DNA of 64,000 nucleotides. Origin: Sphaerisporangium perillae (GTDB lineage: Bacteria > Actinomycetota > Actinomycetes > Streptosporangiales > Streptosporangiaceae). Location: the NCBI RefSeq assembly GCF_023276435.1, contig NZ_JALLPO010000015.1, positions 1 to 64,000 on the forward strand, written 5' to 3'. Shown one piece after another: positions 1 to 64,000 of the stretch. The position numbers and the translations under genes were made by a program. The notes under the pieces are model-generated. The model saw only the letters and a list, made by a program, of their open reading frames with translations. It made no database searches and was not told where the DNA came from. Each line of letters begins with the position of its first letter. Position 1 is the stretch's first letter.

Positions 1-2
1 GC

Positions 3-326
3 GCCGAGCTCATCGACGAGCTCAAGCCCTACCTCCTGGAAGACCTGGGCGGGCACCCCTGGAGCTCCTGGATGTCGCAGGACCAGAGCACCACCCAGCG
101 CATGCCGGGGGCCATCTCCCGCTGGAGCGCCGGCAAGAACCTCGCGTTCGTCCCGCTGGACCCGAAACTGGTCGTCGAGGTCGCCTACGACCACATGGAG
201 GGCAACCGGTTCCGGCACACCGCCCAATTCCGGCGCTGGCGCACCGACCGCACCCCCGAGTCCTGCACCTACGAACAGCTGGAGACGCCCGTCGGCTACA
301 ACCTGGACGACATCCTGGCCCGCTGA
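3..326 (+). CDS. ATP-dependent DNA ligase, C-terminal part (5' end outside window)
   Basis: Only the last 107 residues are visible, and the frame is open at the window edge. The sequence matches the end of actinobacterial LigC-type ATP-dependent ligases: a GHPW segment, then LAFVPLDPKLVVEV, YDHMEGNRFRHTAQF and RRWRTDRTPESCTYEQLE, which close the OB-fold domain. Such enzymes seal nicks using an AMP-lysine intermediate. The adenylation domain is off-window, so I cannot say whether the gene is intact. Its last 320 bases recur almost unchanged around 1878-2201, where they form an orphan fragment. A perfect hairpin follows the stop codon. Confidence 0.75.
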   Translation, partial: AELIDELKPYLLEDLGGHPWSSWMSQDQSTTQRMPGAISRWSAGKNLAFVPLDPKLVVEVAYDHMEGNRFRHTAQFRRWRTDRTPESCTYEQLETPVGYNLDDILAR

Positions 327-355
327 GCGGCGTTCCGCCGGGCACGCACGGCGGA

Positions 356-382
356 AGGGACATGGGTCGTGCCCATGTCCCT
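356..382. terminator. Hairpin between convergent ligase and repeat-protein genes
   Basis: A perfect 11-bp stem (AGGGACATGGG / CCCATGTCCCT) with a 5-nt loop lies between two convergent stop codons. A related hairpin occupies the same place in the second cassette (2238-2264). There is no T tract, so a bidirectional actinomycete-type terminator is inferred. Confidence 0.6.
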
Positions 383-420
383 CCGTCCGCGGCCGGCTCA
401 CCCGAGCCCGGTGGCGCGGC

Positions 421-1206
421 TCAGTGCTCCACTGTCTGCGACTCCAGATCCGACTGCGGGGACTCGCCGATCTTTCCGGAGATGTTGCCCGACTCCTGCG
501 TCTGCTCGGACTCGGTGGCCTTGCCCAAGGTCCCGGTCTTCTCGGACTCGCCCATCTGACCGGAGGTACCGGTCTGCTCGATGTTGCCGGTCTCCTCGGG
601 AGTACCGGTCTGCTCGATGTTGCCGGTCTCCTCGGGAGTACCGGTCTGCTCGATGTTGCCGGTCTCCTCGGGAGTACCGGTCTGCTCGATGTTGCCGGAC
701 TGCTCGGACTCGCCCATCTGACCGGAGGTACCGGTCTCCTCCGACTCGCCCATCTGACCGGAAGTGCCCGTCTCCTCGGACTCGCCGGTCTGCTCAATGT
801 TGCCGGTCTCCTCGGGAGTACCGGTCTGCTCAATGTTGCCGGTCTCCTCGGGAGTACCGGTCTGCTCGATGTTGCCGGTCTCCTCAGACTCGCCGGTCTG
901 CTCGGTGGTGCCGGTCTCCTCAGACTCGCTCATCTGACCGGAAGTGCCCGTCTCCTCGGACTCGCCGGTCTTGCCTGAGATACCCGACTTCTCCGACTCG
1001 CCCATCTTGCTGGATTCGCCGTTTCCGGCCCCCCCGTTGTCGTCCTGGTCGCGCGGGACGGCGTGGACCGCCGCCGCGAGGCCGTGCCCGGCGGCGACCG
1101 CCGGCGCGGGGCCCGACGCCGCGGACGCCTGCGCGGGTCCGGAGGTCCAGAGCGAGACCGAGAGAAGCGCCGGACCGAGCAGTACGAGGGTTCGCTTGTC
1201 TGCCAT
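421..1206 (-). CDS. Secreted Glu/Thr/Gly-rich repeat protein (cassette 1)
   Basis: 261 aa with ATG at 1206, chosen because AAAGGAG lies just upstream; longer frames lack a ribosome site. Residues 1-30 form a signal peptide (MADKRT, a hydrophobic LVLLGPALLSVSLW core, then AQASA). After a short Ala/Pro linker, the rest is repeats of GNIEQTGTPEET and variants (GESEETGTSGQM), strongly acidic and free of Cys and aromatic residues. That composition suggests an extended or disordered extracellular protein. No family is recognised. The signal peptide resembles that of the protein at 2311-2853, but the repeats do not. A SARP-type operator lies about 100 bp upstream (1310-1338). Function unknown; a surface, sheath or matrix role is a guess. 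Confidence 0.75.
   Translation of the reverse strand: MADKRTLVLLGPALLSVSLWTSGPAQASAASGPAPAVAAGHGLAAAVHAVPRDQDDNGGAGNGESSKMGESEKSGISGKTGESEETGTSGQMSESEETGTTEQTGESEETGNIEQTGTPEETGNIEQTGTPEETGNIEQTGESEETGTSGQMGESEETGTSGQMGESEQSGNIEQTGTPEETGNIEQTGTPEETGNIEQTGTPEETGNIEQTGTSGQMGESEKTGTLGKATESEQTQESGNISGKIGESPQSDLESQTVEH
541..950. repeat. Coding tandem repeats, 36-bp period
   Basis: Within the repeat-protein gene a 36-bp unit (12 codons) starts at 569, 605, 641 and 677, and again at 785, 821, 857 and 893. The two blocks are separated by variant units. The period is a multiple of three, so copy-number change keeps the frame. Confidence 0.9.
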
Positions 1207-1309
1207 GGCCGACTCCTTTTCGTGTCGTGGCCATCCGCGATGGCCGTCGAGGACGGGCGGTCGCCCGTGGGGTCGAACCACATGCTTTCCGGGACCGCGC
1301 CACCTGGCC

Positions 1310-1338
1310 GTGACACCGACGTGACGCGAGGATGACAG
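1310..1338. promoter_or_regulatory. SARP-type operator, three heptamers at 11-bp spacing
   Basis: Heptamers GTGACAC (1310), GTGACGC (1321) and ATGACAG (1332) start exactly 11 bp apart. Direct heptamer repeats at 11-bp spacing are the known binding pattern of SARP activators. The site lies upstream of the minus-strand repeat-protein gene (start 1206). The same arrangement is found at 2950-2978. Confidence 0.65.
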
Positions 1339-1351
1339 GAGCGCCGTTTCA

Positions 1352-1845
1352 ACGGTGGGCGACCGCACGCAGGCTCGCTACAAGCTCGCTCACCAGCGGG
1401 GGTCGGGCGCAGGCCGAGCTCAGCGGACAGGAGGCGCTCGTAACGCTCGAAGCCGCGCAGCGCCTCGGCCTGGTTGCCGAGCATGCGGCGGGCCAAGGCG
1501 CGCGCCTCCTCGATGTCGACGCCGGCGTCCGGGCTCAGCCGGACCTCGCTCAGTGGTGCCGATGTCCAGGACCTGTCAGCCTGCGGCCTCCAGGCGCGCC
1601 GGCGCCGACCGCAGGCTCGCCTGGGCGCGCCGCTCGCGCCGGTCGGGCCGGTCGGGCCGGTCGGGCCGGTCGGGCCACAGAAAGCGTGCCCGCCAGCAGG
1701 GTCCGGGGCACCGCCTGGCCGCAGAGGGCGGCGAACGACACCAGACGTTCCGTGCCGCCCGAGACCGTCGCCCGCTCTCCTCCGGCCACCAGCCGGAAGC
1801 CCTCCATCACCGGCAGCGACGAGCGCGCGGGCGAGTGGTTCGAGA
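1352..1845 (-). pseudogene. Decayed SARP regulator copy
   Basis: This is a degraded relative of the intact SARP gene at 2986-3720. The N-terminal part (GFRLVAGGERATVSGG, LVSFAALCGQAVPRTLLAGTL) and the C-terminal part (GNQAEALRGFERYERLLSAELGLRPTP) are recognisable, but in different frames. Most of the BTAD region is missing: ARALARR joins directly to GNQAEAL. A run of four 9-bp repeats sits at the frame change. It occupies the same position relative to repeat gene 1 as the intact SARP does to repeat gene 2. Confidence 0.75.
1641..1676. repeat. Four tandem copies of GGTCGGGCC
   Basis: Perfect 9-bp units start at 1641, 1650, 1659 and 1668, inside the SARP pseudogene. The intact gene has a single comparable stretch at the matching place. 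Replication slippage after loss of selection is likely. Confidence 0.85.
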
Positions 1846-1859
1846 TGTTCGAGATGTTC

Positions 1860-2201
1860 GAGGGAGCGTGCCTCAGCGCCGAGCTCATCGACGAGCTCAA
1901 GCCCTACCTCCTGGAAGACCTGGGCGGGCACCCCTGGAGCTCCTGGATGTCGCAGGACCAGAGCACCACCCAGCGCATGCCGGGGGCCATCTCCCGCTGG
2001 AGCGCCGGCAAGAACCTCGCGTTCGTCCCGCTGGACCCGAAACTGGTCGTCGAGGTCGCCTACGACCACATGGAGGGCAACCGGTTCCGGCACACCGCCC
2101 AATTCCGGCGCTGGCGCACCGACCGCACCCCCGAGTCCTGCACCTACGAACAGCTGGAGACGCCCGTCGGCTACAACCTGGACGACATCCAGGCCCGCTG
2201 A
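1860..2201 (+). pseudogene. Orphan 3' fragment of ATP-dependent DNA ligase
   Basis: From about 1878 the sequence repeats bases 1-323 almost exactly. One visible change near the end gives Q for L in the last codons (DDIQAR against DDILAR). Upstream of about 1860 the frame runs into antisense SARP sequence, so no adenylation domain is present. This is a truncated duplicate and not a working ligase. Confidence 0.8.
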
Positions 2202-2237
2202 CCGAGCTCCGCCGCGAACGGCCCGAGGGCGCCGGAG

Positions 2238-2264
2238 GGGACATGGGCGAGGCGCCCATGTCCC
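2238..2264. terminator. Hairpin after ligase fragment
   Basis: A perfect 12-bp stem (GGGACATGGGCG / CGCCCATGTCCC) with a 3-nt loop lies between the ligase fragment and the convergent repeat-protein gene. It is the counterpart of the hairpin at 356-382. Confidence 0.6.
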
Positions 2265-2310
2265 TCGGCTCCGCGGGGAGCCCGCCGAGGTCCCGCGGAG
2301 CCACTCCGTC

Positions 2311-2853
2311 CTACCTCATCCCGGACCTGTCGCGGTCGAACCTGCCCCGCTCGGATCTGTCGCGGTCGAACCTGCCCCGCTCGGACCTGTCGCGGTCGAA
2401 CCTGCCCCGCTCGGACCTGTCGCGGTCGAACCTGCCCCGCTCGGATCTGTCACGGTCGGATCTGTCGCGGTCGAACCTGCCCCGCTCGGACCTGTCGCGG
2501 TCGAACCTGCCCCGCTCCGATCTGTCACGGTCGGACCTGTCGCGGTCGAACCTGCCCCGCTCCGATCTGTCACGGTCGGACCTGTCGCGGTCGAACCTGC
2601 CCCGCTCCGATCTGTCGCAGTCGCCGTAGCGCCTGCAGCCGTCGCCGCCGTCTGTGTAGTCCCCGGTGCTCCCGTTCGTGTACTCCGCGCGGGGCAGAAC
2701 GCGCAGGCCCGCCGGCGCGATCGTGGTGTGCCCGGCGCTGGTCACCGCCGTAGCGGGTCGTGGCGCCGAGGATGCCTGCGCGGCTCCCGCGGTTGCGATT
2801 GAGAGCGACAGGAGCGCCGGACCGAGAAGCATCGCGGATCGCTTGCCTACCAT
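2311..2853 (-). CDS. Secreted Arg/Asp-rich repeat protein (cassette 2)
   Basis: 180 aa with ATG at 2853, preceded by GAAAGGAG. Residues 1-30 are a signal peptide (MVGKRS, hydrophobic AMLLGPALLSLSIA, AQASS) clearly related to that of the 421-1206 protein. A middle segment contains YTNGSTGDYTDGGDGCRRYGDCDR with two Cys. Residues from about 80 onward are 5-residue units RSERG, RFDRD and RSDRD, giving a highly charged, zwitterionic tail. No family is recognised. The SARP gene lies directly upstream on the same strand, and a three-heptamer operator separates them. Conserved export signal with unrelated repeats in the two cassettes is the notable point. Confidence 0.75.
   Translation of the reverse strand: MVGKRSAMLLGPALLSLSIATAGAAQASSAPRPATAVTSAGHTTIAPAGLRVLPRAEYTNGSTGDYTDGGDGCRRYGDCDRSERGRFDRDRSDRDRSERGRFDRDRSDRDRSERGRFDRDRSERGRFDRDRSDRDRSERGRFDRDRSERGRFDRDRSERGRFDRDRSERGRFDRDRSGMR
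2325..2625. repeat. Coding 15/30-bp tandem repeats
   Basis: Units of 15 bp encode RSERG, RFDRD or RSDRD. They are mostly arranged as 30-bp pairs, with extra RSDRD units inserted at several points. All lengths are multiples of 15, so the frame is kept. Confidence 0.9.
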
Positions 2854-2949
2854 GGCCGACTCCTTTCGTCGTGGCCGCCGGGTGACGCCGTCCAGGGCGT
2901 CCGCCCGTGGGGTCGAACCACATGCTCTCCGGGACCGCGCCACCGCGCC

Positions 2950-2978
2950 GTGACGCGGGCGTGACAGGAGGATGACGG
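2950..2978. promoter_or_regulatory. SARP-type operator, three heptamers at 11-bp spacing
   Basis: GTGACGC (2950), GTGACAG (2961) and ATGACGG (2972) are spaced exactly 11 bp apart, matching 1310-1338. The downstream 50 bp toward the repeat-protein gene is also conserved between the two sites, including GGTGGCGCGGTCCCGG on the minus strand. The site lies between the SARP gene and its presumed target. Confidence 0.65.
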
Positions 2979-2985
2979 CGGCGGA

Positions 2986-3720
2986 TCAACGCTGAGCGAC
3001 GGCGCGCAGGCCGGCGACGAGATCGGTCACCAGCGGGGTCGGGCGCAGGCCCAGCTCGACCGAGAGGAGCCGCTCGTAGCGCTCGAAGTCGCGCAGCGCC
3101 TCGGCCTGGTTGCCCTCGGCCAGGTGGGCGCGGATCAGCGCCGCGTGCGCGCTCTCACGCAGAGGCTCGGCCCGTACGGCCACCCCAGCGGCGGCCACCG
3201 CGTCGGCGAACCGGCCCGCCTCGGTGAAGTCGTCGGCCAGTGCCTCCAGGGCGTGCAGGCGGAGCTGGTGCCACTCCTCGCCCTCGCGGACCACCCAGTC
3301 GTCGTACCAGCCGGGCAGCAGGTCGACGGAAAGGATCTCCACGGCCTCCGCACAGAGGTCATCTCCGGCCGTGTGCGTGCACGGGTCGAGCACGCGGCGG
3401 GCCAGCGCGCGCGCCTCGCCGATGTCGACCTCTGCGGACGGGCTCAGCCGTACCTCGGTGGTGCCGATGTCGAGGATCTGCCGGCCGGCGTCCTCAAGGC
3501 GCGCCAGCGCGGACCTCAGGCTCGCCTGCGCCCGCCGCTCGGGCCGGTCCGGCCACAGCGTGCCCGCCAACAGGGTCCGGGGCACCGCCTGGCCGCAGAG
3601 GGCGGCGAACGACACCAGACGTTCCGTGCCGCCCGAGACCGTCGCCTGCTCTCCTCCGGCCACCAGCCGGAAGCCGCCCAGAAGATCGACCCGCAGCGCG
3701 GGCCGCTCGCCGCTCTCCAT
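2986..3720 (-). CDS. SARP-family transcriptional activator (wHTH + BTAD)
   Basis: 244 aa. Residues about 8-95 form an OmpR-like winged helix (LRVDLLGGFRLV, then RTLLAGTLWPDRPERRAQASLRSALARLED). Residues about 96-240 form a bacterial transcriptional activator domain (VEILSVDLLPGWYDDWVV, HALEALADDFTEAGRF, RESAHAALIRAHLAEGNQAEALRDFERYERLLSVELGLRPTP). This is the minimal SARP layout with no ATPase or TPR extension. Family members bind 11-bp-phased direct heptamers next to the -10 region and recruit RNA polymerase. Such sites stand at 2950-2978 and 1310-1338, so the two secreted repeat-protein genes are the likely targets. A decayed copy lies at 1352-1845. Confidence 0.9.
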   Translation of the reverse strand: MESGERPALRVDLLGGFRLVAGGEQATVSGGTERLVSFAALCGQAVPRTLLAGTLWPDRPERRAQASLRSALARLEDAGRQILDIGTTEVRLSPSAEVDIGEARALARRVLDPCTHTAGDDLCAEAVEILSVDLLPGWYDDWVVREGEEWHQLRLHALEALADDFTEAGRFADAVAAAGVAVRAEPLRESAHAALIRAHLAEGNQAEALRDFERYERLLSVELGLRPTPLVTDLVAGLRAVAQR

Positions 3721-3847
3721 AGTTCAGCTGCCTCCCGCGTGGAAAGCGAGTCGTCTGGTCAGCTGTCCTCCTGTCGCCGCCTCTCCCCGCTATGTACCCG
3801 GACATACCGATTTGTCCCTTTCCTTCCGCGCGATGCCGCCACATCAT

Positions 3848-3891
3848 TGTCAGCTAATGCTGACAAACTGGCCGCGTCAGCTTATGCTGAC
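3848..3891. promoter_or_regulatory. Two palindromic operators before the HTH gene
   Basis: TGTCAGC-TAAT-GCTGACA (3848-3865) and GTCAGC-TTAT-GCTGAC (3876-3891) are perfect inverted repeats. Their centres are about 27 bp apart, and the second ends 3 bp before the ATG at 3895. Autoregulation by the small HTH protein is inferred. Confidence 0.7.
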
Positions 3892-3894
3892 AGC

Positions 3895-4134
3895 ATGAGC
3901 GCAGCGACCGAACTCGCCGCGGCCGCCGACAGCCGCGATCCCGCCACGGGCCTGGCCGCCGTGGCGGCCCTGCGCAGGCTCCTGGAAGAGCTGGAGGCCG
4001 CGCACGTCGGCAACGCCCGGGCACAGGGCTGGTCGTGGGAGGCCATCGCCGCCGCCCTCGGCGTCCGGCGCCAGACGGCGCACAGGAAGCACGCGCACCG
4101 CGTCATCGGCAACGCATCAGGGAGTGGGAGTTGA
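3895..4134 (+). CDS. Small helix-turn-helix protein, partner of Clp-N gene
   Basis: 79 aa. A helical N-terminus (residues 1-45) is followed by a helix-turn-helix at about 48-68 (GWSWEAIAAALGVRRQTAHRKH). Short proteins of this kind are often encoded just before a Clp N-domain gene in actinobacteria, as here. The stop codon is supplied by the right end of the inserted element at 4131. Removing the element restores AGA-TGA, so the original protein ended GSGR and its stop overlapped the next ATG (ATGA). Two palindromes overlap the promoter region. The HTH itself is undamaged, so the protein is probably still functional. Confidence 0.75.
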   Translation: MSAATELAAAADSRDPATGLAAVAALRRLLEELEAAHVGNARAQGWSWEAIAAALGVRRQTAHRKHAHRVIGNASGSGS

Positions 4135-4356
4135 CCTCCTCTCCCTCGTGAACGAGGGGGTCCCGACCGTCGCGGGCCGGGTTTCCCGCTTCGCCGCCGG
4201 TCGCCCGCCAGAAAGGACTCTCTCTTTGAGGTCTTACACCAGCTCCACAGGCGTTTCACCTCTCGGCCGGCCCGGCCGCGAGGACGTTCCTGGCCGCGTT
4301 GACATCCCTTTCCTCCCCCGCCTGAAGGCTGAGGTCTCCACGCTTAAGGAGATTCG
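4131..4356 (-). mobile_element. Non-autonomous TnpB-family element (MITE-like, 226 bp)
   Basis: Read on the minus strand, this is the left end of the TnpB transposon at 29416-30806 (about 48 bp, CGAATCTCC then AAGCGTGGAGACC) joined to its last about 180 bp. The right part holds the tail of the TnpB frame (DVNAARNVLAAG, stop) and both terminal hairpins up to GGTCAA. The junction matches full-element positions 29463 and 30625. It is flanked by TCAT on the left-end side, as is the full element (TTCAT). Base differences show it is not a recent copy of that element. It needs a transposase in trans. Confidence 0.85.
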
Positions 4357-4662
4357 ATGAGCATGTTCGCGAGGTTCACCCCGGCCGCACGGCAGGCCAT
4401 GGTCCGGGCGGGCCTGCTGTCCGTGGACGCCGGCCGGCACGCCCTCGACGAGGACGTCATCCTGCTGGCGCTGGCCGAGACCCGCCCCTTCGAGAATTCC
4501 CTCCCGGCTGGCAGGGCAGGAGAAGGGGCAGGTCATGCCGTACGCGGCGTTTTGAGGAGGAGCCGAAAGGTCTGGGGGCGGGAACGGGAGCGGGAGGACG
4601 GTGGCTACCGGGCCGGGAGAGGAGGGATGACGGCGGCCAGGTCGGGGAGCCGGGTGCGGTAG
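4357..4662 (+). pseudogene. Truncated Clp N-terminal domain protein
   Basis: The first 43 residues (MSMFARFTPAARQAMVRAGLLSV, then DEDVILLALAE) match the start of a Clp repeat domain, used by ClpA/B/C-type proteins for adaptor or substrate binding. Homology then stops near 4490. The remaining frame is arginine-rich filler that runs into the antisense 3' end of the glycosidase gene. The start ATG is the reverse complement of the element's TCAT target, so transposition left the coding start intact. An alternative start is the ATG at 4363. The truncation is a separate event. Confidence 0.6.
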
Positions 4663-5963
4663 CCGTCGAGGAGGTGGCGGGCCACCGAGACCGAGTCGAC
4701 GAGGGGGTGGGCGGCGAACGCGTGGAGGGCCACGGCGGCGGACCCGGTGGCGGCGGCCTCGATGGTGAGCTGTTCGACGGCCTTGACCTGCTGGACCAGC
4801 CCGAGGAACTCGCCGGGGAGCGGTGCGGTGGCGAGCGGCCGCACGCCGCCCGGGTCCACGATGCACGGGACCTCCACGACGGCCTCCGGCCCCAGCCCAG
4901 GGACCGCGTGGCCGTTGCGGACATTGAGGATCATGGTGGTGCACCCGCCACGGGACAGGGTGGTCATCAGAGCGAGCGCGATGCCCTCGTACCCGCCGGC
5001 CGACAGGTCGGCCGGGTCCCGCTCGCCCGCCTGGGCGGTCTCGCGGGTCTCGGCCATGTACGACTCGTCACGTTCCCTGCGGGCGCGCCGCCACTCGGCC
5101 AGGGCGTGCTCGGGCTCGCTCCGCACGGTGGAGTAGAACCGCGTCTGCTGCTGGAGCAGCGCCTCTCCCCGGGTCTGTGCGGCCCCGCCGATCGCGGCCA
5201 CGGCCTCCCGCGTGAAGTAGTAGTAGTACAGGTACTCGTTGGGCAGCGCGCCGAGTGAGCGCACCCAGTCGGGCCCGAACAGCCGCGCCTCCTCCACCCG
5301 CTTGAGCGCCGTTTCGTCGGCGAGCAGGTCGGGCAGCACGTCGCGGCCCTCGTGCGACAGCCCGCGCAGCCAGCCGAGGTGGTTCAGGCCGACGTAGTCG
5401 GGGGCGGTGCGCGCTGGGTCCAGGCCGAGCGACCGGGCGGCCCGCCGGATCAGCCCGACCGGCGAGTCGCAGATGCCGACCACGCGGTCGCCGAGGACCC
5501 GCTGCATGGCCTCGGTGATCATGCCGGCCGGGTTGGTGAAGTTGATGACCCAGGCCCGGGGCGCGAGGGCGGCGACACGCTCGGCCACGTGGAGGGCGAC
5601 CGGGATGGTGCGCAGGCCGAAGGCGATGCCGCCCGGCCCGATGGTCTCCTGGCCGAGCAGCCCGAGGTCGAGCGCGACCCGTTCGTCCGCCGTGCGGCCT
5701 TCGAGGCCGCCGACCCTGATCGCCGAGAACACGACGGTGGCGTCGCGCAGCGCGTCGTCCAGGTCGGTGGTGGCGCGCACGCGGGGCGCATGGTCGTGCC
5801 CGGCCGCGAGTTGCGCGAGCACGTGCCCGACCGCGGCCAGGCGCTCCTCGGAGACGTCGTACAGCACGACCTCCTCCACCCGGGGCCTGCCGGGGTCGCG
5901 CAGCAGCTCCCCGTACACGAGGGGGACGCGGAAACCGCCGCCGCCGAGGATGGTCAGCCTCAT
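4605..5963 (-). CDS. 6-phospho-beta-glucosidase-type GH4 hydrolase
   Basis: 452 aa, full length for glycoside hydrolase family 4. The N-terminus is a Rossmann motif (MRLTILGGGGFRVP). Next come VINFTNPAGMITEA and the metal/substrate segment ICDSPVGL, then VGLNHLGWL with the metal-binding His. GH4 enzymes cleave phosphorylated glycosides through an NAD-dependent oxidation-elimination route with a divalent metal. The DeoR regulator is just upstream on the same strand and a PfkB kinase is divergent, which fits a small sugar-use unit. The exact sugar is not evident. No PTS genes are visible, so a phosphorylated substrate is inferred only from the family. The start at 5963 is the first ATG with full Rossmann fold. 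Confidence 0.88.
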   Translation of the reverse strand: MRLTILGGGGFRVPLVYGELLRDPGRPRVEEVVLYDVSEERLAAVGHVLAQLAAGHDHAPRVRATTDLDDALRDATVVFSAIRVGGLEGRTADERVALDLGLLGQETIGPGGIAFGLRTIPVALHVAERVAALAPRAWVINFTNPAGMITEAMQRVLGDRVVGICDSPVGLIRRAARSLGLDPARTAPDYVGLNHLGWLRGLSHEGRDVLPDLLADETALKRVEEARLFGPDWVRSLGALPNEYLYYYYFTREAVAAIGGAAQTRGEALLQQQTRFYSTVRSEPEHALAEWRRARRERDESYMAETRETAQAGERDPADLSAGGYEGIALALMTTLSRGGCTTMILNVRNGHAVPGLGPEAVVEVPCIVDPGGVRPLATAPLPGEFLGLVQQVKAVEQLTIEAAATGSAAVALHAFAAHPLVDSVSVARHLLDGYRTRLPDLAAVIPPLPAR

Positions 5964-6129
5964 GCCTGCTCCTTGCCCGGGCGCTCCGCGCACCCTGCTC
6001 CGCCGTGCGTGGTGGTCTCGGCCCGCGTGCGCCACGCCGCGCCACGCGCGGTCGCCGCGCCATGAGTGCGCCCCGCCCAGCCGTGCGCCGTCGCCGCGCC
6101 CTGGGTACGCTCCGCCCCGCCGTGCGCGG

Positions 6130-6885
6130 TCACGCGAGCACCACCTCGGCGCCGGCGGCCGTCAGGGCGCGGACGGTCGTCTCGTCGGCGCCGCCGTTGG
6201 TCACGACCGCGTCGAGCTCCTCGGGGCCGCACACGCGCAGCGCTCCGCTGCCGGGGAACTTGTGCCGGTCGACCAGGAGGACGACCTGCCCCGCCGCCGC
6301 CATCATGGCCCGCTTGAGCGGCACCTCGGCGAGCGTGGAGTCGGTCACCTGCCCGTCGGGGCGCACGCCGCCGGCGCCGAGGAAGACCCGGTCGGCGCAT
6401 ACCTGGCGCAGCGCCTGCTCGGTGAGCACGCCGACGAGCGAATGGTAGGTGCGCCGCAGCATGCCGCCGAGCAGCAGCAGCTCGACGGCGGGGTCGCCGC
6501 GCAGGACGTCCAGGACGGCGAGGCTGGAGGTGACCACGGTGACGCGGCGCCCGCACAGGTGGCGGGCGAGCCTGACGGTGGTGGTGCCGATGTCGAGCAG
6601 CACGACGTCGCCGTCCTGGACCAGCCGGGCGGCGCGGGCGGCGACGGCGTCCTTGTCGCTCTCGTCCCTGCTCGCGACCTGCGCGAAGGGCAGGTCGTCG
6701 GCGTCCACGGCGGCGAGGGCTCCCCCGCGCACGCGCCGGAGCGTGCCGTCGCGGTCGAGCACCTCAAGGTCGCGCCGGATCGTCGACGGGCTGACGCCGA
6801 GCTGGGCCGCGAGGTCGCGCACGCTGGTGACGCCCGCGAAGCGGACCCGCCGCATGATCTCGGCATGCCTGACGTGCTGGAGCAC
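6130..6885 (-). CDS. DeoR-family transcriptional regulator
   Basis: 251 aa. The N-terminal winged helix is at about residues 4-58 (HAEIMRRVRFAGVTSVRDLAAQLGVSPSTIRRDLEVLDRDGTLRRVRGG). The remainder is the sugar-phosphate-sensing domain with the typical DIGTTTVRLARHL and FLGAGGV motifs. These regulators usually repress carbohydrate genes and release DNA on binding a phosphorylated sugar. It lies upstream of the GH4 gene with a 166-bp GC-rich gap and is divergent from the PfkB kinase, so the shared region 6886-7028 is the likely target. Confidence 0.88.
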   Translation of the reverse strand: MLQHVRHAEIMRRVRFAGVTSVRDLAAQLGVSPSTIRRDLEVLDRDGTLRRVRGGALAAVDADDLPFAQVASRDESDKDAVAARAARLVQDGDVVLLDIGTTTVRLARHLCGRRVTVVTSSLAVLDVLRGDPAVELLLLGGMLRRTYHSLVGVLTEQALRQVCADRVFLGAGGVRPDGQVTDSTLAEVPLKRAMMAAAGQVVLLVDRHKFPGSGALRVCGPEELDAVVTNGGADETTVRALTAAGAEVVLA

Positions 6886-6943
6886 GCGAGGATCGTATCA
6901 GTCATTCCTGCGCGTAACTAAGCAAGAATGAGCATCATTGGCC

Positions 6944-6965
6944 GTCGACCCTTGGTCGACCCTTG
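6944..6965. promoter_or_regulatory. Tandem 11-bp direct repeat in the DeoR/PfkB divergent region
   Basis: GTCGACCCTTG occurs twice head to tail (6944-6954, 6955-6965), between the divergent regulator and kinase genes. Tandem direct repeats are a common operator form for DeoR-family proteins. Assignment is by position only. Confidence 0.45.
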
Positions 6966-7028
6966 ATATGGGCCGCCGAAACGTGCAAGAGTGCGCACAT
7001 CTTCGCATCGTCGGGGAGGACCGCTGCC

Positions 7029-8294
7029 GTGTCTGTCCAGGCCTACGACCCACTAGCCGACCAACGCGGCCCGGACGCGCCGGAGTTCGACGTGTTCACG
7101 GCGGGCACCGTCTTCCTCGACATCGTCTTCACCGGCCTGCAGGCGATGCCGGCCGCCGGCACCGAGGTCTGGGCCGACGGGATGGGGTCGTGCCCGGGCG
7201 GCATCGCCAACCTCGCCATCGCCTCCAGCCGCCTCGGGCTGCGCACCTCGATGGCCGCCGCCTTCGGCGACGACGACTACGCCGACTTCAACTGGCGCAT
7301 CCTGTCGGAGCAGGAGTCGGTCGACCTGTCGCGCTCGCGCCGGTTCCAGCAGTGGCACTCCCCCGTGACGGTTTCCATGGCCGTGAACCGCGACCGCAGC
7401 ATGGTCACCCACGGCCATCCGGCCCCCATGGCGGCGAGCCAGATGATCGGCCGCCCGCCCCGGTCCAGGGCGGTGATCGCGCCGCTGTCGGTGGAGGAGC
7501 CGCTGGGCAGCGCCGACATGTGCAACTGGGCCGACCTCGCCCGCGAGGACGGTGCGCTGATCTTCGCCGACGTCGGCTGGGACCCCTCTGAGATCTGGTC
7601 CCCCTCGCTGCTGGACCAGCTGTCGGTGTGCCACGCCTTCATGCCGAACGCGGTCGAGGCCATGGCGTACACCGGCACCGACACGCCCCGCGAGGCCCTG
7701 TACGCGATCGCCGACCGGGTGCCCCTCGCGGTGGTCACCGACGGCGCCAACGGCGCGATGGCCATCGACTCGGCGACCGGTGAGGAGGCGTACGCCCCGG
7801 CTCTGCGGGTGACCGCGCTGGACCCGACGGGGGCCGGCGACGTGTTCGGGGCCGGCCTGGTGCTCGGCACCCTGTCGGGCTGGCCGCTCGTCGACCGCCT
7901 GTCGTTCGCCGGGATCTGCTCGGCGCTCGCCGTGCAGCAGTTCGGCGGCTCGCTCGCGGCGCCGGGCTGGGGGGACATCGCCGACTGGTGGCACGACGTG
8001 CGCGCCACCGCGGCGGCCGGCGGCAGCGGCGCCTACATCGACTCGCTGGCGCGCCGGTACGCCTTCCTGGACAAACTCGTCCCCACCGTTCCGGTCGGCG
8101 CCGTGCGCCGGGCCGCCGCGACCATGTCACTGCACGCCGACGTGGAGGCGGGCGCCGCCGCGACGGCGAATCCGCCGCCGGCCACGGGCTCTGCGCCGGT
8201 GGCCGGCCCCCGGCAGGCGACCGGCTCCGGCGAGACCGCGGGCACCGGCGAGGCCGCAGGACCTGACGAGGCCGCCGAGAACGAGAGAGGCTGA
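7029..8294 (+). CDS. PfkB-family carbohydrate kinase
   Basis: 421 aa from GTG at 7029, chosen because GGGGAGGA lies 8 bp upstream. The first PfkB signature is seen in SCPGGIANLAIASSRLGL. The second, carrying the catalytic Asp and the anion hole, is ALDPTGAGDVFGAGLVLG. The core kinase covers about residues 15-330. A Gly/Ala/Pro-rich tail of about 60 residues follows (PPPATGSAPVAGPRQATGSG), probably disordered. The substrate is a sugar or nucleoside, not determinable here. It diverges from the DeoR-GH4 pair and is likely co-controlled through the shared intergenic region. Confidence 0.85.
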   Translation: MSVQAYDPLADQRGPDAPEFDVFTAGTVFLDIVFTGLQAMPAAGTEVWADGMGSCPGGIANLAIASSRLGLRTSMAAAFGDDDYADFNWRILSEQESVDLSRSRRFQQWHSPVTVSMAVNRDRSMVTHGHPAPMAASQMIGRPPRSRAVIAPLSVEEPLGSADMCNWADLAREDGALIFADVGWDPSEIWSPSLLDQLSVCHAFMPNAVEAMAYTGTDTPREALYAIADRVPLAVVTDGANGAMAIDSATGEEAYAPALRVTALDPTGAGDVFGAGLVLGTLSGWPLVDRLSFAGICSALAVQQFGGSLAAPGWGDIADWWHDVRATAAAGGSGAYIDSLARRYAFLDKLVPTVPVGAVRRAAATMSLHADVEAGAAATANPPPATGSAPVAGPRQATGSGETAGTGEAAGPDEAAENERG

Positions 8295-8470
8295 CGCCTG
8301 ATGCCCCCCGCCCGCGACGCGTGACGCTCGCTGGAGGCGGATTCGCCCGCTTACTGAGCGATCTGACCGGCACGTCACTCTTCTGTAGTCATACGTAATC
8401 CTTCCGATGCGGGAGGCGAGCAGTGGATCTAGCGTCGGCGGCTTCGACACCCGACAGGCAAGGTGAGCCC

Positions 8471-9724
8471 ATGCGCGTGCTGACCGTGTTCCTCTCCGCC
8501 CTTCTGTTCACCGCGACCTACGCCGCCGGCCCCGCCATGGCCGGGACCAAACCCGCCTCCGGCACCGTGAACGTCACCTACCAGCGCTCCGACTTCGGCT
8601 CCGGCACCTCCGAAGGCGTGACGGCCGGAAGCACCCTGGCCTTCGCCACCCCCGCCGGCACCACCTCCTACACCGACGCGCTCGGCACCAAGGACTGGGA
8701 GTACGCCCGGTGGACCGGCCAGGAGCGGCCGATCGGCTTCGCCGCCACCGAGGCCGTCGCCTCCTGGAACGCCGACACCCCGGCCGGAAGCTGGCTGCAG
8801 GTGGAGATGCGCGGCCGCAACTCGGCCGGGCAGACCAAGTGGTACGTGCTCGGCCGCTGGGCCTACGGCGAGGGCGACATCAACCGCACCTCGCTGCCGA
8901 GCCAGGGCGACGACGACGGGTACGTCTCCGTCGACACCTTCGTCGCCGCGGACGGCAGGCCGATCACCGGCTACCAACTGCGCGTCACCCTGTACCGCAC
9001 GCCCGGCTCGTCGGTGATCCCGGCCGTGCGGACGCTGGGCGCGATGACCTCAGCCGTCCCCGACCGCAAGACCGTGCCGGTCAGCCCCGGCGGCGGCGCG
9101 TGGGGGATCGAGCTGAACGTGCCGCGCCGCTCCCAGAACGTCCATGTGGGCCACTACCCCGAGTGGGACGGCGGCGGGGAGGCGTGGTGCAGCCCCACCT
9201 CGACCACGATGGTGCTCGGTTACTGGGGCAAGTGGCCGAGCGCGCAGGACACCGCCTGGGTCGACCCCACCGACCCCGACCCCGAGGTCGACTACGCCGC
9301 CAGGTACACCTACGACCACGACTACCAGGGCGCCGGGAACTGGCCGTTCAACACCGCCTACGCCGGCCGCTACGGCATGGAGGGGTTCGTCACCCGGCTG
9401 CGCTCGCTGACCGAGCTGGAACGCCTGATCGTCGCCGGCGTCCCGGTCGTCACCTCCCAGTCGTTCAAGAAGGGGGAGCTGCCCGGCGCCGGGTACGGCA
9501 CCAACGGCCATCTCATGGTGATCATCGGCTTCACCGCCACCGGTGACGTGATCGCCAACGACCCGGCGTCGCCCAGCGACGACGCCGTGCGCCACGTCTA
9601 CCCGAGGGCCGACTTCGAGAACGTCTGGCTGCGCGGCTCCAGCAGCCGGGGCATCGTGTACGTCATCCACCCGCCGGACCACCCCCTGCCGGCCACCACC
9701 CCGGGCCTGCCCGCCAACTGGTGA
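8471..9724 (+). CDS. Secreted C39-like cysteine peptidase family protein
   Basis: 417 aa. ATG at 8471 starts a signal peptide (MRVLTVFLSALLFTATYAAGPAMAG); an upstream in-frame start would bury it. Residues about 30-200 form a beta-rich region (YARWTGQERPIGFAATEAVASWNADTPAGSWLQVEM). Residues about 215-400 are a peptidase_C39_2-type fold with the nucleophile context EAWCSPTSTTMVLGYWG, His in GTNGHLMVIIGF, and Asn-Asp in VIANDPASP. The protein is therefore probably an active extracellular thiol peptidase. The substrate is unknown. A strong GC hairpin follows the stop. Confidence 0.82.
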   Translation: MRVLTVFLSALLFTATYAAGPAMAGTKPASGTVNVTYQRSDFGSGTSEGVTAGSTLAFATPAGTTSYTDALGTKDWEYARWTGQERPIGFAATEAVASWNADTPAGSWLQVEMRGRNSAGQTKWYVLGRWAYGEGDINRTSLPSQGDDDGYVSVDTFVAADGRPITGYQLRVTLYRTPGSSVIPAVRTLGAMTSAVPDRKTVPVSPGGGAWGIELNVPRRSQNVHVGHYPEWDGGGEAWCSPTSTTMVLGYWGKWPSAQDTAWVDPTDPDPEVDYAARYTYDHDYQGAGNWPFNTAYAGRYGMEGFVTRLRSLTELERLIVAGVPVVTSQSFKKGELPGAGYGTNGHLMVIIGFTATGDVIANDPASPSDDAVRHVYPRADFENVWLRGSSSRGIVYVIHPPDHPLPATTPGLPANW

Positions 9725-9733
9725 GACGCCCCG

Positions 9734-9773
9734 CCCGGCCGGCCCCGTTCCACCCGGACGGCGGCCGGCCGGG
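9734..9773. terminator. GC-rich hairpin between convergent genes
   Basis: Arms CCCGGCCGGCC (9734-9744) and GGCCGGCCGGG (9763-9773) pair perfectly around an 18-nt loop, between the stops of the C39-like and LigD-polymerase genes. It could end transcription from both sides. Confidence 0.55.
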
Positions 9774-9777
9774 CCGC

Positions 9778-10785
9778 CTACGCGCCCTCGTCCGGGCGCG
9801 CCTTGCTCGGCTGCACCCGCTTCGGCTCGCCGGGCATCTTGGGGTAGTTGGGCGGGTAGGGCATGTCGCCGCGCTCGTCCTTGGCGTACCACTCCAGCAG
9901 CGGCTCGATGGTGAAAGCCCGGTCGTCGATCTCGGCGTGCACGTCGCCCAGCGCGGCGAACCTCGGGGGGACGGTGCGGATGTCGAAGTCACGCGGATCG
10001 ACCTCGACCAGCTCCTCCCAGGTCACAGGCGTGGACACCGGGGCGTACGGCCTCGCCCGCACCGAGTAGGCGCTGGCGATCGTGCGGTCGCGGGCGTTCT
10101 GGTTGTAGTCGATGAAGACCTTCTCGCCGCGCTCCTCCTTCCACCAGGCCGTGGTGGTCAGGTCCGGACGCCGCCGCTCGACCTCGCGGGCGAGGGCGAT
10201 GGCGCTCTGCCGCACCTCGGTGAACGACCACCGGGGCTCGATGCGCACGTTGATGTGGATGCCCCGGGTGCCAGAGGTCTTGGGGAAGCCCCGCATGCCG
10301 AGCCCGTCGAGGACCTCCCGCACGGCGAACGCCGTCTCACGAGCGTCGTCGAAATCGGTGCCGGGCTGGGGGTCGAGGTCGATGCGCAGCTCGTCGGGGT
10401 GCTCCACGTCGTCGGCGCGCGTGGGCCAGGGATGGAAGTCGATCGTGCCCAGGTTGGCGCAGTACGCGATGGCGGCCACCTCGGTGACCCGCAGCGCGTC
10501 GGCGCTGCGGCCGCTCGGGAACCGGATGGTGACGGTCTGCAGCCAGTCGGGATGCCGGGGCGGGAGGCGCTTCTGATAGATCGCCTCCGAGAGCACGCCG
10601 TCGGGATGGCGCTTGAGGTAGGTGGGCCGGTCTTTGAGCGCGCGCAGCGCCCCCTCGCCGACCGATACGTAGTATTCGACCAGCTCACGCTTGGTCGCAC
10701 CGATGTCAGGAAAGTAGACCTTGTCTGGGTTCGTGACCTTGACGATCCGGTCCCCGACATTCAGCTCGATAAACGGCGACGCCAT
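9778..10785 (-). CDS. Stand-alone LigD polymerase domain (primase-type)
   Basis: 335 aa. ATG at 10785 (MASPFIELNVGDRIVKVTNPDKVYFP) is the usual family start. The metal-binding acidic pair is in ELRIDLDPQPG. The TSGTRGIHINVRI segment carries the conserved His, and KVFIDYNQNARDRTIASAYSVRARP is the C-terminal PolDom signature. This is the archaeo-eukaryotic primase-type polymerase that fills gaps or adds nucleotides during non-homologous end joining. Ligase and nuclease domains of a full LigD are absent. A separate LigD-type ligase gene is at 53217, and no Ku gene is in view. Confidence 0.92.
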   Translation of the reverse strand: MASPFIELNVGDRIVKVTNPDKVYFPDIGATKRELVEYYVSVGEGALRALKDRPTYLKRHPDGVLSEAIYQKRLPPRHPDWLQTVTIRFPSGRSADALRVTEVAAIAYCANLGTIDFHPWPTRADDVEHPDELRIDLDPQPGTDFDDARETAFAVREVLDGLGMRGFPKTSGTRGIHINVRIEPRWSFTEVRQSAIALAREVERRRPDLTTTAWWKEERGEKVFIDYNQNARDRTIASAYSVRARPYAPVSTPVTWEELVEVDPRDFDIRTVPPRFAALGDVHAEIDDRAFTIEPLLEWYAKDERGDMPYPPNYPKMPGEPKRVQPSKARPDEGA

Positions 10786-11040
10786 GTCTCCGACCGTACC
10801 CCTCGCCGGTGACAGGAACCGAGAGGAACGGTCCGTCCCGGAGCGCCTCGATGGCGGACCGGGCGCTCGCACGGGACGGACCGGAGGTGATCAACCCTCT
10901 GCTGATGAAGACGCCGGAAGCATGGCGAAAGGATGCCTGACCCCGGAAATCGCCGGCGAACTCTTCCGGCCGTCTCACGAAGTCCTTACACCTCACGGCT
11001 CCGGGATCACGTCCGGTTCCCGCGCGCATAGGGTGGAGGC

Positions 11041-11445
11041 ATGGAGAAGGTGGTCAAGAGCGAGGCCGACTGGCGCGTCCAGCTGTCGCCCGACGAGTTC
11101 CGGGTGCTCCGCCAGGCGGGCACCGAGCGGCCGTTCACCGGCGAGTACGTCGACACCAAGACGGTGGGGGTGTACTCCTGCCGTGCCTGCGGGGCAGAGC
11201 TGTTCCGGTCCGGCGCGAAGTTCGACTCCCACTGCGGGTGGCCGTCGTTCTTCGAGCCGTCGGAGTCCGACGCGGTGACCCTCATCGAGGACCACTCGCT
11301 CGGCATGTCGCGCGTCGAGGTCCGCTGCGCCCGGTGCGACTCCCACCTCGGGCACGTCTTCCATGGCGAGGGCTACGAGACTCCGACCGACGACCGCTAC
11401 TGCATCAACTCCGTCTCCCTGCGCCTGCTCCCCGACGAGAGCTGA
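11041..11445 (+). CDS. msrB: Peptide-methionine (R)-S-oxide reductase
   Basis: 134 aa, normal length for MsrB. Two zinc-binding CxxC pairs (CRAC, CARC) frame the fold. Substrate-site motifs GWPSFFEP and SHLGHVF are present, and the catalytic Cys is in RYCINSVSLR. The enzyme reduces methionine-R-sulfoxide in proteins, with thioredoxin-type recycling. It is a lone gene with no obvious operon partner. The ATG at 11041 gives MEKVVKSEADW, the standard start. Confidence 0.95.
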   Translation: MEKVVKSEADWRVQLSPDEFRVLRQAGTERPFTGEYVDTKTVGVYSCRACGAELFRSGAKFDSHCGWPSFFEPSESDAVTLIEDHSLGMSRVEVRCARCDSHLGHVFHGEGYETPTDDRYCINSVSLRLLPDES

Positions 11446-11777
11446 CCCGCGCCCGGAACTCCGGGGGGCGGTACGACCGGGACCGCAAGCGATCAAGTGC
11501 CCGTATTTGTGATGGAACGCTCGCGGTAGGTAACGGCGGGCGCGTGTACATGAGACGGTACGGGTATACCCGCAGCGGGCACCTCGCCGCCTGCGAGGAC
11601 TAAAGGTTTCGTCCCGTGCGGGAGCTGTGTGCACATTCGCCACAGGTGGGAGACGATCGAGGCCATCGGTCAGGTGGTCACGCAGCGCTGCCCGGTGTGC
11701 GGCAGGACCCGCGTGCGGGTGAGAAGGCTCCCGCCCACGACGGACGACGATCGAGGCGAGGGCCACCCGACCGTCAC
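11446..11777. other. 332-bp gap with a possible zinc-ribbon remnant
   Basis: No convincing full gene. A plus-strand frame ending at 11781 encodes CGSC-VHIRHRWETIEAIGQVVTQR-CPVC, which looks like a small zinc ribbon. The only in-frame start, GTG at 11629, would cut off the first CxxC, and a stop lies just upstream. It may be a decayed gene. The 12-bp palindrome CGGGTATACCCG is at 11561-11572. Confidence 0.4.
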
Positions 11778-11951
11778 CTAGCCCGTCCCGTAGTGCGCGA
11801 GGCGGTCGAACCACAGCCACAGCGCCCGGTAGACCGCGAGCACGAGCGCCTCGCGGTTGGGGAAATGCCGGTAGAGGGTGCCGGCGCCGACCTTTTTCGC
11901 GATCGAGTTCAGCGAGGCGTCGCCGGCGGCCACGCGAGCCCTCCCTGCTCT
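11778..11951 (-). pseudogene. TetR-family regulator remnant
   Basis: The fragment RARVAAGDASLNSIAKKVGAGTLYRHFPNREALVLAVYR is the second half of a TetR helix-turn-helix plus the following helix. The first helix is replaced by unrelated sequence and the ligand domain is missing (stop after HYGTG). It cannot be a working regulator. Confidence 0.7.
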
Positions 11952-12036
11952 GAAGGGGCTTACCTCATCCGGCGCCTCCGCAGGAGACATTCGACTACAA
12001 GCCCGATGTGAAGCCCCGTTCCTTGTCATCGTCCGA

Positions 12037-12066
12037 TGCAACCTCTGTACGGCCTCGGCGCATCTA
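12037..12066 (+). promoter_or_regulatory. Possible ECF-type promoter of the sigma-factor gene
   Basis: TGCAACC (12037-12043) and CATCTA (12061-12066) are spaced like ECF -35 and -10 elements, 33 bp before the ATG at 12099. ECF factors often read their own promoter, so autoregulation is possible. Weak evidence. Confidence 0.35.
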
Positions 12067-12098
12067 CCTGGCGTGAAGCTATTTTTTGCGGGAGACCG

Positions 12099-12608
12099 AT
12101 GAGTCTCGATGAGGAGTACACCGCCTATGTGAGTGGGCGGCTGCCATGGTTACGGCAGATCGCCTACCCGCTGTGTCAGGACTGGCACCGCGCCGATGAT
12201 CTGGTGCAGACAGCGATAACGCGGCTCTACGTCAAATGGCGCCAGGCGCGCGCCGCCGACAATCTTGACGCCTACGTCCGGACGATCCTCGTTCGGGTTT
12301 TCCTCGCCGAGCAGCGAGGAGGCTGGTTTTCGCGGGTACGGCTGACGCCCATGCCACCCAACTCCCCGGTGGAAGGCAGCGACCGCGACACGGCCATGGA
12401 CATGCGCCGGGCGCTCGCCGCAGTGCCACCGCGCCAGCGCGCCACCCTCGTGCTGCGCTTTCACTGCGATCTGAGCGTCGAGCAGACCGCCCACACGCTC
12501 GGCTGCTCTACCGGAACCGTCAAGAGCCAGACCGCCCGTGGCCTGGCCACCCTGCGCTCGATACTCGGCGTACCGGACTCGCGCCTATCGCATGCGGAGG
12601 AGTGCTGA
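12099..12608 (+). CDS. RNA polymerase sigma factor, SigE (ECF) family
   Basis: 169 aa. Start ATG at 12099 with GGGAG upstream gives MSLDEEYTAYVSGRLPWLRQIAYPL. Region 2 covers about residues 10-75 (DWHRADDLVQTAITRLYVKWRQARAADNLDAYVRTIL). Region 4 covers about 105-160 (ALAAVPPRQRATLVLRFHCDLSVEQTAHTLGCSTGTVKSQTARGLATLR). This is the SigE-type ECF pattern common in actinomycetes, usually linked to envelope or stress control. The stop overlaps the next start (TGATG), so the two are translationally coupled. Confidence 0.9.
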   Translation: MSLDEEYTAYVSGRLPWLRQIAYPLCQDWHRADDLVQTAITRLYVKWRQARAADNLDAYVRTILVRVFLAEQRGGWFSRVRLTPMPPNSPVEGSDRDTAMDMRRALAAVPPRQRATLVLRFHCDLSVEQTAHTLGCSTGTVKSQTARGLATLRSILGVPDSRLSHAEEC

Positions 12609-13402
12609 TGGACACCAGATACCTATTCGACACACTGGCACGCCAGGAGCAGCCGCCCACCTCGGTGGACGTGAACCGGGCCGTTGTGGCCGGACACGCG
12701 ATACGCAGGCGCCATCGGATCACCGTCGTCGCGGTTTCTGCGCTGTCGGCATGCCTGGCCGTCACGGTGACCTGGCTCGGTCTCCCGCAGCCGGGACAGC
12801 GGGACGGCGTCACCGCCGCTGTGCCGACCGTCGCTGCGCCCACCGGGCCATCCGCCGTGGCTACGGCAGAGCCGTCCAGCGCGAGGTTCAAGAGTATGAA
12901 GAAGAAGTACCCACCCGTCGGAAGGATCGCCTCCATTCCGGAGATACCGATCTGGATGTGGCTAGGCAGGTCAGCCACCGGCCGGACAGGCCTTGTCCTG
13001 TGCGACTCGTTGGATTCAGACGGCGGCGTCACCTGCGCCGGTTTTCCTCCGCTCACCGCCAAAGAGTTCGCCCGCACGCAGGGCGCAACGAACGACATCC
13101 TGAACGCGGAGCAGATGAGAGCCTTCTATCCCGACGCCACTGAGAAGGAACTGCGCAGGCTGATCCAAGAACAGGCGCGCAGAAACTATCCCGAGAAAAT
13201 TTTCTTCGGCATCGCCAGAGACGAGGTCCACGGAATGACGGCGGTCACTCCGGATGGACGGAAGGTTTCCGGAAGCGTCGCGCGGGGCGTCGGAGCGGGG
13301 CTCGGGGTGTGGGCCGTGAAATACCCTCCCGGCGTCACAGCGGCAACGCTGGTCTTCACCGACGCGAACGGTAAGACCCTGCAGCGGATCAGGGGCGGCT
13401 GA
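12608..13402 (+). CDS. Membrane-anchored protein coupled to the sigma factor
   Basis: 264 aa. Residues 1-36 are cytosolic (MDTRYLFDTLARQEQPPTSVDVNRAVVAGHAIRRRHR). One transmembrane segment spans about 38-58 (ITVVAVSALSACLAVTVTWLGL). A Pro/Ala-rich linker and an extracytoplasmic domain of about 180 residues follow. No zinc-type anti-sigma HxxxCxxC motif is present. Position and topology suggest it controls the sigma factor or acts as its sensor, as membrane partners of SigE-family factors commonly do. The start at 12608 shares the A of the sigma stop codon. Confidence 0.7.
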   Translation: MDTRYLFDTLARQEQPPTSVDVNRAVVAGHAIRRRHRITVVAVSALSACLAVTVTWLGLPQPGQRDGVTAAVPTVAAPTGPSAVATAEPSSARFKSMKKKYPPVGRIASIPEIPIWMWLGRSATGRTGLVLCDSLDSDGGVTCAGFPPLTAKEFARTQGATNDILNAEQMRAFYPDATEKELRRLIQEQARRNYPEKIFFGIARDEVHGMTAVTPDGRKVSGSVARGVGAGLGVWAVKYPPGVTAATLVFTDANGKTLQRIRGG

Positions 13403-13424
13403 CTCAGACGCTGTGCCCTCGGTG

Positions 13425-13523
13425 TCAGGTCCCGGGACGATCGGCAGGCCCGTCCGGTCCGTCAAGCCGGATCACAGCATGGAAGTGGACCAGGCCGCGC
13501 GCCTGATACTCGGCGACCGTCAT
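13425..13523 (-). pseudogene. Fragment of a RepSA-like rolling-circle Rep protein
   Basis: The 32-codon frame MTVAEYQARGLVHFHAVIRLDGPDGP matches the part of actinomycete RepSA-type initiators that carries the HUH metal motif (HFH). These proteins start rolling-circle replication of pSAM2-like integrative elements. Nothing else of a Rep, integrase or transfer system is nearby. This is a remnant of a lost mobile element. Confidence 0.65.
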
Positions 13524-13531
13524 GGACCGTG

Positions 13532-14164
13532 CTAATCCGGGGCGGGGTGGGTGAGGCGGCAGGAGGCGTCGCCGCCGCCGAGGATGTTGGCGAGGACGGG
13601 GTTGCCGTTCTGGCCGAACTCCGCCTGGACGAACACCACGGGATGCTCGTCGCCGACCTCCTGGACGAGGTACTCCAGACCCCGTTTGCACAGGTCGATT
13701 GCCGACTTGGAGTTGTGCGCCGACTCGGGAAGGTCGGTGTAGATCCGCAGGTACTTCCCGACGGTCCTGATGTCGGTGATCCGCTTGACCGCCTTGTCGG
13801 CGACCCACCGCTGCTTGAAGTAGCTCACCGCCTTGACGTCGGTGTGCTCGGAGGGGCCCGAGGCCGTCTTGGCCGGGTCGCGCGCCTTCTTGAGGCGCGC
13901 GCCGGCCGCCTTGGCCTGCGAGCCGTCGCCGGCCGGCGCTCCGGCGGGCGTCCCCGCCGCGCTCGGCCGGGCCGTCGCCGCGCCGGACGCGGCCGGAGCG
14001 CCTCCCGGGCGCAGGAAAACCACGCCGACGGCCAGGACCGTCACCACGACGGCGGCCAGCGCCGAGAACCCCTCGAGAATCCATGCCCGGCGTGGCTTGC
14101 GCCTCCGGTGCCCCCCTCGCCTGGAACGTGCCAGGCTCCTGCCCCTGTTCACCCTCTGCCTCAC
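13532..14164 (-). CDS. Membrane-anchored protein of unknown function
   Basis: About 210 aa from GTG at 14164. The start is uncertain; GTG at 14152 also fits, and the frame stays open to 14227. A basic N-terminus (SLARSRRGGHRRRKPRRAW) precedes one transmembrane helix (ILEGFSALAAVVVTVLAVGVVFL). An Ala/Pro/Gly linker then leads to an external domain of about 120 residues with two Cys (AIDLCKRG and DASCRL). The domain has no motif I recognise. It resembles secreted hypothetical proteins of actinomycetes. No operon partner. Confidence 0.65.
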   Translation of the reverse strand: MRQRVNRGRSLARSRRGGHRRRKPRRAWILEGFSALAAVVVTVLAVGVVFLRPGGAPAASGAATARPSAAGTPAGAPAGDGSQAKAAGARLKKARDPAKTASGPSEHTDVKAVSYFKQRWVADKAVKRITDIRTVGKYLRIYTDLPESAHNSKSAIDLCKRGLEYLVQEVGDEHPVVFVQAEFGQNGNPVLANILGGGDASCRLTHPAPD

Positions 14165-14288
14165 TTCGACACGGGAATCATCCTGAGTATGCCAAAGATC
14201 GCGAACTCGCGTGACTTGTTCCCGCAATATCAGTCATGGGGCGTTTGGGGCTTGAGTTACAGATGTCGGCTTTGTCGGCCCGTGTCGC

Positions 14289-14990
14289 TTATGGCAGGGC
14301 GGCCACCAGCTCCTCGAGCGGCTTGCGGGTGCCGGTGTAGAAGGGCACCTCGAGGCGGGTGTGCCTACGGGCCTCGGCGGCACGCAGATGGCGCATCAGG
14401 TCGATGATGCGGTGGAGGTCATCGGCCTCGAAGGCCAGGATCCACTCGTAGTCGTTGAGCGCGAACGACGCCACCGTGTTGGCCCGCACGTCGGGATAGT
14501 CGCGGGCCATCTTGCCGTGCTCGGCCAGCATGGCCCGGCGCTCGGCGTCCTCCAGCAGGTACCACTCCAGCGAACGGACGAATGGATAGACGGAGACGTA
14601 GCCGCGCGCCTCCTCCTCGGCCAGGAACGCCGGGATGTGCGACTTGTTGAACTCCGCCGGACGGTGCAGCGCCATCACCGACCACACCGGCTCGCTCGCG
14701 CGGCCGAGAGAGGTCCTGCGGAAGCGGCCGTAGACCTCCTGGAGGTCCTCCGGCGTCGAGGCGTGCCACCAGAACATGTAGTCGGCGTCCGCCCGGAACC
14801 CGGCCACCTCGTAGGCCCCCCGGGTCACGACGTCCTTCTCGGCCGCCTGCGAGAGCACGGCCTCCACCTCGTGCGACAGGTCCTGCCGGTCGCCCGGCAG
14901 CGCCTCGCGCACCCGGAAGACCGACCACATGGTGTACCTGATCACCTCGTTGAGATCACGCGCCTTGGGCCGCGCCTTGCTCTCCGTCAC
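14289..14990 (-). CDS. hemQ: Coproheme decarboxylase (chlorite dismutase family)
   Basis: 233 aa from GTG at 14990; an ATG 33 bp upstream is possible. It is a dimeric alpha/beta-barrel family member of typical length. Recognisable segments are [26 protein letters not shown], and [62 protein letters not shown], which includes the proximal His region and the redox-active Tyr segment (PFVRSLEWY). HemQ converts coproheme to heme b in the Gram-positive route. It follows the coproporphyrinogen oxidase gene on the same strand with a 54-bp gap, forming an operon. Confidence 0.93.
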
Positions 14991-15044
14991 AGCTCGCACT
15001 CGCCTTCCATCGACAGGTTCCATCGCCTGGGCACGCCGGGACCC

Positions 15045-16493
15045 TCAGCGGGTGCCGGCGGCAGGCTGGTCCTTACGCCATTCTCCACCGCGCTCCTCCT
15101 TCAGGTGCGAGAGGATCGTCGCCGCGGCCGTGCGCGCGGTGGACACGCAGGCCGGGATGCCGAGGCCGTCGTACGCGGCGCCGCACACGGCGAGGCCCGG
15201 CTGGACGGCGACCGCGGCGCGGATGCGCGCGACCCGGTCGAGATGCCCGACCTCGTACTGCGGCAGCGCGCCGCCCCAGCGGGTCACCCGGCTCTGGAGG
15301 GGCAGACCCCGCACCCCCATGACCTCGGCCATCTCGGCCATCGCGAGTGCCACCAGCTCGGCGTCGTCGCGCTGGAGGACCGCCTCCTCGCCGAGCCGCC
15401 CGATGGAGCAGCGCAGGACGAGCACGGCCGGGTCGGCCTCGGCCAGATGGGGCCACTTGACCGTGCTGAACGTCGCGGCCTTGACCGTCCGTCCCTCGAC
15501 CGGCGGCACCAGGTACCCGCTGCCGGCCGGCTGCTCGGGGAACGCCGCGCGCGGGTAGGCCAGGGTGACGATGGCCATGCTCGCGTACTCGATGCGGGAC
15601 AGCTCGGCGGCGGCCTTCGGCACCTCGCCGGCCAGCAGGCGGCCGGCCGCCGGAGCGGGCGTCGCGATGATCACCGCGTCGGCCTCGATCGTCTCGGGGG
15701 CCCTCGCCGGCCCGGCCACGAGGCTCCATCCATCGCTCGTGCGCCTCAGCTCGCGCACCATGACACCGGTCCTGATCTCGGCGCCCGAGGCCGCGGCGAC
15801 CGCCGGCGGCAGGGCGCCCATGCCGCCCTTCAGCGTGGTGAACACCGGCCCGGCGTCCTTCGGGGCCTTCTCGGTGATGGCACGCGCCGCCCGGAGCAGC
15901 GAGCGCTCGGTGCGGGCGGCCGTCGCGATGGCGGGCATGGTGGCGTCCAGCGAGAGCGTCTCCGCGCGCCCGGCGTACACGCCGCCGAGCAGCGGCTCCA
16001 CCATCCGGTCGAGGACCTCGCCGCCCACGCGCGCCCGGATGTAGGCCGCGACCGAGACGTCGGAGGTGATCAAAGTCGCGGGCAGGATCTGGTCGAGCGG
16101 CACCCTGGCGAGGCCGCCGGGCGACAAAATGCCCGAGCGGGCGAGCTCGGCGATGTCCGCGGGCACGCCCATGACCTGTCCCTTGGGCATCGACCGCAGC
16201 GCGCCTCTGCTGAGGATGGACGCGCCGACGGGAGCGGGGTGGACCAGCTCGTCGCCGAGCCCCACCATGCGCGCGAGCTCCTTGCCCTCCGGCCGCCGGG
16301 CCAGCATGGCCTCCGCGCCCTCGTCCACCTGGATGCCCGCGATCGGCGTGGCGTGCAGCTTGCCCCCGACGCGCGAAGCGCCCTCCAGCACGGTCACCGT
16401 GAGGCCATCGTCCTCCTGGCGGAGATACCAGGCCGCCGCCAGTCCCGCTATGCCCCCGCCGACGACCACGACGTGCCGCCGAGTTCGTTCCAT
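15045..16493 (-). CDS. hemY: Coproporphyrinogen III oxidase (protoporphyrinogen oxidase family)
   Basis: 482 aa. N-terminal FAD motif HVVVVGGGIAGLAAAWYLR, followed by VLEGASRVGGKLHA. The C-terminal FAD contact is AVCGAAYDGLGIPACVSTARTAA. With a neighbouring hemQ, the coproporphyrin-dependent pathway is expected, so the substrate is coproporphyrinogen III (also named cgoX). The enzyme removes six electrons using oxygen. The gene starts the hemY-hemQ operon, and hemE lies 1.3 kb away on the same strand. Confidence 0.93.
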   Translation of the reverse strand: MERTRRHVVVVGGGIAGLAAAWYLRQEDDGLTVTVLEGASRVGGKLHATPIAGIQVDEGAEAMLARRPEGKELARMVGLGDELVHPAPVGASILSRGALRSMPKGQVMGVPADIAELARSGILSPGGLARVPLDQILPATLITSDVSVAAYIRARVGGEVLDRMVEPLLGGVYAGRAETLSLDATMPAIATAARTERSLLRAARAITEKAPKDAGPVFTTLKGGMGALPPAVAAASGAEIRTGVMVRELRRTSDGWSLVAGPARAPETIEADAVIIATPAPAAGRLLAGEVPKAAAELSRIEYASMAIVTLAYPRAAFPEQPAGSGYLVPPVEGRTVKAATFSTVKWPHLAEADPAVLVLRCSIGRLGEEAVLQRDDAELVALAMAEMAEVMGVRGLPLQSRVTRWGGALPQYEVGHLDRVARIRAAVAVQPGLAVCGAAYDGLGIPACVSTARTAAATILSHLKEERGGEWRKDQPAAGTR

Positions 16494-16628
16494 GCCTCAA
16501 GACGTTACCCGTCACCAGGCTCGGTCCGCTCAGAGGGACGGCCTCGCCCGCGGGTCCGGATCGAGAACGTGACGCCATTGTGACGCCGCGCACAAAACCC
16601 CGGCCCGGCCGGTGCCGTCAACCAAGGC

Positions 16629-17777
16629 ATGAGCAGATTACGGTGCCGCCCGCCCCTCCTGGTGGCCTTGGCGGCCGTTGTGTTCGTCATCTCAGGATGC
16701 GGTGGTTCAGGGGACTCCAGCATGGGCGACGCTCCTGCCGTCGCGCCCGCGCAGGGGGCACCGGCCGATGCGCAGGCCGGCGATACCGGCCAGGACGCCG
16801 AGGCCTCCACGAGCGCCCGGGCCACGGACGTGAAGGTGCGGCAGGCGGACCGGGCGATCGTGTACACCGGCGAGCTCACCGTCCGCGCCAAGGACGTCAC
16901 CGCCGCGGCCGACACGGCCAAGGGGATCGTCACCGAGGCCGGCGGGCGGCTCGACCGCGAGCAGGCGACCTCCGTCGGCGGCCGGGACGACGCCACCCTC
17001 GTCTTCAAGATCCCTCCGGACCGGTATCCGTCCGTGGTCGACCGGCTCGGCAAGGAGCTGGGCAAGCGCGAGTCGCTGAACCTGGGCACCGAGGACGTGA
17101 CCGAGGAGATCGCCGACGTGGACAGCCGGGTGAAGTCCGCCAAGGCCGGCCTGGCGCAGGTCCGCACGTTCCTGAAGAGGGCGGGCGACATCAAGGAGGT
17201 GCTGCAGGTGGAGCGGGAGATCTCCACCAGGGAGGCCGACCTGGAGGCGCTGCAGGCCCGGCAGCGCAGCCTCGCCACGCAGACCGCGTCCGGCACGCTG
17301 ACCCTGCACCTGGTCAACACCCCGCCTCCCGCGCCGGTGGTGAAGAAGCCGAAGCCGCAGCCCGCGAACTTCCTCAGCGGCCTGAAGACCGGGTGGAACG
17401 CCCTGACCACCACGGTCCGGGTCTCCCTGGCGATCTTCGGCGCGCTCCTGCCCTGGCTGGTGGTGCTCGCCGTGCTCTGGCTCGCCTACGTGCTCCTGCG
17501 CCGCCGCGTGCCGTCCCTCGTGGGTCAGGGCCGTGCGGGCCGGGCGGCGCCGCCCGCGCCGGAGCCCGAGCCCCGGCCGGAGCCCGCCGAGATCCCTTAC
17601 GCCACCGAGCCAGTTCGGCCCGGCGAGCGCGCCGGGGCGGCCCCGCGGGTCGAGGCGACGGACGTACCCGTGTGGCGGGGCACCGTCGAGGGTCCCCAGC
17701 CGGGCGGTCCGCGCGCACCCGGTGAACCGGGCGCGTCCGGCCGGCCAGGGGCATCGGACGAGCGAGGCGAGCACTGA
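16629..17777 (+). CDS. DUF4349 lipoprotein with C-terminal membrane helix
   Basis: 382 aa. A lipoprotein signal (LLVALAAVVFVISGCGG) puts the lipidated Cys near residue 24. Residues about 70-240 are DUF4349: beta-strand-rich DRAIVYTGELTVRAKDV and IPPDRYPSVVDRLGKEL, then a coiled-coil (DVTEEIADVDSRVKSAKAGLAQVRTFLKRAGDIKEVLQVEREISTREADLEALQARQRSL). One transmembrane helix is at about 275-300 (LAIFGALLPWLVVLAVLWLAYVLL). A Pro/Gly-rich cytosolic tail ends the protein. Function of the family is not settled. It abuts hemE tail to tail with no gap. Confidence 0.85.
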   Translation: MSRLRCRPPLLVALAAVVFVISGCGGSGDSSMGDAPAVAPAQGAPADAQAGDTGQDAEASTSARATDVKVRQADRAIVYTGELTVRAKDVTAAADTAKGIVTEAGGRLDREQATSVGGRDDATLVFKIPPDRYPSVVDRLGKELGKRESLNLGTEDVTEEIADVDSRVKSAKAGLAQVRTFLKRAGDIKEVLQVEREISTREADLEALQARQRSLATQTASGTLTLHLVNTPPPAPVVKKPKPQPANFLSGLKTGWNALTTTVRVSLAIFGALLPWLVVLAVLWLAYVLLRRRVPSLVGQGRAGRAAPPAPEPEPRPEPAEIPYATEPVRPGERAGAAPRVEATDVPVWRGTVEGPQPGGPRAPGEPGASGRPGASDERGEH

Positions 17778-18815
17778 TCAGCGGGCGGAGGCCTCGTGGA
17801 CGAGGTCGGTGAGGCGGGCCAGCCGGTCCGGATCGGTCGTGGGCAGCACCCCGTGGCCGAGGTTGAACACGTGGCCCTCAGCCGAGCGCCCGCGGGCCAC
17901 GATGTCGCGGGCGCGGCGCTCGATGACCTCCCATGGCGCGAACAGGACGGCCGGGTCCAGGTTGCCCTGCAGCGCCTTGCCCGCGCCCACGCGGCGCGCG
18001 GCCTCGTCGAGGGGGACCCGCCAGTCGACGCCGACCACGTCGGCGCCGGCCTCGCCGAGCAGCCCGAGCAGCTCCCCGGTGCCCACGCCGAAGTGGATGC
18101 GCGGCACGTCCAGATCGGCCAGGCCCGCGAAGATGCGGCTGCTGTACGGCAGGACGAACTCGCGGTAGTCGTCAGGGGCGACGGCGCCGGCCCAGGAGTC
18201 GAAGAGCTGGATCGCCGAGGCTCCGGCGTCCACCTGCATCCGCAGGTAGGCCACCGTGATCTCGGTGAGGCGGTCCATGAGGGCGTGCCAGAGCGCCGGC
18301 TCGCCGTACATCATGGCCTTGGTGTGGTCGTGGTTCTTGGAGGGGCCGCCCTCGATGAGGTAGGAGGCCAGCGTGAAGGGGGCGCCGGCGAAGCCGATGA
18401 GCGGCGTGCCGCCGAGCTCCTTGGTCAGCGCGCCGATGGCCTCGGTGACGTAGGGCACGTCGTCGGGTGAGAGGGCGCGCAGGGCCGCCACGCCGGCGGT
18501 GTCCCTGATCGGGTCGGCGACGACCGGGCCAACGCCGGGCTTGATGTCGAGGTCGATGCCGATGGCCTTCAGGGGGACCACGATGTCGCTGAAGAAGATC
18601 GCCGCGTCCACTCCGTACCGCCGCACGGGCTGCATCGTGATCTCCACGATGAGGTCAGGGGTCGCGCACGCGGTGAGCATCGGCACGTCGGCGCGCACGG
18701 CGCGGTATTCGGGCAGTGATCGTCCCGCCTGGCGCATGTACCAGACCGGGGTGTGCGGCACGGGCAGTCGCCGGCACGCGCGGACGAAGGGGGAGTCGGC
18801 GGTCTCGGGATTCAC
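17778..18815 (-). CDS. hemE: Uroporphyrinogen decarboxylase
   Basis: 345 aa from GTG at 18815. The signature [15 protein letters not shown] carries the substrate-binding Arg. [13 protein letters not shown] holds the catalytic Asp region, followed by [17 protein letters not shown] and [12 protein letters not shown] with the conserved His. The enzyme removes four carboxyl groups to give coproporphyrinogen III, the substrate of the hemY product 1.3 kb away. Its stop abuts the DUF4349 gene. An ATG 27 bp upstream is an alternative start. Confidence 0.95.
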
Positions 18816-19298
18816 CCGTCCAGAGTGCCATGCGAAGGGCACGCCCGGCGCATCGCGTGGCGCCGGAGGATGTCCTGTGCCGTCCTGGGAGTCGACGGCA
18901 AAGTTTGCCGCGAAAAAGTTACCTATCTGGCTGATGTCCGGTCATGGCGATTGAAGCCGCGATCCGTACACTATGTCTGGTTCGGTACACGCAGAGCCGG
19001 GCCGCGGTGGCCGCCGGCCGCGTCAACCAGCGGCCACGCGCAGGTACAGTACGTCTCACGCGAGGTTCGTGATCATGTCGCGGCTGGATCAAATGTTCGC
19101 CAAATCACCGCGCGGCGCTGATTCGGTGACCACTTTCGGGACACGCCGAGCGCGTTGCGGGGAAATGTCGCCGTGACGTGTCAACGTCGGACCAGCCCTC
19201 GAGTTCACGGACAAGGCGCGCGGGGGGAGCGCCGGCCAGGCGACGCGCACCCCTGTCCGTGCGAGCTCTCGATCTTGGGATCCGACGAAAGGCCCGCG
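18816..19298. other. 483-bp gap, no gene recognised
   Basis: The region upstream of hemE has no protein with family resemblance on either strand and is less GC-rich than its neighbours around 18895-18990. It probably carries the hemE promoter. Nothing else is supported. Confidence 0.5.
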
Positions 19299-19448
19299 AT
19301 GACCGCGATGTGGAGTTCCTCCGAGCACCGCACTGTGCATTGTGCGCTCCGTGCCGGCGAGCAGGGGTGCGTCGAAGAACCCTGCCACGACCTCCACCAC
19401 GACCGGGTCTACATGGAGCGTGGCGGCACACCGGTGATGGCGGCTTGA
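19299..19448 (+). CDS. Small Cys/His-containing hypothetical protein
   Basis: 49 aa from ATG at 19299, with GAAAGG 8 bp upstream. The sequence holds HRTVHCALRAGEQGCVEEPCHDLHHDRVYMERGG, with three Cys and five His that could bind a metal. The frame also extends upstream to 19155. No family is recognised. The next gene starts 69 bp downstream. It may be a spurious frame. Confidence 0.3.
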   Translation: MTAMWSSSEHRTVHCALRAGEQGCVEEPCHDLHHDRVYMERGGTPVMAA

Positions 19449-19517
19449 TCACCTTCCATGTCCCCGGCGCATACCCCCCTGCTTCCCGCCCCGCCCGCTC
19501 CGGCCTACGCTGCCATC

Positions 19518-20120
19518 ATGACCATCGGTGACGCGCCACCGGCCCCTGCCGCATTCCGGCGGGCGCTGGAGAGCCTGCGTCCCACCGAGGTCAGGCCCGA
19601 GATCGAGCTGGAGGACATCCCCGCCCCGCAGCGGCTGGCCCCTTACTCCGGCGCGGTCGGCGCGTCGGTCTACCGGGACGACGACGAACTCGCCGTCGGC
19701 CGGTTGATCATGTTGTTCGACCCCGACGGCCAGCGTGGCTGGGACGGCCCGTTCCGCCTGGTCGCCTATGTCCGCGCCGACATGGAGCCGGAGATCACCT
19801 CCGACCCGATGCTCGGGCCCGTGGCGTGGAGCTGGCTGACCGAGTCCCTGGACTCCCACCAGGCACAGTACGCCGCCGCGGGCGGCACGGTCACCCGCGC
19901 CGTCTCCGAGGGGTTCGGCAACAAGTCCGACGATCCGGTCACCACCGAGCTGGAGCTGCGCGCGTCGTGGTCCCCCCTGGAGGAGGATCTGTCGGCCCAC
20001 GTCGCCGCCTGGTGCGACCTCATCTGCCTCGCGGCGGGCATTCCACCACTGCCACCTGACGTCGCGGCCCTCCCGCCGCGGGCCGCGCGTCGAGAAGACC
20101 CGGAGTCCTTCAGGACGTGA
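19518..20120 (+). CDS. DUF3000 domain protein
   Basis: 200 aa, ATG at 19518. Matches the actinobacterial DUF3000 family along its length: PAAFRRALESLRPTEVRPEIELEDIPAPQRLAPYSGAV, then DELAVGRLIMLFDPDGQ, WDGPFRLVAYVRADMEPEI and a tail with LELRASWSPLEEDLSAHVAAWCDLI. Function is unknown. It overlaps the RNase D gene by 4 bp (GTGA), a pairing widespread in actinobacteria, so a link to RNA metabolism is possible. Confidence 0.88.
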   Translation: MTIGDAPPAPAAFRRALESLRPTEVRPEIELEDIPAPQRLAPYSGAVGASVYRDDDELAVGRLIMLFDPDGQRGWDGPFRLVAYVRADMEPEITSDPMLGPVAWSWLTESLDSHQAQYAAAGGTVTRAVSEGFGNKSDDPVTTELELRASWSPLEEDLSAHVAAWCDLICLAAGIPPLPPDVAALPPRAARREDPESFRT

Positions 20121-21367
20121 CCGACGACGAAATCATCCCCGCATCCGAGATAGTGCCGCTCCTGGAACCCCGCGAGGGCATCCCGCCGGTCATCGAGGAC
20201 CCCGCCGCGCTCGCCGCGGCCGTACGCGCGTTCGCGAGCGGCACCGGCCCGGTCGCCGTGGACGCCGAGCGCGCCTCCGGTTACCGCTACAGCGGCCGGG
20301 CATATCTGGTTCAGCTGCGCCGGGCCGGAGCCGGCAGCGCGCTGATCGACCCCATCGCCTGCCCCGACCTGTCGGAGCTGGACGCCGCGCTGGCCGGCGC
20401 CGAGATCGTCCTGCACGCCGCCACGCAGGACCTCGCCTGCCTGGCGGAGCTCGGCTTCACCCCCCGCAGCCTGTTCGACACCGAGCTGGCCGGGCGGCTC
20501 CTCGGTTACGAGCGGGTGGGCCTCGGCACGATGGTGGAGAACGTCCTCGGCCTGCGCCTGGAGAAGGGGCACTCGGCCGCGGACTGGTCCCATCGGCCGC
20601 TCCCCGAAGACTGGCTGCGCTACGCCGCGCTCGACGTCGAGGTGCTCACCGAGCTGCGCGACGTGCTGTACGAGGAGCTGGAGACCGGCGGGAAGCTCCC
20701 CTGGGCGCAGGAGGAGTTCGCGGCGATCCTCGCCGCTCCCCCGGCGCCGCCCCGCGTCGACCCATGGCGGCGCACCTCCGGCATCCACCGGGTGCGCTCT
20801 CTGCGCGGGCTCGCCGTGGTGCGCGAGCTGTGGACGCTGCGCGACGAGCTCGCGCGCGAGGCCGACCTGGCGCCCGGCAGGGTGCTGCCGGACTCGGCGA
20901 TCGTGACGGCCGCGCTGGAGCAGCCGCGCACGACCAAGGCCCTTACGGAAATCGCGCCGTTCACCGGGCGCAGCGCCCGGCGTCACCTGCGCGAATGGCT
21001 GAACGCCATCGGCCGGGCGCGCGTGCTCCCCGACGCCGAGCTCCCGCAGCCGAGCGGGCCCGGCGACGGCCCGCCACCGGCGAACCGCTGGGCGGACCGC
21101 GACCCCGCCGCCGCCAGGCGGCTGGCCGCCGCCCGCTCCGCCGTCGCCGCGCTCGCCGAGGCCCACCACATGCCCACGGAGAACCTCCTGCAGCCCGAGG
21201 CGATCCGCCGCCTCACCTGGGAGCCTCCCGAGGACCTCGGTGACGACGCGGTGGCCGAACGGCTGCGACGGCTCGGCGCCCGCGAGTGGCAGATCTCCCT
21301 GACGGCCCACGCCCTGTCCAAGGCGCTGATCCGCCTGGCCGCCCGCGAAGAGCTGGCCGAAGGCTAA
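20117..21367 (+). CDS. rnd: Ribonuclease D-like 3'-5' exonuclease (DEDD + HRDC)
   Basis: 416 aa from GTG at 20117. The DEDDy exonuclease fold spans about residues 40-200: Asp/Glu in PVAVDAERASGYRYSGRAYLVQLRR, Asp in LHAATQDLACLAELG, and the final Tyr-Asp pair in DWLRYAALDVEVLTEL. An HRDC helical domain follows at about 225-300 (SLRGLAVVRELWTLRDELAREADLAPGRVLPD). The enzyme trims 3' ends of structured RNAs such as tRNA precursors. It is co-translated with DUF3000 and its stop overlaps the convergent LacI-type gene. Confidence 0.9.
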   Translation: MTDDEIIPASEIVPLLEPREGIPPVIEDPAALAAAVRAFASGTGPVAVDAERASGYRYSGRAYLVQLRRAGAGSALIDPIACPDLSELDAALAGAEIVLHAATQDLACLAELGFTPRSLFDTELAGRLLGYERVGLGTMVENVLGLRLEKGHSAADWSHRPLPEDWLRYAALDVEVLTELRDVLYEELETGGKLPWAQEEFAAILAAPPAPPRVDPWRRTSGIHRVRSLRGLAVVRELWTLRDELAREADLAPGRVLPDSAIVTAALEQPRTTKALTEIAPFTGRSARRHLREWLNAIGRARVLPDAELPQPSGPGDGPPPANRWADRDPAAARRLAAARSAVAALAEAHHMPTENLLQPEAIRRLTWEPPEDLGDDAVAERLRRLGAREWQISLTAHALSKALIRLAAREELAEG

Positions 21368-22413
21368 GCGCCGGTCGCGCTCCGCGGCACCGCCGCGATG
21401 CCCGGGACCGGGAGCCTCCTGACGCTCTCGCGGAGCACGACCTCGCCCTCCACGGACTCCACGCGCGGCCCGCCGCCTGCGGAGAGCGCGAGGTCCAGGG
21501 CCATCGCCCCCATGCGCGAGAGCGGCAGCCGTACCGTCGTGAGCTCGGGCACCAGGTCGCGCAGCGAGGGGATGTCGTCGAACCCGGCCAGCGACAGGTC
21601 GCGCGGCACGTCGACGCCATGCGACCTGAAGGCGGCGAGCGCCCCCATCGCCATCACGTCGTTCACCGCGAACACGCACGTGACGTCGGTCTTCATGTCC
21701 AGCAGCTCGACGGCGGCGGCATGGCCGCCGTCCCTGTCGAACCCGCCGTACACCATGACCGGCGGAGGCACGCCCAGCTCGGCCAGGCCCTCGACGAAGC
21801 CGAGCGTGCGGTCGGCCGCCGTGAACATGTGGCGCGGGCCCGCGAGCACGGCGAACCGGTGGTGCCCCTCCCCCGCGATCGCGTGCGCGAGACTGCGCCC
21901 GCCCTCGCGGTTCAGCGGGGCCACGGTGTCGGTGCCGAGCAGGGCCTGGCCGATCACGGCGACCCGCCCCCCGGAGGCCCGGTAGACGTCCAGCTCCGCG
22001 CGCAGCCGCCCGAGCATGTAGTCGTCGGAGACACGGGACCCGGTGATCAGGATCGCCCGGGCCCGCTGGGCGTGCAGGGTGGCGACCAGGGCGATCTCGC
22101 GCTCGGGGTCGCGGTAGGTGGTGCCGAGCGTCACCACCATGTCGTGCAGGTCGGCCGCGCGGATGGCGCCGTCGGCGATGGCGACGAAGTACGGGTCGGT
22201 CAGGTCCTGGATCACCACGCCGACGACGTTGCTCGCCCCGCGCGCGAGGGTCTGGGCGGCGGCGTCCACGCGGTAGCCGAGCCGCAAGGCCGACGACTCG
22301 ACCCTCGCCCGCAGGATCGCGCCCACCTGGCGGCTGCTCCCGTTGAGCACCCGCGAGGCCGTCGCCAGCGACACCCCGGCGTCCCGGGCGACGTCTTCCA
22401 GCGTGACCATCAT
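21364..22413 (-). CDS. LacI-family transcriptional regulator
   Basis: 349 aa. The N-terminal LacI helix-turn-helix and hinge are clear (VTLEDVARDAGVSLATASRVLNGSSRQVGAILRARVESSALRLGYRVDAAAQTLARG). A periplasmic-binding-protein-like effector domain follows (NVVGVVIQDLTDPYFVAIADG, and DLSLAGFDDIPSLRDLVPELTTVRLP). It probably represses a sugar-related gene. No transport or catabolic gene with it is evident; the permease upstream on the same strand is of the amino-acid type. Target unknown. Confidence 0.88.
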   Translation of the reverse strand: MMVTLEDVARDAGVSLATASRVLNGSSRQVGAILRARVESSALRLGYRVDAAAQTLARGASNVVGVVIQDLTDPYFVAIADGAIRAADLHDMVVTLGTTYRDPEREIALVATLHAQRARAILITGSRVSDDYMLGRLRAELDVYRASGGRVAVIGQALLGTDTVAPLNREGGRSLAHAIAGEGHHRFAVLAGPRHMFTAADRTLGFVEGLAELGVPPPVMVYGGFDRDGGHAAAVELLDMKTDVTCVFAVNDVMAMGALAAFRSHGVDVPRDLSLAGFDDIPSLRDLVPELTTVRLPLSRMGAMALDLALSAGGGPRVESVEGEVVLRESVRRLPVPGIAAVPRSATGA

Positions 22414-22482
22414 GGCCCTCCCCCTGCCCCTGCCCGCTCCTCTCTCAATTGTCCAGCCGTTCGCGGGTGCCCGGCCACCGAA

Positions 22483-23955
22483 TCAGCCGGCCCGTACCGG
22501 CGACGCCTCCTCCACCCGGCTGTGCCGGGCCCCGTAGGCGAAGTACAGCACGATGCCGACGGCCATCCAGAGCAGGAATCGCAGCCAGGTCTCGACCGGC
22601 AGGTTCAGCATCAGGTAGAGGCAGGCGAGCACCGAGAGGATCGGGACCAGCGGGACCAGCGGCGTGCGGAAGGACCGGGGCAGGTCGGGCCGCGTCCTGC
22701 GCAGGATCATCACCCCGATCGAGACCAGGATGAACGCGAACAGCGTGCCGATGTTCACCAGCTCCGCCAGGGCGGACAGCGGGATCAGGCCGGCGAGCAG
22801 CGCCGTGGCCACCCCGATGATCATGGTGATGCGGTAGGGCGTGCCGAACCGCGGGTGCACGGCCGCCAGCCCGCCGGGAAGCAGCCTGTCGCGGCTCATG
22901 GCGAAGAAGATGCGGCTCTGGCCGAGCATCAGGATCATCACCACCGTGGTGAGCCCGGCCAGCGCGCCGAAGCTGATGATCGTGGCGAGCCAGTCCTGGC
23001 CGACGACCCGGAAGGCGCCGGCCAGCGGAGCCGACCGGCTGAGCCGGTAGTACGGCTGCATCCCGACGACCACCAGCGACACCGCCACGTACAGCACCGT
23101 GCAGATCGCCAGGGAGGAGATGATGCCGATGGGCAGGTCGCGCTGGGGCCTGCGCGTCTCCTCCGCGGCCGTCGCGACCACGTCGAAGCCGATGAAGGCG
23201 AAGAAGACGATGGCGGCGCCGGTGAAGACGCCGAGCACCCCGTAGGCCACGGGAGTGATGCCGAACAGCACCTGGATCAGCGGCGCCTTCAGGCCGTGCA
23301 CCGCCGGCGTCGGCTGGGGCGCCGGGATGAACGGACTGTAGTTCGCGGCCTTGACGAAGAACAGGCCCGCCACGATGACGAGTATGACGACGGCCACCTT
23401 GATGGTGACCACGACCAGGTTGAACCGCGCGGACAGCTTGATGCCGGCCACCAGCACGGCTGTCAGCGCGAGCACGACGACGGCGGCCGGGACGTTGAAC
23501 ACCGCGTGCTCCCCCACCAGGGAGGGCGGCAGGTCGACCCCGAGCGTCGACAGCAACTCGCTGAAGTATCCCGACCAGCCCACCGCCACCACCGCGCCGC
23601 CGAGGGCGAGCTCGAGCATCAGGTCCCACCCGACGATCCACGCGGGGAACTCCCCGATGGTGGCGTAGGAGAACGTGTACGCCGACCCGGCCACCGGCAC
23701 GGTCGAGGCGAACTCGGCGTAGCAGAGCGCGGCGAGCGCGCAGACGACGCCCGCGACGACGAACGACAGCGCGACGGCCGGACCCGAGTTGTCCCGGGCG
23801 ACCTGGCCGGTCAGGACGAAGATCCCCGTGCCCACGATCACGCCGACGCCGAACACCGTCAGGTCGAGAGCGCTCAGGCTCCGGCGGAGCCGATGCTCGG
23901 GCGACTCGGTGTCCTCGATCGACCGCTCCACCGACTTCGTCCGGAAAATCGACAT
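22483..23955 (-). CDS. APC-superfamily amino-acid permease
   Basis: 490 aa with about 12 membrane helices. The consensus amphipathic region GVGVIVGTGIFVLTGQVARDNSGPAVALSFVVAGVVCALAALCYAEFASTVPVAGSAYTFSY is the signature of the cationic amino acid transporter branch. FIGFDVVATAAEETRRPQRDLPIGI and the C-terminal VPILSVLACLYLMLNLPVETWLRF agree. The N-terminal extension MSIFRTKSVERSIEDTESPEHRLRRSLS is typical of that branch. It probably imports a basic amino acid, but the substrate is not proven by sequence. Confidence 0.88.
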   Translation of the reverse strand: MSIFRTKSVERSIEDTESPEHRLRRSLSALDLTVFGVGVIVGTGIFVLTGQVARDNSGPAVALSFVVAGVVCALAALCYAEFASTVPVAGSAYTFSYATIGEFPAWIVGWDLMLELALGGAVVAVGWSGYFSELLSTLGVDLPPSLVGEHAVFNVPAAVVVLALTAVLVAGIKLSARFNLVVVTIKVAVVILVIVAGLFFVKAANYSPFIPAPQPTPAVHGLKAPLIQVLFGITPVAYGVLGVFTGAAIVFFAFIGFDVVATAAEETRRPQRDLPIGIISSLAICTVLYVAVSLVVVGMQPYYRLSRSAPLAGAFRVVGQDWLATIISFGALAGLTTVVMILMLGQSRIFFAMSRDRLLPGGLAAVHPRFGTPYRITMIIGVATALLAGLIPLSALAELVNIGTLFAFILVSIGVMILRRTRPDLPRSFRTPLVPLVPILSVLACLYLMLNLPVETWLRFLLWMAVGIVLYFAYGARHSRVEEASPVRAG

Positions 23956-24183
23956 CAGCGTGCCCCCTTGATCGCCCGTGATCGCGCAGGACGCCTTGCG
24001 AGAAAGCGCAGGTCATGCCTACCCCCAGCGCCGTCAAACATTCCTCCCGGACGCTGGAGGGCGGCCGGGAGACGGGCGGGGTGAACGGCCGAGCTCAGCG
24101 GCCGCGAAGCGGGCGGGGCCAGGGGCCGGGGTCAGCGGACGGGAAGTGGTCGGGGCCAGGGGCGGGGGCGGGAGCGGTCGAGG

Positions 24184-26139
24184 TCAGCGGGCGGGGTCGC
24201 CCTCCAGCGGCGCGGAGCGCCTGGCGACCGCCTCGGTGATCTCGCGGGCGAGGTCCTGGCCGGTGAGGCCGATCTCGGCGAGGATCTTCGGCCGCTTGGC
24301 GTGGTCGAGGAACCGCTGGGGGATGCCGAACGTGCGCACCGGGACGTCGACGCCCTCGTCGCGGAGCAGGCGTGCCACCGCGTCGCCCACCGCGCCGACC
24401 CGGCCGTTGTCCTCCACCACGGCGACGAGCTTGCAGGCGCCCGCCGCGGCGACCAGGGCCTGGTCCAGTGGCTTGACCCAGCGCGGGTCGACCACCGTGG
24501 CCGAGATGCCCTGCGCGTCCAGCAGCACGGCGGCGTCCAGGCAGGCCTGCGCCATCGGGCCGGCCGCCACCAGCAGCACGTCGGCGTCCTCGCCCGCGTC
24601 GCGCAGGACGTCCATGCGGCCGAGCGTGCCTACGGCGCCGATCTCGGCACCGGCGGCTCCCTTGGGGAAGCGGACCACGGTGGGGCCGTCGGCGATCTCG
24701 ACCGCCTCGGCGAGCAGCTCGCACAGCCGTACGGCGTCCCGGGGCACGGCGATGGACAGGCCCGGGACCACCTGCAGGATGGACAGGTCCCACATGCCGT
24801 TGTGGCTGGCCCCGTCGTCGCCGGTGACGCCCGCGCGGTCGAGCACGACGGTGACCGGCAGGCGGTGCAGGGCGACGTCCATGAGGAGCTGGTCGAAGGC
24901 CCGGTTGAGGAAGGTGGCGTAGACCGCGACCACGGGGTGCAGGCCGCCGAGGGCCAGGCCGGCCGCGCTGGTCAGGGCGTGCTGCTCGGCGATGCCCACG
25001 TCGTAGATGCGGTCGGGGTAGGCCTCGGCGAACGCGGCGAGGCCGGTGGGGTGGAGCATGGCGGCGGTGATGGCCACGATGTCGCGGCGCTCGGCGCCGA
25101 GGCGCACGAGCTCCTGGCCGAAGACGTTGGTCCAGCTGTGCGGCTTGGGCTGCTCCTCGCCGGTGAGCGGGTCGAACGGCGACGGCGAGTGGAAGCAGTC
25201 TTCGTCGTGGTTCTCGGCGTGCGAGTAGCCGTGGCCCTTGGTGGTGAGGACGTGCACGATGACCGGACCGCGGAAGTCGCGGGCCTTGCGCAGCGCGGCC
25301 TCGACCGCCTGCTCGTCGTGGCCGTCGATCGGGCCGACGTACTTCAGGCCGAGGTCCTCGAACATCACCTGCGGGGCGAGGACGTCCTTGACGCCCTTCT
25401 TGACGCCGTGCAGCGTCTCGTACAGCGGGGTGCCGAGGACCGGGACGCGGCCGAGGTTCTGCTTGACGAACTCCAGCACGTGCTCGTAGTTCTGCGTCAT
25501 GCGCAGCGAGGCCAGGTGGGAGGCGAGCCCGCCGATGGTCGGCGAGTAGGACCGGCCGTTGTCGTTGACCACGATCACCAGCGGGAGGTCGGGGTCCTTG
25601 GCGTGGCCGGCGATGTTGTTGAGCGCCTCCCAGGCCATGCCGCCGGTCAGCGCCCCGTCGCCGATCACCGCGACGACCGTCCGGCCGATCTCGCCGCGCA
25701 GCTTGTAGGCCTTGGCCAGCCCGTCGGCGTAGGACAGGGCGGTCGAGGCGTGGGAGTTCTCGATGACGTCGTGGTCGGACTCGGCCTGGCTCGGGTAGCC
25801 CGACAGGCCGCCTTCCTGGCGCAGGGTGGCGAAGTCGGCGGCGCGGCCGGTGAGCATCTTGTGCACGTAGGACTGGTGGCCGGTGTCCCACAGGATGCGG
25901 TCGCGCGGCGAGTCGAAGACCCGGTGCAGGGCGATGGTCAGCTCGACGACCCCGAGGTTCGGGCCGAGGTGACCTCCGATGCGCGAGGTCGTGGACACCA
26001 GCAGGTCTCGGATCTCGGCTGCCAGAACGGGCAGCTCACCGACCTCCAAGCGCTTGAGATCTCCCGGCCCCTTCACGGACTCCAGCAGGTCGGCCCGTTC
26101 TGCGCCTGAACCTTCGGTTCGCTGGCTCCGCTCGCTCAC
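24184..26139 (-). CDS. dxs: 1-deoxy-D-xylulose-5-phosphate synthase
   Basis: 651 aa, full length. Thiamine-diphosphate motif [19 protein letters not shown], substrate segment [16 protein letters not shown], catalytic Glu region [21 protein letters not shown], and [20 protein letters not shown] all are present. The enzyme condenses pyruvate and glyceraldehyde-3-phosphate in the first step of the non-mevalonate isoprenoid pathway and also feeds thiamine and pyridoxal synthesis. The 228-bp region downstream (23956-24183) holds imperfect G-rich repeats around GGGGCCAGGGGC and no gene. Confidence 0.96.
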
Positions 26140-26325
26140 GGAATCATCTCCTCCGCTTTTTTACCGACGCGCCCGAGTCTATTTGCCCGGGCGTCCCGCC
26201 CTCGCTGCTCGCCCCAGGGTCTCACCCTCGGGCGGCGGCCGGGCCGACGTCACGGAACCTCCATAACTTGTCCACATTAGATCGGTTTTACGGTAGGTGC
26301 ACCGCTCGCGTACCCTCTCAGCACC

Positions 26326-27126
26326 ATGCGAACGTCTTCCCTTGCCATCCTTTTCGGCCTGATCGCGAGCCTGCTGATCGGCGGCGGCACGGCCCATGCC
26401 GCCCAGGAGACCGCTGCGGCCTACCCGATCAGGAACGCGAACGCCCTGACGCGGAGCCCGCTGTACACCACCGGGCGCCTGCCGGCCGCCTCCTGCCCTG
26501 AACGCCCGGTGACGGCGGGCGACGTGCTGTCCGTGCGGAGCTACCTGCTCCCCCTCGTGAAGTGTCTCGACACCGCGTGGGCCGCCCAGTTCGAGAAGGC
26601 GCACATCCCGTTCGCCAAACCGCGTGTGAGGTTCATCACCAAGCCGCAGCGGATCTGCGGCGACAAGTGGGGCAAGGACGTCCAGGCGATCTACTGCAAC
26701 ACCGACCGCGTGATCGTCGTCATGCTGGACAAGGACATCGTCGACCAGCCCGACGGTCTGTTCCTGATGGACGTGATCGCCCACGAGTACGGCCATCACG
26801 TGCAGAACCTGGCGGGCATGTGGCGCGCCTACGACCACCTGCCCAACCGCGGCAAGACCGAGTACTACGAGCAGAAGCGCAGGCACGAACTGCAGGCCGA
26901 ATGCCTGGCGGGCGTGTTCATCGGCAGCGTCTGGCCTTCGCTGGACCGGCCGGACCAGGACTTCCGGGACCTGCTCGCCGCCGACCGCCGCAGCGGCGAC
27001 GAGATGACCAAGGTGCGCGACCACGGTAAGGGACGCAACATCGCCAACTGGTTGAACCGGGGCTACAAGGCCGCCTCGTCGGCGGCCTGCAACACCTGGG
27101 CCGCCCCCTCCGCGATGGTCGCCTAG
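26326..27126 (+). CDS. Secreted neutral zinc metallopeptidase
   Basis: 266 aa. A signal peptide (MRTSSLAILFGLIASLLIGGGTAHAAQ) precedes a YpfJ-type neutral zinc metallopeptidase domain. The zinc site is HEYGHHVQNLAG with the distal Glu region HELQAECLAGVFIGSVWPS. The C-terminus RDHGKGRNIANWLNRGYKAASSAACNTW is shared with the broken copy at 30807-31026. Four or more Cys probably form disulfides. Substrate unknown. Its TTCATCGGCAGCGTCTGG stretch corresponds to the site where the TnpB element entered the paralogue. Confidence 0.88.
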   Translation: MRTSSLAILFGLIASLLIGGGTAHAAQETAAAYPIRNANALTRSPLYTTGRLPAASCPERPVTAGDVLSVRSYLLPLVKCLDTAWAAQFEKAHIPFAKPRVRFITKPQRICGDKWGKDVQAIYCNTDRVIVVMLDKDIVDQPDGLFLMDVIAHEYGHHVQNLAGMWRAYDHLPNRGKTEYYEQKRRHELQAECLAGVFIGSVWPSLDRPDQDFRDLLAADRRSGDEMTKVRDHGKGRNIANWLNRGYKAASSAACNTWAAPSAMVA

Positions 27127-27175
27127 GGACCCGCCCCCCGAAGCGCGTCCGCGCTGGTCGCCGGCGGCGGAAGGC

Positions 27176-28342
27176 TCAGGAGCCGGATCGGCGCAGGTCG
27201 CCGAAGAAGGCCCGGACGTCCTCGATGAGCAGGCCGGGCGCCTCCAGGGCGGCGAAGTGCCCGCCCCGGTCGAACTCCGACCAGCGCACGATGGTCGCGG
27301 TCTTCTCGGCGAAGCGGCGGATCGCGATGTCGGTGGTGAACACGGCCACCCCTGTGGGCACGGTGGAGCGCTCCTTGGGCGCCCACATGCTCGCGTCGTG
27401 GAAGCGCTCGTAGTAGGTGGTGGCGGACGATCCGGCGGTCCGGGTCAGCCAGTACACCATCACGTTGGTCAGCAGGACGTCGCGGTCGACGGCGTCCTCG
27501 GGGAGCTTGGCCGCCGGGTCGGTCCAGTCCTTGAACTTCTCGACGATCCAGGCGAGCTGGCCGATGGGCGAGTCGGTGAGGCCGTGGGCCACGGTGTGCG
27601 GACGGGTGCCCTGGATCTGCATATATCCCGACATGTCGGCTTGCCAGCGCTTCATGAGCGCCAGCCGCTCCTTCTCGGCCTCCGTCAGGGCGGCCATGTC
27701 GCTGGGGTCGCCGGTGGGGAAGGTGACCAGCGCGTTCACGTGGACGCCGATCACCCGCTCCGGGGCGCGCCTGCCGACCATCGGGCCGATGAACGCGCCC
27801 ACGTCACCACCCTGCACGCCGTAGCGCTCGTAGCCCAGGCGCGCCATCAGCTCGACGCGGCCGTCGGTCCAGCCCGGCTCGCCGAGCGGACCGGAGAAGC
27901 CGTACCCGGGGATCGACGGGATCACCAGATGGAAGGCGCCGGCCGGGTCGCCGCCGTGCGAGCGGGGGTCGCTCAGCGGTCCGATCAGGCCGAGGAATTC
28001 CACCACCGAACCGGGCCAGCCGTGGATCAGCAGCAGCGGCGTGGCGTCCGGCTCGGGCGAGCGCACGTGCAGGAAGTGCACGTTCTGGCCGTCGATATCG
28101 GTGGTGTACTGCGGGTGCTCGTTGAGCGCCGCCTCGTGCTCGCGCCAATCGTAGCCGGTGCGCCAGTGGCCGGCCAGCTCCTTGAGGTAGGCCGTGGGCA
28201 CTCCGCGCTCCCAGCCGGTCCCCGGCAGGTCGTCGGACCAGCGGGCGCGGGTCAGGCGGTCGTGCAGGTCGTCCAGGTCGGCCTGCGGGATGTCGATGCG
28301 GAACGGCCGGATCTCTGCGGAGGAACGGTCGGTGCCGGTCAT
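27176..28342 (-). CDS. Epoxide hydrolase family alpha/beta hydrolase (copy 1)
   Basis: 388 aa. The N-terminal epoxide-hydrolase motif is [25 protein letters not shown]. Oxyanion-hole [14 protein letters not shown], nucleophile context [13 protein letters not shown], and C-terminal His in [15 protein letters not shown] complete the triad. Microsomal-type epoxide hydrolases open epoxides to diols through an ester on the Asp. The natural substrate is unknown. A WYL regulator is divergent 89 bp away, and a paralogous pair lies at 38794-41029. Confidence 0.88.
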
Positions 28343-28431
28343 GCGGTTCCTTCTCCTCGTATCGGGGTCGCACCCACGTTATGAAGCCTTGCGGACAGCT
28401 TCCGTCCTCAACCGCTGCCAGACTTTCCCTC

Positions 28432-29382
28432 ATGTTGGAGACCTCGGCCCGCCTGCTGCGCCTGCTGTCCCTCCTCCAGAGCCGTCGCGACTGGTCCGGC
28501 GCCGAGCTGGCGGAACGGCTCGGGGTGGACGTGCGCACGGTGCGCCGCGACATCGACAAGCTCCGCGGCCTCGGCTACCCGGTGCACTCGGCGACCGGCA
28601 CGGCGGGCGGGTACCGGCTCGGCGCGGGCGCCGCCCTGCCGCCGCTCCTGCTGGACGACGAGGAGGCGGTCGCGGTGGCCATCGGGCTGCGCACGGCGGC
28701 CTCGGGCACCGTCGCCGGCATGGAGGAGACCTCCGTCCGCGCCCTGGCCAAGCTCGAACAAGTGCTTCCCGCGCGCCTGCGCCGGCAGGTGAACGCCCTG
28801 CACGCGGCCACGGTGCCCCTGGCCGGGCACGCGCCCGCCGTGGACCCCGGTGTGCTCACCGCCATCGCGGCCGCCTGCCGTGACCGGCTGCGGATGCGGT
28901 TCGGCTACCGGGGCCACGATGGCACCGAGAGCAGGCGCGTCGTGGAGCCGCACCGGCTCGTGCACACCCCGCGCCGCTGGTACCTGCTCGCCTGGGACAC
29001 CGAGCGGGAGGACTGGCGGACCTTCCGGGTCGACCGGATGCGGGACCCCGCGGCGACCGGCCCGCGCTTCACCCCGCACACGCCTCCCGAGAACGCGGCG
29101 GCGTACGTCTCGCGGGCGATCTCTTCCACGGTGTACCGCTATCAGGCCCGGATCCTGATGCGCGCGCCCATCGAGGTGGTCGCCGAGCGCTCCTCGCCCA
29201 CGGCCGGGCGCCTGGAAGCCGTCGACGAGCACACCTGCGTGCTCCACACCGGCTCGGACTCCCTCGACCAGATCGCCCTGTACGTCGGGCTGAAGGGCAT
29301 CGAGTTCGAGGTGCTCGACCCGCCGGAGCTGGTCGAGCACATCCGCAGGCTGTCCGAGCTGCTCGCCCGCGCCGCTCGCTGA
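28432..29382 (+). CDS. HTH-WYL transcriptional regulator (module 1)
   Basis: 316 aa from ATG at 28432. Winged helix at about residues 5-60 (SARLLRLLSLLQSRRDWSGAELAERLGVDVRTVRRDIDKLRGLGYPVHSATG). The WYL sensor domain is at about 140-210 (RMRFGYRGHDGTESRRVVEPHRLVHTPRRWYLLAWDTEREDWRTFRVDRM), and a WCX-type C-terminus follows. WYL domains bind small ligands or nucleic acid. It is divergent from the epoxide hydrolase gene and probably controls it. It closely resembles the regulator at 40055-41029. Confidence 0.88.
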   Translation: MLETSARLLRLLSLLQSRRDWSGAELAERLGVDVRTVRRDIDKLRGLGYPVHSATGTAGGYRLGAGAALPPLLLDDEEAVAVAIGLRTAASGTVAGMEETSVRALAKLEQVLPARLRRQVNALHAATVPLAGHAPAVDPGVLTAIAAACRDRLRMRFGYRGHDGTESRRVVEPHRLVHTPRRWYLLAWDTEREDWRTFRVDRMRDPAATGPRFTPHTPPENAAAYVSRAISSTVYRYQARILMRAPIEVVAERSSPTAGRLEAVDEHTCVLHTGSDSLDQIALYVGLKGIEFEVLDPPELVEHIRRLSELLARAAR

Positions 29383-29474
29383 CGGCCGGCGAGGCCCGCG
29401 ATCTATCCCGTTCATCGAATCTCTTTAAGCGTGGAGACCCCTGCCTTCAGGCGGGGGAGGAAACGCGGCACGGT

Positions 29475-30677
29475 GTGGAACGGTGTCGGATGGTGTGGAG
29501 TCGAATCGGTGTTCGCATCCGGTCGATCGTGCCTAAAGTACGAACCGTGGCACGAACTGTGAAGCGGGCGTTGAAGTTCCGCTTCTACCCGACGTCCGGG
29601 CAGGCTGAGGAGCTTGCCCGCACGTTCGGTTGCGTCCGCTTGGTGTACAACAAGGCTCTGGAGGAACGTACCCGCGCCTACAGGCTGCACGGCAAAGGGC
29701 TTTCTTACGAGGAGTCCTCGGCGGCGCTCACCGGCTGGAAGCGCACCGAAGAGTTGGGTTTCCTCGGCGAGGTGTCGTCGGTTCCGTTGCAGCAGGCGCT
29801 GCGGCATCTGCAGGCGGGGTTTGCGAACTTCTTCGCCAAGCGGGCGCGCTACCCGGTGTTCAAGTCGCGGAAGAGGTCGCGGGCGGCGGCGGAGTACACC
29901 CGTTCGGGGTTCCGTTACCGGAACGGTGAGCTGACGCTGGCGAAGCTGGACGGCCCGCTGAACATCGTGTGGTCGCGTCCGCTGCCCGAGGGGGCGCAGC
30001 CGTCGACGGTGACTGTCTCTCGCGACGCGGCGGGCCGGTGGTTTGTGGCCATCCTCTGCGAGGAGACGATCGGCCGGTTGGACCCGGTGGGTGAGTCGGT
30101 CGGCATCGACGCAGGGATCAGCGCGCTGGTCACGCTGTCGCGCCCGATCGACGGTCTGACCGACGGCGACGGCAAGGTCGCCAACCCCCGGCACGAGCGG
30201 GCCGAGCGGCGCCGACTGGCCAAGGCGCAGCGGGCGCTGGCCCGCAAAGCGAAAGGCAGCGCCAACCGCGCGAAGGCCAGACTGCGGGTGGCGAAGGTGT
30301 ATGCGCGGGTCGCCGATCGGCGCCGCGACTTTCTGCACAAGCTCACCACACGGCTTGTTCACGATAACCAAGTGATCGCCGTGGAAGACCTGAGCGTGCG
30401 GAACATGGTGAAGAACCGGTCGCTGGCCCACGCCATCTCCGACGCCGCGTGGCGGGAGCTCCGCTCGATGCTGGAGTACAAAACGGCGTGGTACGGGCGG
30501 GAGCTGGTCGTGGTCGACCGGTGGTTCCCCTCCTCCAAGCTGTGCTCGGTGTGCGGGGTCATCGCCGAGTCGTTGCCGCTTGATGTCCGCAGTTGGCAGT
30601 GTGGCTGCGGCGCGGTCCATGATCGGGATGTCAACGCGGCGAAGAACATCCTCGCTGCCGGGCTGGCAGAGAGGTGA
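29475..30677 (+). CDS. tnpB: TnpB RNA-guided nuclease
   Basis: 400 aa as drawn from 29475; GTG starts at 29529 or 29547 (before KRALKFRFYPT) are as likely. The N-terminal WED/REC part includes FGCVRLVYNKALEERTRAY. The RuvC triad is intact: Asp in GESVGIDAGISALV, Glu in VIAVEDLSVRNM, Asp in VHDRDVNAAKNIL. The zinc ribbon is CSVCGVIAES with CGCG. TnpB proteins cut DNA next to a target motif under guidance of RNA from the element's right end, and they favour element retention. The catalytic residues suggest activity. Confidence 0.92.
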   Translation: MERCRMVWSRIGVRIRSIVPKVRTVARTVKRALKFRFYPTSGQAEELARTFGCVRLVYNKALEERTRAYRLHGKGLSYEESSAALTGWKRTEELGFLGEVSSVPLQQALRHLQAGFANFFAKRARYPVFKSRKRSRAAAEYTRSGFRYRNGELTLAKLDGPLNIVWSRPLPEGAQPSTVTVSRDAAGRWFVAILCEETIGRLDPVGESVGIDAGISALVTLSRPIDGLTDGDGKVANPRHERAERRRLAKAQRALARKAKGSANRAKARLRVAKVYARVADRRRDFLHKLTTRLVHDNQVIAVEDLSVRNMVKNRSLAHAISDAAWRELRSMLEYKTAWYGRELVVVDRWFPSSKLCSVCGVIAESLPLDVRSWQCGCGAVHDRDVNAAKNILAAGLAER

Positions 30678-30806
30678 AACGCCTGTGGAGCTGGTGTAAG
30701 ACCTCAAAGGAGAGAGTCCTCTCTCTGGCGGGCGACCGGCGGCGAAGCAGGAAACCCGACCCGCGAGGGTCGGAATCCCCCTCGTCCACGAGGGGGAGGA
30801 GGTCAA
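30625..30806 (+). ncRNA. Predicted TnpB guide RNA scaffold (omegaRNA)
   Basis: The end of tnpB plus the 129 bp beyond its stop is the part kept in the relic element, which implies selection on this RNA. It ends in two stems: CCGACCC/GGGTCGG (30756-30773) and CCCCCTCGT/ACGAGGGGG (30777-30796), then GGAGGTCAA. By analogy with studied TnpB systems, guide bases would begin at 30807. The RNA 5' end is unknown. Confidence 0.6.
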
Positions 30807-31026
30807 AGGAAGCGTCTGGGACTCCCTGGACCGGACCATTGACGACTGGGACTACCTGCTGGACGCCACCAGGGAGAGCGGCGACGAGCGCGCCAAGGTG
30901 CGCGACCACGGCAAGGGGCGCAACATCGCCACCTGGCTGAACCGCGGCTTCAGGGCCGCCGGCCCCGGCGCGTGCAACACCTGGGGCGCCGGCTCGGCGG
31001 TGGTGGCCGCCACCCCGGCCGCCTGA
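30807..31026 (+). pseudogene. 3' fragment of a zinc metallopeptidase gene
   Basis: Starting right at the transposon end, the frame reads GSVWDSLDRTIDDWDYLLDATRESGDERAKVRDHGKGRNIATWLNRGFRA and so on to a stop. This matches the last 80 residues of the peptidase at 26326-27126. The zinc-binding half is absent from the other side of the element. Joining TTCAT to these bases gives TTC-ATA-GGA-AGC-GTC-TGG (FIGSVW), the family sequence, so the element entered a peptidase gene at this point. Confidence 0.85.
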
Positions 31027-31114
31027 CCGGGCCGCCTGACCGCCACCCGACCGGGCCACCCGACCGGGCATCACGGCCCCCGCACGGGGACGACGGGACG
31101 CCAGGACGGCGGGG

Positions 31115-32320
31115 TCAGGCCCCGACGCGGGCGAGGGCGTCCAGCGGGTCGGCGAGCACCTGGGCGAAGGCCAGCTCCGCCGCGCCCACCAGCGTGGTGT
31201 CGTCCCCGAGGACCGGGGTGCGAAGGCGCAGGCTCTCGCGGCAGGCGTGCAGCACGTCGGTGGTGATGCGGCTGCGCACCTGCGCCGCCGCGCCCAGGTA
31301 GATCTCGCGCAGCATCCCCCCGAAGATGACGATCTCGGGGTTGAAGATGTTCACCAGGTTGGCCACGCCGAGGCCCAGCCAGTCGCCGACCCGCGCCAGC
31401 GCGTCCTGCGCGACGATGTCACCGCGGTCGGCGGCGTCCACGACGGCGCGCACGGCGTCGCGCCCGATCTGCGGGCCGAACCGGCCCGCGGCCTCCAGGA
31501 GCGCCCGCTCCCCCACCTCGGCCTCCAGGCAGCCGCGCGACCCGCAGCCGCAGGGCCGCCCGCCCGAGTTGATCACCATGTGGCCGACCTCGCCGCCGTA
31601 CCCGCCCTGCCCGCGGAGGAGCTGGCCGGCGGCGATGACGCCGCCGCCGATGCCGACGTCGCCGTGCAGGTAGATGAGGTCGCGGCAGCCGACGCCGACC
31701 CCGCGTGCCTGCTCGGCGAGCGCGCCGAGGTTGGCGTCGTTGCCGACGGCGACCGGGACCCCCAGGCCGAGCCTGCGCTCCAGTTCCTCGCCCAGGGGGA
31801 TGTCGACCGCCCCGATGTTGGGGCTGAAGCGGACGACCCCGTCGGAGCTGCGCACGCCGCCGGAGAAGGCGACGCCGACACCGACGCAGACCGTGTCGCC
31901 GCGGGTCTTCTGCAGCATCTGCGCGGTGAACGCGGCCAGCCGCCCGACCACGTCCTCAAGGACGAAGGCGCCGCGTTCGCGGATGGCCTCCCGCCGGTCG
32001 AGGATCACGCCGCCGAGGCCCACCCGGGCGGCCACGAGCCGGTCGACGCCGATGTCGAACGCCAGGACGTACACGCGCGCCGACTCCGGCCGCACGACCA
32101 GTGACGGGCGCCCGGCCCGGCCGGTCTCCCTGGGCAATTCCTCCCGCACCAGGCCCGCCGCCGTCAGGTCGGCGGTGAGCGCCATGATGGTGCTGCGGTT
32201 GAGCCCCATCCGGGTGGTGAGCTCGGCGCGGGAGGTCGGGCCGTCCAGGTGGACGTGCCGCAGAAGGACTCCGAGATTGTGGCGCCGGATCTCCTCCTGT
32301 GAGGGGCCCGCGCGCATCAT
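31115..32320 (-). CDS. ROK-family transcriptional regulator (XylR-like)
   Basis: 401 aa. Winged helix at about residues 10-70 (IRRHNLGVLLRHVHLDGPTSRAELTTRMGLNRSTIMALTADLTAAGLVREE). ROK sugar-kinase fold follows, with VPVAVGNDANLGALAEQARGVG, GEVGHMVINSGGRPCGCGSRGCLEAEVGE (zinc site CxCxxxxC) and VNIFNPEIVIFGGMLREIYL. These repressors release DNA on sugar binding. It follows the sugar ABC operon on the same strand, so that operon is the likely target. A perfect palindrome lies 84 bp upstream. Confidence 0.9.
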   Translation of the reverse strand: MMRAGPSQEEIRRHNLGVLLRHVHLDGPTSRAELTTRMGLNRSTIMALTADLTAAGLVREELPRETGRAGRPSLVVRPESARVYVLAFDIGVDRLVAARVGLGGVILDRREAIRERGAFVLEDVVGRLAAFTAQMLQKTRGDTVCVGVGVAFSGGVRSSDGVVRFSPNIGAVDIPLGEELERRLGLGVPVAVGNDANLGALAEQARGVGVGCRDLIYLHGDVGIGGGVIAAGQLLRGQGGYGGEVGHMVINSGGRPCGCGSRGCLEAEVGERALLEAAGRFGPQIGRDAVRAVVDAADRGDIVAQDALARVGDWLGLGVANLVNIFNPEIVIFGGMLREIYLGAAAQVRSRITTDVLHACRESLRLRTPVLGDDTTLVGAAELAFAQVLADPLDALARVGA

Positions 32321-32403
32321 CGTCGTCCTCTGGTTCCTTGTGCGGTCCTGCTGGGGTCAGGGCGGCTCCACCGCGGCGGCGGACCCGTACAGGTACGCCG
32401 CAG

Positions 32404-32419
32404 GTGTTCATATGAACAC
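32404..32419. promoter_or_regulatory. Perfect 16-bp palindrome upstream of the ROK gene
   Basis: GTGTTCATATGAACAC is a complete palindrome between the permease stop and the ROK regulator start. It could be an autoregulatory operator. The strong symmetry and A/T core stand out in this GC-rich sequence. Confidence 0.55.
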
Positions 32420-32492
32420 TCGTGATGTTCCTTTGGCAAATCGGTGGGAGGGGACCTTCGGTCCTGGCGGGAGACCTGGCCAGGACCGCGGA

Positions 32493-33743
32493 TCACCTTA
32501 GACCAGAGGCGGCGGCGCGCTTGCGGGAGAGTGCGTCCACCCCCGCTGCCAGGAGCAGCACCGATCCGGTCACCACGAACTTCACGCTGGCGCTGTAGCC
32601 CATCAGTCCCATGCCGTTGTTGATCACCGCGACCACCGCGCCACCGAGCACCGCGTCGATCACCCGGCCCTTGCCGCCGAACAGGCTCGTGCCGCCGATC
32701 ACCGCCGCGCCGACGGCGAACAGCAGGACGTTGCTGCCGCCGGTGTTGGGATCGACCGAGTTGTCGCGCGAGGCGGCGATGATGCCGCCGATGGCGGCCA
32801 TCGTGGAGCAGATCACGAACGCGCTGATCCGGATGCGGTCGACGCTGATGCCGGCGCGGCGCGCCGCCTCGGCGTTGCCGCCGACCGCGTAGATGTGCCG
32901 GCCGAAGGCGGTGCGGCGCAGCACGAACGTCCAGAACACCAGCAGCGCCACGACGATCGGGACGACGATGGGCACGCCCTTGAGCGACACGATGAGCGCG
33001 TTGCGGCTGCGCTCGACGTTCAGGGCGTAGACCGCGAGGCCGCCGATGACCGCCAGCAGGCCCACGCGGAAAGCGATCACCGTCGCCGGGTCCACCGACA
33101 GGCCCCGGCCGGCGCGGCGGCGCGCGCGCACGATCTGGACGGCGGCGTAGATCACCACGCAGCCGATGTACAGGGCCCAGCCGAGCGCCGGGGGCAGGTT
33201 CTGGTTCTCGATCGACAGGATGGTCTGGTCGCGGACCGCGATGTTGGTGCCGTCGTTCACCAGCAGCAGCACCAGGCCCTGGAAGGCGAGGAACGCGGCC
33301 AGCGTGACCACGAACGACGGGATGCCGAGCTTGGCGACCAGCGCCCCGAGGACGGCGCCGATGACGACGCCGGTGAGGATGGCGGCGGCGACGGCGATGT
33401 ACCAGGGCTGGCCGTGGTTGGCCAGGGTGGTGGCGAGCACGGCCGCGCACACGCCGCTGGCGAACCCTGCGGACAGGTCGATCTCGCCGAGCAGCAGGAC
33501 GAAGACCAGGCCCATGGCGATCATCGTGACGCCGGCGCCCTGGGTGAACAGGTTGGCGAAGTTGATGGCCGTGAGAAACGCGGGCCGCAGGATCGCGAAG
33601 ACGGTGCAGAGCACGATCAGCCCGAACACCGCCGGGAGGGCGCCCATGTCCCCGCCGCGCACCCGCTCGACGTAGCCTCGGACGTTGCTGCCGATGGTGG
33701 GGGCGTCCGTAACGGGCTTGTTGGAGATCGTCGTCGTGCTCAT
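32493..33743 (-). CDS. Sugar ABC transporter permease (XylH-like)
   Basis: 416 aa with about 10-11 hydrophobic helices. Family signature GAGVTMIAMGLVFVLLLGEIDLSAGFASGVCAAV and the downstream EAARRAGISVDRIRISAFVICSTMAAIGGIIAASR are typical of ribose/xylose-type permeases. VIGGTSLFGGKGRVIDAVLGGAVVAVINNGM follows. It overlaps the ATPase gene by 4 bp. It forms the membrane channel for the sugar delivered by the binding protein encoded upstream. Confidence 0.9.
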   Translation of the reverse strand: MSTTTISNKPVTDAPTIGSNVRGYVERVRGGDMGALPAVFGLIVLCTVFAILRPAFLTAINFANLFTQGAGVTMIAMGLVFVLLLGEIDLSAGFASGVCAAVLATTLANHGQPWYIAVAAAILTGVVIGAVLGALVAKLGIPSFVVTLAAFLAFQGLVLLLVNDGTNIAVRDQTILSIENQNLPPALGWALYIGCVVIYAAVQIVRARRRAGRGLSVDPATVIAFRVGLLAVIGGLAVYALNVERSRNALIVSLKGVPIVVPIVVALLVFWTFVLRRTAFGRHIYAVGGNAEAARRAGISVDRIRISAFVICSTMAAIGGIIAASRDNSVDPNTGGSNVLLFAVGAAVIGGTSLFGGKGRVIDAVLGGAVVAVINNGMGLMGYSASVKFVVTGSVLLLAAGVDALSRKRAAASGLR

Positions 33744-34516
33744 GCGGTGACTCCGTTGACGTTCTGCAGGCCGAGCTCTCCGCTACGCCCCGAGGTGATG
33801 AGCTCGACGACCTGGGAGTGGGTGACGTCCGACGCCTTGACCTGCGCGGCCATCCGCCCCAGGTAGAGCGCCGCGATGCGGTCGGACACGGCGAAGACGT
33901 CGTTCATGTTGTGCGAGATCAGGATCACCGCGAGGCCGTTGTCGGCCAGCCGGCGCACCAGCTCCAGGACCTGGGCGGTCTGGGCGACGCCGAGCGCGGC
34001 GGTCGGCTCGTCGAGGATGACCACCTTGCTGTTCCACAGCACCGCCTTGGCGATGGCCACGGTCTGCCGCTGGCCGCCGGACAGGCTGGAGACGAGCTGG
34101 CGGATCGACTTGACCGTGCGGACCGACAGTCCGTCCAGCGTCTTGGCCGCCATCTCCTCCATCGTGGCCTCGTCGAGGACCAGCCCACTCTTGCGCTCCC
34201 GGCCGAGGAACATGTTCTGGACGATGTCGAGGTTGTCGCAGAGCGCCAGGTCCTGGTAGACGATCTCGATGCCCAGCTCGGCGGCCTCGCGGGGGCTGGT
34301 CACCTGGACGGGCTTGCCGTCGAAGAGGTACTCTCCCGCGTCGATCGAGTGGATGCCGCCGAGGCACTTGACCAGGGTGGACTTGCCGGCGCCGTTGTCG
34401 CCGACGAGTGCCGTGACCTCCCCCGCGTACGCGGAGAAGGCGACGTCGTGCAGAACCTGCACGGGACCGAAGCTCTTGTCGAGCCCGCGGACCGCAAGGA
34501 CGGGTTGGGGTGTCAC
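33740..34516 (-). CDS. Sugar ABC transporter ATP-binding protein (single domain)
   Basis: 258 aa. Walker A is in ALVGDNGAGKSTLVKCLGG, the ABC signature in LVSSLSGGQRQTVAIAKAVLWNSK, and Walker B with catalytic Glu in VVILDEPTAALGVAQT. The H-loop is ILISHNMNDVFAVSD. Many sugar importers of this class use a fused two-domain ATPase; this one has a single domain and should act as a homodimer. It is translationally coupled to the permease gene. Confidence 0.92.
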   Translation of the reverse strand: MTPQPVLAVRGLDKSFGPVQVLHDVAFSAYAGEVTALVGDNGAGKSTLVKCLGGIHSIDAGEYLFDGKPVQVTSPREAAELGIEIVYQDLALCDNLDIVQNMFLGRERKSGLVLDEATMEEMAAKTLDGLSVRTVKSIRQLVSSLSGGQRQTVAIAKAVLWNSKVVILDEPTAALGVAQTAQVLELVRRLADNGLAVILISHNMNDVFAVSDRIAALYLGRMAAQVKASDVTHSQVVELITSGRSGELGLQNVNGVTA

Positions 34517-34554
34517 ATTGCTCCTCAGACTGACGGTACGGCCCGCGTCTCCCG

Positions 34555-34585
34555 CCGGGGAGACCCCTTGTGGAGGTCTCCCCGG
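34555..34585. terminator. Intercistronic hairpin between binding protein and ATPase genes
   Basis: CCGGGGAGACC (34555-34565) pairs perfectly with GGTCTCCCCGG (34575-34585) around a 9-nt loop. It sits between the first and second genes of the transport operon. A partial terminator or RNA-stability element that raises binding-protein levels is likely. Confidence 0.65.
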
Positions 34586-34609
34586 AGACGCCGGCCGTGT
34601 CGGACCTCG

Positions 34610-35728
34610 TTACTGGACTCCGGCCTCGGTGCACTTGGCGGCGAAGTCGCCCGTGCACAGCTCGTCCTTGGTGACGTATCCGTCAGCGACGACGTCCTTG
34701 ACGCTGTCGAAGTAGATCGGCTGCGGGTCAAGCAGGACCGAGGGGACGTCACGTCCGGACTCGGAGTCCTTGACCGAGCCGGTGGCGGCCGGCTTCTCGC
34801 CCTTGGCCAGCGCGATCGCGAGCTCGGCCGTGGCGTCGGCCTCCTTCTTGATCGCCTTGTAGACCGTCATGCACTGGTCGCCGGCGAGGATGTTCTGCAG
34901 GCCCTGGACGGTCGCGTCCTGGCCGGTCACCGGCACCTTGCCGTTGAGCTTCTGCTTCTTCAGCACCGCGATGGCGGCGTTGCCCAGGCCGTCGTTGGCG
35001 GCGAGGACACCGGCGATCTTCGGCTCGGAGGTCAGCATCTGCTCGAAGATCGTGCCGGCCTGGGTGTTGTCCCACTCCGGCACCGACTGGTCCGGGCCCT
35101 TCTTGTAGTCGCCCGAGTCGTACTTCGGCTTGAGGACGCCGTCGTAGCCGGCCTTGAAGAGGGTCGCGTTGTTGTCGGTCGGCGAGCCGTTCAGCTCGGC
35201 GATGATCGGCTTGTCGGCCTTCTTGTCGGTGAGGCACTTCACCAGGCCCTCACCCTGCAGGGTGCCGACCTTGGTGTTGTCGAAGCTCACGTAGTAGGAG
35301 GCGCTGCCGCCGAGGGTCAGGCGGTCGTAGTCGATGGTGGCCACACCCTGCGACTTGGCCTTGTCCAGGACCGCCTTGCCGGTGCCGCTGTCCAGGTTCA
35401 CGATGACGAGCACCGTCGCGCCGTTGGTGATCATCTGGTCGGCGATGGTCTGGAAGGCGGTCTTGTCACCCTGGGCGTTCTGGATGTCGTAGGCCACGTT
35501 CGCGGCCTTGAAGGCCTCTTCGAGGTACTTGCGGTCCGCGGTCTCCCAGCGGGCCGAAGACTTGCTGTCGGGAAGGATGACGCCGATCTTGCCAGGCTTG
35601 GCGGCGGCGGACGAGGCGCCGGCGCTGTCCTGCGCCGTGCTGGTGCCACCGTTGTCGCCCCCGCAGGCGGTGAGACCGAGAGACAGCGCCGCCGCGGCGG
35701 CGGTCAGGCCGAGGATCCCCTTGCGCAT
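34610..35728 (-). CDS. Sugar ABC transporter substrate-binding lipoprotein (XylF-like)
   Basis: 372 aa. A lipoprotein signal has lipobox Leu-Thr-Ala-Cys (LGLTACGGDNGG). The type I periplasmic-binding fold follows: GKIGVILPDSKSSARWETADRKYLEEAFKAANV, MITNGATVLVIVNLDSGTG, ATIDYDRLTLGGSASYYVSFDNTKVG, and AGVLAANDGLGNAAIAVLKKQ. It resembles xylose/glucose-type binding proteins. It is the first gene of the three-gene importer operon. Substrate not proven. Confidence 0.9.
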   Translation of the reverse strand: MRKGILGLTAAAAALSLGLTACGGDNGGTSTAQDSAGASSAAAKPGKIGVILPDSKSSARWETADRKYLEEAFKAANVAYDIQNAQGDKTAFQTIADQMITNGATVLVIVNLDSGTGKAVLDKAKSQGVATIDYDRLTLGGSASYYVSFDNTKVGTLQGEGLVKCLTDKKADKPIIAELNGSPTDNNATLFKAGYDGVLKPKYDSGDYKKGPDQSVPEWDNTQAGTIFEQMLTSEPKIAGVLAANDGLGNAAIAVLKKQKLNGKVPVTGQDATVQGLQNILAGDQCMTVYKAIKKEADATAELAIALAKGEKPAATGSVKDSESGRDVPSVLLDPQPIYFDSVKDVVADGYVTKDELCTGDFAAKCTEAGVQ

Positions 35729-35863
35729 GGATGCACCGGGTCCTTTCTACAGAGATGGCCACGGAAGGCGTGGCACGGGGGTCTGTGGGGAGGTGCCCGG
35801 CCGAGCTCTTGACCGGGGAAGGCACGGCTGCCACCGGGTCTCGGCTTGGCCGTTTCTTTGAAT

Positions 35864-35942
35864 GTTGTTTGCGGCAACGTATTCCGTCCCGGGCCCGGGC
35901 GCCAGACCTCCGAGGGTCAAAGTTTGTTGTCGCCGGTAACAA
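35864..35942. promoter_or_regulatory. Region with two interrupted inverted repeats before the sugar operon
   Basis: GTTG-N7-CAAC (35864-35878) and TTGTT-N9-AACAA (35924-35942) both read roughly TTGTT..CG..AACAA and lie upstream of the binding-protein gene. They are candidate operators for the ROK regulator. Spacing differs between the two, so confidence is low. Confidence 0.4.
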
Positions 35943-35957
35943 TCAGGAAACGCCAGG

Positions 35958-36683
35958 TTAACCGGCCAGGCTCTGGGTGATCAGCACGAAGGCCGAGGCC
36001 GCGGCTACCACGAGAATTCCCATGCGGACCCGCCCGCCGTCAAGGAAGCGCCGCAGCGGCCCCGAGACGGCGAAGCCCACGACCATGAACGGGATCAGCA
36101 CCGCCCCCGCGAGCGCCGAGCGGCCGGGCAGCCTGCCCACGATGGCGAGGATGGCCAGGGACTGCGCGGCGGACAGGAAGAAGTACATCGCCAAGGTGGC
36201 CCGGATCTGGGGGCCCTTGGCATGCTGGTAGACGATCGCCATGGGCGGGCCGCCGATGCCGGTCGCCGTGCCGGTGATCCCGGACAGGAAGCCGGCGCCG
36301 GTCAGGGTGCCCCCGTTCCTCGGGATCGCCACCGCCGACGCGGTGACCGCCACCGCGATCAGCACCATGACCCCGACGAAGACGCCGAGCGCACGCGTGC
36401 TGACGTACACCACGATGAACGCGCCGACGAGGCTGCCCGGCAGCCGGCCGAGCAGCCCGTACCCCAGCCCTCTCCAGTCGACCCGGCGCCATTCGGCGGC
36501 CAGGGTGAACAGCGGCAGCGTGCAGTTGACGACCTGGATGGCCCCCGGCATCACCGTCGGATCGAGCACCGTGATGATCGGCGCCGCCACCAGCCCCAGG
36601 CCGAAGCCCACCCCTCCTTGCACGACCGCGCCAATGAATACCGCCAAACCGCCCAAGAGAACCAGAAGTACCTCATGTCGCAT
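35958..36683 (-). CDS. TSUP-family membrane protein (TauE/SafE-like)
   Basis: 241 aa, ATG at 36683, about 8 hydrophobic helices. The family repeat is seen in LLGGLAVFIGAVVQGGVGFGLGLVAAPIITVLDP and GAGFLSGITGTATGIGGPPMAIVYQHAKG. TSUP proteins export sulfite, sulfoacetate or related small anions; the substrate here is unknown. The frame runs upstream into a P450 remnant without a stop, but the MRHEVLLVLL start fits the family. Confidence 0.82.
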   Translation of the reverse strand: MRHEVLLVLLGGLAVFIGAVVQGGVGFGLGLVAAPIITVLDPTVMPGAIQVVNCTLPLFTLAAEWRRVDWRGLGYGLLGRLPGSLVGAFIVVYVSTRALGVFVGVMVLIAVAVTASAVAIPRNGGTLTGAGFLSGITGTATGIGGPPMAIVYQHAKGPQIRATLAMYFFLSAAQSLAILAIVGRLPGRSALAGAVLIPFMVVGFAVSGPLRRFLDGGRVRMGILVVAAASAFVLITQSLAG

Positions 36684-36699
36684 GGGTGGCACCGTAGAC

Positions 36700-37154
36700 G
36701 CAGGCCGCCCGGCGCTGCCGATGCACTGGTGGATGCCGTGGCCGAAGGCGAGGTGTCCGGTGGCCGGCCGGGTCACGTCGAGGGTGTCCGGGTTCTCGAA
36801 CTGCGCGAGATCGCGGTCGGCGGCGGCCAGCGACACCGTCACCGTCTCCCCGGCCTTGATGTGAGCTGCCGGGTCGCCACCAGGCTGCTGATCAGGTCAT
36901 TCCCCGGCTCGGTGCGCTTGCGGTCCGCCGCCGATGGGCGGATGGAGCCGGTTCAGATCGGTGCTGAAACGCGGATCGGCGAGCACCGCACGGGCGGCGG
37001 CGTAGCCGGTGACCAGCCAGCCCACATGCCCGTCGGCGTAGAGCATCGGCCGTACCGGGTCCTCCGCACGCCACCGGCCGAGCTCCCGCGGTGGATCGAA
37101 CGGGTTCGGGCGGTCGAGGGAAAGGGTCACGGGCTTTGACATCGCATGCGTCAT
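36700..37154 (-). pseudogene. Cytochrome P450 with large internal deletions
   Basis: Three pieces of one P450 are visible in order. First is the N-terminus (TLSLDRPNPFDPPRELGRWRAEDPVRPMLYADGHVGWLVTGYAAARAVLADPRFS). A middle scrap follows (TEPGNDLISSLVATR). Last is the heme-binding end (AGETVTVSLAAADRDLAQFENPDTLDVTRPATGHLAFGHGIHQCIG). The I-helix, the ExxR helix and everything after CIG are missing. The product could not fold as a P450. Confidence 0.82.
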
Positions 37155-37720
37155 GCTGCGTTCCTCCCTTTCTGGACATGACCCTACAAGCCAGGAAATT
37201 CCGCTGATTTAAGGGAGTTATCGGGTGCGGTAAAGGTTGTACAGGTCATTTGTCATGACGGGCACGGCCCACCCCGCCCAGAAGCCGATCACACCCATCG
37301 GCGCAGATCAGCAGTGGTCCGGGCACGCGTTCGACAGATGACCCCGATTTCCGAACCACGTTCGCCACGATCCCGATATCCCGCCTCATTCCGCCCGCGC
37401 GTTCGACATGCTTCCCGGGAGCACGGCCCGTTGCGCGATTTCACGACCCATTCTCCGGCCCGGACGAATAACGCGCGGAACGGCCTGCACACCCCCGGCG
37501 ACGAGACGGCCAGGCCGCCACCGTCCACCATGATCGCCCACTCCTACGGCGTGACGTTGACGTCGCGGACCCCTTCTGACCTGTGGCCTGGTCTTTCTCT
37601 CCGCTCGACGATGCGGGAGCACGGGATGAGGGGACTTCAGGAAGCGTGAAGGTTCCTTTCGTTGCCGATGTTTTCGCCGAGGTGGTGAAGGCGAGGGCGG
37701 ACGCCGTATCGGCCAACGAC
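37155..37720. other. 566-bp region without a supported gene
   Basis: Both strands hold only low-quality frames. The part near 37190-37260 is relatively A/T-rich and includes TTGTCATGAC next to GTACAGGTCA, perhaps the old P450 promoter. Nothing else is recognisable. Confidence 0.5.
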
Positions 37721-38797
37721 TTACGGTCTGTCGATGGCTATGTCATACGTCGTCTGGGGTGCAATGAAAGCGCACAACTGTGCGGCCTCGGTCAACAGTG
37801 CGTCGTGATCTGCGCGGGGCAGCTTGGTGAACGGCTGGATGCGTAGTGTTTTGTCGCGGATCTGCCAGGTGCCCTGCCACATGCCGTCGATCAGGATGGT
37901 ACCGGTGGTCGCGCCGTTGCCCGGTGGGAGCGGCACGGAGCGGTTGCCGGGGATCACTCGGGTGCGGTCCTTGTGTGACAGCAGCAGGTTGTCGTATTCG
38001 GGCAGGAATCGCGGTGGGGCGGGTATGTCCTCAGCAGGCCGGGGCGCGTCGGGTAGGTCATACAGCGCTTGCCGCTCCTGTCCGTGGAACGTCCGCAATG
38101 GCAGCCTCTCTACCACCTCGCGTAGCCGGGTCAGCCCGGACCACATCTGGATGTCGGCGACACTCGCCGGGCCGAACGCGCCGAGATAGCGCAGTACCAG
38201 CGCGTCCACGGATGCTGAGCGCAGCGGCGCGCCCAGCCAGCTCTCCACCGGTGCCCATGCTGCGGGACCGTTGTTGCCCCAGATGCCGCGCGGCGGTACC
38301 TGGCACAGCGCGATGTGATGTGTCGCTGCGTATGCCAGCGCGTTCGGATCGGCGTCCGGCCAGCGTTGTGCGAGTAGTTTGCCGAGTTCGCCGCGGGTGC
38401 GCGGCTGCTGCTCCAGCAGTTGCTTGGCCTGGCTGAACAGCGCGTCCCGGTCCACTCCGTCGGTACCCTGGCGAAAGTGTGCGTTGAACGCGGCGGCGTG
38501 CAACGGGTGAAACAGCGCGCGCCAGTTCAGGCAGTCGCGCGCGCTGACGAGATGCACGGTGTTGCGCATCAGGTGCAGCCGTACCACATGACGCTGCTCG
38601 GTCAGCGCCGACAGCTCGCCCGGCGCGAAGTCCTGCAGGCGGGTCCACAGTCCTACGTACGGGGCGAGCGGCGCTTGGGACTGCATCCCGGCCAGGTGCT
38701 CGATCGCGTCGATCGCCGGTGTCGGTGCGCGTTCCAGCAGGTACTGGCGGGCTAGCGTGGCCCGGTTGAGAGCACGCTGGGTCAGCACATCGGTCAC
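37721..38797 (-). CDS. Winged-helix DNA-binding domain protein (HTH_42/DUF1006 type)
   Basis: 358 aa from GTG at 38797, overlapping the epoxide hydrolase stop by 4 bp (GTGA). Recognisable family segments are AIEHLAGMQSQAPLAPYVGLWTRLQDF, HVVRLHLMRNTVHLVSARDCLNWRALFHP, and the C-terminal FLPEYDNLLLSHKDRTRVIPGNRSVPLP followed by GTILIDGMWQGTW. Relatives include a DNA glycosylase-like group (AlkZ/YcaQ) that unhooks crosslinked DNA; the wider family is mostly annotated only as DNA binding. Co-translation with an epoxide hydrolase is suggestive, since epoxides alkylate DNA. Confidence 0.82.
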   Translation of the reverse strand: MTDVLTQRALNRATLARQYLLERAPTPAIDAIEHLAGMQSQAPLAPYVGLWTRLQDFAPGELSALTEQRHVVRLHLMRNTVHLVSARDCLNWRALFHPLHAAAFNAHFRQGTDGVDRDALFSQAKQLLEQQPRTRGELGKLLAQRWPDADPNALAYAATHHIALCQVPPRGIWGNNGPAAWAPVESWLGAPLRSASVDALVLRYLGAFGPASVADIQMWSGLTRLREVVERLPLRTFHGQERQALYDLPDAPRPAEDIPAPPRFLPEYDNLLLSHKDRTRVIPGNRSVPLPPGNGATTGTILIDGMWQGTWQIRDKTLRIQPFTKLPRADHDALLTEAAQLCAFIAPQTTYDIAIDRP

Positions 38798-39918
38798 TTC
38801 AGCGGTCCGAAGAATGCCTGCAGGTCCGCCGCCAGCTGGGCCGGGGCCTCCATCGCCGGGAAGTGCTTGCCGCGCTGGAACTCGCTCCAGTGCGCGTCGG
38901 TCGGCGCGGGGACCAGTTTGCGTACCGTCTCGTCCGCGCCGAAGACCGCAAATCCCTGCGGTACGGCCGGCGGCGCGCCCCAGTCGGCCGAGTGCGCCTG
39001 CTCGTACAGGGTGTGCGCGGCGGTGGCGCCGGAGCCGGTGAACCAGTACAGGCTGACCGTGGTGAGCAGCTGATCGCGGTCGACCGGCAGGTCGGTCCAT
39101 TCGTGGAGCTTCTCGGCGATCCAGGCGAGCTGCAGCAGCGGTGAGTCGACCAGGCCGTAGCCGATGGTCTGCGGCCGGCTGTTCTGGATCGCCAGGTAGC
39201 CGGAACCTTCCTTGGTGAACGCCTCCATCCGGTCCAGGATCAGCTTGTCGACCGGGTCGCTCTCATCCAGCCGGTCGGCCATCCCGGGCAGGAAGGTGGC
39301 GACGTTCGCGGCGGTCAACGGGTCGGTCACCACGTGGACGCCGATGACATGCTCGCCATCGAGGCCGGCGACCATGCCGGACACGCCGGCGCCGACGTCG
39401 CCGCCGTGCACGCCGTACCGCTCGTAGCCGAGCCGGCGCATCAGCTCGACCCAGGCGCGTGCGGTGCGCCCCATCGCCCATCCGGTTCCGCCGAGCGGGG
39501 TGGAGAAGGCATACCCGGGCAGGGACGGTGCGACGACATGGAAGGCCTGACCGGCCGCGGGGTTGACCAGCGGCTCGATCAGGTGCATGAACTCGGCAAC
39601 GGAGCTCGGGAAGCCGTGGGTGATCAGCAGCGGCTTCGCGTCGGGCCGGTCGGATGTGATGTGCAAGAAGTGGATGCGTTGGCCATCGACCTCAGTGGTG
39701 AACTGTGGGTACTGGTTGAGCCGCGCTTCCTGGGCGCGCCAGTCGTAGTGCGTGCGCCAGTACTCGGCGAGCTCCTTCAGGTAGCTCAGCGGTATGCCGC
39801 GGCTCCACCCCACGCCGGGTAGCTCGCCGGGCCAGCGGGCGTTGGTGAGCCGGTCGTGCAGGTAGTCGACATCGGCCTGGGGGATCTGGATACGGAAGGG
39901 CTTGATGCCGTCGCTCAT
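38794..39918 (-). CDS. Epoxide hydrolase family alpha/beta hydrolase (copy 2)
   Basis: 374 aa. Motifs parallel copy 1: IKPFRIQIPQADVDYLHDRLTNARWPGELPGVGW, THGFPSSVAEFMHLI, nucleophile YGVHGGDVGAGVSG, and C-terminal His in QRGKHFPAMEAPAQLA. The oxyanion motif is HGFP where copy 1 has HGWP. It is the first gene of a two-gene operon with the HTH_42 protein, and a WYL regulator diverges 136 bp away. Base composition is slightly less GC-rich than in copy 1, so the two are probably not a recent duplication. Confidence 0.88.
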   Translation of the reverse strand: MSDGIKPFRIQIPQADVDYLHDRLTNARWPGELPGVGWSRGIPLSYLKELAEYWRTHYDWRAQEARLNQYPQFTTEVDGQRIHFLHITSDRPDAKPLLITHGFPSSVAEFMHLIEPLVNPAAGQAFHVVAPSLPGYAFSTPLGGTGWAMGRTARAWVELMRRLGYERYGVHGGDVGAGVSGMVAGLDGEHVIGVHVVTDPLTAANVATFLPGMADRLDESDPVDKLILDRMEAFTKEGSGYLAIQNSRPQTIGYGLVDSPLLQLAWIAEKLHEWTDLPVDRDQLLTTVSLYWFTGSGATAAHTLYEQAHSADWGAPPAVPQGFAVFGADETVRKLVPAPTDAHWSEFQRGKHFPAMEAPAQLAADLQAFFGPLK

Positions 39919-40054
39919 TGTGTTTCTCCTCTTATCGACTTATCGACGGGCCCGGCACGGCCGGGCCCTTAGCCAGGAGCTGCTGTGCTCACACGGAGAA
40001 GACTAGGAAGAATAGAGGAAAGAACCGTTCCTAGATCATCGTCAGGATCCAAAC

Positions 40055-41029
40055 ATGTCGAAACCAGCTGCGCGGCTGCTGCGCCTGCTGTCGCTGTTGC
40101 AGGCCCGGCGCGACTGGACCAGCACCGAACTCGCCACCCGGCTCGGCGTCACCACCCGCACCATCCGCAATGACATGGCCCGGTTGCGCGAGCTCGGCTA
40201 TCCGGTCGAGGCGCGGCCGGGGGTGGCCGGCGGGTACCGGCTCGGCACAGACGGTGCCCTGCCGCCGTTGCTGCTGGACGAGGAGGAGGCGGTGGCGGTC
40301 GCGGTCGGATTGCGTACTGCCGCGAACGGCTCGATCGCGGGCATCGAGGAGACCTCAGTACGTGCGCTGGCCAAGCTGCAGCAAGTGCTCCCCTCGCGGC
40401 TGCGCCACCGGGTCAACGCTTTCCAGTCGTACGCCCTGCCGATACCCTCACGCGGCCCGCAGGTGGATCCCGACGTGCTGACCGTGATCGCGAGCGCGTG
40501 CCGGGACCATGAACGGCTCCGGTTTGACTACCAGGCGCACTCCGGGGCGGCCAGCCAGCGCATAGTGGAACCGCACCGCCTGGTCAACGACCAGCGGCGC
40601 TGGTACCTGGTGGCCTGGGACCTGGACCGGGACGCCTGGCGTACCTTCCGGGTCGACAAGATCAAGCCGCGGACGCCGACAGGGCCGCGCTTCACGCCCC
40701 GTGCGCTACCACCCGACCAGGAGATCGCGACGCAGGTGGCACGCGGAATCGGCGAGGCGACCTGGCGATACCAGGCGCGGGTGATCGTGCACGCACCCGC
40801 AGCGTACGTACGGGATCGGCTACCGATCCCCATGGAGGTGCAGTCCCTGAGCGAAGACCGGTGCGCGTTCGAACCGGGCTCGGACCATCCGGAGATGCTA
40901 GCCCTCTATCTGGGACTGCTGGACGCGGACTTCACGATCGTGGACTCGCCAGAGCTGGTGGCCGCGCTACGCAAGCTGACCAAGCGCTATCAGCGCGCGA
41001 TCGACACCAGCCAGAAAGCATCTGGCTAG
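40055..41029 (+). CDS. HTH-WYL transcriptional regulator (module 2)
   Basis: 324 aa from ATG at 40055, with AGGA about 7 bp upstream. Winged helix SKPAARLLRLLSLLQARRDWTSTELATRLGVTTRTIRNDMARLRELGYPVEA; WYL domain RLRFDYQAHSGAASQRIVEPHRLVNDQRRWYLVAWDLDRDAWRTFRVDKI. It is similar along its whole length to the regulator at 28432 and occupies the same place relative to its epoxide hydrolase. It likely controls that divergent operon. Confidence 0.88.
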   Translation: MSKPAARLLRLLSLLQARRDWTSTELATRLGVTTRTIRNDMARLRELGYPVEARPGVAGGYRLGTDGALPPLLLDEEEAVAVAVGLRTAANGSIAGIEETSVRALAKLQQVLPSRLRHRVNAFQSYALPIPSRGPQVDPDVLTVIASACRDHERLRFDYQAHSGAASQRIVEPHRLVNDQRRWYLVAWDLDRDAWRTFRVDKIKPRTPTGPRFTPRALPPDQEIATQVARGIGEATWRYQARVIVHAPAAYVRDRLPIPMEVQSLSEDRCAFEPGSDHPEMLALYLGLLDADFTIVDSPELVAALRKLTKRYQRAIDTSQKASG

Positions 41030-41241
41030 TTCCGCGCAGCCGCGCCCAGACCGCGAAGCAGGTTCTCCTGCCCCAGGAAGGCCGCCCCAGCGTGGAGGAA
41101 GGTGACTGCTTTCGGCCAGACCGAGTCCCATGCCTGGCGGTGCCCGGCGAGGGCGCTTTGGAGGTCGGCGATCGCGGCGAGGTCGCTGGGCGTGCCGGAG
41201 CGGGTCACCTCGCCCAGCACCTCCCGGCAGGAGAGCGGCAT
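41026..41241 (-). CDS. Short hypothetical protein or gene fragment
   Basis: 71 codons (LGEVTRSGTPSDLAAIADLQSALAGHRQAWDSVWPKAVTFLHAGAAFLGQENLLRGLG). The composition is protein-like and amphipathic, but I recognise no family. Its stop overlaps the WYL gene stop by 4 bp. It may be the tail of a lost gene, as its other neighbour is a fragment too. Confidence 0.35.
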   Translation of the reverse strand: MPLSCREVLGEVTRSGTPSDLAAIADLQSALAGHRQAWDSVWPKAVTFLHAGAAFLGQENLLRGLGAAARN

Positions 41242-41506
41242 GTGTTACGACCTGGTCCCCCGGGAACTCGCGAACTTCCGCGGCTGGGTGGCCTTACAGG
41301 AATCCGGCATCCTGAACTACTACGTCGCCGGCATCTGCATGGAGGGCCTGGTCGGCGTCGACACCTCCGGCAAGATCGTCCCAGCGCTGGCATCGAGCTA
41401 CGAGCGCACGTCACCGAGCTCCGGCGCCACGTTCCACGACGCCACCCCGGTCACGGTCGAGGCCGTCGGGATCTACACCGCCGCGCTGGGCGCCCTCGCC
41501 CCCTGA
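41241..41506 (+). pseudogene. Fragment of a family-5 peptide-binding ABC protein
   Basis: GILNYYVAGICMEGLVGVDTSGKIVPALASSYERTSP and ATFHDATPVTVEAV correspond to the N-terminal segment of DppA/OppA-type solute-binding proteins. The middle of this stretch is shortened, and the remaining 400 or so residues are absent. There is no signal peptide. Confidence 0.7.
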
Positions 41507-41615
41507 CCACACTCCGCACCAACCGGACAGCCCGGCGGATGGGTGTTCCGCCGAGCTGTCCATTGTGTCGGAGTGGATGCCCCCGAGCGCGGAGCCGGGG
41601 CTCCGCCGACCCTGC

Positions 41616-44405
<2,790 letters not shown>

Positions 44406-44511
44406 GGAGACTCGCCTCCCTCATTTCACGCTCATCGTCACTGATGATGGGTCGCAGGCTGTGCCTGGTTCGCCCCATAGATCCTGCCGCACCGGTGGAG
44501 TGCCACTGTCA

Positions 44512-44527
44512 GTTAGGTTCGCCTAAC
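44512..44527. promoter_or_regulatory. Iron-box-like palindrome upstream of acnA
   Basis: GTTAGG-TTCG-CCTAAC is a perfect palindrome 107 bp before the acnA start. It resembles the half-sites of DtxR/IdeR/DmdR iron boxes (TTAGG..CCTAA). Binding would couple aconitase to iron supply. Assignment rests on motif likeness. Confidence 0.55.
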
Positions 44528-44547
44528 CAACCCGGCCGCAGCAAATG

Positions 44548-44588
44548 TCTCGACATCAAGATATCGGGTGACATATCTCGACATCAAG
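44548..44588. promoter_or_regulatory. Paired TCTCGACATCAAG repeats upstream of acnA
   Basis: TCTCGACATCAAG occurs at 44548-44560 and 44576-44588, 28 bp apart. Each copy is itself an imperfect inverted repeat (TCTCGA-CA-TCAAGA). A dimeric regulator binding twice is likely; which one is unknown. Confidence 0.55.
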
Positions 44589-44607
44589 TTACCCCTGGGT
44601 AACAGGG

Positions 44608-45339
44608 TCAGAGGGACGCGGGTATGAGGCGCGCCGCGAAGAGCCCGATCACGACCACCGAGAGCACCGGCCCGAGAATCTTCACCTCGAACGCCCTGCC
44701 GGTCTTGAGCCCGATCTTGTACGGCAGCAGCCACCGGTGCTGGAGCGGCCACAGCACCGGGCACCCTCGCTCGGTCAGGCAGTCGCCGATCACATGCGCG
44801 AGGCATCCGATCGCGATCGCGATGCCCAGCCACAGGTATCCGACCTGGACGGAGTGGAACATGATGAACGTCGCGGCGGTGAGCCCGATGTTGACCAGCG
44901 CCGAGGTGATGGTCTTGCCCGGAATGCCGATGCCGATCGAGCGCAGCGCCAGCCCGATCATGAGGATGACCACGATGTCGCGGCCGATCGGGTAGCGGTC
45001 GGCGAGCAGGTGCGCGCCGAAGCCGGCGGCGATCGCGAACGCCAGGGAGTGGGTCGCGTGCCGGTGGCCGCCGCTCGCCCAGTTGACCGCCTTGCTCAGC
45101 ACCCAGGTGGCCGGTCCGAACGTCTGGGCGATCGTGGCGTGCGGGTGGTCGAGGTCGGGCAGCATCGCCGCTCCGGCGCACACCAGCGCCCCGGCGATCA
45201 GCTCGGCCGGGGACAGCATGCTGGCCACGACCGGCGTCAGGTCGCCGGCGAATCCCCCCACCGTCGGCAGCGCGGCGAGCCCCGGCGCGACCAGCAGCCA
45301 GGCCGCCGCCCCGCTCAGCGCGTGCGTATGCCCCATCAT
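44608..45339 (-). CDS. YdjM/DUF457-type membrane-bound metal-dependent hydrolase family protein
   Basis: 243 aa from MMGHTHALSG at 45339. Several hydrophobic helices and the conserved acidic/His motifs GHTHALSGAAAWL, AMLPDLDHPHATIAQ, GGHRHATHSLAF and HVIGDCLTERGCPVLWP are the family marks, consistent with a metal site at the membrane face. Biochemical role is uncertain. It is a single gene, and a stem-loop with a T-rich tail lies in its upstream region on the same strand. Confidence 0.82.
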   Translation of the reverse strand: MMGHTHALSGAAAWLLVAPGLAALPTVGGFAGDLTPVVASMLSPAELIAGALVCAGAAMLPDLDHPHATIAQTFGPATWVLSKAVNWASGGHRHATHSLAFAIAAGFGAHLLADRYPIGRDIVVILMIGLALRSIGIGIPGKTITSALVNIGLTAATFIMFHSVQVGYLWLGIAIAIGCLAHVIGDCLTERGCPVLWPLQHRWLLPYKIGLKTGRAFEVKILGPVLSVVVIGLFAARLIPASL

Positions 45340-45470
45340 GCGTAGATCACGATGCGGCACCCTACGGCAAATTCCCTGCCATGCGACGGATATGTCGCGC
45401 CAACCACCCGGCGTGTCGCCTCGCGTCCGGCCACGCGAACAGGACATCAGAAGGCGGGAAGAAGAAAAAG

Positions 45471-45529
45471 GACGGGACCGTTCCGCTCCAAGAGCACCCC
45501 CCAGCCCTCTCAGAGCGGAACGACCCGTC
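45471..45529 (-). terminator. Stem-loop with T-rich tail, upstream of the DUF457 gene
   Basis: GAGCGGAACG-ACCCGTC (45513-45529) pairs with GACGGGACCGTTCCGCTC (45471-45488), with one small internal irregularity. On the minus strand it is followed by CTTTTTCTTC, the form of an intrinsic terminator. It lies 132 bp before the coding start, so it may be an attenuator or the end of a small RNA. Confidence 0.6.
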
Positions 45530-45575
45530 CGAATCCTGATAACGCTCGGATCTCGGCGTCTGTTCCCGAGTGGGC

Positions 45576-45589
45576 GTGATCTGCGTCAC
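45576..45589. promoter_or_regulatory. Crp-like site GTGA-N6-TCAC
   Basis: GTGATCTGCGTCAC matches the Crp/Fnr-family half-sites (GTGA and TCAC, 6-bp spacer). It lies in the divergent region between the DUF457 and PadR genes, just upstream of the stem-loop on the minus strand. Confidence 0.45.
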
Positions 45590-45691
45590 TTCCTTTCGCA
45601 GGCGTGATCATCGCGCCGTCGATCGCGATGCGGACGGTACGGCGAAGTTCCCCTTTCGACAGTGTTCGGGGGTTGTCTTTAAGAATGTTCG

Positions 45692-45701
45692 CGATATATC
45701 G
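45692..45701. promoter_or_regulatory. CGATATATCG palindrome before the PadR gene
   Basis: A perfect 10-bp A/T-rich palindrome about 50 bp upstream of the PadR start. PadR-type regulators often bind ATAT-centred palindromes in their own promoter. The element could overlap a -10 box. Confidence 0.5.
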
Positions 45702-45753
45702 TTGAAGCATCGAGAACGGTCGGAAGTCGATCGCGATACACATGGAGGAAGAG

Positions 45754-46473
45754 ATGACGGCATTCGCGATGGGTGGGCCCCCATGGCACCCCCGCGCGTT
45801 CAGGCACCTGACCCTCGGCGCCCTCGGCTCCGTGGCGTCCTGGCACCACGCACACCACCACCACCACGGCGCGCCCGTCGATGACGAGGAGGGCCCCGAG
45901 CGCCGCCACCGGGGCCGCGGCCCTCGGCCCTTCGTCTGGGACTTCGGCGGAGGCCCGTTCAGGCCCGGCTTCGGTTTCGGAGGCGGCCGGCCGCCGTTCG
46001 GCAGGGGCGGGCGCAAGGCCAAGCGCGGCGACGTCCGCGCCGCGATCCTCGCGCTGCTCGCCGAGGAGCCGCGCAACGGCTACCAGATCATCCAGGAGAT
46101 CGCCCAGCGCAGCGAGGGCGGCTGGAAGCCCAGCCCCGGCGCGGTGTACCCGGCGCTCCAGCAGCTCGCCGACGAGGGCCTCGTGCGCGTCGACGAGACC
46201 GAGGGCCGCAAGACCTTCCAGCTCACCGAGGCCGGTCTGGCCTACGTGGCCGAGCACCCCGACGAGGTGCGGGCCCCCTGGGAGGACATGACGCCGAACA
46301 TCGAAGAGGGCGTCTACGAGCTCTTCGACCTGTCCCGCCAGGCCGCCGCGGCGCTTCTCCAGATCGCGCAGACCGGCAGCGACGGGCAGGTCGCGCAGGC
46401 GAAGCAGATCCTCGCCGAGACCCGGCGCAAGCTGTACCAGATCCTGGCCGACGGCGACACCCCGGAGGAATGA
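45754..46473 (+). CDS. PadR-family regulator with His-rich N-terminal extension
   Basis: 239 aa from ATG at 45754, preceded by GGAGGA; an ATG 12 bp upstream is possible. The first 90 residues are an unusual extension: HHAHHHHHG, an acidic/Arg segment, and a Gly/Phe-rich run (GGGPFRPGFGFGGGRPPFG). The PadR winged helix is at about 93-165 (RGDVRAAILALLAEEPRNGYQIIQEIAQRSEGGWKPSPGAVYPALQQLADEGLVRVDETEGRKTFQLTEAG). A C-terminal helix mediates dimerisation (LSRQAAAALLQIAQT). It sits 6 bp before a DUF1707 membrane gene. Self-regulation via the 45692 palindrome is likely. Confidence 0.87.
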   Translation: MTAFAMGGPPWHPRAFRHLTLGALGSVASWHHAHHHHHGAPVDDEEGPERRHRGRGPRPFVWDFGGGPFRPGFGFGGGRPPFGRGGRKAKRGDVRAAILALLAEEPRNGYQIIQEIAQRSEGGWKPSPGAVYPALQQLADEGLVRVDETEGRKTFQLTEAGLAYVAEHPDEVRAPWEDMTPNIEEGVYELFDLSRQAAAALLQIAQTGSDGQVAQAKQILAETRRKLYQILADGDTPEE

Positions 46474-46479
46474 CCCCCA

Positions 46480-47052
46480 ATGACCTCGCCGGATGATCTA
46501 CGGATCGGGGACGCCGAACGCGACGCGGTGATGTCCGCCCTGCGCGAGCACTTCGCGCAGGGCCGCCTCACCCATGACGAGCTCGACGAGCGGCTCGACG
46601 CGGTCCTCGCCGCCCGCACGGCGGGCGCCCTTCGCCAGGTGACGGCCGACCTTCCCGGCCCGTCCGGCGCTCACGACCCGTCCGGCCGTCCCGCGCGGTC
46701 CGGCGGTCCGGGGTGGCCGGTGGGTCCCGCGTGGCACGGACCCCGTCCGGTGGAGGGCGGGCATCGGTGGCCGGGCGCCTGGGCGCCGCCGTCCCCGGGA
46801 GATGTGGCCGCCTGGCGCCACCACGTGGCCGAGGCCCGCCGGGGGCACCTCCGGCACCGGCACCATGGCGGGCCGCCGGTCCTGCTGTTCGTCCTCGCGA
46901 TCATCGTCATCGCGTCCGTGGTCTCCGGCTCCCTGGCACCGGTCTTCGGGGTGGTGAAGGTGCTGTTCCTGGCATGGCTCGTCCTGGCCGTGTTCGGCCT
47001 GGCACGCCACCGGCGCCATCACCACCGCGCCCGCCTCGGGCGCCGTCTCTGA
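46480..47052 (+). CDS. DUF1707 membrane protein, in operon with PadR
   Basis: 190 aa. The DUF1707 domain covers residues 4-60 (PDDLRIGDAERDAVMSALREHFAQGRLTHDELDERLDAVLAARTAGALRQVTADLP). A Pro/Gly/His-rich linker follows (LRHRHHGG). Two adjacent hydrophobic helices (VLLFVLAIIVIASVVSGSL, VLFLAWLVLAVFGLA) and a His/Arg-rich tail (RHRRHHHRARLGRRL) end the protein. DUF1707 proteins are common in actinobacteria and their role is unknown. The 6-bp gap to the PadR gene indicates co-transcription. Confidence 0.85.
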   Translation: MTSPDDLRIGDAERDAVMSALREHFAQGRLTHDELDERLDAVLAARTAGALRQVTADLPGPSGAHDPSGRPARSGGPGWPVGPAWHGPRPVEGGHRWPGAWAPPSPGDVAAWRHHVAEARRGHLRHRHHGGPPVLLFVLAIIVIASVVSGSLAPVFGVVKVLFLAWLVLAVFGLARHRRHHHRARLGRRL

Positions 47053-47417
47053 GCGGTCCGCCGGCCCCGCGGGGTTAACGGGTACGGCGCGCGCCGGCGT
47101 GCGGCGGGCGTCACGGGTACGGCGCGCCAGGGGCACGGCGGGCGTCGGGGGCGGGCGCGCTCGCGGGTAGAGCGGGCTTCATAGGAGCGGGGGGAAGTGC
47201 GGGGCGGGAGCCGGCGACGCGCCGGCCCCCGATTTGGGTCTTGACGCTCCGTGTCAGCCGTTTCATGATCGGCCTGTCTTCCCCGACCGTCGCCGTTCCC
47301 GGGTTTCGGCTCATGCGGGTCCGGGCATGGTGGCGCACGTTCTTCGCGAATACCTCAGCGCCACCTGCCCCCTGGCGAACCGCCATGGGCTCCGCACCCC
47401 ACGACGAGGAGTGACCG
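47053..47417. other. 365-bp gap, GC-rich, no gene
   Basis: Contains a direct repeat ACGGGTACGGCGCGC (about 47078 and 47114) and a short GC hairpin near 47210-47230. The latter part probably carries the promoter of the next gene. No supported coding frame. Confidence 0.5.
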
Positions 47418-48062
47418 ATGGTCCCGATGACGGACAATCACCTCGATTGCCACGTTTTCGAGCGCGTTCGCGAGACGCCGGCGGCGGTCATGCCCCCCGA
47501 GATCTACGGTCCGGAGTTCCGGAGGTCCTACGAGAGCGCCGACGGCATCGTGTGGAAGCTGGAACGCGCCCAGGTCTTCCACGAGCCGTACGAGCCGAGC
47601 TGGGTGGCGATGACGGAGGGTGACTGGGAACGTTCCCTTCGGCTCATCGACGAGCTGCGCGGCTCCCTGCCGCGCGACTACGCCGGATACGCCGAGTTCC
47701 GCCGCGTCCGCGTCGTCGAGCCGCCGCTCACGCCCTACATGCAGTGGGAGCTGCACGTCCTGGCCGCCCGGGCCGAGGCCGGGGAACGGGCGCGCGTGGT
47801 GCCCGGCTCCGCCGTCCGCTCCTACGAGCGGTCCCTCCCGCTGCCCGAGATCCTGGTCTTCGAGTCGGCCCTCATGTACGAGGTGCTCTACGACGGCGCC
47901 GGCGCCCACCTCGGCGGGCGGTGCATCACCGACCCGGACGTGGTGGAGCCGTGCCTGGCCGCCCTCATCGCGCTGTACGAGCAGGGCGAGGACCTCTCGG
48001 CGTACTTCCGGCGGGAGGTCGCGCCCCTGCCGGCCCCGGCCGTCCGGCCCGCCTCCCCCTGA
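47418..48062 (+). CDS. DUF6879-like hypothetical protein
   Basis: 214 aa, ATG at 47418 with GAGGAG about 6 bp upstream (a second ATG lies 9 bp in). The segment YAEFRRVRVVEPPLTPYMQWELHVLAARAEAGERARVV follows the pattern of the DUF6879 family (strand, WEL/FE motif, AGE-R), which is often linked to XRE-type regulators in actinomycetes. Family assignment is moderate. Here no such regulator is adjacent. It converges with pnkP. Confidence 0.6.
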   Translation: MVPMTDNHLDCHVFERVRETPAAVMPPEIYGPEFRRSYESADGIVWKLERAQVFHEPYEPSWVAMTEGDWERSLRLIDELRGSLPRDYAGYAEFRRVRVVEPPLTPYMQWELHVLAARAEAGERARVVPGSAVRSYERSLPLPEILVFESALMYEVLYDGAGAHLGGRCITDPDVVEPCLAALIALYEQGEDLSAYFRREVAPLPAPAVRPASP

Positions 48063-48069
48063 CGGCCTC

Positions 48070-50583
48070 TCACAGCCGGGGATCCACGGGCTCGGACTCC
48101 AGGGCGAGGACGGCGAAGACCGCCTCGTGGATCCGCCAGAGCGGCTCGCCGCCGGCCAGCCGCGCCAGCGACTCCATGCCGAGAGCGTGCTCGCGCAGCG
48201 CCAGCGACCGCTTCCTGCCCAGGAAACGGCCGCGCAGCGCGTCCAGGCTCTCGGTGTAGTCGGGACCGTAGATGATGCGCAGGTACTCCCGCCCGCGCAC
48301 CTTGACGCCCGGCTGCACGCGCGCGGCCACCGGATGTACGGGCTTGACGACCATCCCCTCGCCCCCGGCCTCGGTGAGCGACGTCCACCACTCGGTGGCC
48401 GCCGCCCGCGACTCCTCGGAGGCGGGTGAGACGAACACGTGCCGCGTCGGGGCGACCAGGTCGCCCTCCAGCCGCGCGAGCGTGGACAGATGCCAGGTGT
48501 GCGGCTCCAGCGCCGCCGTCGCCCGCCCCTCCACGGCGAGGATCTGGAACGGCGCGAACCGTATGCCCGAAAGGCCCGACACCGGCCAGCAGTACCGCGC
48601 GTAGGCGTCCCTGAACCGGGCGGCGTTGTCCAGGCGCCGCCGGGTCCGGTCCAGCAGCTCGCCCACCGCGAGCCCCCGCCCGGCCGCCGCCGAGAGCACC
48701 GCCGCAGCCTGCGGAAGCGCGGCGCGGGCCGCCGCGCCGACGGAGGCGTACTGCTCGCGGATCAGCCCGCCCGCCTTCGCCGACCAGGGCAGCAGCTCGC
48801 CGTCGAGCACCATCCAGTCGGTGCCCAGCTCCTCCCACAGACCCGCCTCGGACACCGCCGCCACGAGCCGGTCCACCAGCCCGGCGGTCAGCTCCGGGTC
48901 GTCGAAGAACGGGCGCCCGGTGCGGGTGTGCACGGTGCCCCGGCCGCCGTCCGCGACCCCGAACCGCGCCGCCGCGGCCTGTGGAGTGCGCGCGAGTACG
49001 GCGACGGCACGCGAGCCCATGTGCTTCTCCTCGCACACCAGCTCCGCCACACCGGCCCGCTGGAACTCCTCGAACGCCTCGGCGGGGTGCTCAAGGTAGC
49101 CCTCCAGCGACGAGGTCTCCGGCGGTGCCATGGTCGGCGGCAGGTAGACGAGCCAGCGCGGGTCCACGGCGAACCGGCTCATGATCTCCAGCGCGGCGGC
49201 GGAGTTCTCCTCACGGATCTTCACCTTGCCGCCGGCGCGCGTCTCGACGTACCGGGTGCCCTGGACGTCACCGATGTCCAGCAGCCCGGGATCGCGAGCC
49301 GGGGCGGGCGCGAGCGGGCGGATCGGCTCATACCAGACCTGGTGCGCCGGGACCGACACCAGCTCGCGTTCCGGGTAGCGCAGCGCGGTCAGGCTCCCGC
49401 CGAACACGCAGCCGGTGTCCACGCAGATCGTGTTGTTGACCCACTCGGCCTCGGGGACGGGCGTGTGGCCGTACACGACCATCGCGCGGCCCCGGTAGTC
49501 CTTCGCCCACGGGTAACGCACCGGCAGGCCGTACTCGTCGGTCTCCCCCGTCGTGTCGCCGTAGAGGGCGAAGGAGCGCACCCGCCCGGAGGCGCGACCG
49601 TGGAAGGCCTCCTTCAGGCCCGCGTGCGCCACGACCAGCCGGCCGTCGTCGAGCTGATAGTGGCTGATCAGCCCGTCCATGAAGGCCCGGGCGGCCTCGC
49701 GGAACTCCTCCGGCTCGCGGGCGAGCTGCTCCAGGGACCGTTCGAGCCCGTGCGCCACGGTGACGTTGCGGCCGTTCAGCGCCCGGACGAGCTTGTTCTC
49801 GTGGTTGCCGCAGACGCACAGCGCCGTCCCCGCCGCGACCATCCCCATGACCAGCCGCAGGACGCCCGGCGAGTCGGGCCCGCGGTCGACCAGGTCGCCG
49901 ACGAACAGGGCCGTCCTGCCCTCCGGGTGGGCGGCCCCGACCGGCCGGCCGGCCTCGTCGCGGCGCAGCTCCCAGCCCAGCTCGACGAGCAGCCCTTCGA
50001 GCTCGGCGCGGCAGCCGTGCACGTCGCCGATCACGTCGAACGGGCCGGTCAGCTCGCGCAGGTCGGTCCACGCCTTCTCGTAGGTGATCGTGGCCTGGTC
50101 GATCTCCGCGCCGCGGAGCACGTGCACCCGCCGGAACCCTTCCTTGCTGATCCTCGACAGGGATCGCCGCAGGTCCTTGCGCTGCCGGGTGATCACATGG
50201 GGGCCGAAGTCCCGCTCGGGACGCAGGGCGTTGCGGGCGACCGCGACGTCCTCGGGCACGTCGAGCACGATCGCCTCCACGAGCACGTCGTGGCTCTTGC
50301 CGAGTTCGACGAGCTTCTTGCGCGCCTCCCACTGGACGTTCGTGGCGTCCACGACCGTGAAAAGGCCGCGCCGCAGGCGGGTGCCGACGATGTAGTGCAG
50401 CACGTCGAAGGCGTCCGGCGTCGCCTCCTGGTCGTTCTCGTCGTCGGCGACCAGGCCCCGGCAGAAGTCCGAGGAGATCACCTGGGTCGGCAGGAAGTGC
50501 TCGCGGGCGAACGTCGACTTGCCGCTCCCCGACACCCCTACCAGCAGGACCAGCGACAGCACCGGCAGGCCGATCTCAGTCAC
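48070..50583 (-). CDS. pnkP: Polynucleotide kinase-phosphatase-ligase-like RNA repair enzyme
   Basis: 837 aa with three domains. The kinase (about 1-165) has the P-loop VGVSGSGKST and VVDATNVQWEARKKLVELG. The metallophosphatase (about 180-430) has FDVIGDVHGCRAELE, GDLVDRGPDS, CGNHENKL and RLVVAHAGL. The adenylyltransferase (about 470-837) has the nucleotide-binding Lys near 520 in VCEEKHMGSRAV and the later KVRGREYLRIIYGPDY. Bacterial Pnkp heals cleaved RNA ends and, with Hen1, seals and methylates the break. The gene overlaps hen1 by 8 bp. Confidence 0.95.
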   Translation of the reverse strand: MTEIGLPVLSLVLLVGVSGSGKSTFAREHFLPTQVISSDFCRGLVADDENDQEATPDAFDVLHYIVGTRLRRGLFTVVDATNVQWEARKKLVELGKSHDVLVEAIVLDVPEDVAVARNALRPERDFGPHVITRQRKDLRRSLSRISKEGFRRVHVLRGAEIDQATITYEKAWTDLRELTGPFDVIGDVHGCRAELEGLLVELGWELRRDEAGRPVGAAHPEGRTALFVGDLVDRGPDSPGVLRLVMGMVAAGTALCVCGNHENKLVRALNGRNVTVAHGLERSLEQLAREPEEFREAARAFMDGLISHYQLDDGRLVVAHAGLKEAFHGRASGRVRSFALYGDTTGETDEYGLPVRYPWAKDYRGRAMVVYGHTPVPEAEWVNNTICVDTGCVFGGSLTALRYPERELVSVPAHQVWYEPIRPLAPAPARDPGLLDIGDVQGTRYVETRAGGKVKIREENSAAALEIMSRFAVDPRWLVYLPPTMAPPETSSLEGYLEHPAEAFEEFQRAGVAELVCEEKHMGSRAVAVLARTPQAAAARFGVADGGRGTVHTRTGRPFFDDPELTAGLVDRLVAAVSEAGLWEELGTDWMVLDGELLPWSAKAGGLIREQYASVGAAARAALPQAAAVLSAAAGRGLAVGELLDRTRRRLDNAARFRDAYARYCWPVSGLSGIRFAPFQILAVEGRATAALEPHTWHLSTLARLEGDLVAPTRHVFVSPASEESRAAATEWWTSLTEAGGEGMVVKPVHPVAARVQPGVKVRGREYLRIIYGPDYTESLDALRGRFLGRKRSLALREHALGMESLARLAGGEPLWRIHEAVFAVLALESEPVDPRL

Positions 50584-52141
50584 GGCCGAACACCCCCATC
50601 TGCGTCGGCGGGCCCAGCTCGGGGTCCTCTTCGCCGATCGGCCGGTACGTCACGCGGTAGCCGTACTCCCGGCAGACGCCCTCCGCCCACGCGGCGAATT
50701 CCGCGCGGGTCCACTCGAAGCGGTGGTCGGGGTGCCGCATTCCGGTCAAGGACTCGTAGCGGACGTTGTACTCGACGTTCGGCGTCGTCACCACCACCAC
50801 GCGGGGCCGGGCCGTGCCGAAGACCACCCGCTCGAGGGCGGGCAGCCGGGGCGGGTCGACGTGCTCGACGACCTCCATCAGCACGGCGGCGTCGTACCCG
50901 GCGAACCGCTCGTCGGTGTAGGTCAGGGCTCCCTGGAACAGCTCCAGCCTGGCCCTGCGCGCCTCCGGCATCCGGTCGAGCCTCAGGCGGCGGGCGGCCA
51001 GGGCCAGGGCGCGGGCGGAGACGTCCACGCCGGTGACCTTGGTGATCTCGGGGTTCGCCAGCAGCTCGCCGACGAGCTGCCCGGAGCCGCAGCCGAGGTC
51101 GATGACGGTGCGCGCGCCGGCCTCGGCCAGCGCCGCGACGACCGCCTCCCTGCGCCGCAGGCTGAGCGAGGGCCGCGCCCCCGCCTCCGCGCCTGGACGC
51201 TCCGCTTCCTCTCGTCCGGAACGCTCCGCGGGGTCCTGGGCGGCACGATCGGGCGCACCCGGTGCGGACTGCTCCACGGCCTCCGTGCCGGACGGCTCCA
51301 GGGCCTCCGTGCCGGAAGGTGCTACGGCGTCCGGGGCCGAGGGTGGTGGGGCGGGATCGCCCGGCTCCTCCTCGACGGGGGGTTCCAGGGTCTCCTCGAC
51401 GTCGTCGCCCAGCTCGGCCAGGCGGGCGAACGCCGCCCGCGTCAGGCTTCCCCGGCGGCCGAGGTAGCGGCGGGTGATCCAGGCCCGCTCCGGGTGGGCG
51501 GCCAGCCAGCCCTCCCCCGCGCGGATCAGCTTGTCGACCTCGTCGGAGGCCATCCAGTAGTGCTTGGCGTCGTCGAGCACCGGAAGCATGACGTAGAGCT
51601 GGTTCAGCGCGTCGGCCAGCCGCATCGATCCGCGCAGAGTGAGCCCCACGTACCGGGAGTCACCCCATTCGGGGAATCCCTCGTCCAGGGGGACGGCCCG
51701 TGCCTCCACCTGCCAGCCGAGGGGCTCGAACAGCCGGTGCGCCCGCTCGGGGCCGCCACGGCAGGGCAGCGAGGGCAGCGTGATCTCCAGCTCGATCGTC
51801 CCGGCGGCCAGCTCCGGCCTGGCGGCGCAGCGTCCCGTCCGCGCGGTCCTGAAGACGTCCGCGAGCGCCACGGCCAGCATCGAGGACCCTGCGTACGGGC
51901 GGTCGTTGACGTACTGGCTCAGGCTGAAGTCGGGCGAGGTCCGGCCGCGCGAGCGCACCAGCCGGACCGGGTCCACCTCGAGCAGGAGCGCGGCCGTGCA
52001 GCGTCCCTCGGTGGCCTCGGGATACAGCACCCGCGCCACGCCGAACGACTGGCCGAACTCCTGGATCCGGTCAGGGTGCTTGTGGAGCAGGAAGCCGAGA
52101 TCGGTGGCCGGCCGCGTGGTCGTCGAGATGGTCAGCAGCAC
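50576..52141 (-). CDS. hen1: 3'-terminal RNA ribose 2'-O-methyltransferase
   Basis: 521 aa from GTG at 52141 (MLLTISTTTRPATDLGFLLHKHPDRIQEF, the family start). The N-terminal half (about 1-240) is the Pnkp ligase-activating domain. A Glu/Pro/Ser-rich linker of about 75 residues contains repeats of PSGTEALE. The methyltransferase (about 315-521) has DLGCGSGQLV, the metal-binding AVLMEVVEHVDPPRLPAL and HRFEWTRAEFAAWA. It marks the 3' end at a repaired break so that the same cut cannot recur. First gene of the operon with pnkP. Confidence 0.95.
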   Translation of the reverse strand: MLLTISTTTRPATDLGFLLHKHPDRIQEFGQSFGVARVLYPEATEGRCTAALLLEVDPVRLVRSRGRTSPDFSLSQYVNDRPYAGSSMLAVALADVFRTARTGRCAARPELAAGTIELEITLPSLPCRGGPERAHRLFEPLGWQVEARAVPLDEGFPEWGDSRYVGLTLRGSMRLADALNQLYVMLPVLDDAKHYWMASDEVDKLIRAGEGWLAAHPERAWITRRYLGRRGSLTRAAFARLAELGDDVEETLEPPVEEEPGDPAPPPSAPDAVAPSGTEALEPSGTEAVEQSAPGAPDRAAQDPAERSGREEAERPGAEAGARPSLSLRRREAVVAALAEAGARTVIDLGCGSGQLVGELLANPEITKVTGVDVSARALALAARRLRLDRMPEARRARLELFQGALTYTDERFAGYDAAVLMEVVEHVDPPRLPALERVVFGTARPRVVVVTTPNVEYNVRYESLTGMRHPDHRFEWTRAEFAAWAEGVCREYGYRVTYRPIGEEDPELGPPTQMGVFGRD

Positions 52142-52206
52142 GCTGCCCGATCTTTCCCTATTGGTGGTGAACCGGCCACCGATTTGACGTGCCCGGGGGC
52201 GCGAGG

Positions 52207-53130
52207 TCAGACGTGCGGCATGACCTCCGCGGCGATCAGCTCGAGGTGGTCGAGGTCCGACATGTCGAGAACCTGGAGGTACATGCGCTCGCAACCGGCC
52301 TTCCCGAACCGGCCGATCTTGTCGGTGACCTCCTCCGGCGTGCCGGCCAGGCCGTTCGCCCGCAGCTCGGCCACCTCGCGGCCGATCGCCGCCGCCCGCC
52401 GGGAGAGCTCGGCCTCGTCGGCGCCGACGCACACCGTCTGCGCGGCGGAAAGGACGACCGGGCCGCGGCCGGCGGCCTCACACGCCTCCCGCACCCGCCC
52501 GTAGGCGGCGATGGTGGCCTCCAGGCCGTGGAACGGGACGTTGTACTCGTCGGCGAACCTCGCGGCCAGCCGGGGCGTGCGCTTGGCGCCGGTCCCACCG
52601 ATGATCACCGGCGGGCGCGGGCTCTGGGCGGGCTTGGGCAGCGCCGGGGAGTCCGCGACGCGGTAGTAGGCGCCCTCGAAGGAGAAGGTCTCCCCCGGCG
52701 CCGCGGTCCACAGTCCCGTGATGATCTCCAGCTGCTCCTCGAAGCGGGCGAACCGCTCGCCGAGCGGCGGGAAGGGGATGCCGTACGCCTTGTGCTCGGC
52801 GTCGAACCAGCCTGTGCCGAACCCGAACTCGATCCGCCCCCCGCTCATCTGGTCCACCTGGGCGACGCTGATCGCCAGCGGGCCGGGCAGCCGGAAGGTC
52901 GCCGCCGTGACGAGCGTGCCGAGGCGGATCGTCCGCGTCTCGCGGGCGAGCGCCGCCAGCGTCACCCAGGAGTCGGTCGGTCCCGGCTCCGGGTTCCCCT
53001 CACCCATGGTCAGGTAGTGGTCGGAACGGAAGAAAGCGTCGAATCCGAGCCGCTCAGCGGCCTGGGCCACGTGGAGTTGGTCCTCGTAGCTGGCTCCGTA
53101 CTGCGGCTCGGTGAAGATCCTTAATCTCAT
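52207..53130 (-). CDS. F420-dependent LLM-class oxidoreductase
   Basis: 307 aa from ATG at 53130. It is a luciferase-like TIM barrel: MRLRIFTEPQYGASYEDQLHVAQAAERLGFDAFFRSDHYLTMG, VTLAALARETRTIRLGTLVTAATFRLPGPLAISVAQVDQMSGGRIEFGFGTGWFDAEHKAYGIPFP, and VIIGGTGAKRTPRLAARFADEYNVPF. This subgroup uses coenzyme F420, usual in actinobacteria. Substrate unknown. A longer frame upstream lacks family similarity. It lies 66 bp before hen1 on the same strand and may be co-transcribed. Confidence 0.88.
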   Translation of the reverse strand: MRLRIFTEPQYGASYEDQLHVAQAAERLGFDAFFRSDHYLTMGEGNPEPGPTDSWVTLAALARETRTIRLGTLVTAATFRLPGPLAISVAQVDQMSGGRIEFGFGTGWFDAEHKAYGIPFPPLGERFARFEEQLEIITGLWTAAPGETFSFEGAYYRVADSPALPKPAQSPRPPVIIGGTGAKRTPRLAARFADEYNVPFHGLEATIAAYGRVREACEAAGRGPVVLSAAQTVCVGADEAELSRRAAAIGREVAELRANGLAGTPEEVTDKIGRFGKAGCERMYLQVLDMSDLDHLELIAAEVMPHV

Positions 53131-53216
53131 AAGCCCATTATCTCGACATCTCCTGAGAAATCTTCGGGGTGGTCCAGGGGTTCGTACGCACCCCCTCGGC
53201 GGGTAAGAAAACGCCC

Positions 53217-54209
53217 ATGGGGGGACTTCCTGCCTATACGCCGATGCTCGCCCAGTCAGGGCCGCTCCCACCGCCGGGAGAGGACGCCGCATGGGGGCAC
53301 GAGATGAAGTGGGACGGCGTGCGGGCCCTCGCCTACATCGAGAACTCCGCGCTCCGGCTGATCTCGCGCAACGGCAAGGAGGTCACGGTCGCCTACCCCG
53401 AGCTGTACCCGCTGGCCGGCGCGGTCGGGGGCCACGACGTCGTACTCGACGGAGAGATCGTCGCCTTCGACGAGGCCGGCCGGCCGAGCTTCTCGGCCCT
53501 GCAGCCCCGGATGCACCAGCGGCGCGAGGAGCGCGTCCGCAAGCTCGCGCAGACGATCCCGGTGACGTTCATGCTCTTCGACATCCTGCACGTCGGCACG
53601 GAGTCCTCGATCAACCTGCCCTACGTCCAGCGCAGAGAACTGCTGGAGGGCATCGTGAGCGCGGGCGCCCGCTGGCAGGTCCCCGCCTGGTTCCACGACG
53701 ACGGCGCCCACGCCCTGGAGCTGAGCCGGCAGCTCGGCATGGAGGGCATCGTCGCCAAGCGGCTGCAGTCGCCCTACCGCCCCGGCCGCAGGTCCCCGGA
53801 GTGGACGAAGGTCAAGAACTTCCGGGCCCAGGAGGTCGTCATCGGCGGCTGGACGCCCGGACGGGGCCGCCGGTCCTCCACGATCGGATCGCTGCTGCTC
53901 GGCGTCCACCAGGGAGGCCGGCTGATGTACGCGGGCAACGTGGGCACCGGGTTCACCGAGGAGACGTTGCGCGAGCTGGGCGACATCCTCGCGCCCCTGG
54001 AACGGCCCACCGCGCCGTTCGACGACCCGGTGCCGCGCGAGCAGGCCAGGGACGCCCACTGGGTCGACCCGGTGCTGGTCGGGGAGGTCCAGTACGCGGA
54101 GTGGACCCACGACGGACGGCTGCGTCACCCGTCCTGGCGGGGCCTGCGCGACGACAAGTCCCCCGAGGACGTCACCCGCGAGGCCGACCCGCCGCAGATG
54201 GCAGGGTGA
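53217..54209 (+). CDS. ATP-dependent DNA ligase, LigD ligase-domain type
   Basis: 330 aa from ATG at 53217 (a GTG start at 53169 is possible). The nucleotidyl Lys is in HEMKWDGVRALAY. Further motifs are HDVVLDGEIVAFDEAGRPSF, VTFMLFDILHV, MEGIVAKRL and PEWTKVKNF. The OB-fold includes SLLLGVHQGGRLMYAGNVGTGFTEETL. It equals the ligase module of multidomain LigD and could act with the separate polymerase-domain protein encoded at 9778-10785. No nuclease module is fused. Confidence 0.93.
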   Translation: MGGLPAYTPMLAQSGPLPPPGEDAAWGHEMKWDGVRALAYIENSALRLISRNGKEVTVAYPELYPLAGAVGGHDVVLDGEIVAFDEAGRPSFSALQPRMHQRREERVRKLAQTIPVTFMLFDILHVGTESSINLPYVQRRELLEGIVSAGARWQVPAWFHDDGAHALELSRQLGMEGIVAKRLQSPYRPGRRSPEWTKVKNFRAQEVVIGGWTPGRGRRSSTIGSLLLGVHQGGRLMYAGNVGTGFTEETLRELGDILAPLERPTAPFDDPVPREQARDAHWVDPVLVGEVQYAEWTHDGRLRHPSWRGLRDDKSPEDVTREADPPQMAG

Positions 54210-54369
54210 CCAGCTCGACGAGCTCCTCTAGATCCACATATTTCATGACTTCGGCGACCGAGCGGCAATAGGCGATCAGAATCCCGTGCTGCCGCACCCG
54301 CAACAACGTCCGCCCATCAAGCCTGATCGGCTCGACCTCATACCCATTGCTCCCCACCCATCGCGACAT
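54172..54369 (-). CDS. Small hypothetical protein (65 aa)
   Basis: MSRWVGSNGYEVEPIRLDGRTLLRVRQHGILIAYCRSVAEVMKYVDLEELVELV has regular strand-strand-helix spacing and good protein-like composition, unlike shadow frames. It resembles short conserved hypothetical proteins of actinomycetes, with no known function. Its 3' end overlaps the ligase gene on the other strand by 38 bp. An ATG start and a compact fold prediction are the support. Confidence 0.6.
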   Translation of the reverse strand: MSRWVGSNGYEVEPIRLDGRTLLRVRQHGILIAYCRSVAEVMKYVDLEELVELVTLPSAAGRPRG

Positions 54370-54589
54370 GCCGGAAGGATAAGAAACCGCACGTCAAAGG
54401 CCGGTAAAGCCCCCCGAACCCGCCTGCACCCCCACCAGGGAACCGCCGCCCGACCATCTTCCACGGGGCATGGCACTCGCGTAACGGGCGCCGCGACGGC
54501 GAGAAGGAGTACGGCGATGCCGACGCCACCGTACGGCGGCCGACCGGCGAACGCTCCCCCGCAGCGTGCTGAAATCCGCCTGAGGTTTA

Positions 54590-54621
54590 TAGTTGATTTC
54601 AACTAATCAGGTGTGGATACT
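54590..54621 (+). promoter_or_regulatory. PadR-gene promoter with overlapping operator
   Basis: The palindrome TAGTTGA-TT-TCAACTA (54590-54605) contains the likely -35 box TTGATT (54593-54598). GATACT (54616-54621) follows with 17-bp spacing as the -10 box. An operator lying on the -35 suggests self-repression by the PadR protein. Confidence 0.7.
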
Positions 54622-54649
54622 TGAGACTGACTATAGGAGGGAGGCCATC

Positions 54650-55246
54650 GTGGCGATACGGCGCAAGGTCGCCAATCCGCTGGCTCTGGCCGTGCTCGCG
54701 TACCTGATGGTCGAGCCGATGCACCCCTACGAGCTGGGGCGGCGGCTCAAGGAGCACGGCAAGGACCGCAACATCAAGTACAACCGCGGCTCCCTGTACA
54801 TGGTGGTGGAGCAGCTGCGCAAAGCCGGGTTCGTCGTCGAGCAGGAGACCGTGCGCGACACCCAGCGCCCGGAGCGCACCATCTACGGGATCACGGAGGA
54901 GGGCCGGGCGGAGCTCTACGACTGGATGCGCGAGCTGGTCGCCCAGCCGCGTGAGGAGTACCCGCACTTCGGGGTCGCCCTGTCGCTGCTGATCGTGCTC
55001 TCCCCCGCCGAGTCGGTCGAGCTGCTCGGTCGCCGCCTCGCGACCTTGACCGAACAGGCCGAGGAGATCCGGGGCGTACTGAGCAAGGCCGCCGAGGACA
55101 ACGTGCTGTGGGTGTTCCTGGCCGAGGAGGAGTACCGGCTCGCCGTGCTGGAGGCCGAGCACCGATTCGTCGCCAAGCTCATCGATTCGCTCAAGGACCC
55201 GGCCTACGAACGGGCGCGCGAGGAGTTCAGAGAGGACCGGACATGA
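54650..55246 (+). CDS. PadR-family transcriptional regulator
   Basis: 198 aa from GTG at 54650, chosen because GGAGGGAGG lies directly upstream. The winged helix is at about residues 8-85 (NPLALAVLAYLMVEPMHPYELGRRLKEHGKDRNIKYNRGSLYMVVEQLRKAGFVVEQETVRDTQRPERTIYGITEEGRAEL). A long C-terminal dimerisation domain (Vir_C type) follows. It overlaps the monooxygenase gene by 4 bp (ATGA), so it is the local regulator, probably relieved by the monooxygenase substrate. Confidence 0.9.
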   Translation: MAIRRKVANPLALAVLAYLMVEPMHPYELGRRLKEHGKDRNIKYNRGSLYMVVEQLRKAGFVVEQETVRDTQRPERTIYGITEEGRAELYDWMRELVAQPREEYPHFGVALSLLIVLSPAESVELLGRRLATLTEQAEEIRGVLSKAAEDNVLWVFLAEEEYRLAVLEAEHRFVAKLIDSLKDPAYERAREEFREDRT

Positions 55247-56442
55247 ACAAGGTGAAGACCGCACTGGTCATCGGCGGCGGCGTCGCCGGGCCCGTCGCGG
55301 GGATGGCGTTACGCAGGGCCGGCATCGAGGCCACCGTCTACGAGGCCTACCCCACCACGGCCGACGGTGTCGGCGGCTCGCTCGGTATCGCGCCGAACGG
55401 GCTCGCCGCGCTGCGAGCGATCGACGCCGAGGACGCCGTGCTCGCCGTCGCCAGGCCGATGCCGGGGATGGTCATGACGGTCGGCCGCAGGCGGCTCGGC
55501 GAGGTTCCCGCACTGCCCGGGCTTCCGCCGCTGCAGCTCGTGTGGCGTGCCGACCTGCACCGCGCCCTGCACGACCGCGCGGTGGCGCAGGGCGTCCGGA
55601 TCGAGCACGGCAAGCGCCTGGTGGGCGTGGAGGAGACCGCCTCCGGCATCACCGCGCGGTTCACCGACGGCGGTACGGCCACCGCCGACATCCTCATCGG
55701 CGCCGACGGCATCCGCTCCACCGTCCGGACGCTGATCGACCCGGACGCGCCCAGCCCTCGCCACACCGGCCTGCTCGGCTTCGAGGCCATCGCCGACTTC
55801 GACGTGCCGGAGGATCCCGCCACCATGATCTACGCCTTCGGCAGGCGCGGCTACTACCTCTACCGGCCGCACCCCGGCGGCGGGACGGAGTGGGGCGCCA
55901 ACCTGCCCCAGGACAGGCCACTGACCTTGGCGGAGGCCCGCCGGATCCCGGCCGCCGAGTGGCTGCGCACACTGCGCGAGGCCTACGCCGACGACGACCC
56001 CGGCGCCGATCTCGTCCGGCACACCAGCCCTGACCGGCTGCACGTCCTCGGGTCCCTGCACATCATGCCGAGCCTCCCGCACTGGCATCGCGGCCGGATG
56101 GCGCTGGTCGGGGACGCCGCGCACGCGCCGTCCAACAGCTCCGGCCAGGGAGCCTCGCTGGCCATCGAGAGCGCGGTCCAGATCGCCCGCTGCCTGCGCG
56201 ACCTGCCCGACGCGGAATCCGCCTTCGCCACCTACGAACGCCTGCGCCGTCCCAGGGTGGAGAAGGTCGCGGCACGCGCCGCGAGGATCAACCACGCCAA
56301 GGCCCCCGGCCCGCTGACCAGAGCCGTGATGCCACTGCTCATGCCGATCATGATGAAGACCGTCATGGCCCCGGAGAAGAGCGTCGGCCCGGAACAGCGC
56401 TACGTGATCGACTGGGACGAGCCCGTCACGGCTCGCCCGTGA
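55243..56442 (+). CDS. FAD-dependent monooxygenase
   Basis: 399 aa. FAD-binding GxGxxG in TALVIGGGVAGPVAGMALRRAGIEATVYEA. The GD motif is in ILIGADGIRSTVR, and the second FAD contact is RMALVGDAAHAPSNSSGQGASLAIESAV. This is the class A aromatic hydroxylase / TetX-like group, which oxidises aromatic or polyketide compounds with NAD(P)H. The C-terminus includes MPLLMPIMMKTVMAPEK. With its PadR partner it may detoxify a xenobiotic or antibiotic. Confidence 0.88.
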   Translation: MNKVKTALVIGGGVAGPVAGMALRRAGIEATVYEAYPTTADGVGGSLGIAPNGLAALRAIDAEDAVLAVARPMPGMVMTVGRRRLGEVPALPGLPPLQLVWRADLHRALHDRAVAQGVRIEHGKRLVGVEETASGITARFTDGGTATADILIGADGIRSTVRTLIDPDAPSPRHTGLLGFEAIADFDVPEDPATMIYAFGRRGYYLYRPHPGGGTEWGANLPQDRPLTLAEARRIPAAEWLRTLREAYADDDPGADLVRHTSPDRLHVLGSLHIMPSLPHWHRGRMALVGDAAHAPSNSSGQGASLAIESAVQIARCLRDLPDAESAFATYERLRRPRVEKVAARAARINHAKAPGPLTRAVMPLLMPIMMKTVMAPEKSVGPEQRYVIDWDEPVTARP

Positions 56443-56489
56443 TCCAGCGGCCCGTCATGGCTCGCGCGTGATTTAGCGGCCCGTCACGG

Positions 56490-56894
56490 CTAGCGCACGG
56501 GGCAGGCGCGATCGGCGTGCAGGTTGGGGGAACAGCAGATGACGGCGAGAGTGACGTAACGGCCCGCCCGCAGCCAGATGCCCCACTGGACGTCGACGCC
56601 ATGGACGAGGGACTCCTCCGCGCCCTTCAGCCGGAAGTCCAGGCCGATGCGCGCCTCGCTCGCCGGGTCCAGGAACGACGGTTCGGCGGCCCGATAGCGT
56701 CCGGCCAGCCAGTCCAGCGCGTCGGCGACGGTCGCGGGAGAGGCGTCGATCCGGCCGGCGGGCTTCAGCAGCCAGTCGCAGGTCCGCATCGGAGGCAGCG
56801 CCGACGTCCGGAACTCCGGGTGCGAGGGACGTCGTTCACCCTCGCGGCTCTGCTCCTCTCCCGGCCCCGTCCAGGAGTAGGCATGAAAATGCAT
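56490..56894 (-). CDS. Hypothetical protein
   Basis: 134 aa from ATG at 56894 (MHFHAYSWTGPGEEQSRE), with TGGAG 5 bp upstream. The centre (DWLLKPAGRIDASPATVADALDWLAGRYRAAEPSFLDPASEARIGLDFRLKGAEESLVHGVDVQWGIWLRAGRYVTLAVICCSPN) has regular hydrophobic spacing and the C-terminus holds three Cys. No family recognised. It converges with the monooxygenase gene. Confidence 0.6.
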   Translation of the reverse strand: MHFHAYSWTGPGEEQSREGERRPSHPEFRTSALPPMRTCDWLLKPAGRIDASPATVADALDWLAGRYRAAEPSFLDPASEARIGLDFRLKGAEESLVHGVDVQWGIWLRAGRYVTLAVICCSPNLHADRACPVR

Positions 56895-56979
56895 GGTGCT
56901 CCAGACGTACATTCAGCGGGCGGTCCCTGCCTGTCCCCAGCGGGCAGGGGCCGCCTACGGTGATGGTGCCGCGCTACCG

Positions 56980-57201
56980 CTAGATGGTGCTCATACCGGC
57001 GGCGCGGAGCTCGCTACCGGTGAACCGGAGTGTCCCGGCATCCGGGTTCTTGCTGTCACGGAGCGCGAAGGCGTCCTCCGTGCCAGGAATCGCCGCGATC
57101 TCGACGCAGGCCTCCCCGCCCTCGGTGCCGTTGTTCCCACCGCACAGTCGCGCGAACTGCGCACCGCCGAGATCGCGGCCGACGCGGCGCCTGATGGACA
57201 T
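56980..57201 (-). CDS. DUF397 domain protein
   Basis: 73 aa from ATG at 57201. The DUF397 pattern is CVEIAAIPGTEDAFALRDSKNPDAGTLRFTGSELRAAG. These small proteins are abundant in filamentous actinomycetes and normally sit next to an XRE regulator with a DUF5753 domain. No such regulator is encoded here, so this is an orphan. Ser/Gly-rich motif GGNNGTEGG precedes the core. Confidence 0.75.
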   Translation of the reverse strand: MSIRRRVGRDLGGAQFARLCGGNNGTEGGEACVEIAAIPGTEDAFALRDSKNPDAGTLRFTGSELRAAGMSTI

Positions 57202-57524
57202 GCACCCACCAGGCGAAGAGTGGCGCCATCCGTCCGAGGGTGGGCTCACTCCGGCGGAGACCGGGGGACACCCCGGCCTACACGCCGGGGAATGGTCCAC
57301 CCGGCGATGGATAGATGCAGATCACCCACCTGGCGGACATGGTGGCAGTGGCCACCGCTCTCGCCTCCAAGGCATGGCCTAATGCCGGGTGGGCACCAGG
57401 CGTCGGACCACGGAAGTGCGCAACGGGTGGGCCGATCTCGCCGTCACCCACTCGGCAACTCCCAGCACACACGGCAACAGCGGCCACCCTTACCCGCCCG
57501 CCGCCCAGTTGCCGGGGCCTGCCG
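57202..57524. other. 323-bp gap, no gene recognised
   Basis: No coding frame on either strand has family resemblance. Composition is slightly less GC-biased than the flanks. The XRE partner expected for the DUF397 gene is not present even as a fragment that I can recognise. Confidence 0.5.
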
Positions 57525-58790
57525 CTAGGTGACGTCCTTGACCAGGAGGACGACGGTCTCGACATGGTGGGTCATCGGGAAGGCGTCGAAGGCGCGTAGG
57601 TCGACGGTCGGGTAGCCGCGTTCGGCGAACCAGGCGAGGTCGCGGGCGAGGGTGGCCGGGTCGCAGGAGACGTAGACGATGCGGGCGGCGTCCAGGGCGG
57701 TGATCCGGGCGACCACGTCACGGCCGAGCCCGGTGCGCGGCGGGTCGGCCACCACCACGTCGGCCCGTTCGACGCCGAGCCGGTCGAGGGCGTCCTCGAC
57801 CCGGCCGCGCTCGACCTTCGCCTGCGGCAGGTCGCGCAGGTTGTGGCGGGCGTCCTGCACGGCGCGCGTGTCGGACTCGATGCCGAGGACCGCGCCCTCG
57901 GGACCGGTGGCCTCGGCGAGGCCGGCCGCGAACAGGCCGACGCCGCAGTAGAGGTCGAGCGCCCAGTCGCCGGGGCGTATCGCGGCGAACTCCAGGACCG
58001 CGTCGAGGAGCACGGCGGGCGCGCCCGGGTGGACCTGCCAGAAGCCGCTGCCGGTCACCTGGAAGTCGCGGCCGCCGGCCCGCTCGGTGAGCGCGGTGCG
58101 GCCCCGGACAGCGCGCGCGTGGCCCCGGCCCTCGTCGACCAGGACGTACGCCTCCGCGCCGAGGTCGGGCACGGCGACCGTGCGGTGGGGTTTGGGAGAG
58201 ACGACGACCGCCCGCTCCCCCGTGGAGGTGGCTATCGCCTCCACGCTGGAGGCGCCGCGCCAGTTCCTGCGCTCGACGCCCAGCCGCTCGACCTCGTCGT
58301 GGGCGATCAGGCAGGCGTCGACCGGCTCGATCTCGTGGGAGCGGTGGCGGCGCAGGCCGGGCACGCCGTCGGGGGTCACGGCGAACTGGACGCGGGTGCG
58401 CCAGCCGAGCCCGTGGGGTGACCCGGGGACCTCCTCGACGTCGACCTTCATGTCGATGCCGGCGAGCCGCTGGAGCTGTTCGGCGACGACCTCGCCCTTG
58501 AAGCGGCGCTGGGCGCTCAGGGAGGCGTGCTGCCAGTCGCACCCGCCGCAGCGGCCGGGGCCGGCGAACGGGCACGGCGGCGTGACGCGGTCGGGTGAGG
58601 CGTCGAGGATCTCGACGGCGTCGGCCCGCAGGAACCGGGTGGTCTCCTCGGTGACCTCGGCGAGAACGCGCTCGCCAGGCAGGGCGTGACGGACGAAGAC
58701 CACGCGCCCTTCGTGTCTGGCGACGCACCATCCACCGTTGGCGACGCGCTCAACGTTGAGTTCGATCGGCACTCCGGTCCCCCCGCTCAC
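57525..58790 (-). CDS. TrmA/RumA-like RNA (uracil-5-) methyltransferase
   Basis: 421 aa. A TRAM-like N-terminus (VPIELNVERVANGGWCVARHEGRVVFVRHALPGERVLAEV) precedes the iron-sulfur Cys cluster CPFAGPGRCGGCDWQH. The methyltransferase core has DLYCGVGLFAAGLAEA, DVVVADPPRTGLG, and the nucleophilic Cys in RIVYVSCDPATLARDL. It methylates U in tRNA or 23S rRNA; the exact site is not deducible. It overlaps the APC permease gene by 4 bp, a linkage conserved in actinobacteria. Confidence 0.9.
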   Translation of the reverse strand: MSGGTGVPIELNVERVANGGWCVARHEGRVVFVRHALPGERVLAEVTEETTRFLRADAVEILDASPDRVTPPCPFAGPGRCGGCDWQHASLSAQRRFKGEVVAEQLQRLAGIDMKVDVEEVPGSPHGLGWRTRVQFAVTPDGVPGLRRHRSHEIEPVDACLIAHDEVERLGVERRNWRGASSVEAIATSTGERAVVVSPKPHRTVAVPDLGAEAYVLVDEGRGHARAVRGRTALTERAGGRDFQVTGSGFWQVHPGAPAVLLDAVLEFAAIRPGDWALDLYCGVGLFAAGLAEATGPEGAVLGIESDTRAVQDARHNLRDLPQAKVERGRVEDALDRLGVERADVVVADPPRTGLGRDVVARITALDAARIVYVSCDPATLARDLAWFAERGYPTVDLRAFDAFPMTHHVETVVLLVKDVT

Positions 58791-60817
58791 GTCTTGACCT
58801 GGTCATCCTTACGTGCTACAGCGTACGGCCGGCGTACCGAGCCGGGGGCGAACGACTCCGGTCGGCCCTTGAGCCGGTCGGAGGAGTGCAGCTGCCAGGG
58901 CACGCTGGTGACCATCACGCCGGGCTGGAAGAGCAGGCGGCCCTTCAGCCGCAACGCGCTCTGGTTGTGAAGCAGATGTTCCCACCAGTGGCCCACGACA
59001 TACTCGGGGATGAACACGGTGACGACGTCACGGGGGGAACGGCGGCGCAGCTTCTTGACGTACTCGAGCACCGGCCGGGTGATCTCGCGGTAGGGCGAGT
59101 CGAGGATCTTCAGGGGGACGGGGATGCCCCGCTCCTCCCATTCGCGCTGGAGTTCCCTGGCCTCGTCGGGGTCGACCGCGACGCTGATCGCCTCCAGTGT
59201 GGAGGGACGGGTGGCCCGGGCGTACGACAGGGCCCGCAGCGTCGGCTTGTGGATCTTGGACAGCAGGACGATGGCGTGGTTCCTGGCCGGCAGCATCGAC
59301 TCGTCGACCTGCTGGTCCTCGGGCATGGCCAGTTCGGCGGACACGTTGTCGTAGTGGCGCCTGATTCCGCGCATCATCATGAACAGCACGGCCATGGCGG
59401 CGCAGGCGATCCAGGCGCCGTGGGTGAACTTCGTGATGAGCACGACGATCAGCACCAGGCCGGTCACCATGGCGCCGAAGGCGTTGATCAGCCGGGACCG
59501 CCGCATCTGCGCGCGCTTCTTGGGATCCTCCTCGGTGGCCAGCAGCCGGTTCCAGTGCCGGACCATGCCGATCTGGCTGATCGTGAAGGACACGAACACG
59601 CCGACGATGTACAGCTGGACGAGGCGGGTCGTCTCGGCGTTGAAGGCGTAGATCAGCAGCCCGGCCATGGTGGCGAGGATGACGATGCCGTTGCTGAAGG
59701 CCAGGCGGTCGCCGCGCGTGTGCAGCTGGCGCGGCAGGTAGCGGTTCTGCGCGAGCACCGAGGCCAGCACCGGGAAGCCGTTGAAGGCGGTGTTGGCGGC
59801 CAGCACCAGGATCAGCGCGGTCATCGCGGTCACGAAGTAGAAGGCGGGGGTGAAGTTGCTGAAGACCGTCTGGGCGACCTGCGCGATCACCGGCGCGGGG
59901 TGCGTCACGACATGCCCGGCCCTGTCGATGAGCGTGCTGCCCACCGAAGGGTCGGCGAACTTGGCCCCCGTGATGTACGCCAGGGCGGTGATGCCGGCGA
60001 ACATCGTCGCGGCCAGCACGCCGAGCGCGAGCAGCGTGTTGGCGGCGTTCTTGCCCTTGGGCTTCTTGAAGGCCGGCACGCCGTTGCTGATCGCCTCGAC
60101 TCCGGTCAGCGCGGCGCAGCCGGAAGAGAAGGCGCGCAGCAGCAGGAAGATCAGGGCGAAGCCGCCGATGCCGACGCTCTCGCCGGTGACCGTGTAGTCG
60201 GCCGTCGGGGCTTTCAGGTCGGCGCCGAGCGCCATGCGCACCGCGCCCCAGATCATCAGGCCGAAGACGCTCGCCATGAAGGCGTAGGTGGGGATGGCGA
60301 ACGCCAGGCCCGACTCCCTGATGCCCCGCAGGTTCATGACGGTCAGCAGGGCGACGATCAGGATCGCCGCGGTGACCTTGTGCTGGGCCAGGAAGGGGAG
60401 CGCCGCGCCGAGGTTCTCCACGCCGGAGGAGACCGACACCGCGACGGTGAGCACGTAGTCGACCATGAGGGCGCTCGCGACGACCAGGCCCTGGTTCGAC
60501 CCGAGGTTCTCGGTGGCCACCTCGAAGTCGCCGCCGCCGCTGGTGTACGCCCGCACGTTCTGCCGGTAGGAGGCGACGACCGTCAGCAGGATCACGACGA
60601 CCGCGAGCGCGATCCAGGGGGTGAAGTGGTAGGCCGCGATGCCGGCGATGCCGAGCGTGATCAGGATCTCCTGCGGGGCGTACGCCACCGAGGAGAGCGC
60701 GTCGCTGGCGAACACCGGCAGGGCGATGCGCTTGGGCAGCAACTGCTCGTGGGCCTGCGCGCTCCGCAAAGCGCGCCCCACTAGTAGTCGCTTGACCAGA
60801 TCCGCAACCTTCACCAC
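58787..60817 (-). CDS. APC-family permease, KimA-like potassium transporter candidate
   Basis: 676 aa. About 12 hydrophobic helices lie between residues 30 and 480. The start LLPKRIALPVFASDALSSVAYAPQEILITLGIAG and GGGDFEVATENLGSNQGLVVASALMVDYVLTVAVSVSSGVENL are typical of the KimA-type branch. A C-terminal soluble domain of about 170 residues follows (AIVLLSKIHKPTLRALSYARATRPSTLEAISVAVDPDEA). In Bacillus, KimA imports potassium under c-di-AMP control. The divergent TrkA-type genes support a potassium role. Function inferred from family and context. Confidence 0.85.
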   Translation of the reverse strand: MVKVADLVKRLLVGRALRSAQAHEQLLPKRIALPVFASDALSSVAYAPQEILITLGIAGIAAYHFTPWIALAVVVILLTVVASYRQNVRAYTSGGGDFEVATENLGSNQGLVVASALMVDYVLTVAVSVSSGVENLGAALPFLAQHKVTAAILIVALLTVMNLRGIRESGLAFAIPTYAFMASVFGLMIWGAVRMALGADLKAPTADYTVTGESVGIGGFALIFLLLRAFSSGCAALTGVEAISNGVPAFKKPKGKNAANTLLALGVLAATMFAGITALAYITGAKFADPSVGSTLIDRAGHVVTHPAPVIAQVAQTVFSNFTPAFYFVTAMTALILVLAANTAFNGFPVLASVLAQNRYLPRQLHTRGDRLAFSNGIVILATMAGLLIYAFNAETTRLVQLYIVGVFVSFTISQIGMVRHWNRLLATEEDPKKRAQMRRSRLINAFGAMVTGLVLIVVLITKFTHGAWIACAAMAVLFMMMRGIRRHYDNVSAELAMPEDQQVDESMLPARNHAIVLLSKIHKPTLRALSYARATRPSTLEAISVAVDPDEARELQREWEERGIPVPLKILDSPYREITRPVLEYVKKLRRRSPRDVVTVFIPEYVVGHWWEHLLHNQSALRLKGRLLFQPGVMVTSVPWQLHSSDRLKGRPESFAPGSVRRPYAVARKDDQVKT

Positions 60818-60940
60818 GAGTGACGATGCTAGTCCTCAAGCGAGGTGCGCATCACATGGCGCTCCCAGAACCGGCCATACTTGGGCTGGTAGCTGTATAA
60901 GGTCCAGGAGTTGCCGCCTCAAAGCCTACGGCGGGGGAGC

Positions 60941-61612
60941 ATGCACATCGTCATCATGGGATGCGGCCGGGTCGGTTCGACCCTGGCTCACATCCTCGAG
61001 GACAGCGGCCACTCGGTCGCGATCATCGACAGGGATCCGCAGGCGTTCCGGCGGCTCAGGGCCGGCTTCCGCGGTCGCCGCGTCACCGGGGTCGGCTTCG
61101 ACCGCGACGTCCTCGAGGAGGCCGGCATCGAGTCGGCCGCCGCGTACGTCGCGGTGAGCAGCGGCGACAACTCCAACATCATCTCCGCGCGCGTCGCGCG
61201 CGAGACGTTCGGTGTGGACAACGTGGTCGCCCGCATCTACGACTCGCGGCGCGCCGAGGTCTACCAGCGCCTCGGCATCCCGACGGTGGCGACCGTCCGG
61301 TGGACGGCCGACCAGATCCTGCGGCGGGTGCTCCCCGAGGGCGCCGAGCCGCTGTGGCGCGACCCGACCGGCGCCGTGACGCTCGCCGAGGTGGCCTACC
61401 ACCCGGGGTGGATCGGCATCCGCATCAGCCAGCTGGAGGAGACCGCGGCCACCCGCGTCGCCTTCCTCAACCGCATGGGCGAGGCCCTGATCCCCAAGAA
61501 GGGGGAGACGGTGCTTCAGGAGGGCGACATCCTCCACGTGATCGCCGCCGACAACGACATGGACCGGATCAACAAGGTGCTGTCCGCCGCACCCGAGGAG
61601 GAGTCCCACTGA
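60941..61612 (+). CDS. ceoB: TrkA-type potassium regulatory protein (CeoB)
   Basis: 223 aa from ATG at 60941 with GGGGGAG upstream. The NAD(H)-binding RCK N domain is MHIVIMGCGRVGSTLAHILEDSGHSVAIIDRDPQAFRRL. The C-terminal TrkA_C domain includes GIRISQLEETAATRVAFLNRMGEALIPKKGETVLQEGDILHVIA. It overlaps ceoC by one base (TGATG). Such proteins gate or regulate potassium transporters, so the divergent APC permease is the probable partner. Confidence 0.92.
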   Translation: MHIVIMGCGRVGSTLAHILEDSGHSVAIIDRDPQAFRRLRAGFRGRRVTGVGFDRDVLEEAGIESAAAYVAVSSGDNSNIISARVARETFGVDNVVARIYDSRRAEVYQRLGIPTVATVRWTADQILRRVLPEGAEPLWRDPTGAVTLAEVAYHPGWIGIRISQLEETAATRVAFLNRMGEALIPKKGETVLQEGDILHVIAADNDMDRINKVLSAAPEEESH

Positions 61613-62271
61613 TGCGCGTCACCATCGCGGGCGCGGGGGCGGTCGGCCGGTCCATCGCCGCGGAGCTGCTGGAGAACGGCCACGAGGTCCTGCTCATCGA
61701 CGTCGACCCCTCGGCCATCAAGATCGACAGTGTGCCGCGCGCGGAGTGGCTGCTCGCGGACGCCTGCGAGATCTCCTCCCTGGACGAGGCCGGGCTGAAC
61801 GCCTGCCACGTGGTGATCGCCGCGACCGGCGACGACAAGGTCAACCTGGTCGTCTCGCTGCTGGCCAAGACCGAGTACGGCGTCCCGCGGGTGGTGGCCC
61901 GCATCAACCACCCGAAGAACGAGTGGCTGTTCAACGAGTCCTGGGGCGTGGACGTCGCGGTCTCCACGCCGCGCCTGCTCTCGGCCCTGGTCGAGGAGGC
62001 GGTCAGCGTGGGCGACCTGGTCCGGCTGATGACCTTCCGGCAGGGCCAGGCCAACCTGGTGGAGCTCACCCTTCCCGAGGACGCGCCCGTCGTCGGCCAG
62101 CGGGCCGGCTCGGTGCCGTGGCCGCCGGACTCCGCCCTGGTGGCGATCCTGCGCGAGGGCCGTGTGCTGGTGCCTTCCGACGACGACCCTCTGGAGGCCG
62201 GCGACGAGCTGCTGTTCGTGGCCAACCAGGAGGTCGAGGAGGAGCTGGCGCACCTTCTCGCCCCCCACTGA
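61612..62271 (+). CDS. ceoC: TrkA-type potassium regulatory protein (CeoC)
   Basis: 219 aa. RCK N domain MRVTIAGAGAVGRSIAAELLENGHEVLLIDVDPSAIK with the nucleotide motif GAGAVG; C-terminal domain VGDLVRLMTFRQGQANLVELTLPEDAPVVGQRAGSVPWPPDSALVAILREGRVLVPSDDDPLEAGDELLFVA. It probably forms a hetero-oligomer with CeoB. A strong terminator follows 95 bp downstream. Confidence 0.92.
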   Translation: MRVTIAGAGAVGRSIAAELLENGHEVLLIDVDPSAIKIDSVPRAEWLLADACEISSLDEAGLNACHVVIAATGDDKVNLVVSLLAKTEYGVPRVVARINHPKNEWLFNESWGVDVAVSTPRLLSALVEEAVSVGDLVRLMTFRQGQANLVELTLPEDAPVVGQRAGSVPWPPDSALVAILREGRVLVPSDDDPLEAGDELLFVANQEVEEELAHLLAPH

Positions 62272-62366
62272 CCCGGCACTCCCCGGTCCCGTCCGGTCCC
62301 GAGCGCCGCGTCCATGCGAGCGCCGGGTCCATCCGGGCGTGAGCGCCCAGGCCACCCTTGAATCAG

Positions 62367-62400
62367 AACGGCCGCGCCCCCGCTGGGGGGCGCGGCCGTT
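62367..62400. terminator. Strong intrinsic terminator between convergent genes
   Basis: AACGGCCGCGCCCCC (62367-62381) pairs perfectly with GGGGGCGCGGCCGTT (62386-62400) around a 4-nt loop. T residues follow on the plus strand, so it ends the ceoB-ceoC transcript and possibly the opposite one. Confidence 0.9.
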
Positions 62401-62424
62401 TCTCGTCGCGGAAGGCCGGCGCGG

Positions 62425-63210
62425 TCAGGTGCCGGGGTTGGGCGAGCCCTGCGAGATCGGTGTCCTGCCCCGGGCCAGCACCCACACCATGGCGGCGAGC
62501 GCGGCGACCTGGACGGGCCAGCCGAGCGCGACCTTCGCCACCCCGAGGGCGGCGACCTGGTCGGCGTAGTAGAGCGGCAGCTGCACGACCACCCGCAGCA
62601 GGCACGGGAGGATCAGCAGCCAGGTCAGCCGCGAGCAGAGCCGGACGATGCCGGGGTCCTGCCGCCACCCGGTCGGGTCGCCGGTCACCGAGCCGATGAG
62701 GAAGCCGACCACCGGCCAGCGGACCGCGATGGACAGCACCATGCCGGCGGCGTAGGCCGCGTTGTAGATGATGCCCGGCATGAAGACGTCCTTGGCCTCG
62801 CCGGTGCGGGTGGCGAAGAACGCGCCGATGCCGATGCCGACGAGGCTGTTGATCACGAACTGCGGTGTGGAGCGCTGCGCCAGCCGCACCAGCAGGAGCA
62901 GCACCGCCATGCCGATGCTGATGATCAGCGACGTCTTCAGTTGCTCGGTGACGATCCAGCTGATCGTGAAGGCCACCGTCGGCACGGCGGCCTCGATGAT
63001 GCCCCGCACGCCGCCAAGAGCCTTCGCGAGCTGCGTGCGGATGGCGGCTTCGACGGTGTCGTGGGCGGCCTCTTCGCGTGCCACCTCGGCGGAGGCGCTC
63101 ACGGGCGTGCTCCCATCGCGACCGCCGGCCCGGCCGTGGTCGCCGGACTGCTCGCGCCGTCTCGCGGGTGCATGCTCATTGGTCTCCTCGCCTGGGGGAA
63201 CCGTGGTCAC
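62425..63210 (-). CDS. DUF3159 membrane protein
   Basis: 261 aa. The first 60 residues are hydrophilic. DUF3159 then follows with five or six hydrophobic helices: VRGIIEAAVPTVAFTISWIVTEQLKTSLIISIGMAVLLLLVRLAQRSTPQFVINSLVGIGIGAFFATRTGEAKDVFMPGIIYNAAYAAGMVLSIAVRWPVVGFLIGSVTGDPTGWR. The function of this actinobacterial family is unknown. It overlaps the OB-fold gene by 4 bp and lies in the conserved block with DUF3710. Confidence 0.9.
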   Translation of the reverse strand: MTTVPPGEETNEHAPARRREQSGDHGRAGGRDGSTPVSASAEVAREEAAHDTVEAAIRTQLAKALGGVRGIIEAAVPTVAFTISWIVTEQLKTSLIISIGMAVLLLLVRLAQRSTPQFVINSLVGIGIGAFFATRTGEAKDVFMPGIIYNAAYAAGMVLSIAVRWPVVGFLIGSVTGDPTGWRQDPGIVRLCSRLTWLLILPCLLRVVVQLPLYYADQVAALGVAKVALGWPVQVAALAAMVWVLARGRTPISQGSPNPGT

Positions 63211-63596
63211 TGGCCGCTCGCCGGCCGCAGCTCGTAGCGAGGGTTGAACATCACCTTACGGCCGTCCTGAACGCTGACGAGCCCTTCGGCCCGCACCACC
63301 CGGCCGGGCTCGATGCCGACGATCTTGCGCCGGCCCAGCCAGACCAGGTCGATCACGTCCGACCCGTCGTACAGCTCGGCCTCCAGGGAAGGCACGCCGC
63401 CCCGGGGGCGCAGCGTCACCGTCCGGAGCGTGCCCGCCACGCAGAACCTTCTCCGCTGGCCGCACGAGGCGATCGGTGTCGCCCCGTACTGGTCGAGGTC
63501 CTCCTGGAGCTCCGCGGCCTCCAGCTCGTCCTGGCTCGTCGTCAGGCGCCGCAGGAAACCACGCAGCCCGCGTTTGACGGGCTCTGCTGTACTCAT
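63207..63596 (-). CDS. OB-fold nucleic-acid-binding domain protein
   Basis: 129 aa. An N-terminal helical stretch (SQDELEAAELQEDLDQYGATPIASCGQRRRFCVAGTLRTVTLRP) leads into an OB-fold (VPSLEAELYDGSDVIDLVWLGRRKIVGIEPGRVVRAEGLVSVQDGRKVMFNPRYEL). It resembles the RecG-wedge-like OB group. It lies between DUF3159 (4-bp overlap) and DUF3710, a set conserved in actinobacteria. Role unknown, perhaps RNA or DNA binding. Confidence 0.85.
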   Translation of the reverse strand: MSTAEPVKRGLRGFLRRLTTSQDELEAAELQEDLDQYGATPIASCGQRRRFCVAGTLRTVTLRPRGGVPSLEAELYDGSDVIDLVWLGRRKIVGIEPGRVVRAEGLVSVQDGRKVMFNPRYELRPASGQ

Positions 63597-63644
63597 CTCT
63601 CGTTCAACTCCTCGGGGCCCGTGTGGTCCTGACCGCAGCTTACG

Positions 63645-64000
63645 TCAGCGGATCTCGCTGATCTCAGGCCCGCGCTGGAACGGGTTGAGGGAGGGCGTGC
63701 CCTCCTGGGCCGCCTGGTGCTCGACGGCCTGCCGCGCCTCGGCGGGCAGCCGCAGCTCGATCGGCTCTTTGGGCGCCATGGGCTGCTCGCCGCGGACCAC
63801 GACGATGTCGCGGATGACGTCCTCGAGGGTCTTGGCGGCCTCGGCGTCGGCGATGGCACGGCCGCTGATGACGCCCCGCAGGAACCAGCGGGGACCGTCG
63901 ATCCCGATGAACCGGACGGGCTGGGTGGCGCCGTCCTGCTTGATCTCGGCGGCCACCTCGGGGCCGAATGGACCCTGCTGCTCCGCACAGCTGCCTCCGG
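63645..64000 (-). CDS. DUF3710 protein, C-terminal part (5' end outside window)
   Basis: 118 codons are visible and the frame is open at the window edge. GPFGPEVAAEIKQDGATQPVRFIGIDGPRWFLRGVISGRAIADAEAAKTLEDVIRDIVVVRGEQPMAPKEPIELRLP is the C-terminal half of DUF3710. These actinobacterial proteins are usually encoded beside dut. It is the upstream gene of the OB-fold/DUF3159 operon. Function unknown. Confidence 0.88.
   Translation of the reverse strand, partial: GGSCAEQQGPFGPEVAAEIKQDGATQPVRFIGIDGPRWFLRGVISGRAIADAEAAKTLEDVIRDIVVVRGEQPMAPKEPIELRLPAEARQAVEHQAAQEGTPSLNPFQRGPEISEIR

Follow-up and report, generated by a model that had tools for sequence, protein, structure and literature searches.

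A SARP and its putative operator array beside genes for predicted exported proteins in Sphaerisporangium perillae and related actinomycetes

Introduction

SARPs are regulators that bind direct heptamers at 11-bp spacing and are best known for switching on antibiotics; genome mining makes use of them to unlock silent antibiotic clusters. The window analysed here, a stretch of 64,000 nucleotides of the S. perillae genome (contig NZ_JALLPO010000015.1), opens with a SARP gene lying beside genes for signal-peptide repeat proteins, which raises the question of what such a SARP controls. From sequence comparison, we consider it probable that the 244-aa SARP is a dedicated activator of the neighbouring exported-protein genes, acting through an operator array on targets of matrix type, and not of an antibiotic cluster. 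A conserved SARP branch for exported, structural-looking proteins would, if true, change the annotation of orphan SARPs.

Locus organisation

At the start of the window, a unit consisting of a ligase 3' end, a hairpin, a signal-peptide repeat gene and a SARP is tandemly duplicated (Table 1). As the initial annotation had proposed, both cassettes carry a ligase 3' end, a strong hairpin and a signal-peptide repeat ORF, and one SARP is intact and the other decayed. The cassette 1 copy survives as a remnant only, matching residues 11–73, 57–90 (with a stop inside) and 203–230 of the intact protein, with about 270 nt missing internally. The ligase was identified by eye from its KWDGFR motif, and its end at 1–326 gave no Pfam match by itself. 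Base 1 of the window is a contig end, and the remaining ligase sits on contig C82, the last 127 nt of which are identical to window positions 1–127. The hairpin in the first convergent gap is likely a bidirectional terminator.

Table 1. Coordinates of the features at the start of the window.
Feature	Position	Strand	Description
ATP-dependent DNA ligase gene, 3' end	1..326	+	Convergent with repeat gene 1; rest on contig C82
Hairpin, ligase/repeat gene 1 gap	349..389		Convergent gap; RNA folding z -4.7 (-), -5.4 (+)
Repeat gene 1	421..1206	-	261 aa; signal peptide related to that of repeat gene 2; body of 6-aa repeats rich in Glu, Thr and Gly (GNIEQT/GTPEET)
Putative operator/promoter, repeat gene 1	1282..1337	-	Heptamers 1331-1337, 1320-1326, 1309-1315, 1298-1304; -10-like AAGCAT 1282-1287
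Decayed SARP remnant, cassette 1	1348..1801	-	5' end lost, frame broken
Inter-cassette ligase fragment	1801..2201	+	Internal piece 1801-1853 and 3' end 1876-2201; tandem-duplication scar
Hairpin, ligase fragment/repeat gene 2 gap	2230..2271		RNA folding z -3.5 (-), -3.2 (+)
Repeat gene 2	2311..2853	-	180 aa; signal peptide; body of 5-aa repeats rich in Arg and Asp (RGRFD/RDRSE)
Putative operator/promoter, repeat gene 2	2922..2977	-	Heptamers 2971-2977, 2960-2966, 2949-2955, 2938-2944; -10-like GAGCAT 2922-2927
Intact SARP	2986..3720	-	244 aa; AfsR-like winged helix and BTAD; candidate activator of both repeat genes

The two repeat proteins have similar N-termini (52% identity over residues 1–65) followed by unrelated repeat bodies, and neither had a Pfam family above cutoff. 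Signal peptides were called with an in-house rule together with visual inspection. Repeat gene 2 has the ribosome site GAAAGGAG upstream.

The SARP and its relatives

The features of the SARP class are found together in the sequence: a BTAD, a winged helix, and candidate targets with heptameric direct repeats spaced 11 bp apart next to a -35/-10 region. BTAD (PF03704) was matched with an E-value of 1.4e-18 and 68 bits, against a Pfam cutoff of 22. The N-terminal winged helix, of OmpR/PhoB type, was assigned from structure and from full-length alignment to AfsR/EmbR, the Pfam winged-helix model not being reached at E<=1. The protein was aligned by phmmer to AfsR across residues 3–234, and a Foldseek search with its AF2 model (pLDDT 83) returned AfsR and then EmbR as the top matches, with a TM of about 0.5.

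AfsR of Streptomyces coelicolor, the N-terminal SARP half of which is seen in transcription complexes 8hvr and 8k60, likewise combines a winged helix and a BTAD with direct repeats upstream of the -10. In contrast, the present SARP is small, lacks the AfsR C-terminal parts, has a different heptamer (GTCACG type) and has local exported-protein candidate targets, whereas AfsR has a global role. The cluster-situated small SARPs (ActII-ORF4, DnrI, RedD) are alike in size and domains, and excerpts of PMC10972967 and PMC7040171 give three-heptamer sites for DnrI and ActII-ORF4. A plasmid search with a Streptomyces SARP gave six records, every one below 60% identity. As regards other BTAD settings, an excerpt of PMC8213781 places BTAD genes near eCIS loci and states nothing further, and the AfsR-like protein in an excerpt of PMC3878966 is without the SARP part and not relevant here.

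Candidate operators

SARP sites are built of 11-bp units, according to an excerpt of PMC5930380. The initial annotation had placed three heptamers at this spacing before each repeat gene; the spacing and places stood, with the register shifted by one base, while the count did not, as a fourth phased unit (GGTGGCG) is present in both promoters. Each site is completed, after a 10-bp gap, by an xAxxxT -10-like hexamer. The gap is 10 bp in the register used (one relative, L045, needs 9), compared with 8 bp between the AfsR site and its -10 in an excerpt of PMC7040171. The predicted operator pattern is GTCACG-N5-GTCACG-N5-GTSRYG-N10-xAxxxT, and exact copies of the three-heptamer core are confined to the two cassette promoters, one at each, in the 9.3-Mb genome.

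A site matrix was trained on 20 promoters of close SARP orthologs, with the repeat gene 1 site never in training. The repeat gene 2 site scored 45.5, or 42.4 once left out of training, and the repeat gene 1 site scored 41.7. Elsewhere in the window, the same two sites read on the other strand gave 16.1 and 9.2, and the next best position gave 8.7. The maximum in a simulated background (10 Mb of Markov-1 sequence, one strand) was 18.4, with none above 20. A large regulon in the same genome was considered and rejected, the two-mismatch sites (contigs C33, C45, C47, C73, C79 and C99) being without an in-step -10-like hexamer by reading. The site on C73 does have a gene after it.

These scores bear on whether only cassette 2 works, cassette 1 being a decaying duplicate in which the promoter and ORF are still present. 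We regard this as rather unlikely. The cassette 1 SARP is already broken, and the ligase copies, identical over the first 300 nt, would fit a recent event; however, the cassettes are only 78–81% identical outside the ligase where alignable, so the duplication is not very recent, and repeat gene 1 retains its signal peptide, a ribosome site, a 261-aa ORF with a GC3 of 0.86 and the high-scoring site.

Most likely, the SARP would bind the GTCACG-type heptamers head to tail on one face of the DNA at 11-bp spacing, with the last heptamer close to -35 and 10 bp upstream of the -10 hexamer. By homology, it may then recruit RNA polymerase as AfsR does. One SARP could serve two promoters if the tandem duplication copied target and regulator together and the second regulator then decayed. 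This earlier proposal of a single SARP for both repeat genes gained support in silico, because the exact core is unique to the two promoters, the nearest other full-length SARP relatives in the same genome are only 27–33% identical, and two other genomes have a further target, carrying this site, on a different contig.

Co-occurrence in Streptosporangiaceae and beyond

Among 21 close family orthologs, 20 have a signal-peptide partner on the same strand 89–192 nt downstream of the SARP; the 21st (L047) has no partner within 1.5 kb and no site scoring above 15. Each of the 15 named Streptosporangiaceae loci whose SARP is 57% or more identical likewise has a same-strand signal-peptide partner; 13 of them are the same SARPs as among the 21. 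Co-occurrence of SARP, site and signal-peptide protein in related genomes, on which the initial annotation had staked its reading, was found to be strong (20/21 orthologs with a partner; all 5 Streptomyces genomes with the strict site also have the SARP).

Outside the training clade, the matrix score exceeded 20 in 20 of 51 SARP loci (21 positions among 648,386), including unrelated secreted-repeat genes of Streptomyces and secreted proteins of Catellatospora; the predicted operator pattern finds candidate targets across genera. A second target of S. fuscum (L036) lies on another contig with a site score of 27.1, and two Sphaerisporangium have a second operator, which faces a small secreted protein encoded divergently. 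The SARP is absent from 5 of 11 Sphaerisporangium genomes. Of the 70 SARPs at 50% identity or more, 22 had no site scoring at least 19 in the DNA stretches examined, a cut-off chosen after the scores were known; some of these cases reflect a contig end, masking or a gene lying outside the stretch, and others are true misses.

An operator of this kind might belong to another regulator, such as AfsR or a different SARP, with the adjacent SARP linked but separate. The genome does hold other SARP-like proteins (13 match rows, 4 from the present locus), the direct repeats look like the sites of many SARPs, and L037 and L038, both Sphaerisporangium loci of a SARP with 44% identity, reach 17.7 and 19.9. 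Against this, the site and the present SARP lineage co-occur across genomes, L047 being without both site and partner, and matrix scores do not exceed 12.4 at the loci of 18 further SARPs (9 in the same genome, 9 in relatives). The AfsR unit CGTT(T/C)ATCGNN, as given in an excerpt of PMC10972967, also differs from the GTCACG-type heptamer. Control by another regulator is thus improbable, and the adjacent SARP is preferred as the candidate activator.

Partner proteins

In most relatives, the partner is a short signal-peptide protein with a two-Cys helical hairpin (GYxxGF..DC..GYxxGFHSC), while the targets in some Sphaerisporangium, and in Streptomyces, are low-complexity repeat chains. The partner alignment (A2) excludes L040, which has a second unit without Cys. 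A Foldseek search of a hairpin partner gave no match, and the best Pfam E-value among 20 hairpin partners was 0.0028, with none above cutoff and no matched family pointing to chaplins/rodlins or curli-like fibres. Eight Streptomyces repeat proteins had no Pfam family above cutoff; a Lysostaphin_N match just under cutoff in one of them is taken as repeat composition.

Chaplins and rodlins are secreted structural proteins of differentiating actinomycetes and are controlled by other regulators. Unlike these or curli-like fibre proteins, the partners compared with Pfam showed no family-specific domain or repeat. Judged only by composition, we think that the targets have a matrix role; they would be surface or extracellular-matrix material in which the body evolves fast and the switch is conserved. 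EmbR of Mycobacterium, the next-best fold match after AfsR, carries an extra FHA domain, and we know of no repeat-protein target for it. It also differs from the present SARP in having a kinase gene in its operon and a broad regulon. An excerpt of PMC9239209 describes EmbR as a SARP whose role concerns the cell envelope and not antibiotics.

The secreted products could instead be antimicrobial peptides, toxins or RiPP-like precursors, still under the control of a specialised-metabolism SARP. Products of this sort are what SARPs normally regulate, the small size and apparent secretion of the two-Cys hairpin proteins would suit, and a cyclophane-RiPP model was matched by one of 20 hairpin members (2e-5). 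However, that match is confined to the one member and is presumably due to its Gly-rich tail. In contrast to that of the cluster-situated SARPs, whose size and domains the present protein shares, the cargo resembles secreted repeat proteins. The window has 42 predicted ORFs of 200 aa or more, and the 20 of them that were scanned contained no NRPS or PKS, which leans against the gene lying in a biosynthetic gene cluster. We give a specialised-metabolism product little credence, and favour exported matrix-type targets.

Among 51 operator-positive loci, 15 have a target not judged exported or unclear: Amidase_2 type (3), a ~110-aa protein (4), NACHT type (4), a membrane protein (1) and weak distant sites (3). 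The tree set began with 121 loci, of which L129 was dropped for a short match; removal of 23 exact duplicates among the remaining 120 and of four distant SARPs left 93. The low-complexity group in the tree includes L102, with a secreted, non-repetitive target, and L105 and L179, with sites below 19, and the group sizes reflect these choices.

The SARP lineage looks locked to one operator, with cargo that is mostly exported and hypervariable. Slightly favoured is the broader reading of a non-antibiotic SARP lineage. On this reading, the regulator and its operator would be a conserved plug-in switch whose downstream gene has changed time and again, by exchange or by rebuilding, giving two-Cys hairpins, unrelated low-complexity repeat chains of separate origin in Sphaerisporangium and in Streptomyces, and side branches with amidase or NACHT; the main branch would be dedicated to expressing extracellular material that evolves fast. 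If true, the lineage is a natural series of replacements of the protein behind one retained promoter. The initial annotation had suggested that the control of secreted repeat proteins would be a new use of SARPs. No precedent was found in the open-access literature among the matches listed. The low-complexity partners are one version of a broader SARP-operator-cargo unit.

Streptomyces loci

The strict Streptomyces site occurs six times in 5 of 392 genomes, and all five are among the 20 genomes with a SARP of the present lineage (hypergeometric 2e-7); a reversed-pattern control across the 392 genomes gave 0. Five of the six sites face repeat genes and one faces a NACHT gene. No convincing target was seen for one exact core match in genome G297 or for three matches with a single mismatch elsewhere among the genomes, and a second type of Streptomyces repeat gene is without the site. 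The site lies, at most of the Streptomyces loci, ahead of repeat genes encoded on the other strand from the SARP, and read-through from the SARP therefore cannot explain it. Retention of the heptamers merely through similar intergenic DNA was also rejected, as Streptomyces share the site, yet the gene, the repeats and usually the strand differ. G297 carries a second repeat gene with the site on another contig.

Cassette Organisation and the SARP Regulator

A tandem duplication occupies window positions 1-3720, at the very start of contig C28 of the 9.3-Mb, 120-contig genome (G000). The ligase gene runs on into another contig of this genome, C82, whose final 127 bases are the same as window 1-127; therefore, the full ligase adjoins cassette 1 and the ligase piece between the cassettes is a scar. 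A ligase end adjoined the cassette in 5/5 Sphaerisporangium relatives with a P0001-type SARP (L031-L035). The ligase copies share 300 identical nt and the other cassette DNA, where alignable, is 78-81% identical; our guess is that the ligase part may have undergone conversion.

Features of the window, with the duplicated cassettes listed from right to left
Feature	Position	Strand	Remarks
Intact SARP gene (P0001)	2986-3720	-	Rightmost element; operator next on left
Repeat gene 2, signal peptide and repeats	2311-2853	-	Left of operator, then hairpin
Ligase 3' end, cassette 2	1876-2201		Convergent with repeat gene 2
Decayed SARP, then second operator			Between ligase fragment and repeat gene 1; right-to-left order
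Repeat gene 1	421-1206		Second operator on right, hairpin on left
Ligase 3' end, cassette 1	1-326		Left of hairpin
Two near-identical palindromes	3849-3892		GTCAGCT(A/T)ATGCTGACA, 27 bp apart
79-aa HTH-like gene	3895-4134		Directly after the palindromes
IS605 OrfB/TnpB-like gene	29475-30677	+
RNA-repair gene pair Pnkp and Hen1	48073-52432	-

The proposed activator of both repeat genes, P0001, carries a BTAD domain, and its residues 3-234 align with AfsR. In a Foldseek search with its AlphaFold2 model (pLDDT 83, pTM 0.72), transcription-complex structures of AfsR matched at E 2e-9 and EmbR at E 6e-7, with modest TM-scores of ~0.5. The nearest other full-length relatives within the genome were only 27-33% identical.

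Predicted Operator and Genome-Wide Searches

Twenty aligned intergenic regions presented a single common element, namely three or four GTCACG-type units at 11-bp steps, followed after 10 bp (9 bp in L045) by a hexamer whose second base is A and whose sixth is T. A 44-bp matrix built from these 20 training-clade sites gave leave-one-out scores of 19.1-48.1 for its own members. Among the 648,386 positions of 51 loci outside the clade, 21 scored above 20, and these were spread over 20 loci. No score above 20 was obtained in 10 Mb of Markov-1 sequence, where the highest was 18.4. At nine further SARP loci in G000 nothing exceeded 8, and nine distant family SARP loci reached at most 12.4; two loci carrying a SARP with 44% identity scored 17.7 and 19.9.

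The exact three-heptamer core occurred at two places in G000, both in the window cassettes; allowing ≤2 mismatches gave 11 matches and 2 for the reversed-pattern control. Across eight other genomes (≤1 mismatch), 15 matches included the expected site in 8/8, with none in the controls. Among the seven extra matches, one overlapped the expected array, one preceded a second repeat gene (L151), one preceded another secreted-looking protein (L152) and four, including the exact match L155, had no convincing target.

P0001-type SARPs (E≤1e-55) were found in 20/392 Streptomyces genomes, and the strict site occurred six times in five genomes, all among these carriers (hypergeometric 2e-7; the pattern was derived partly from G297, itself one of the five). 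It preceded repeat genes in five of six cases and a NACHT-type gene in the other (G545); in G388, site and SARP lay on different contigs, the site preceding a repeat gene that is truncated where its contig stops. The strict site was absent from 15/20 carriers, several of which had looser sites.

The SARP would bind the operator cooperatively, head-to-tail on one DNA face, and would recruit RNA polymerase as AfsR does. Published work describes classical SARP units of 11 bp (PMC5930380) and places AfsR 8 bp ahead of the -10 element (PMC7040171).

Partner Proteins in Streptosporangiaceae

SARP matches at E≤1e-30 were present in 45/297 family genomes, reaching at least 275 bits at 21 places. At 20 of these, L047 being the exception, a signal-peptide ORF followed the SARP on the same strand at 89-192 nt, a spacing that depends on the start codons we picked. 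A short two-unit core (GYxxGF..DC..GYxxGFHSC) was found in 17/20 partners, one of which (L040) is without the second Cys. Seven Gly/Cys positions past the signal peptide were invariant across 20 aligned two-unit partners, comprising the other 16, two from Catellatospora and two further from Nonomuraea. AlphaFold2 predicted for a two-Cys partner a disordered N-terminus and helices at 60-82 and 96-112, a block with pLDDT 85-97; the model had no match in a PDB fold search, and a Pfam scan of 20 two-Cys partners gave nothing below E 0.0028 in any member.

Arg/Asp/Ser/Glu-rich or similar repeats replace the two-unit core in G000, G001 and G009. In repeat gene 2 of the window, one unit type (10 copies) showed 10 synonymous and 3 other changes and another (8 copies) zero variation, both being small counts. 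Given the signal peptide, repetition and rapid change, our best guess is that the repeat proteins would serve as matrix material. No precedent for SARP control of secreted repeat proteins appeared among the matches listed in open-access titles and abstracts; EmbR is the known precedent of a SARP linked to the cell envelope.

In two Sphaerisporangium loci, a second operator copy upstream of the SARP (L031, 7235 (+), score 27.4; L032, 6462 (+), score 28.9) faces a divergent ~100-aa secreted-looking protein (GGYESLTxCQSA..). The window has no counterpart at that position.

Streptomyces and Catellatospora Loci

Streptomyces SARPs, 50-57% identical, adjoin secreted-looking repeat genes with their own common signal peptide (IRxRIPRLIGAS..) and units including NQGNQAIGNTGG, NQNNQATGNAGG or NVLQQGAQTG. 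These genes and the SARP mostly occupy opposite strands (convergent in L077, L080, L081, L084, L085, L090, L100 and L176; repeat gene upstream in L095), and share a strand in L121 (repeat gene upstream), L180 and L105 (repeat gene downstream). The operator starts 89-95 nt 5' of the start codon and keeps the 10-bp gap to the -10-like hexamer; L105 is exceptional in having two clear units only. Weaker sites accompanied GATTTGATT-like repeat families (L179, 16.7; L195, 23.7; L180, 20.4 and 16.9; L196, 10.3). The two-Cys hairpin protein gene of Catellatospora is divergent from the SARP, with an operator present (34.6 and 30.8).

A second repeat-gene type (MRKLQKxxITA.., NQANQAVG-like repeats) adjoins the first in L077, L080, L081, L085 and L090, and is without the operator.

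SARP Phylogeny and Targets Outside the Secretion Pattern

In a tree of 93 SARPs, a single 65-member clade (support 100/96) took in 48/51 loci with a site of ≥19, a cut-off chosen after the scores were known. Such sites accompanied 48/70 SARPs at ≥50% identity versus 3/23 below 50%. By our own reading, targets were exported at 36/51 site loci (22 in Streptosporangiaceae, two in Catellatospora, 11 repeat genes of Streptomyces, and L102). The remaining 15 comprised three Amidase_2-type, four ~110-aa and four NACHT-type targets, one membrane protein and three weak sites in distant loci; the SARP lineage is therefore not tied to secretion everywhere. One weak distant site lies upstream of the SARP itself (L038), and the target of another (L116) may be exported after all. 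Of the amidase, ~110-aa and NACHT types, one protein apiece was scanned against Pfam; the ~110-aa protein had no match. Low-complexity partners sit on separate branches, which is consistent with independent origins.

Related Streptomyces SARPs (L082, L101, L106, L107) have the operator 5' of an N-acetylmuramoyl-L-alanine amidase-type gene (PF01510, tested in L106), scoring only 12.6 in L101. At four further loci of related SARPs (L093, L104, L108, L111), the operator overlaps the SARP 3' end, 5' of a ~960-aa protein assigned to the NACHT type from the L104 member. L108, titled Streptosporangium nondiastaticum, clusters with Streptomyces in the SARP tree.

Other Features of the Window

The 79-aa HTH-like protein matched HTH_23 just under the cutoff (5.6e-5), and the palindromes preceding its gene are possibly that gene's own operator.
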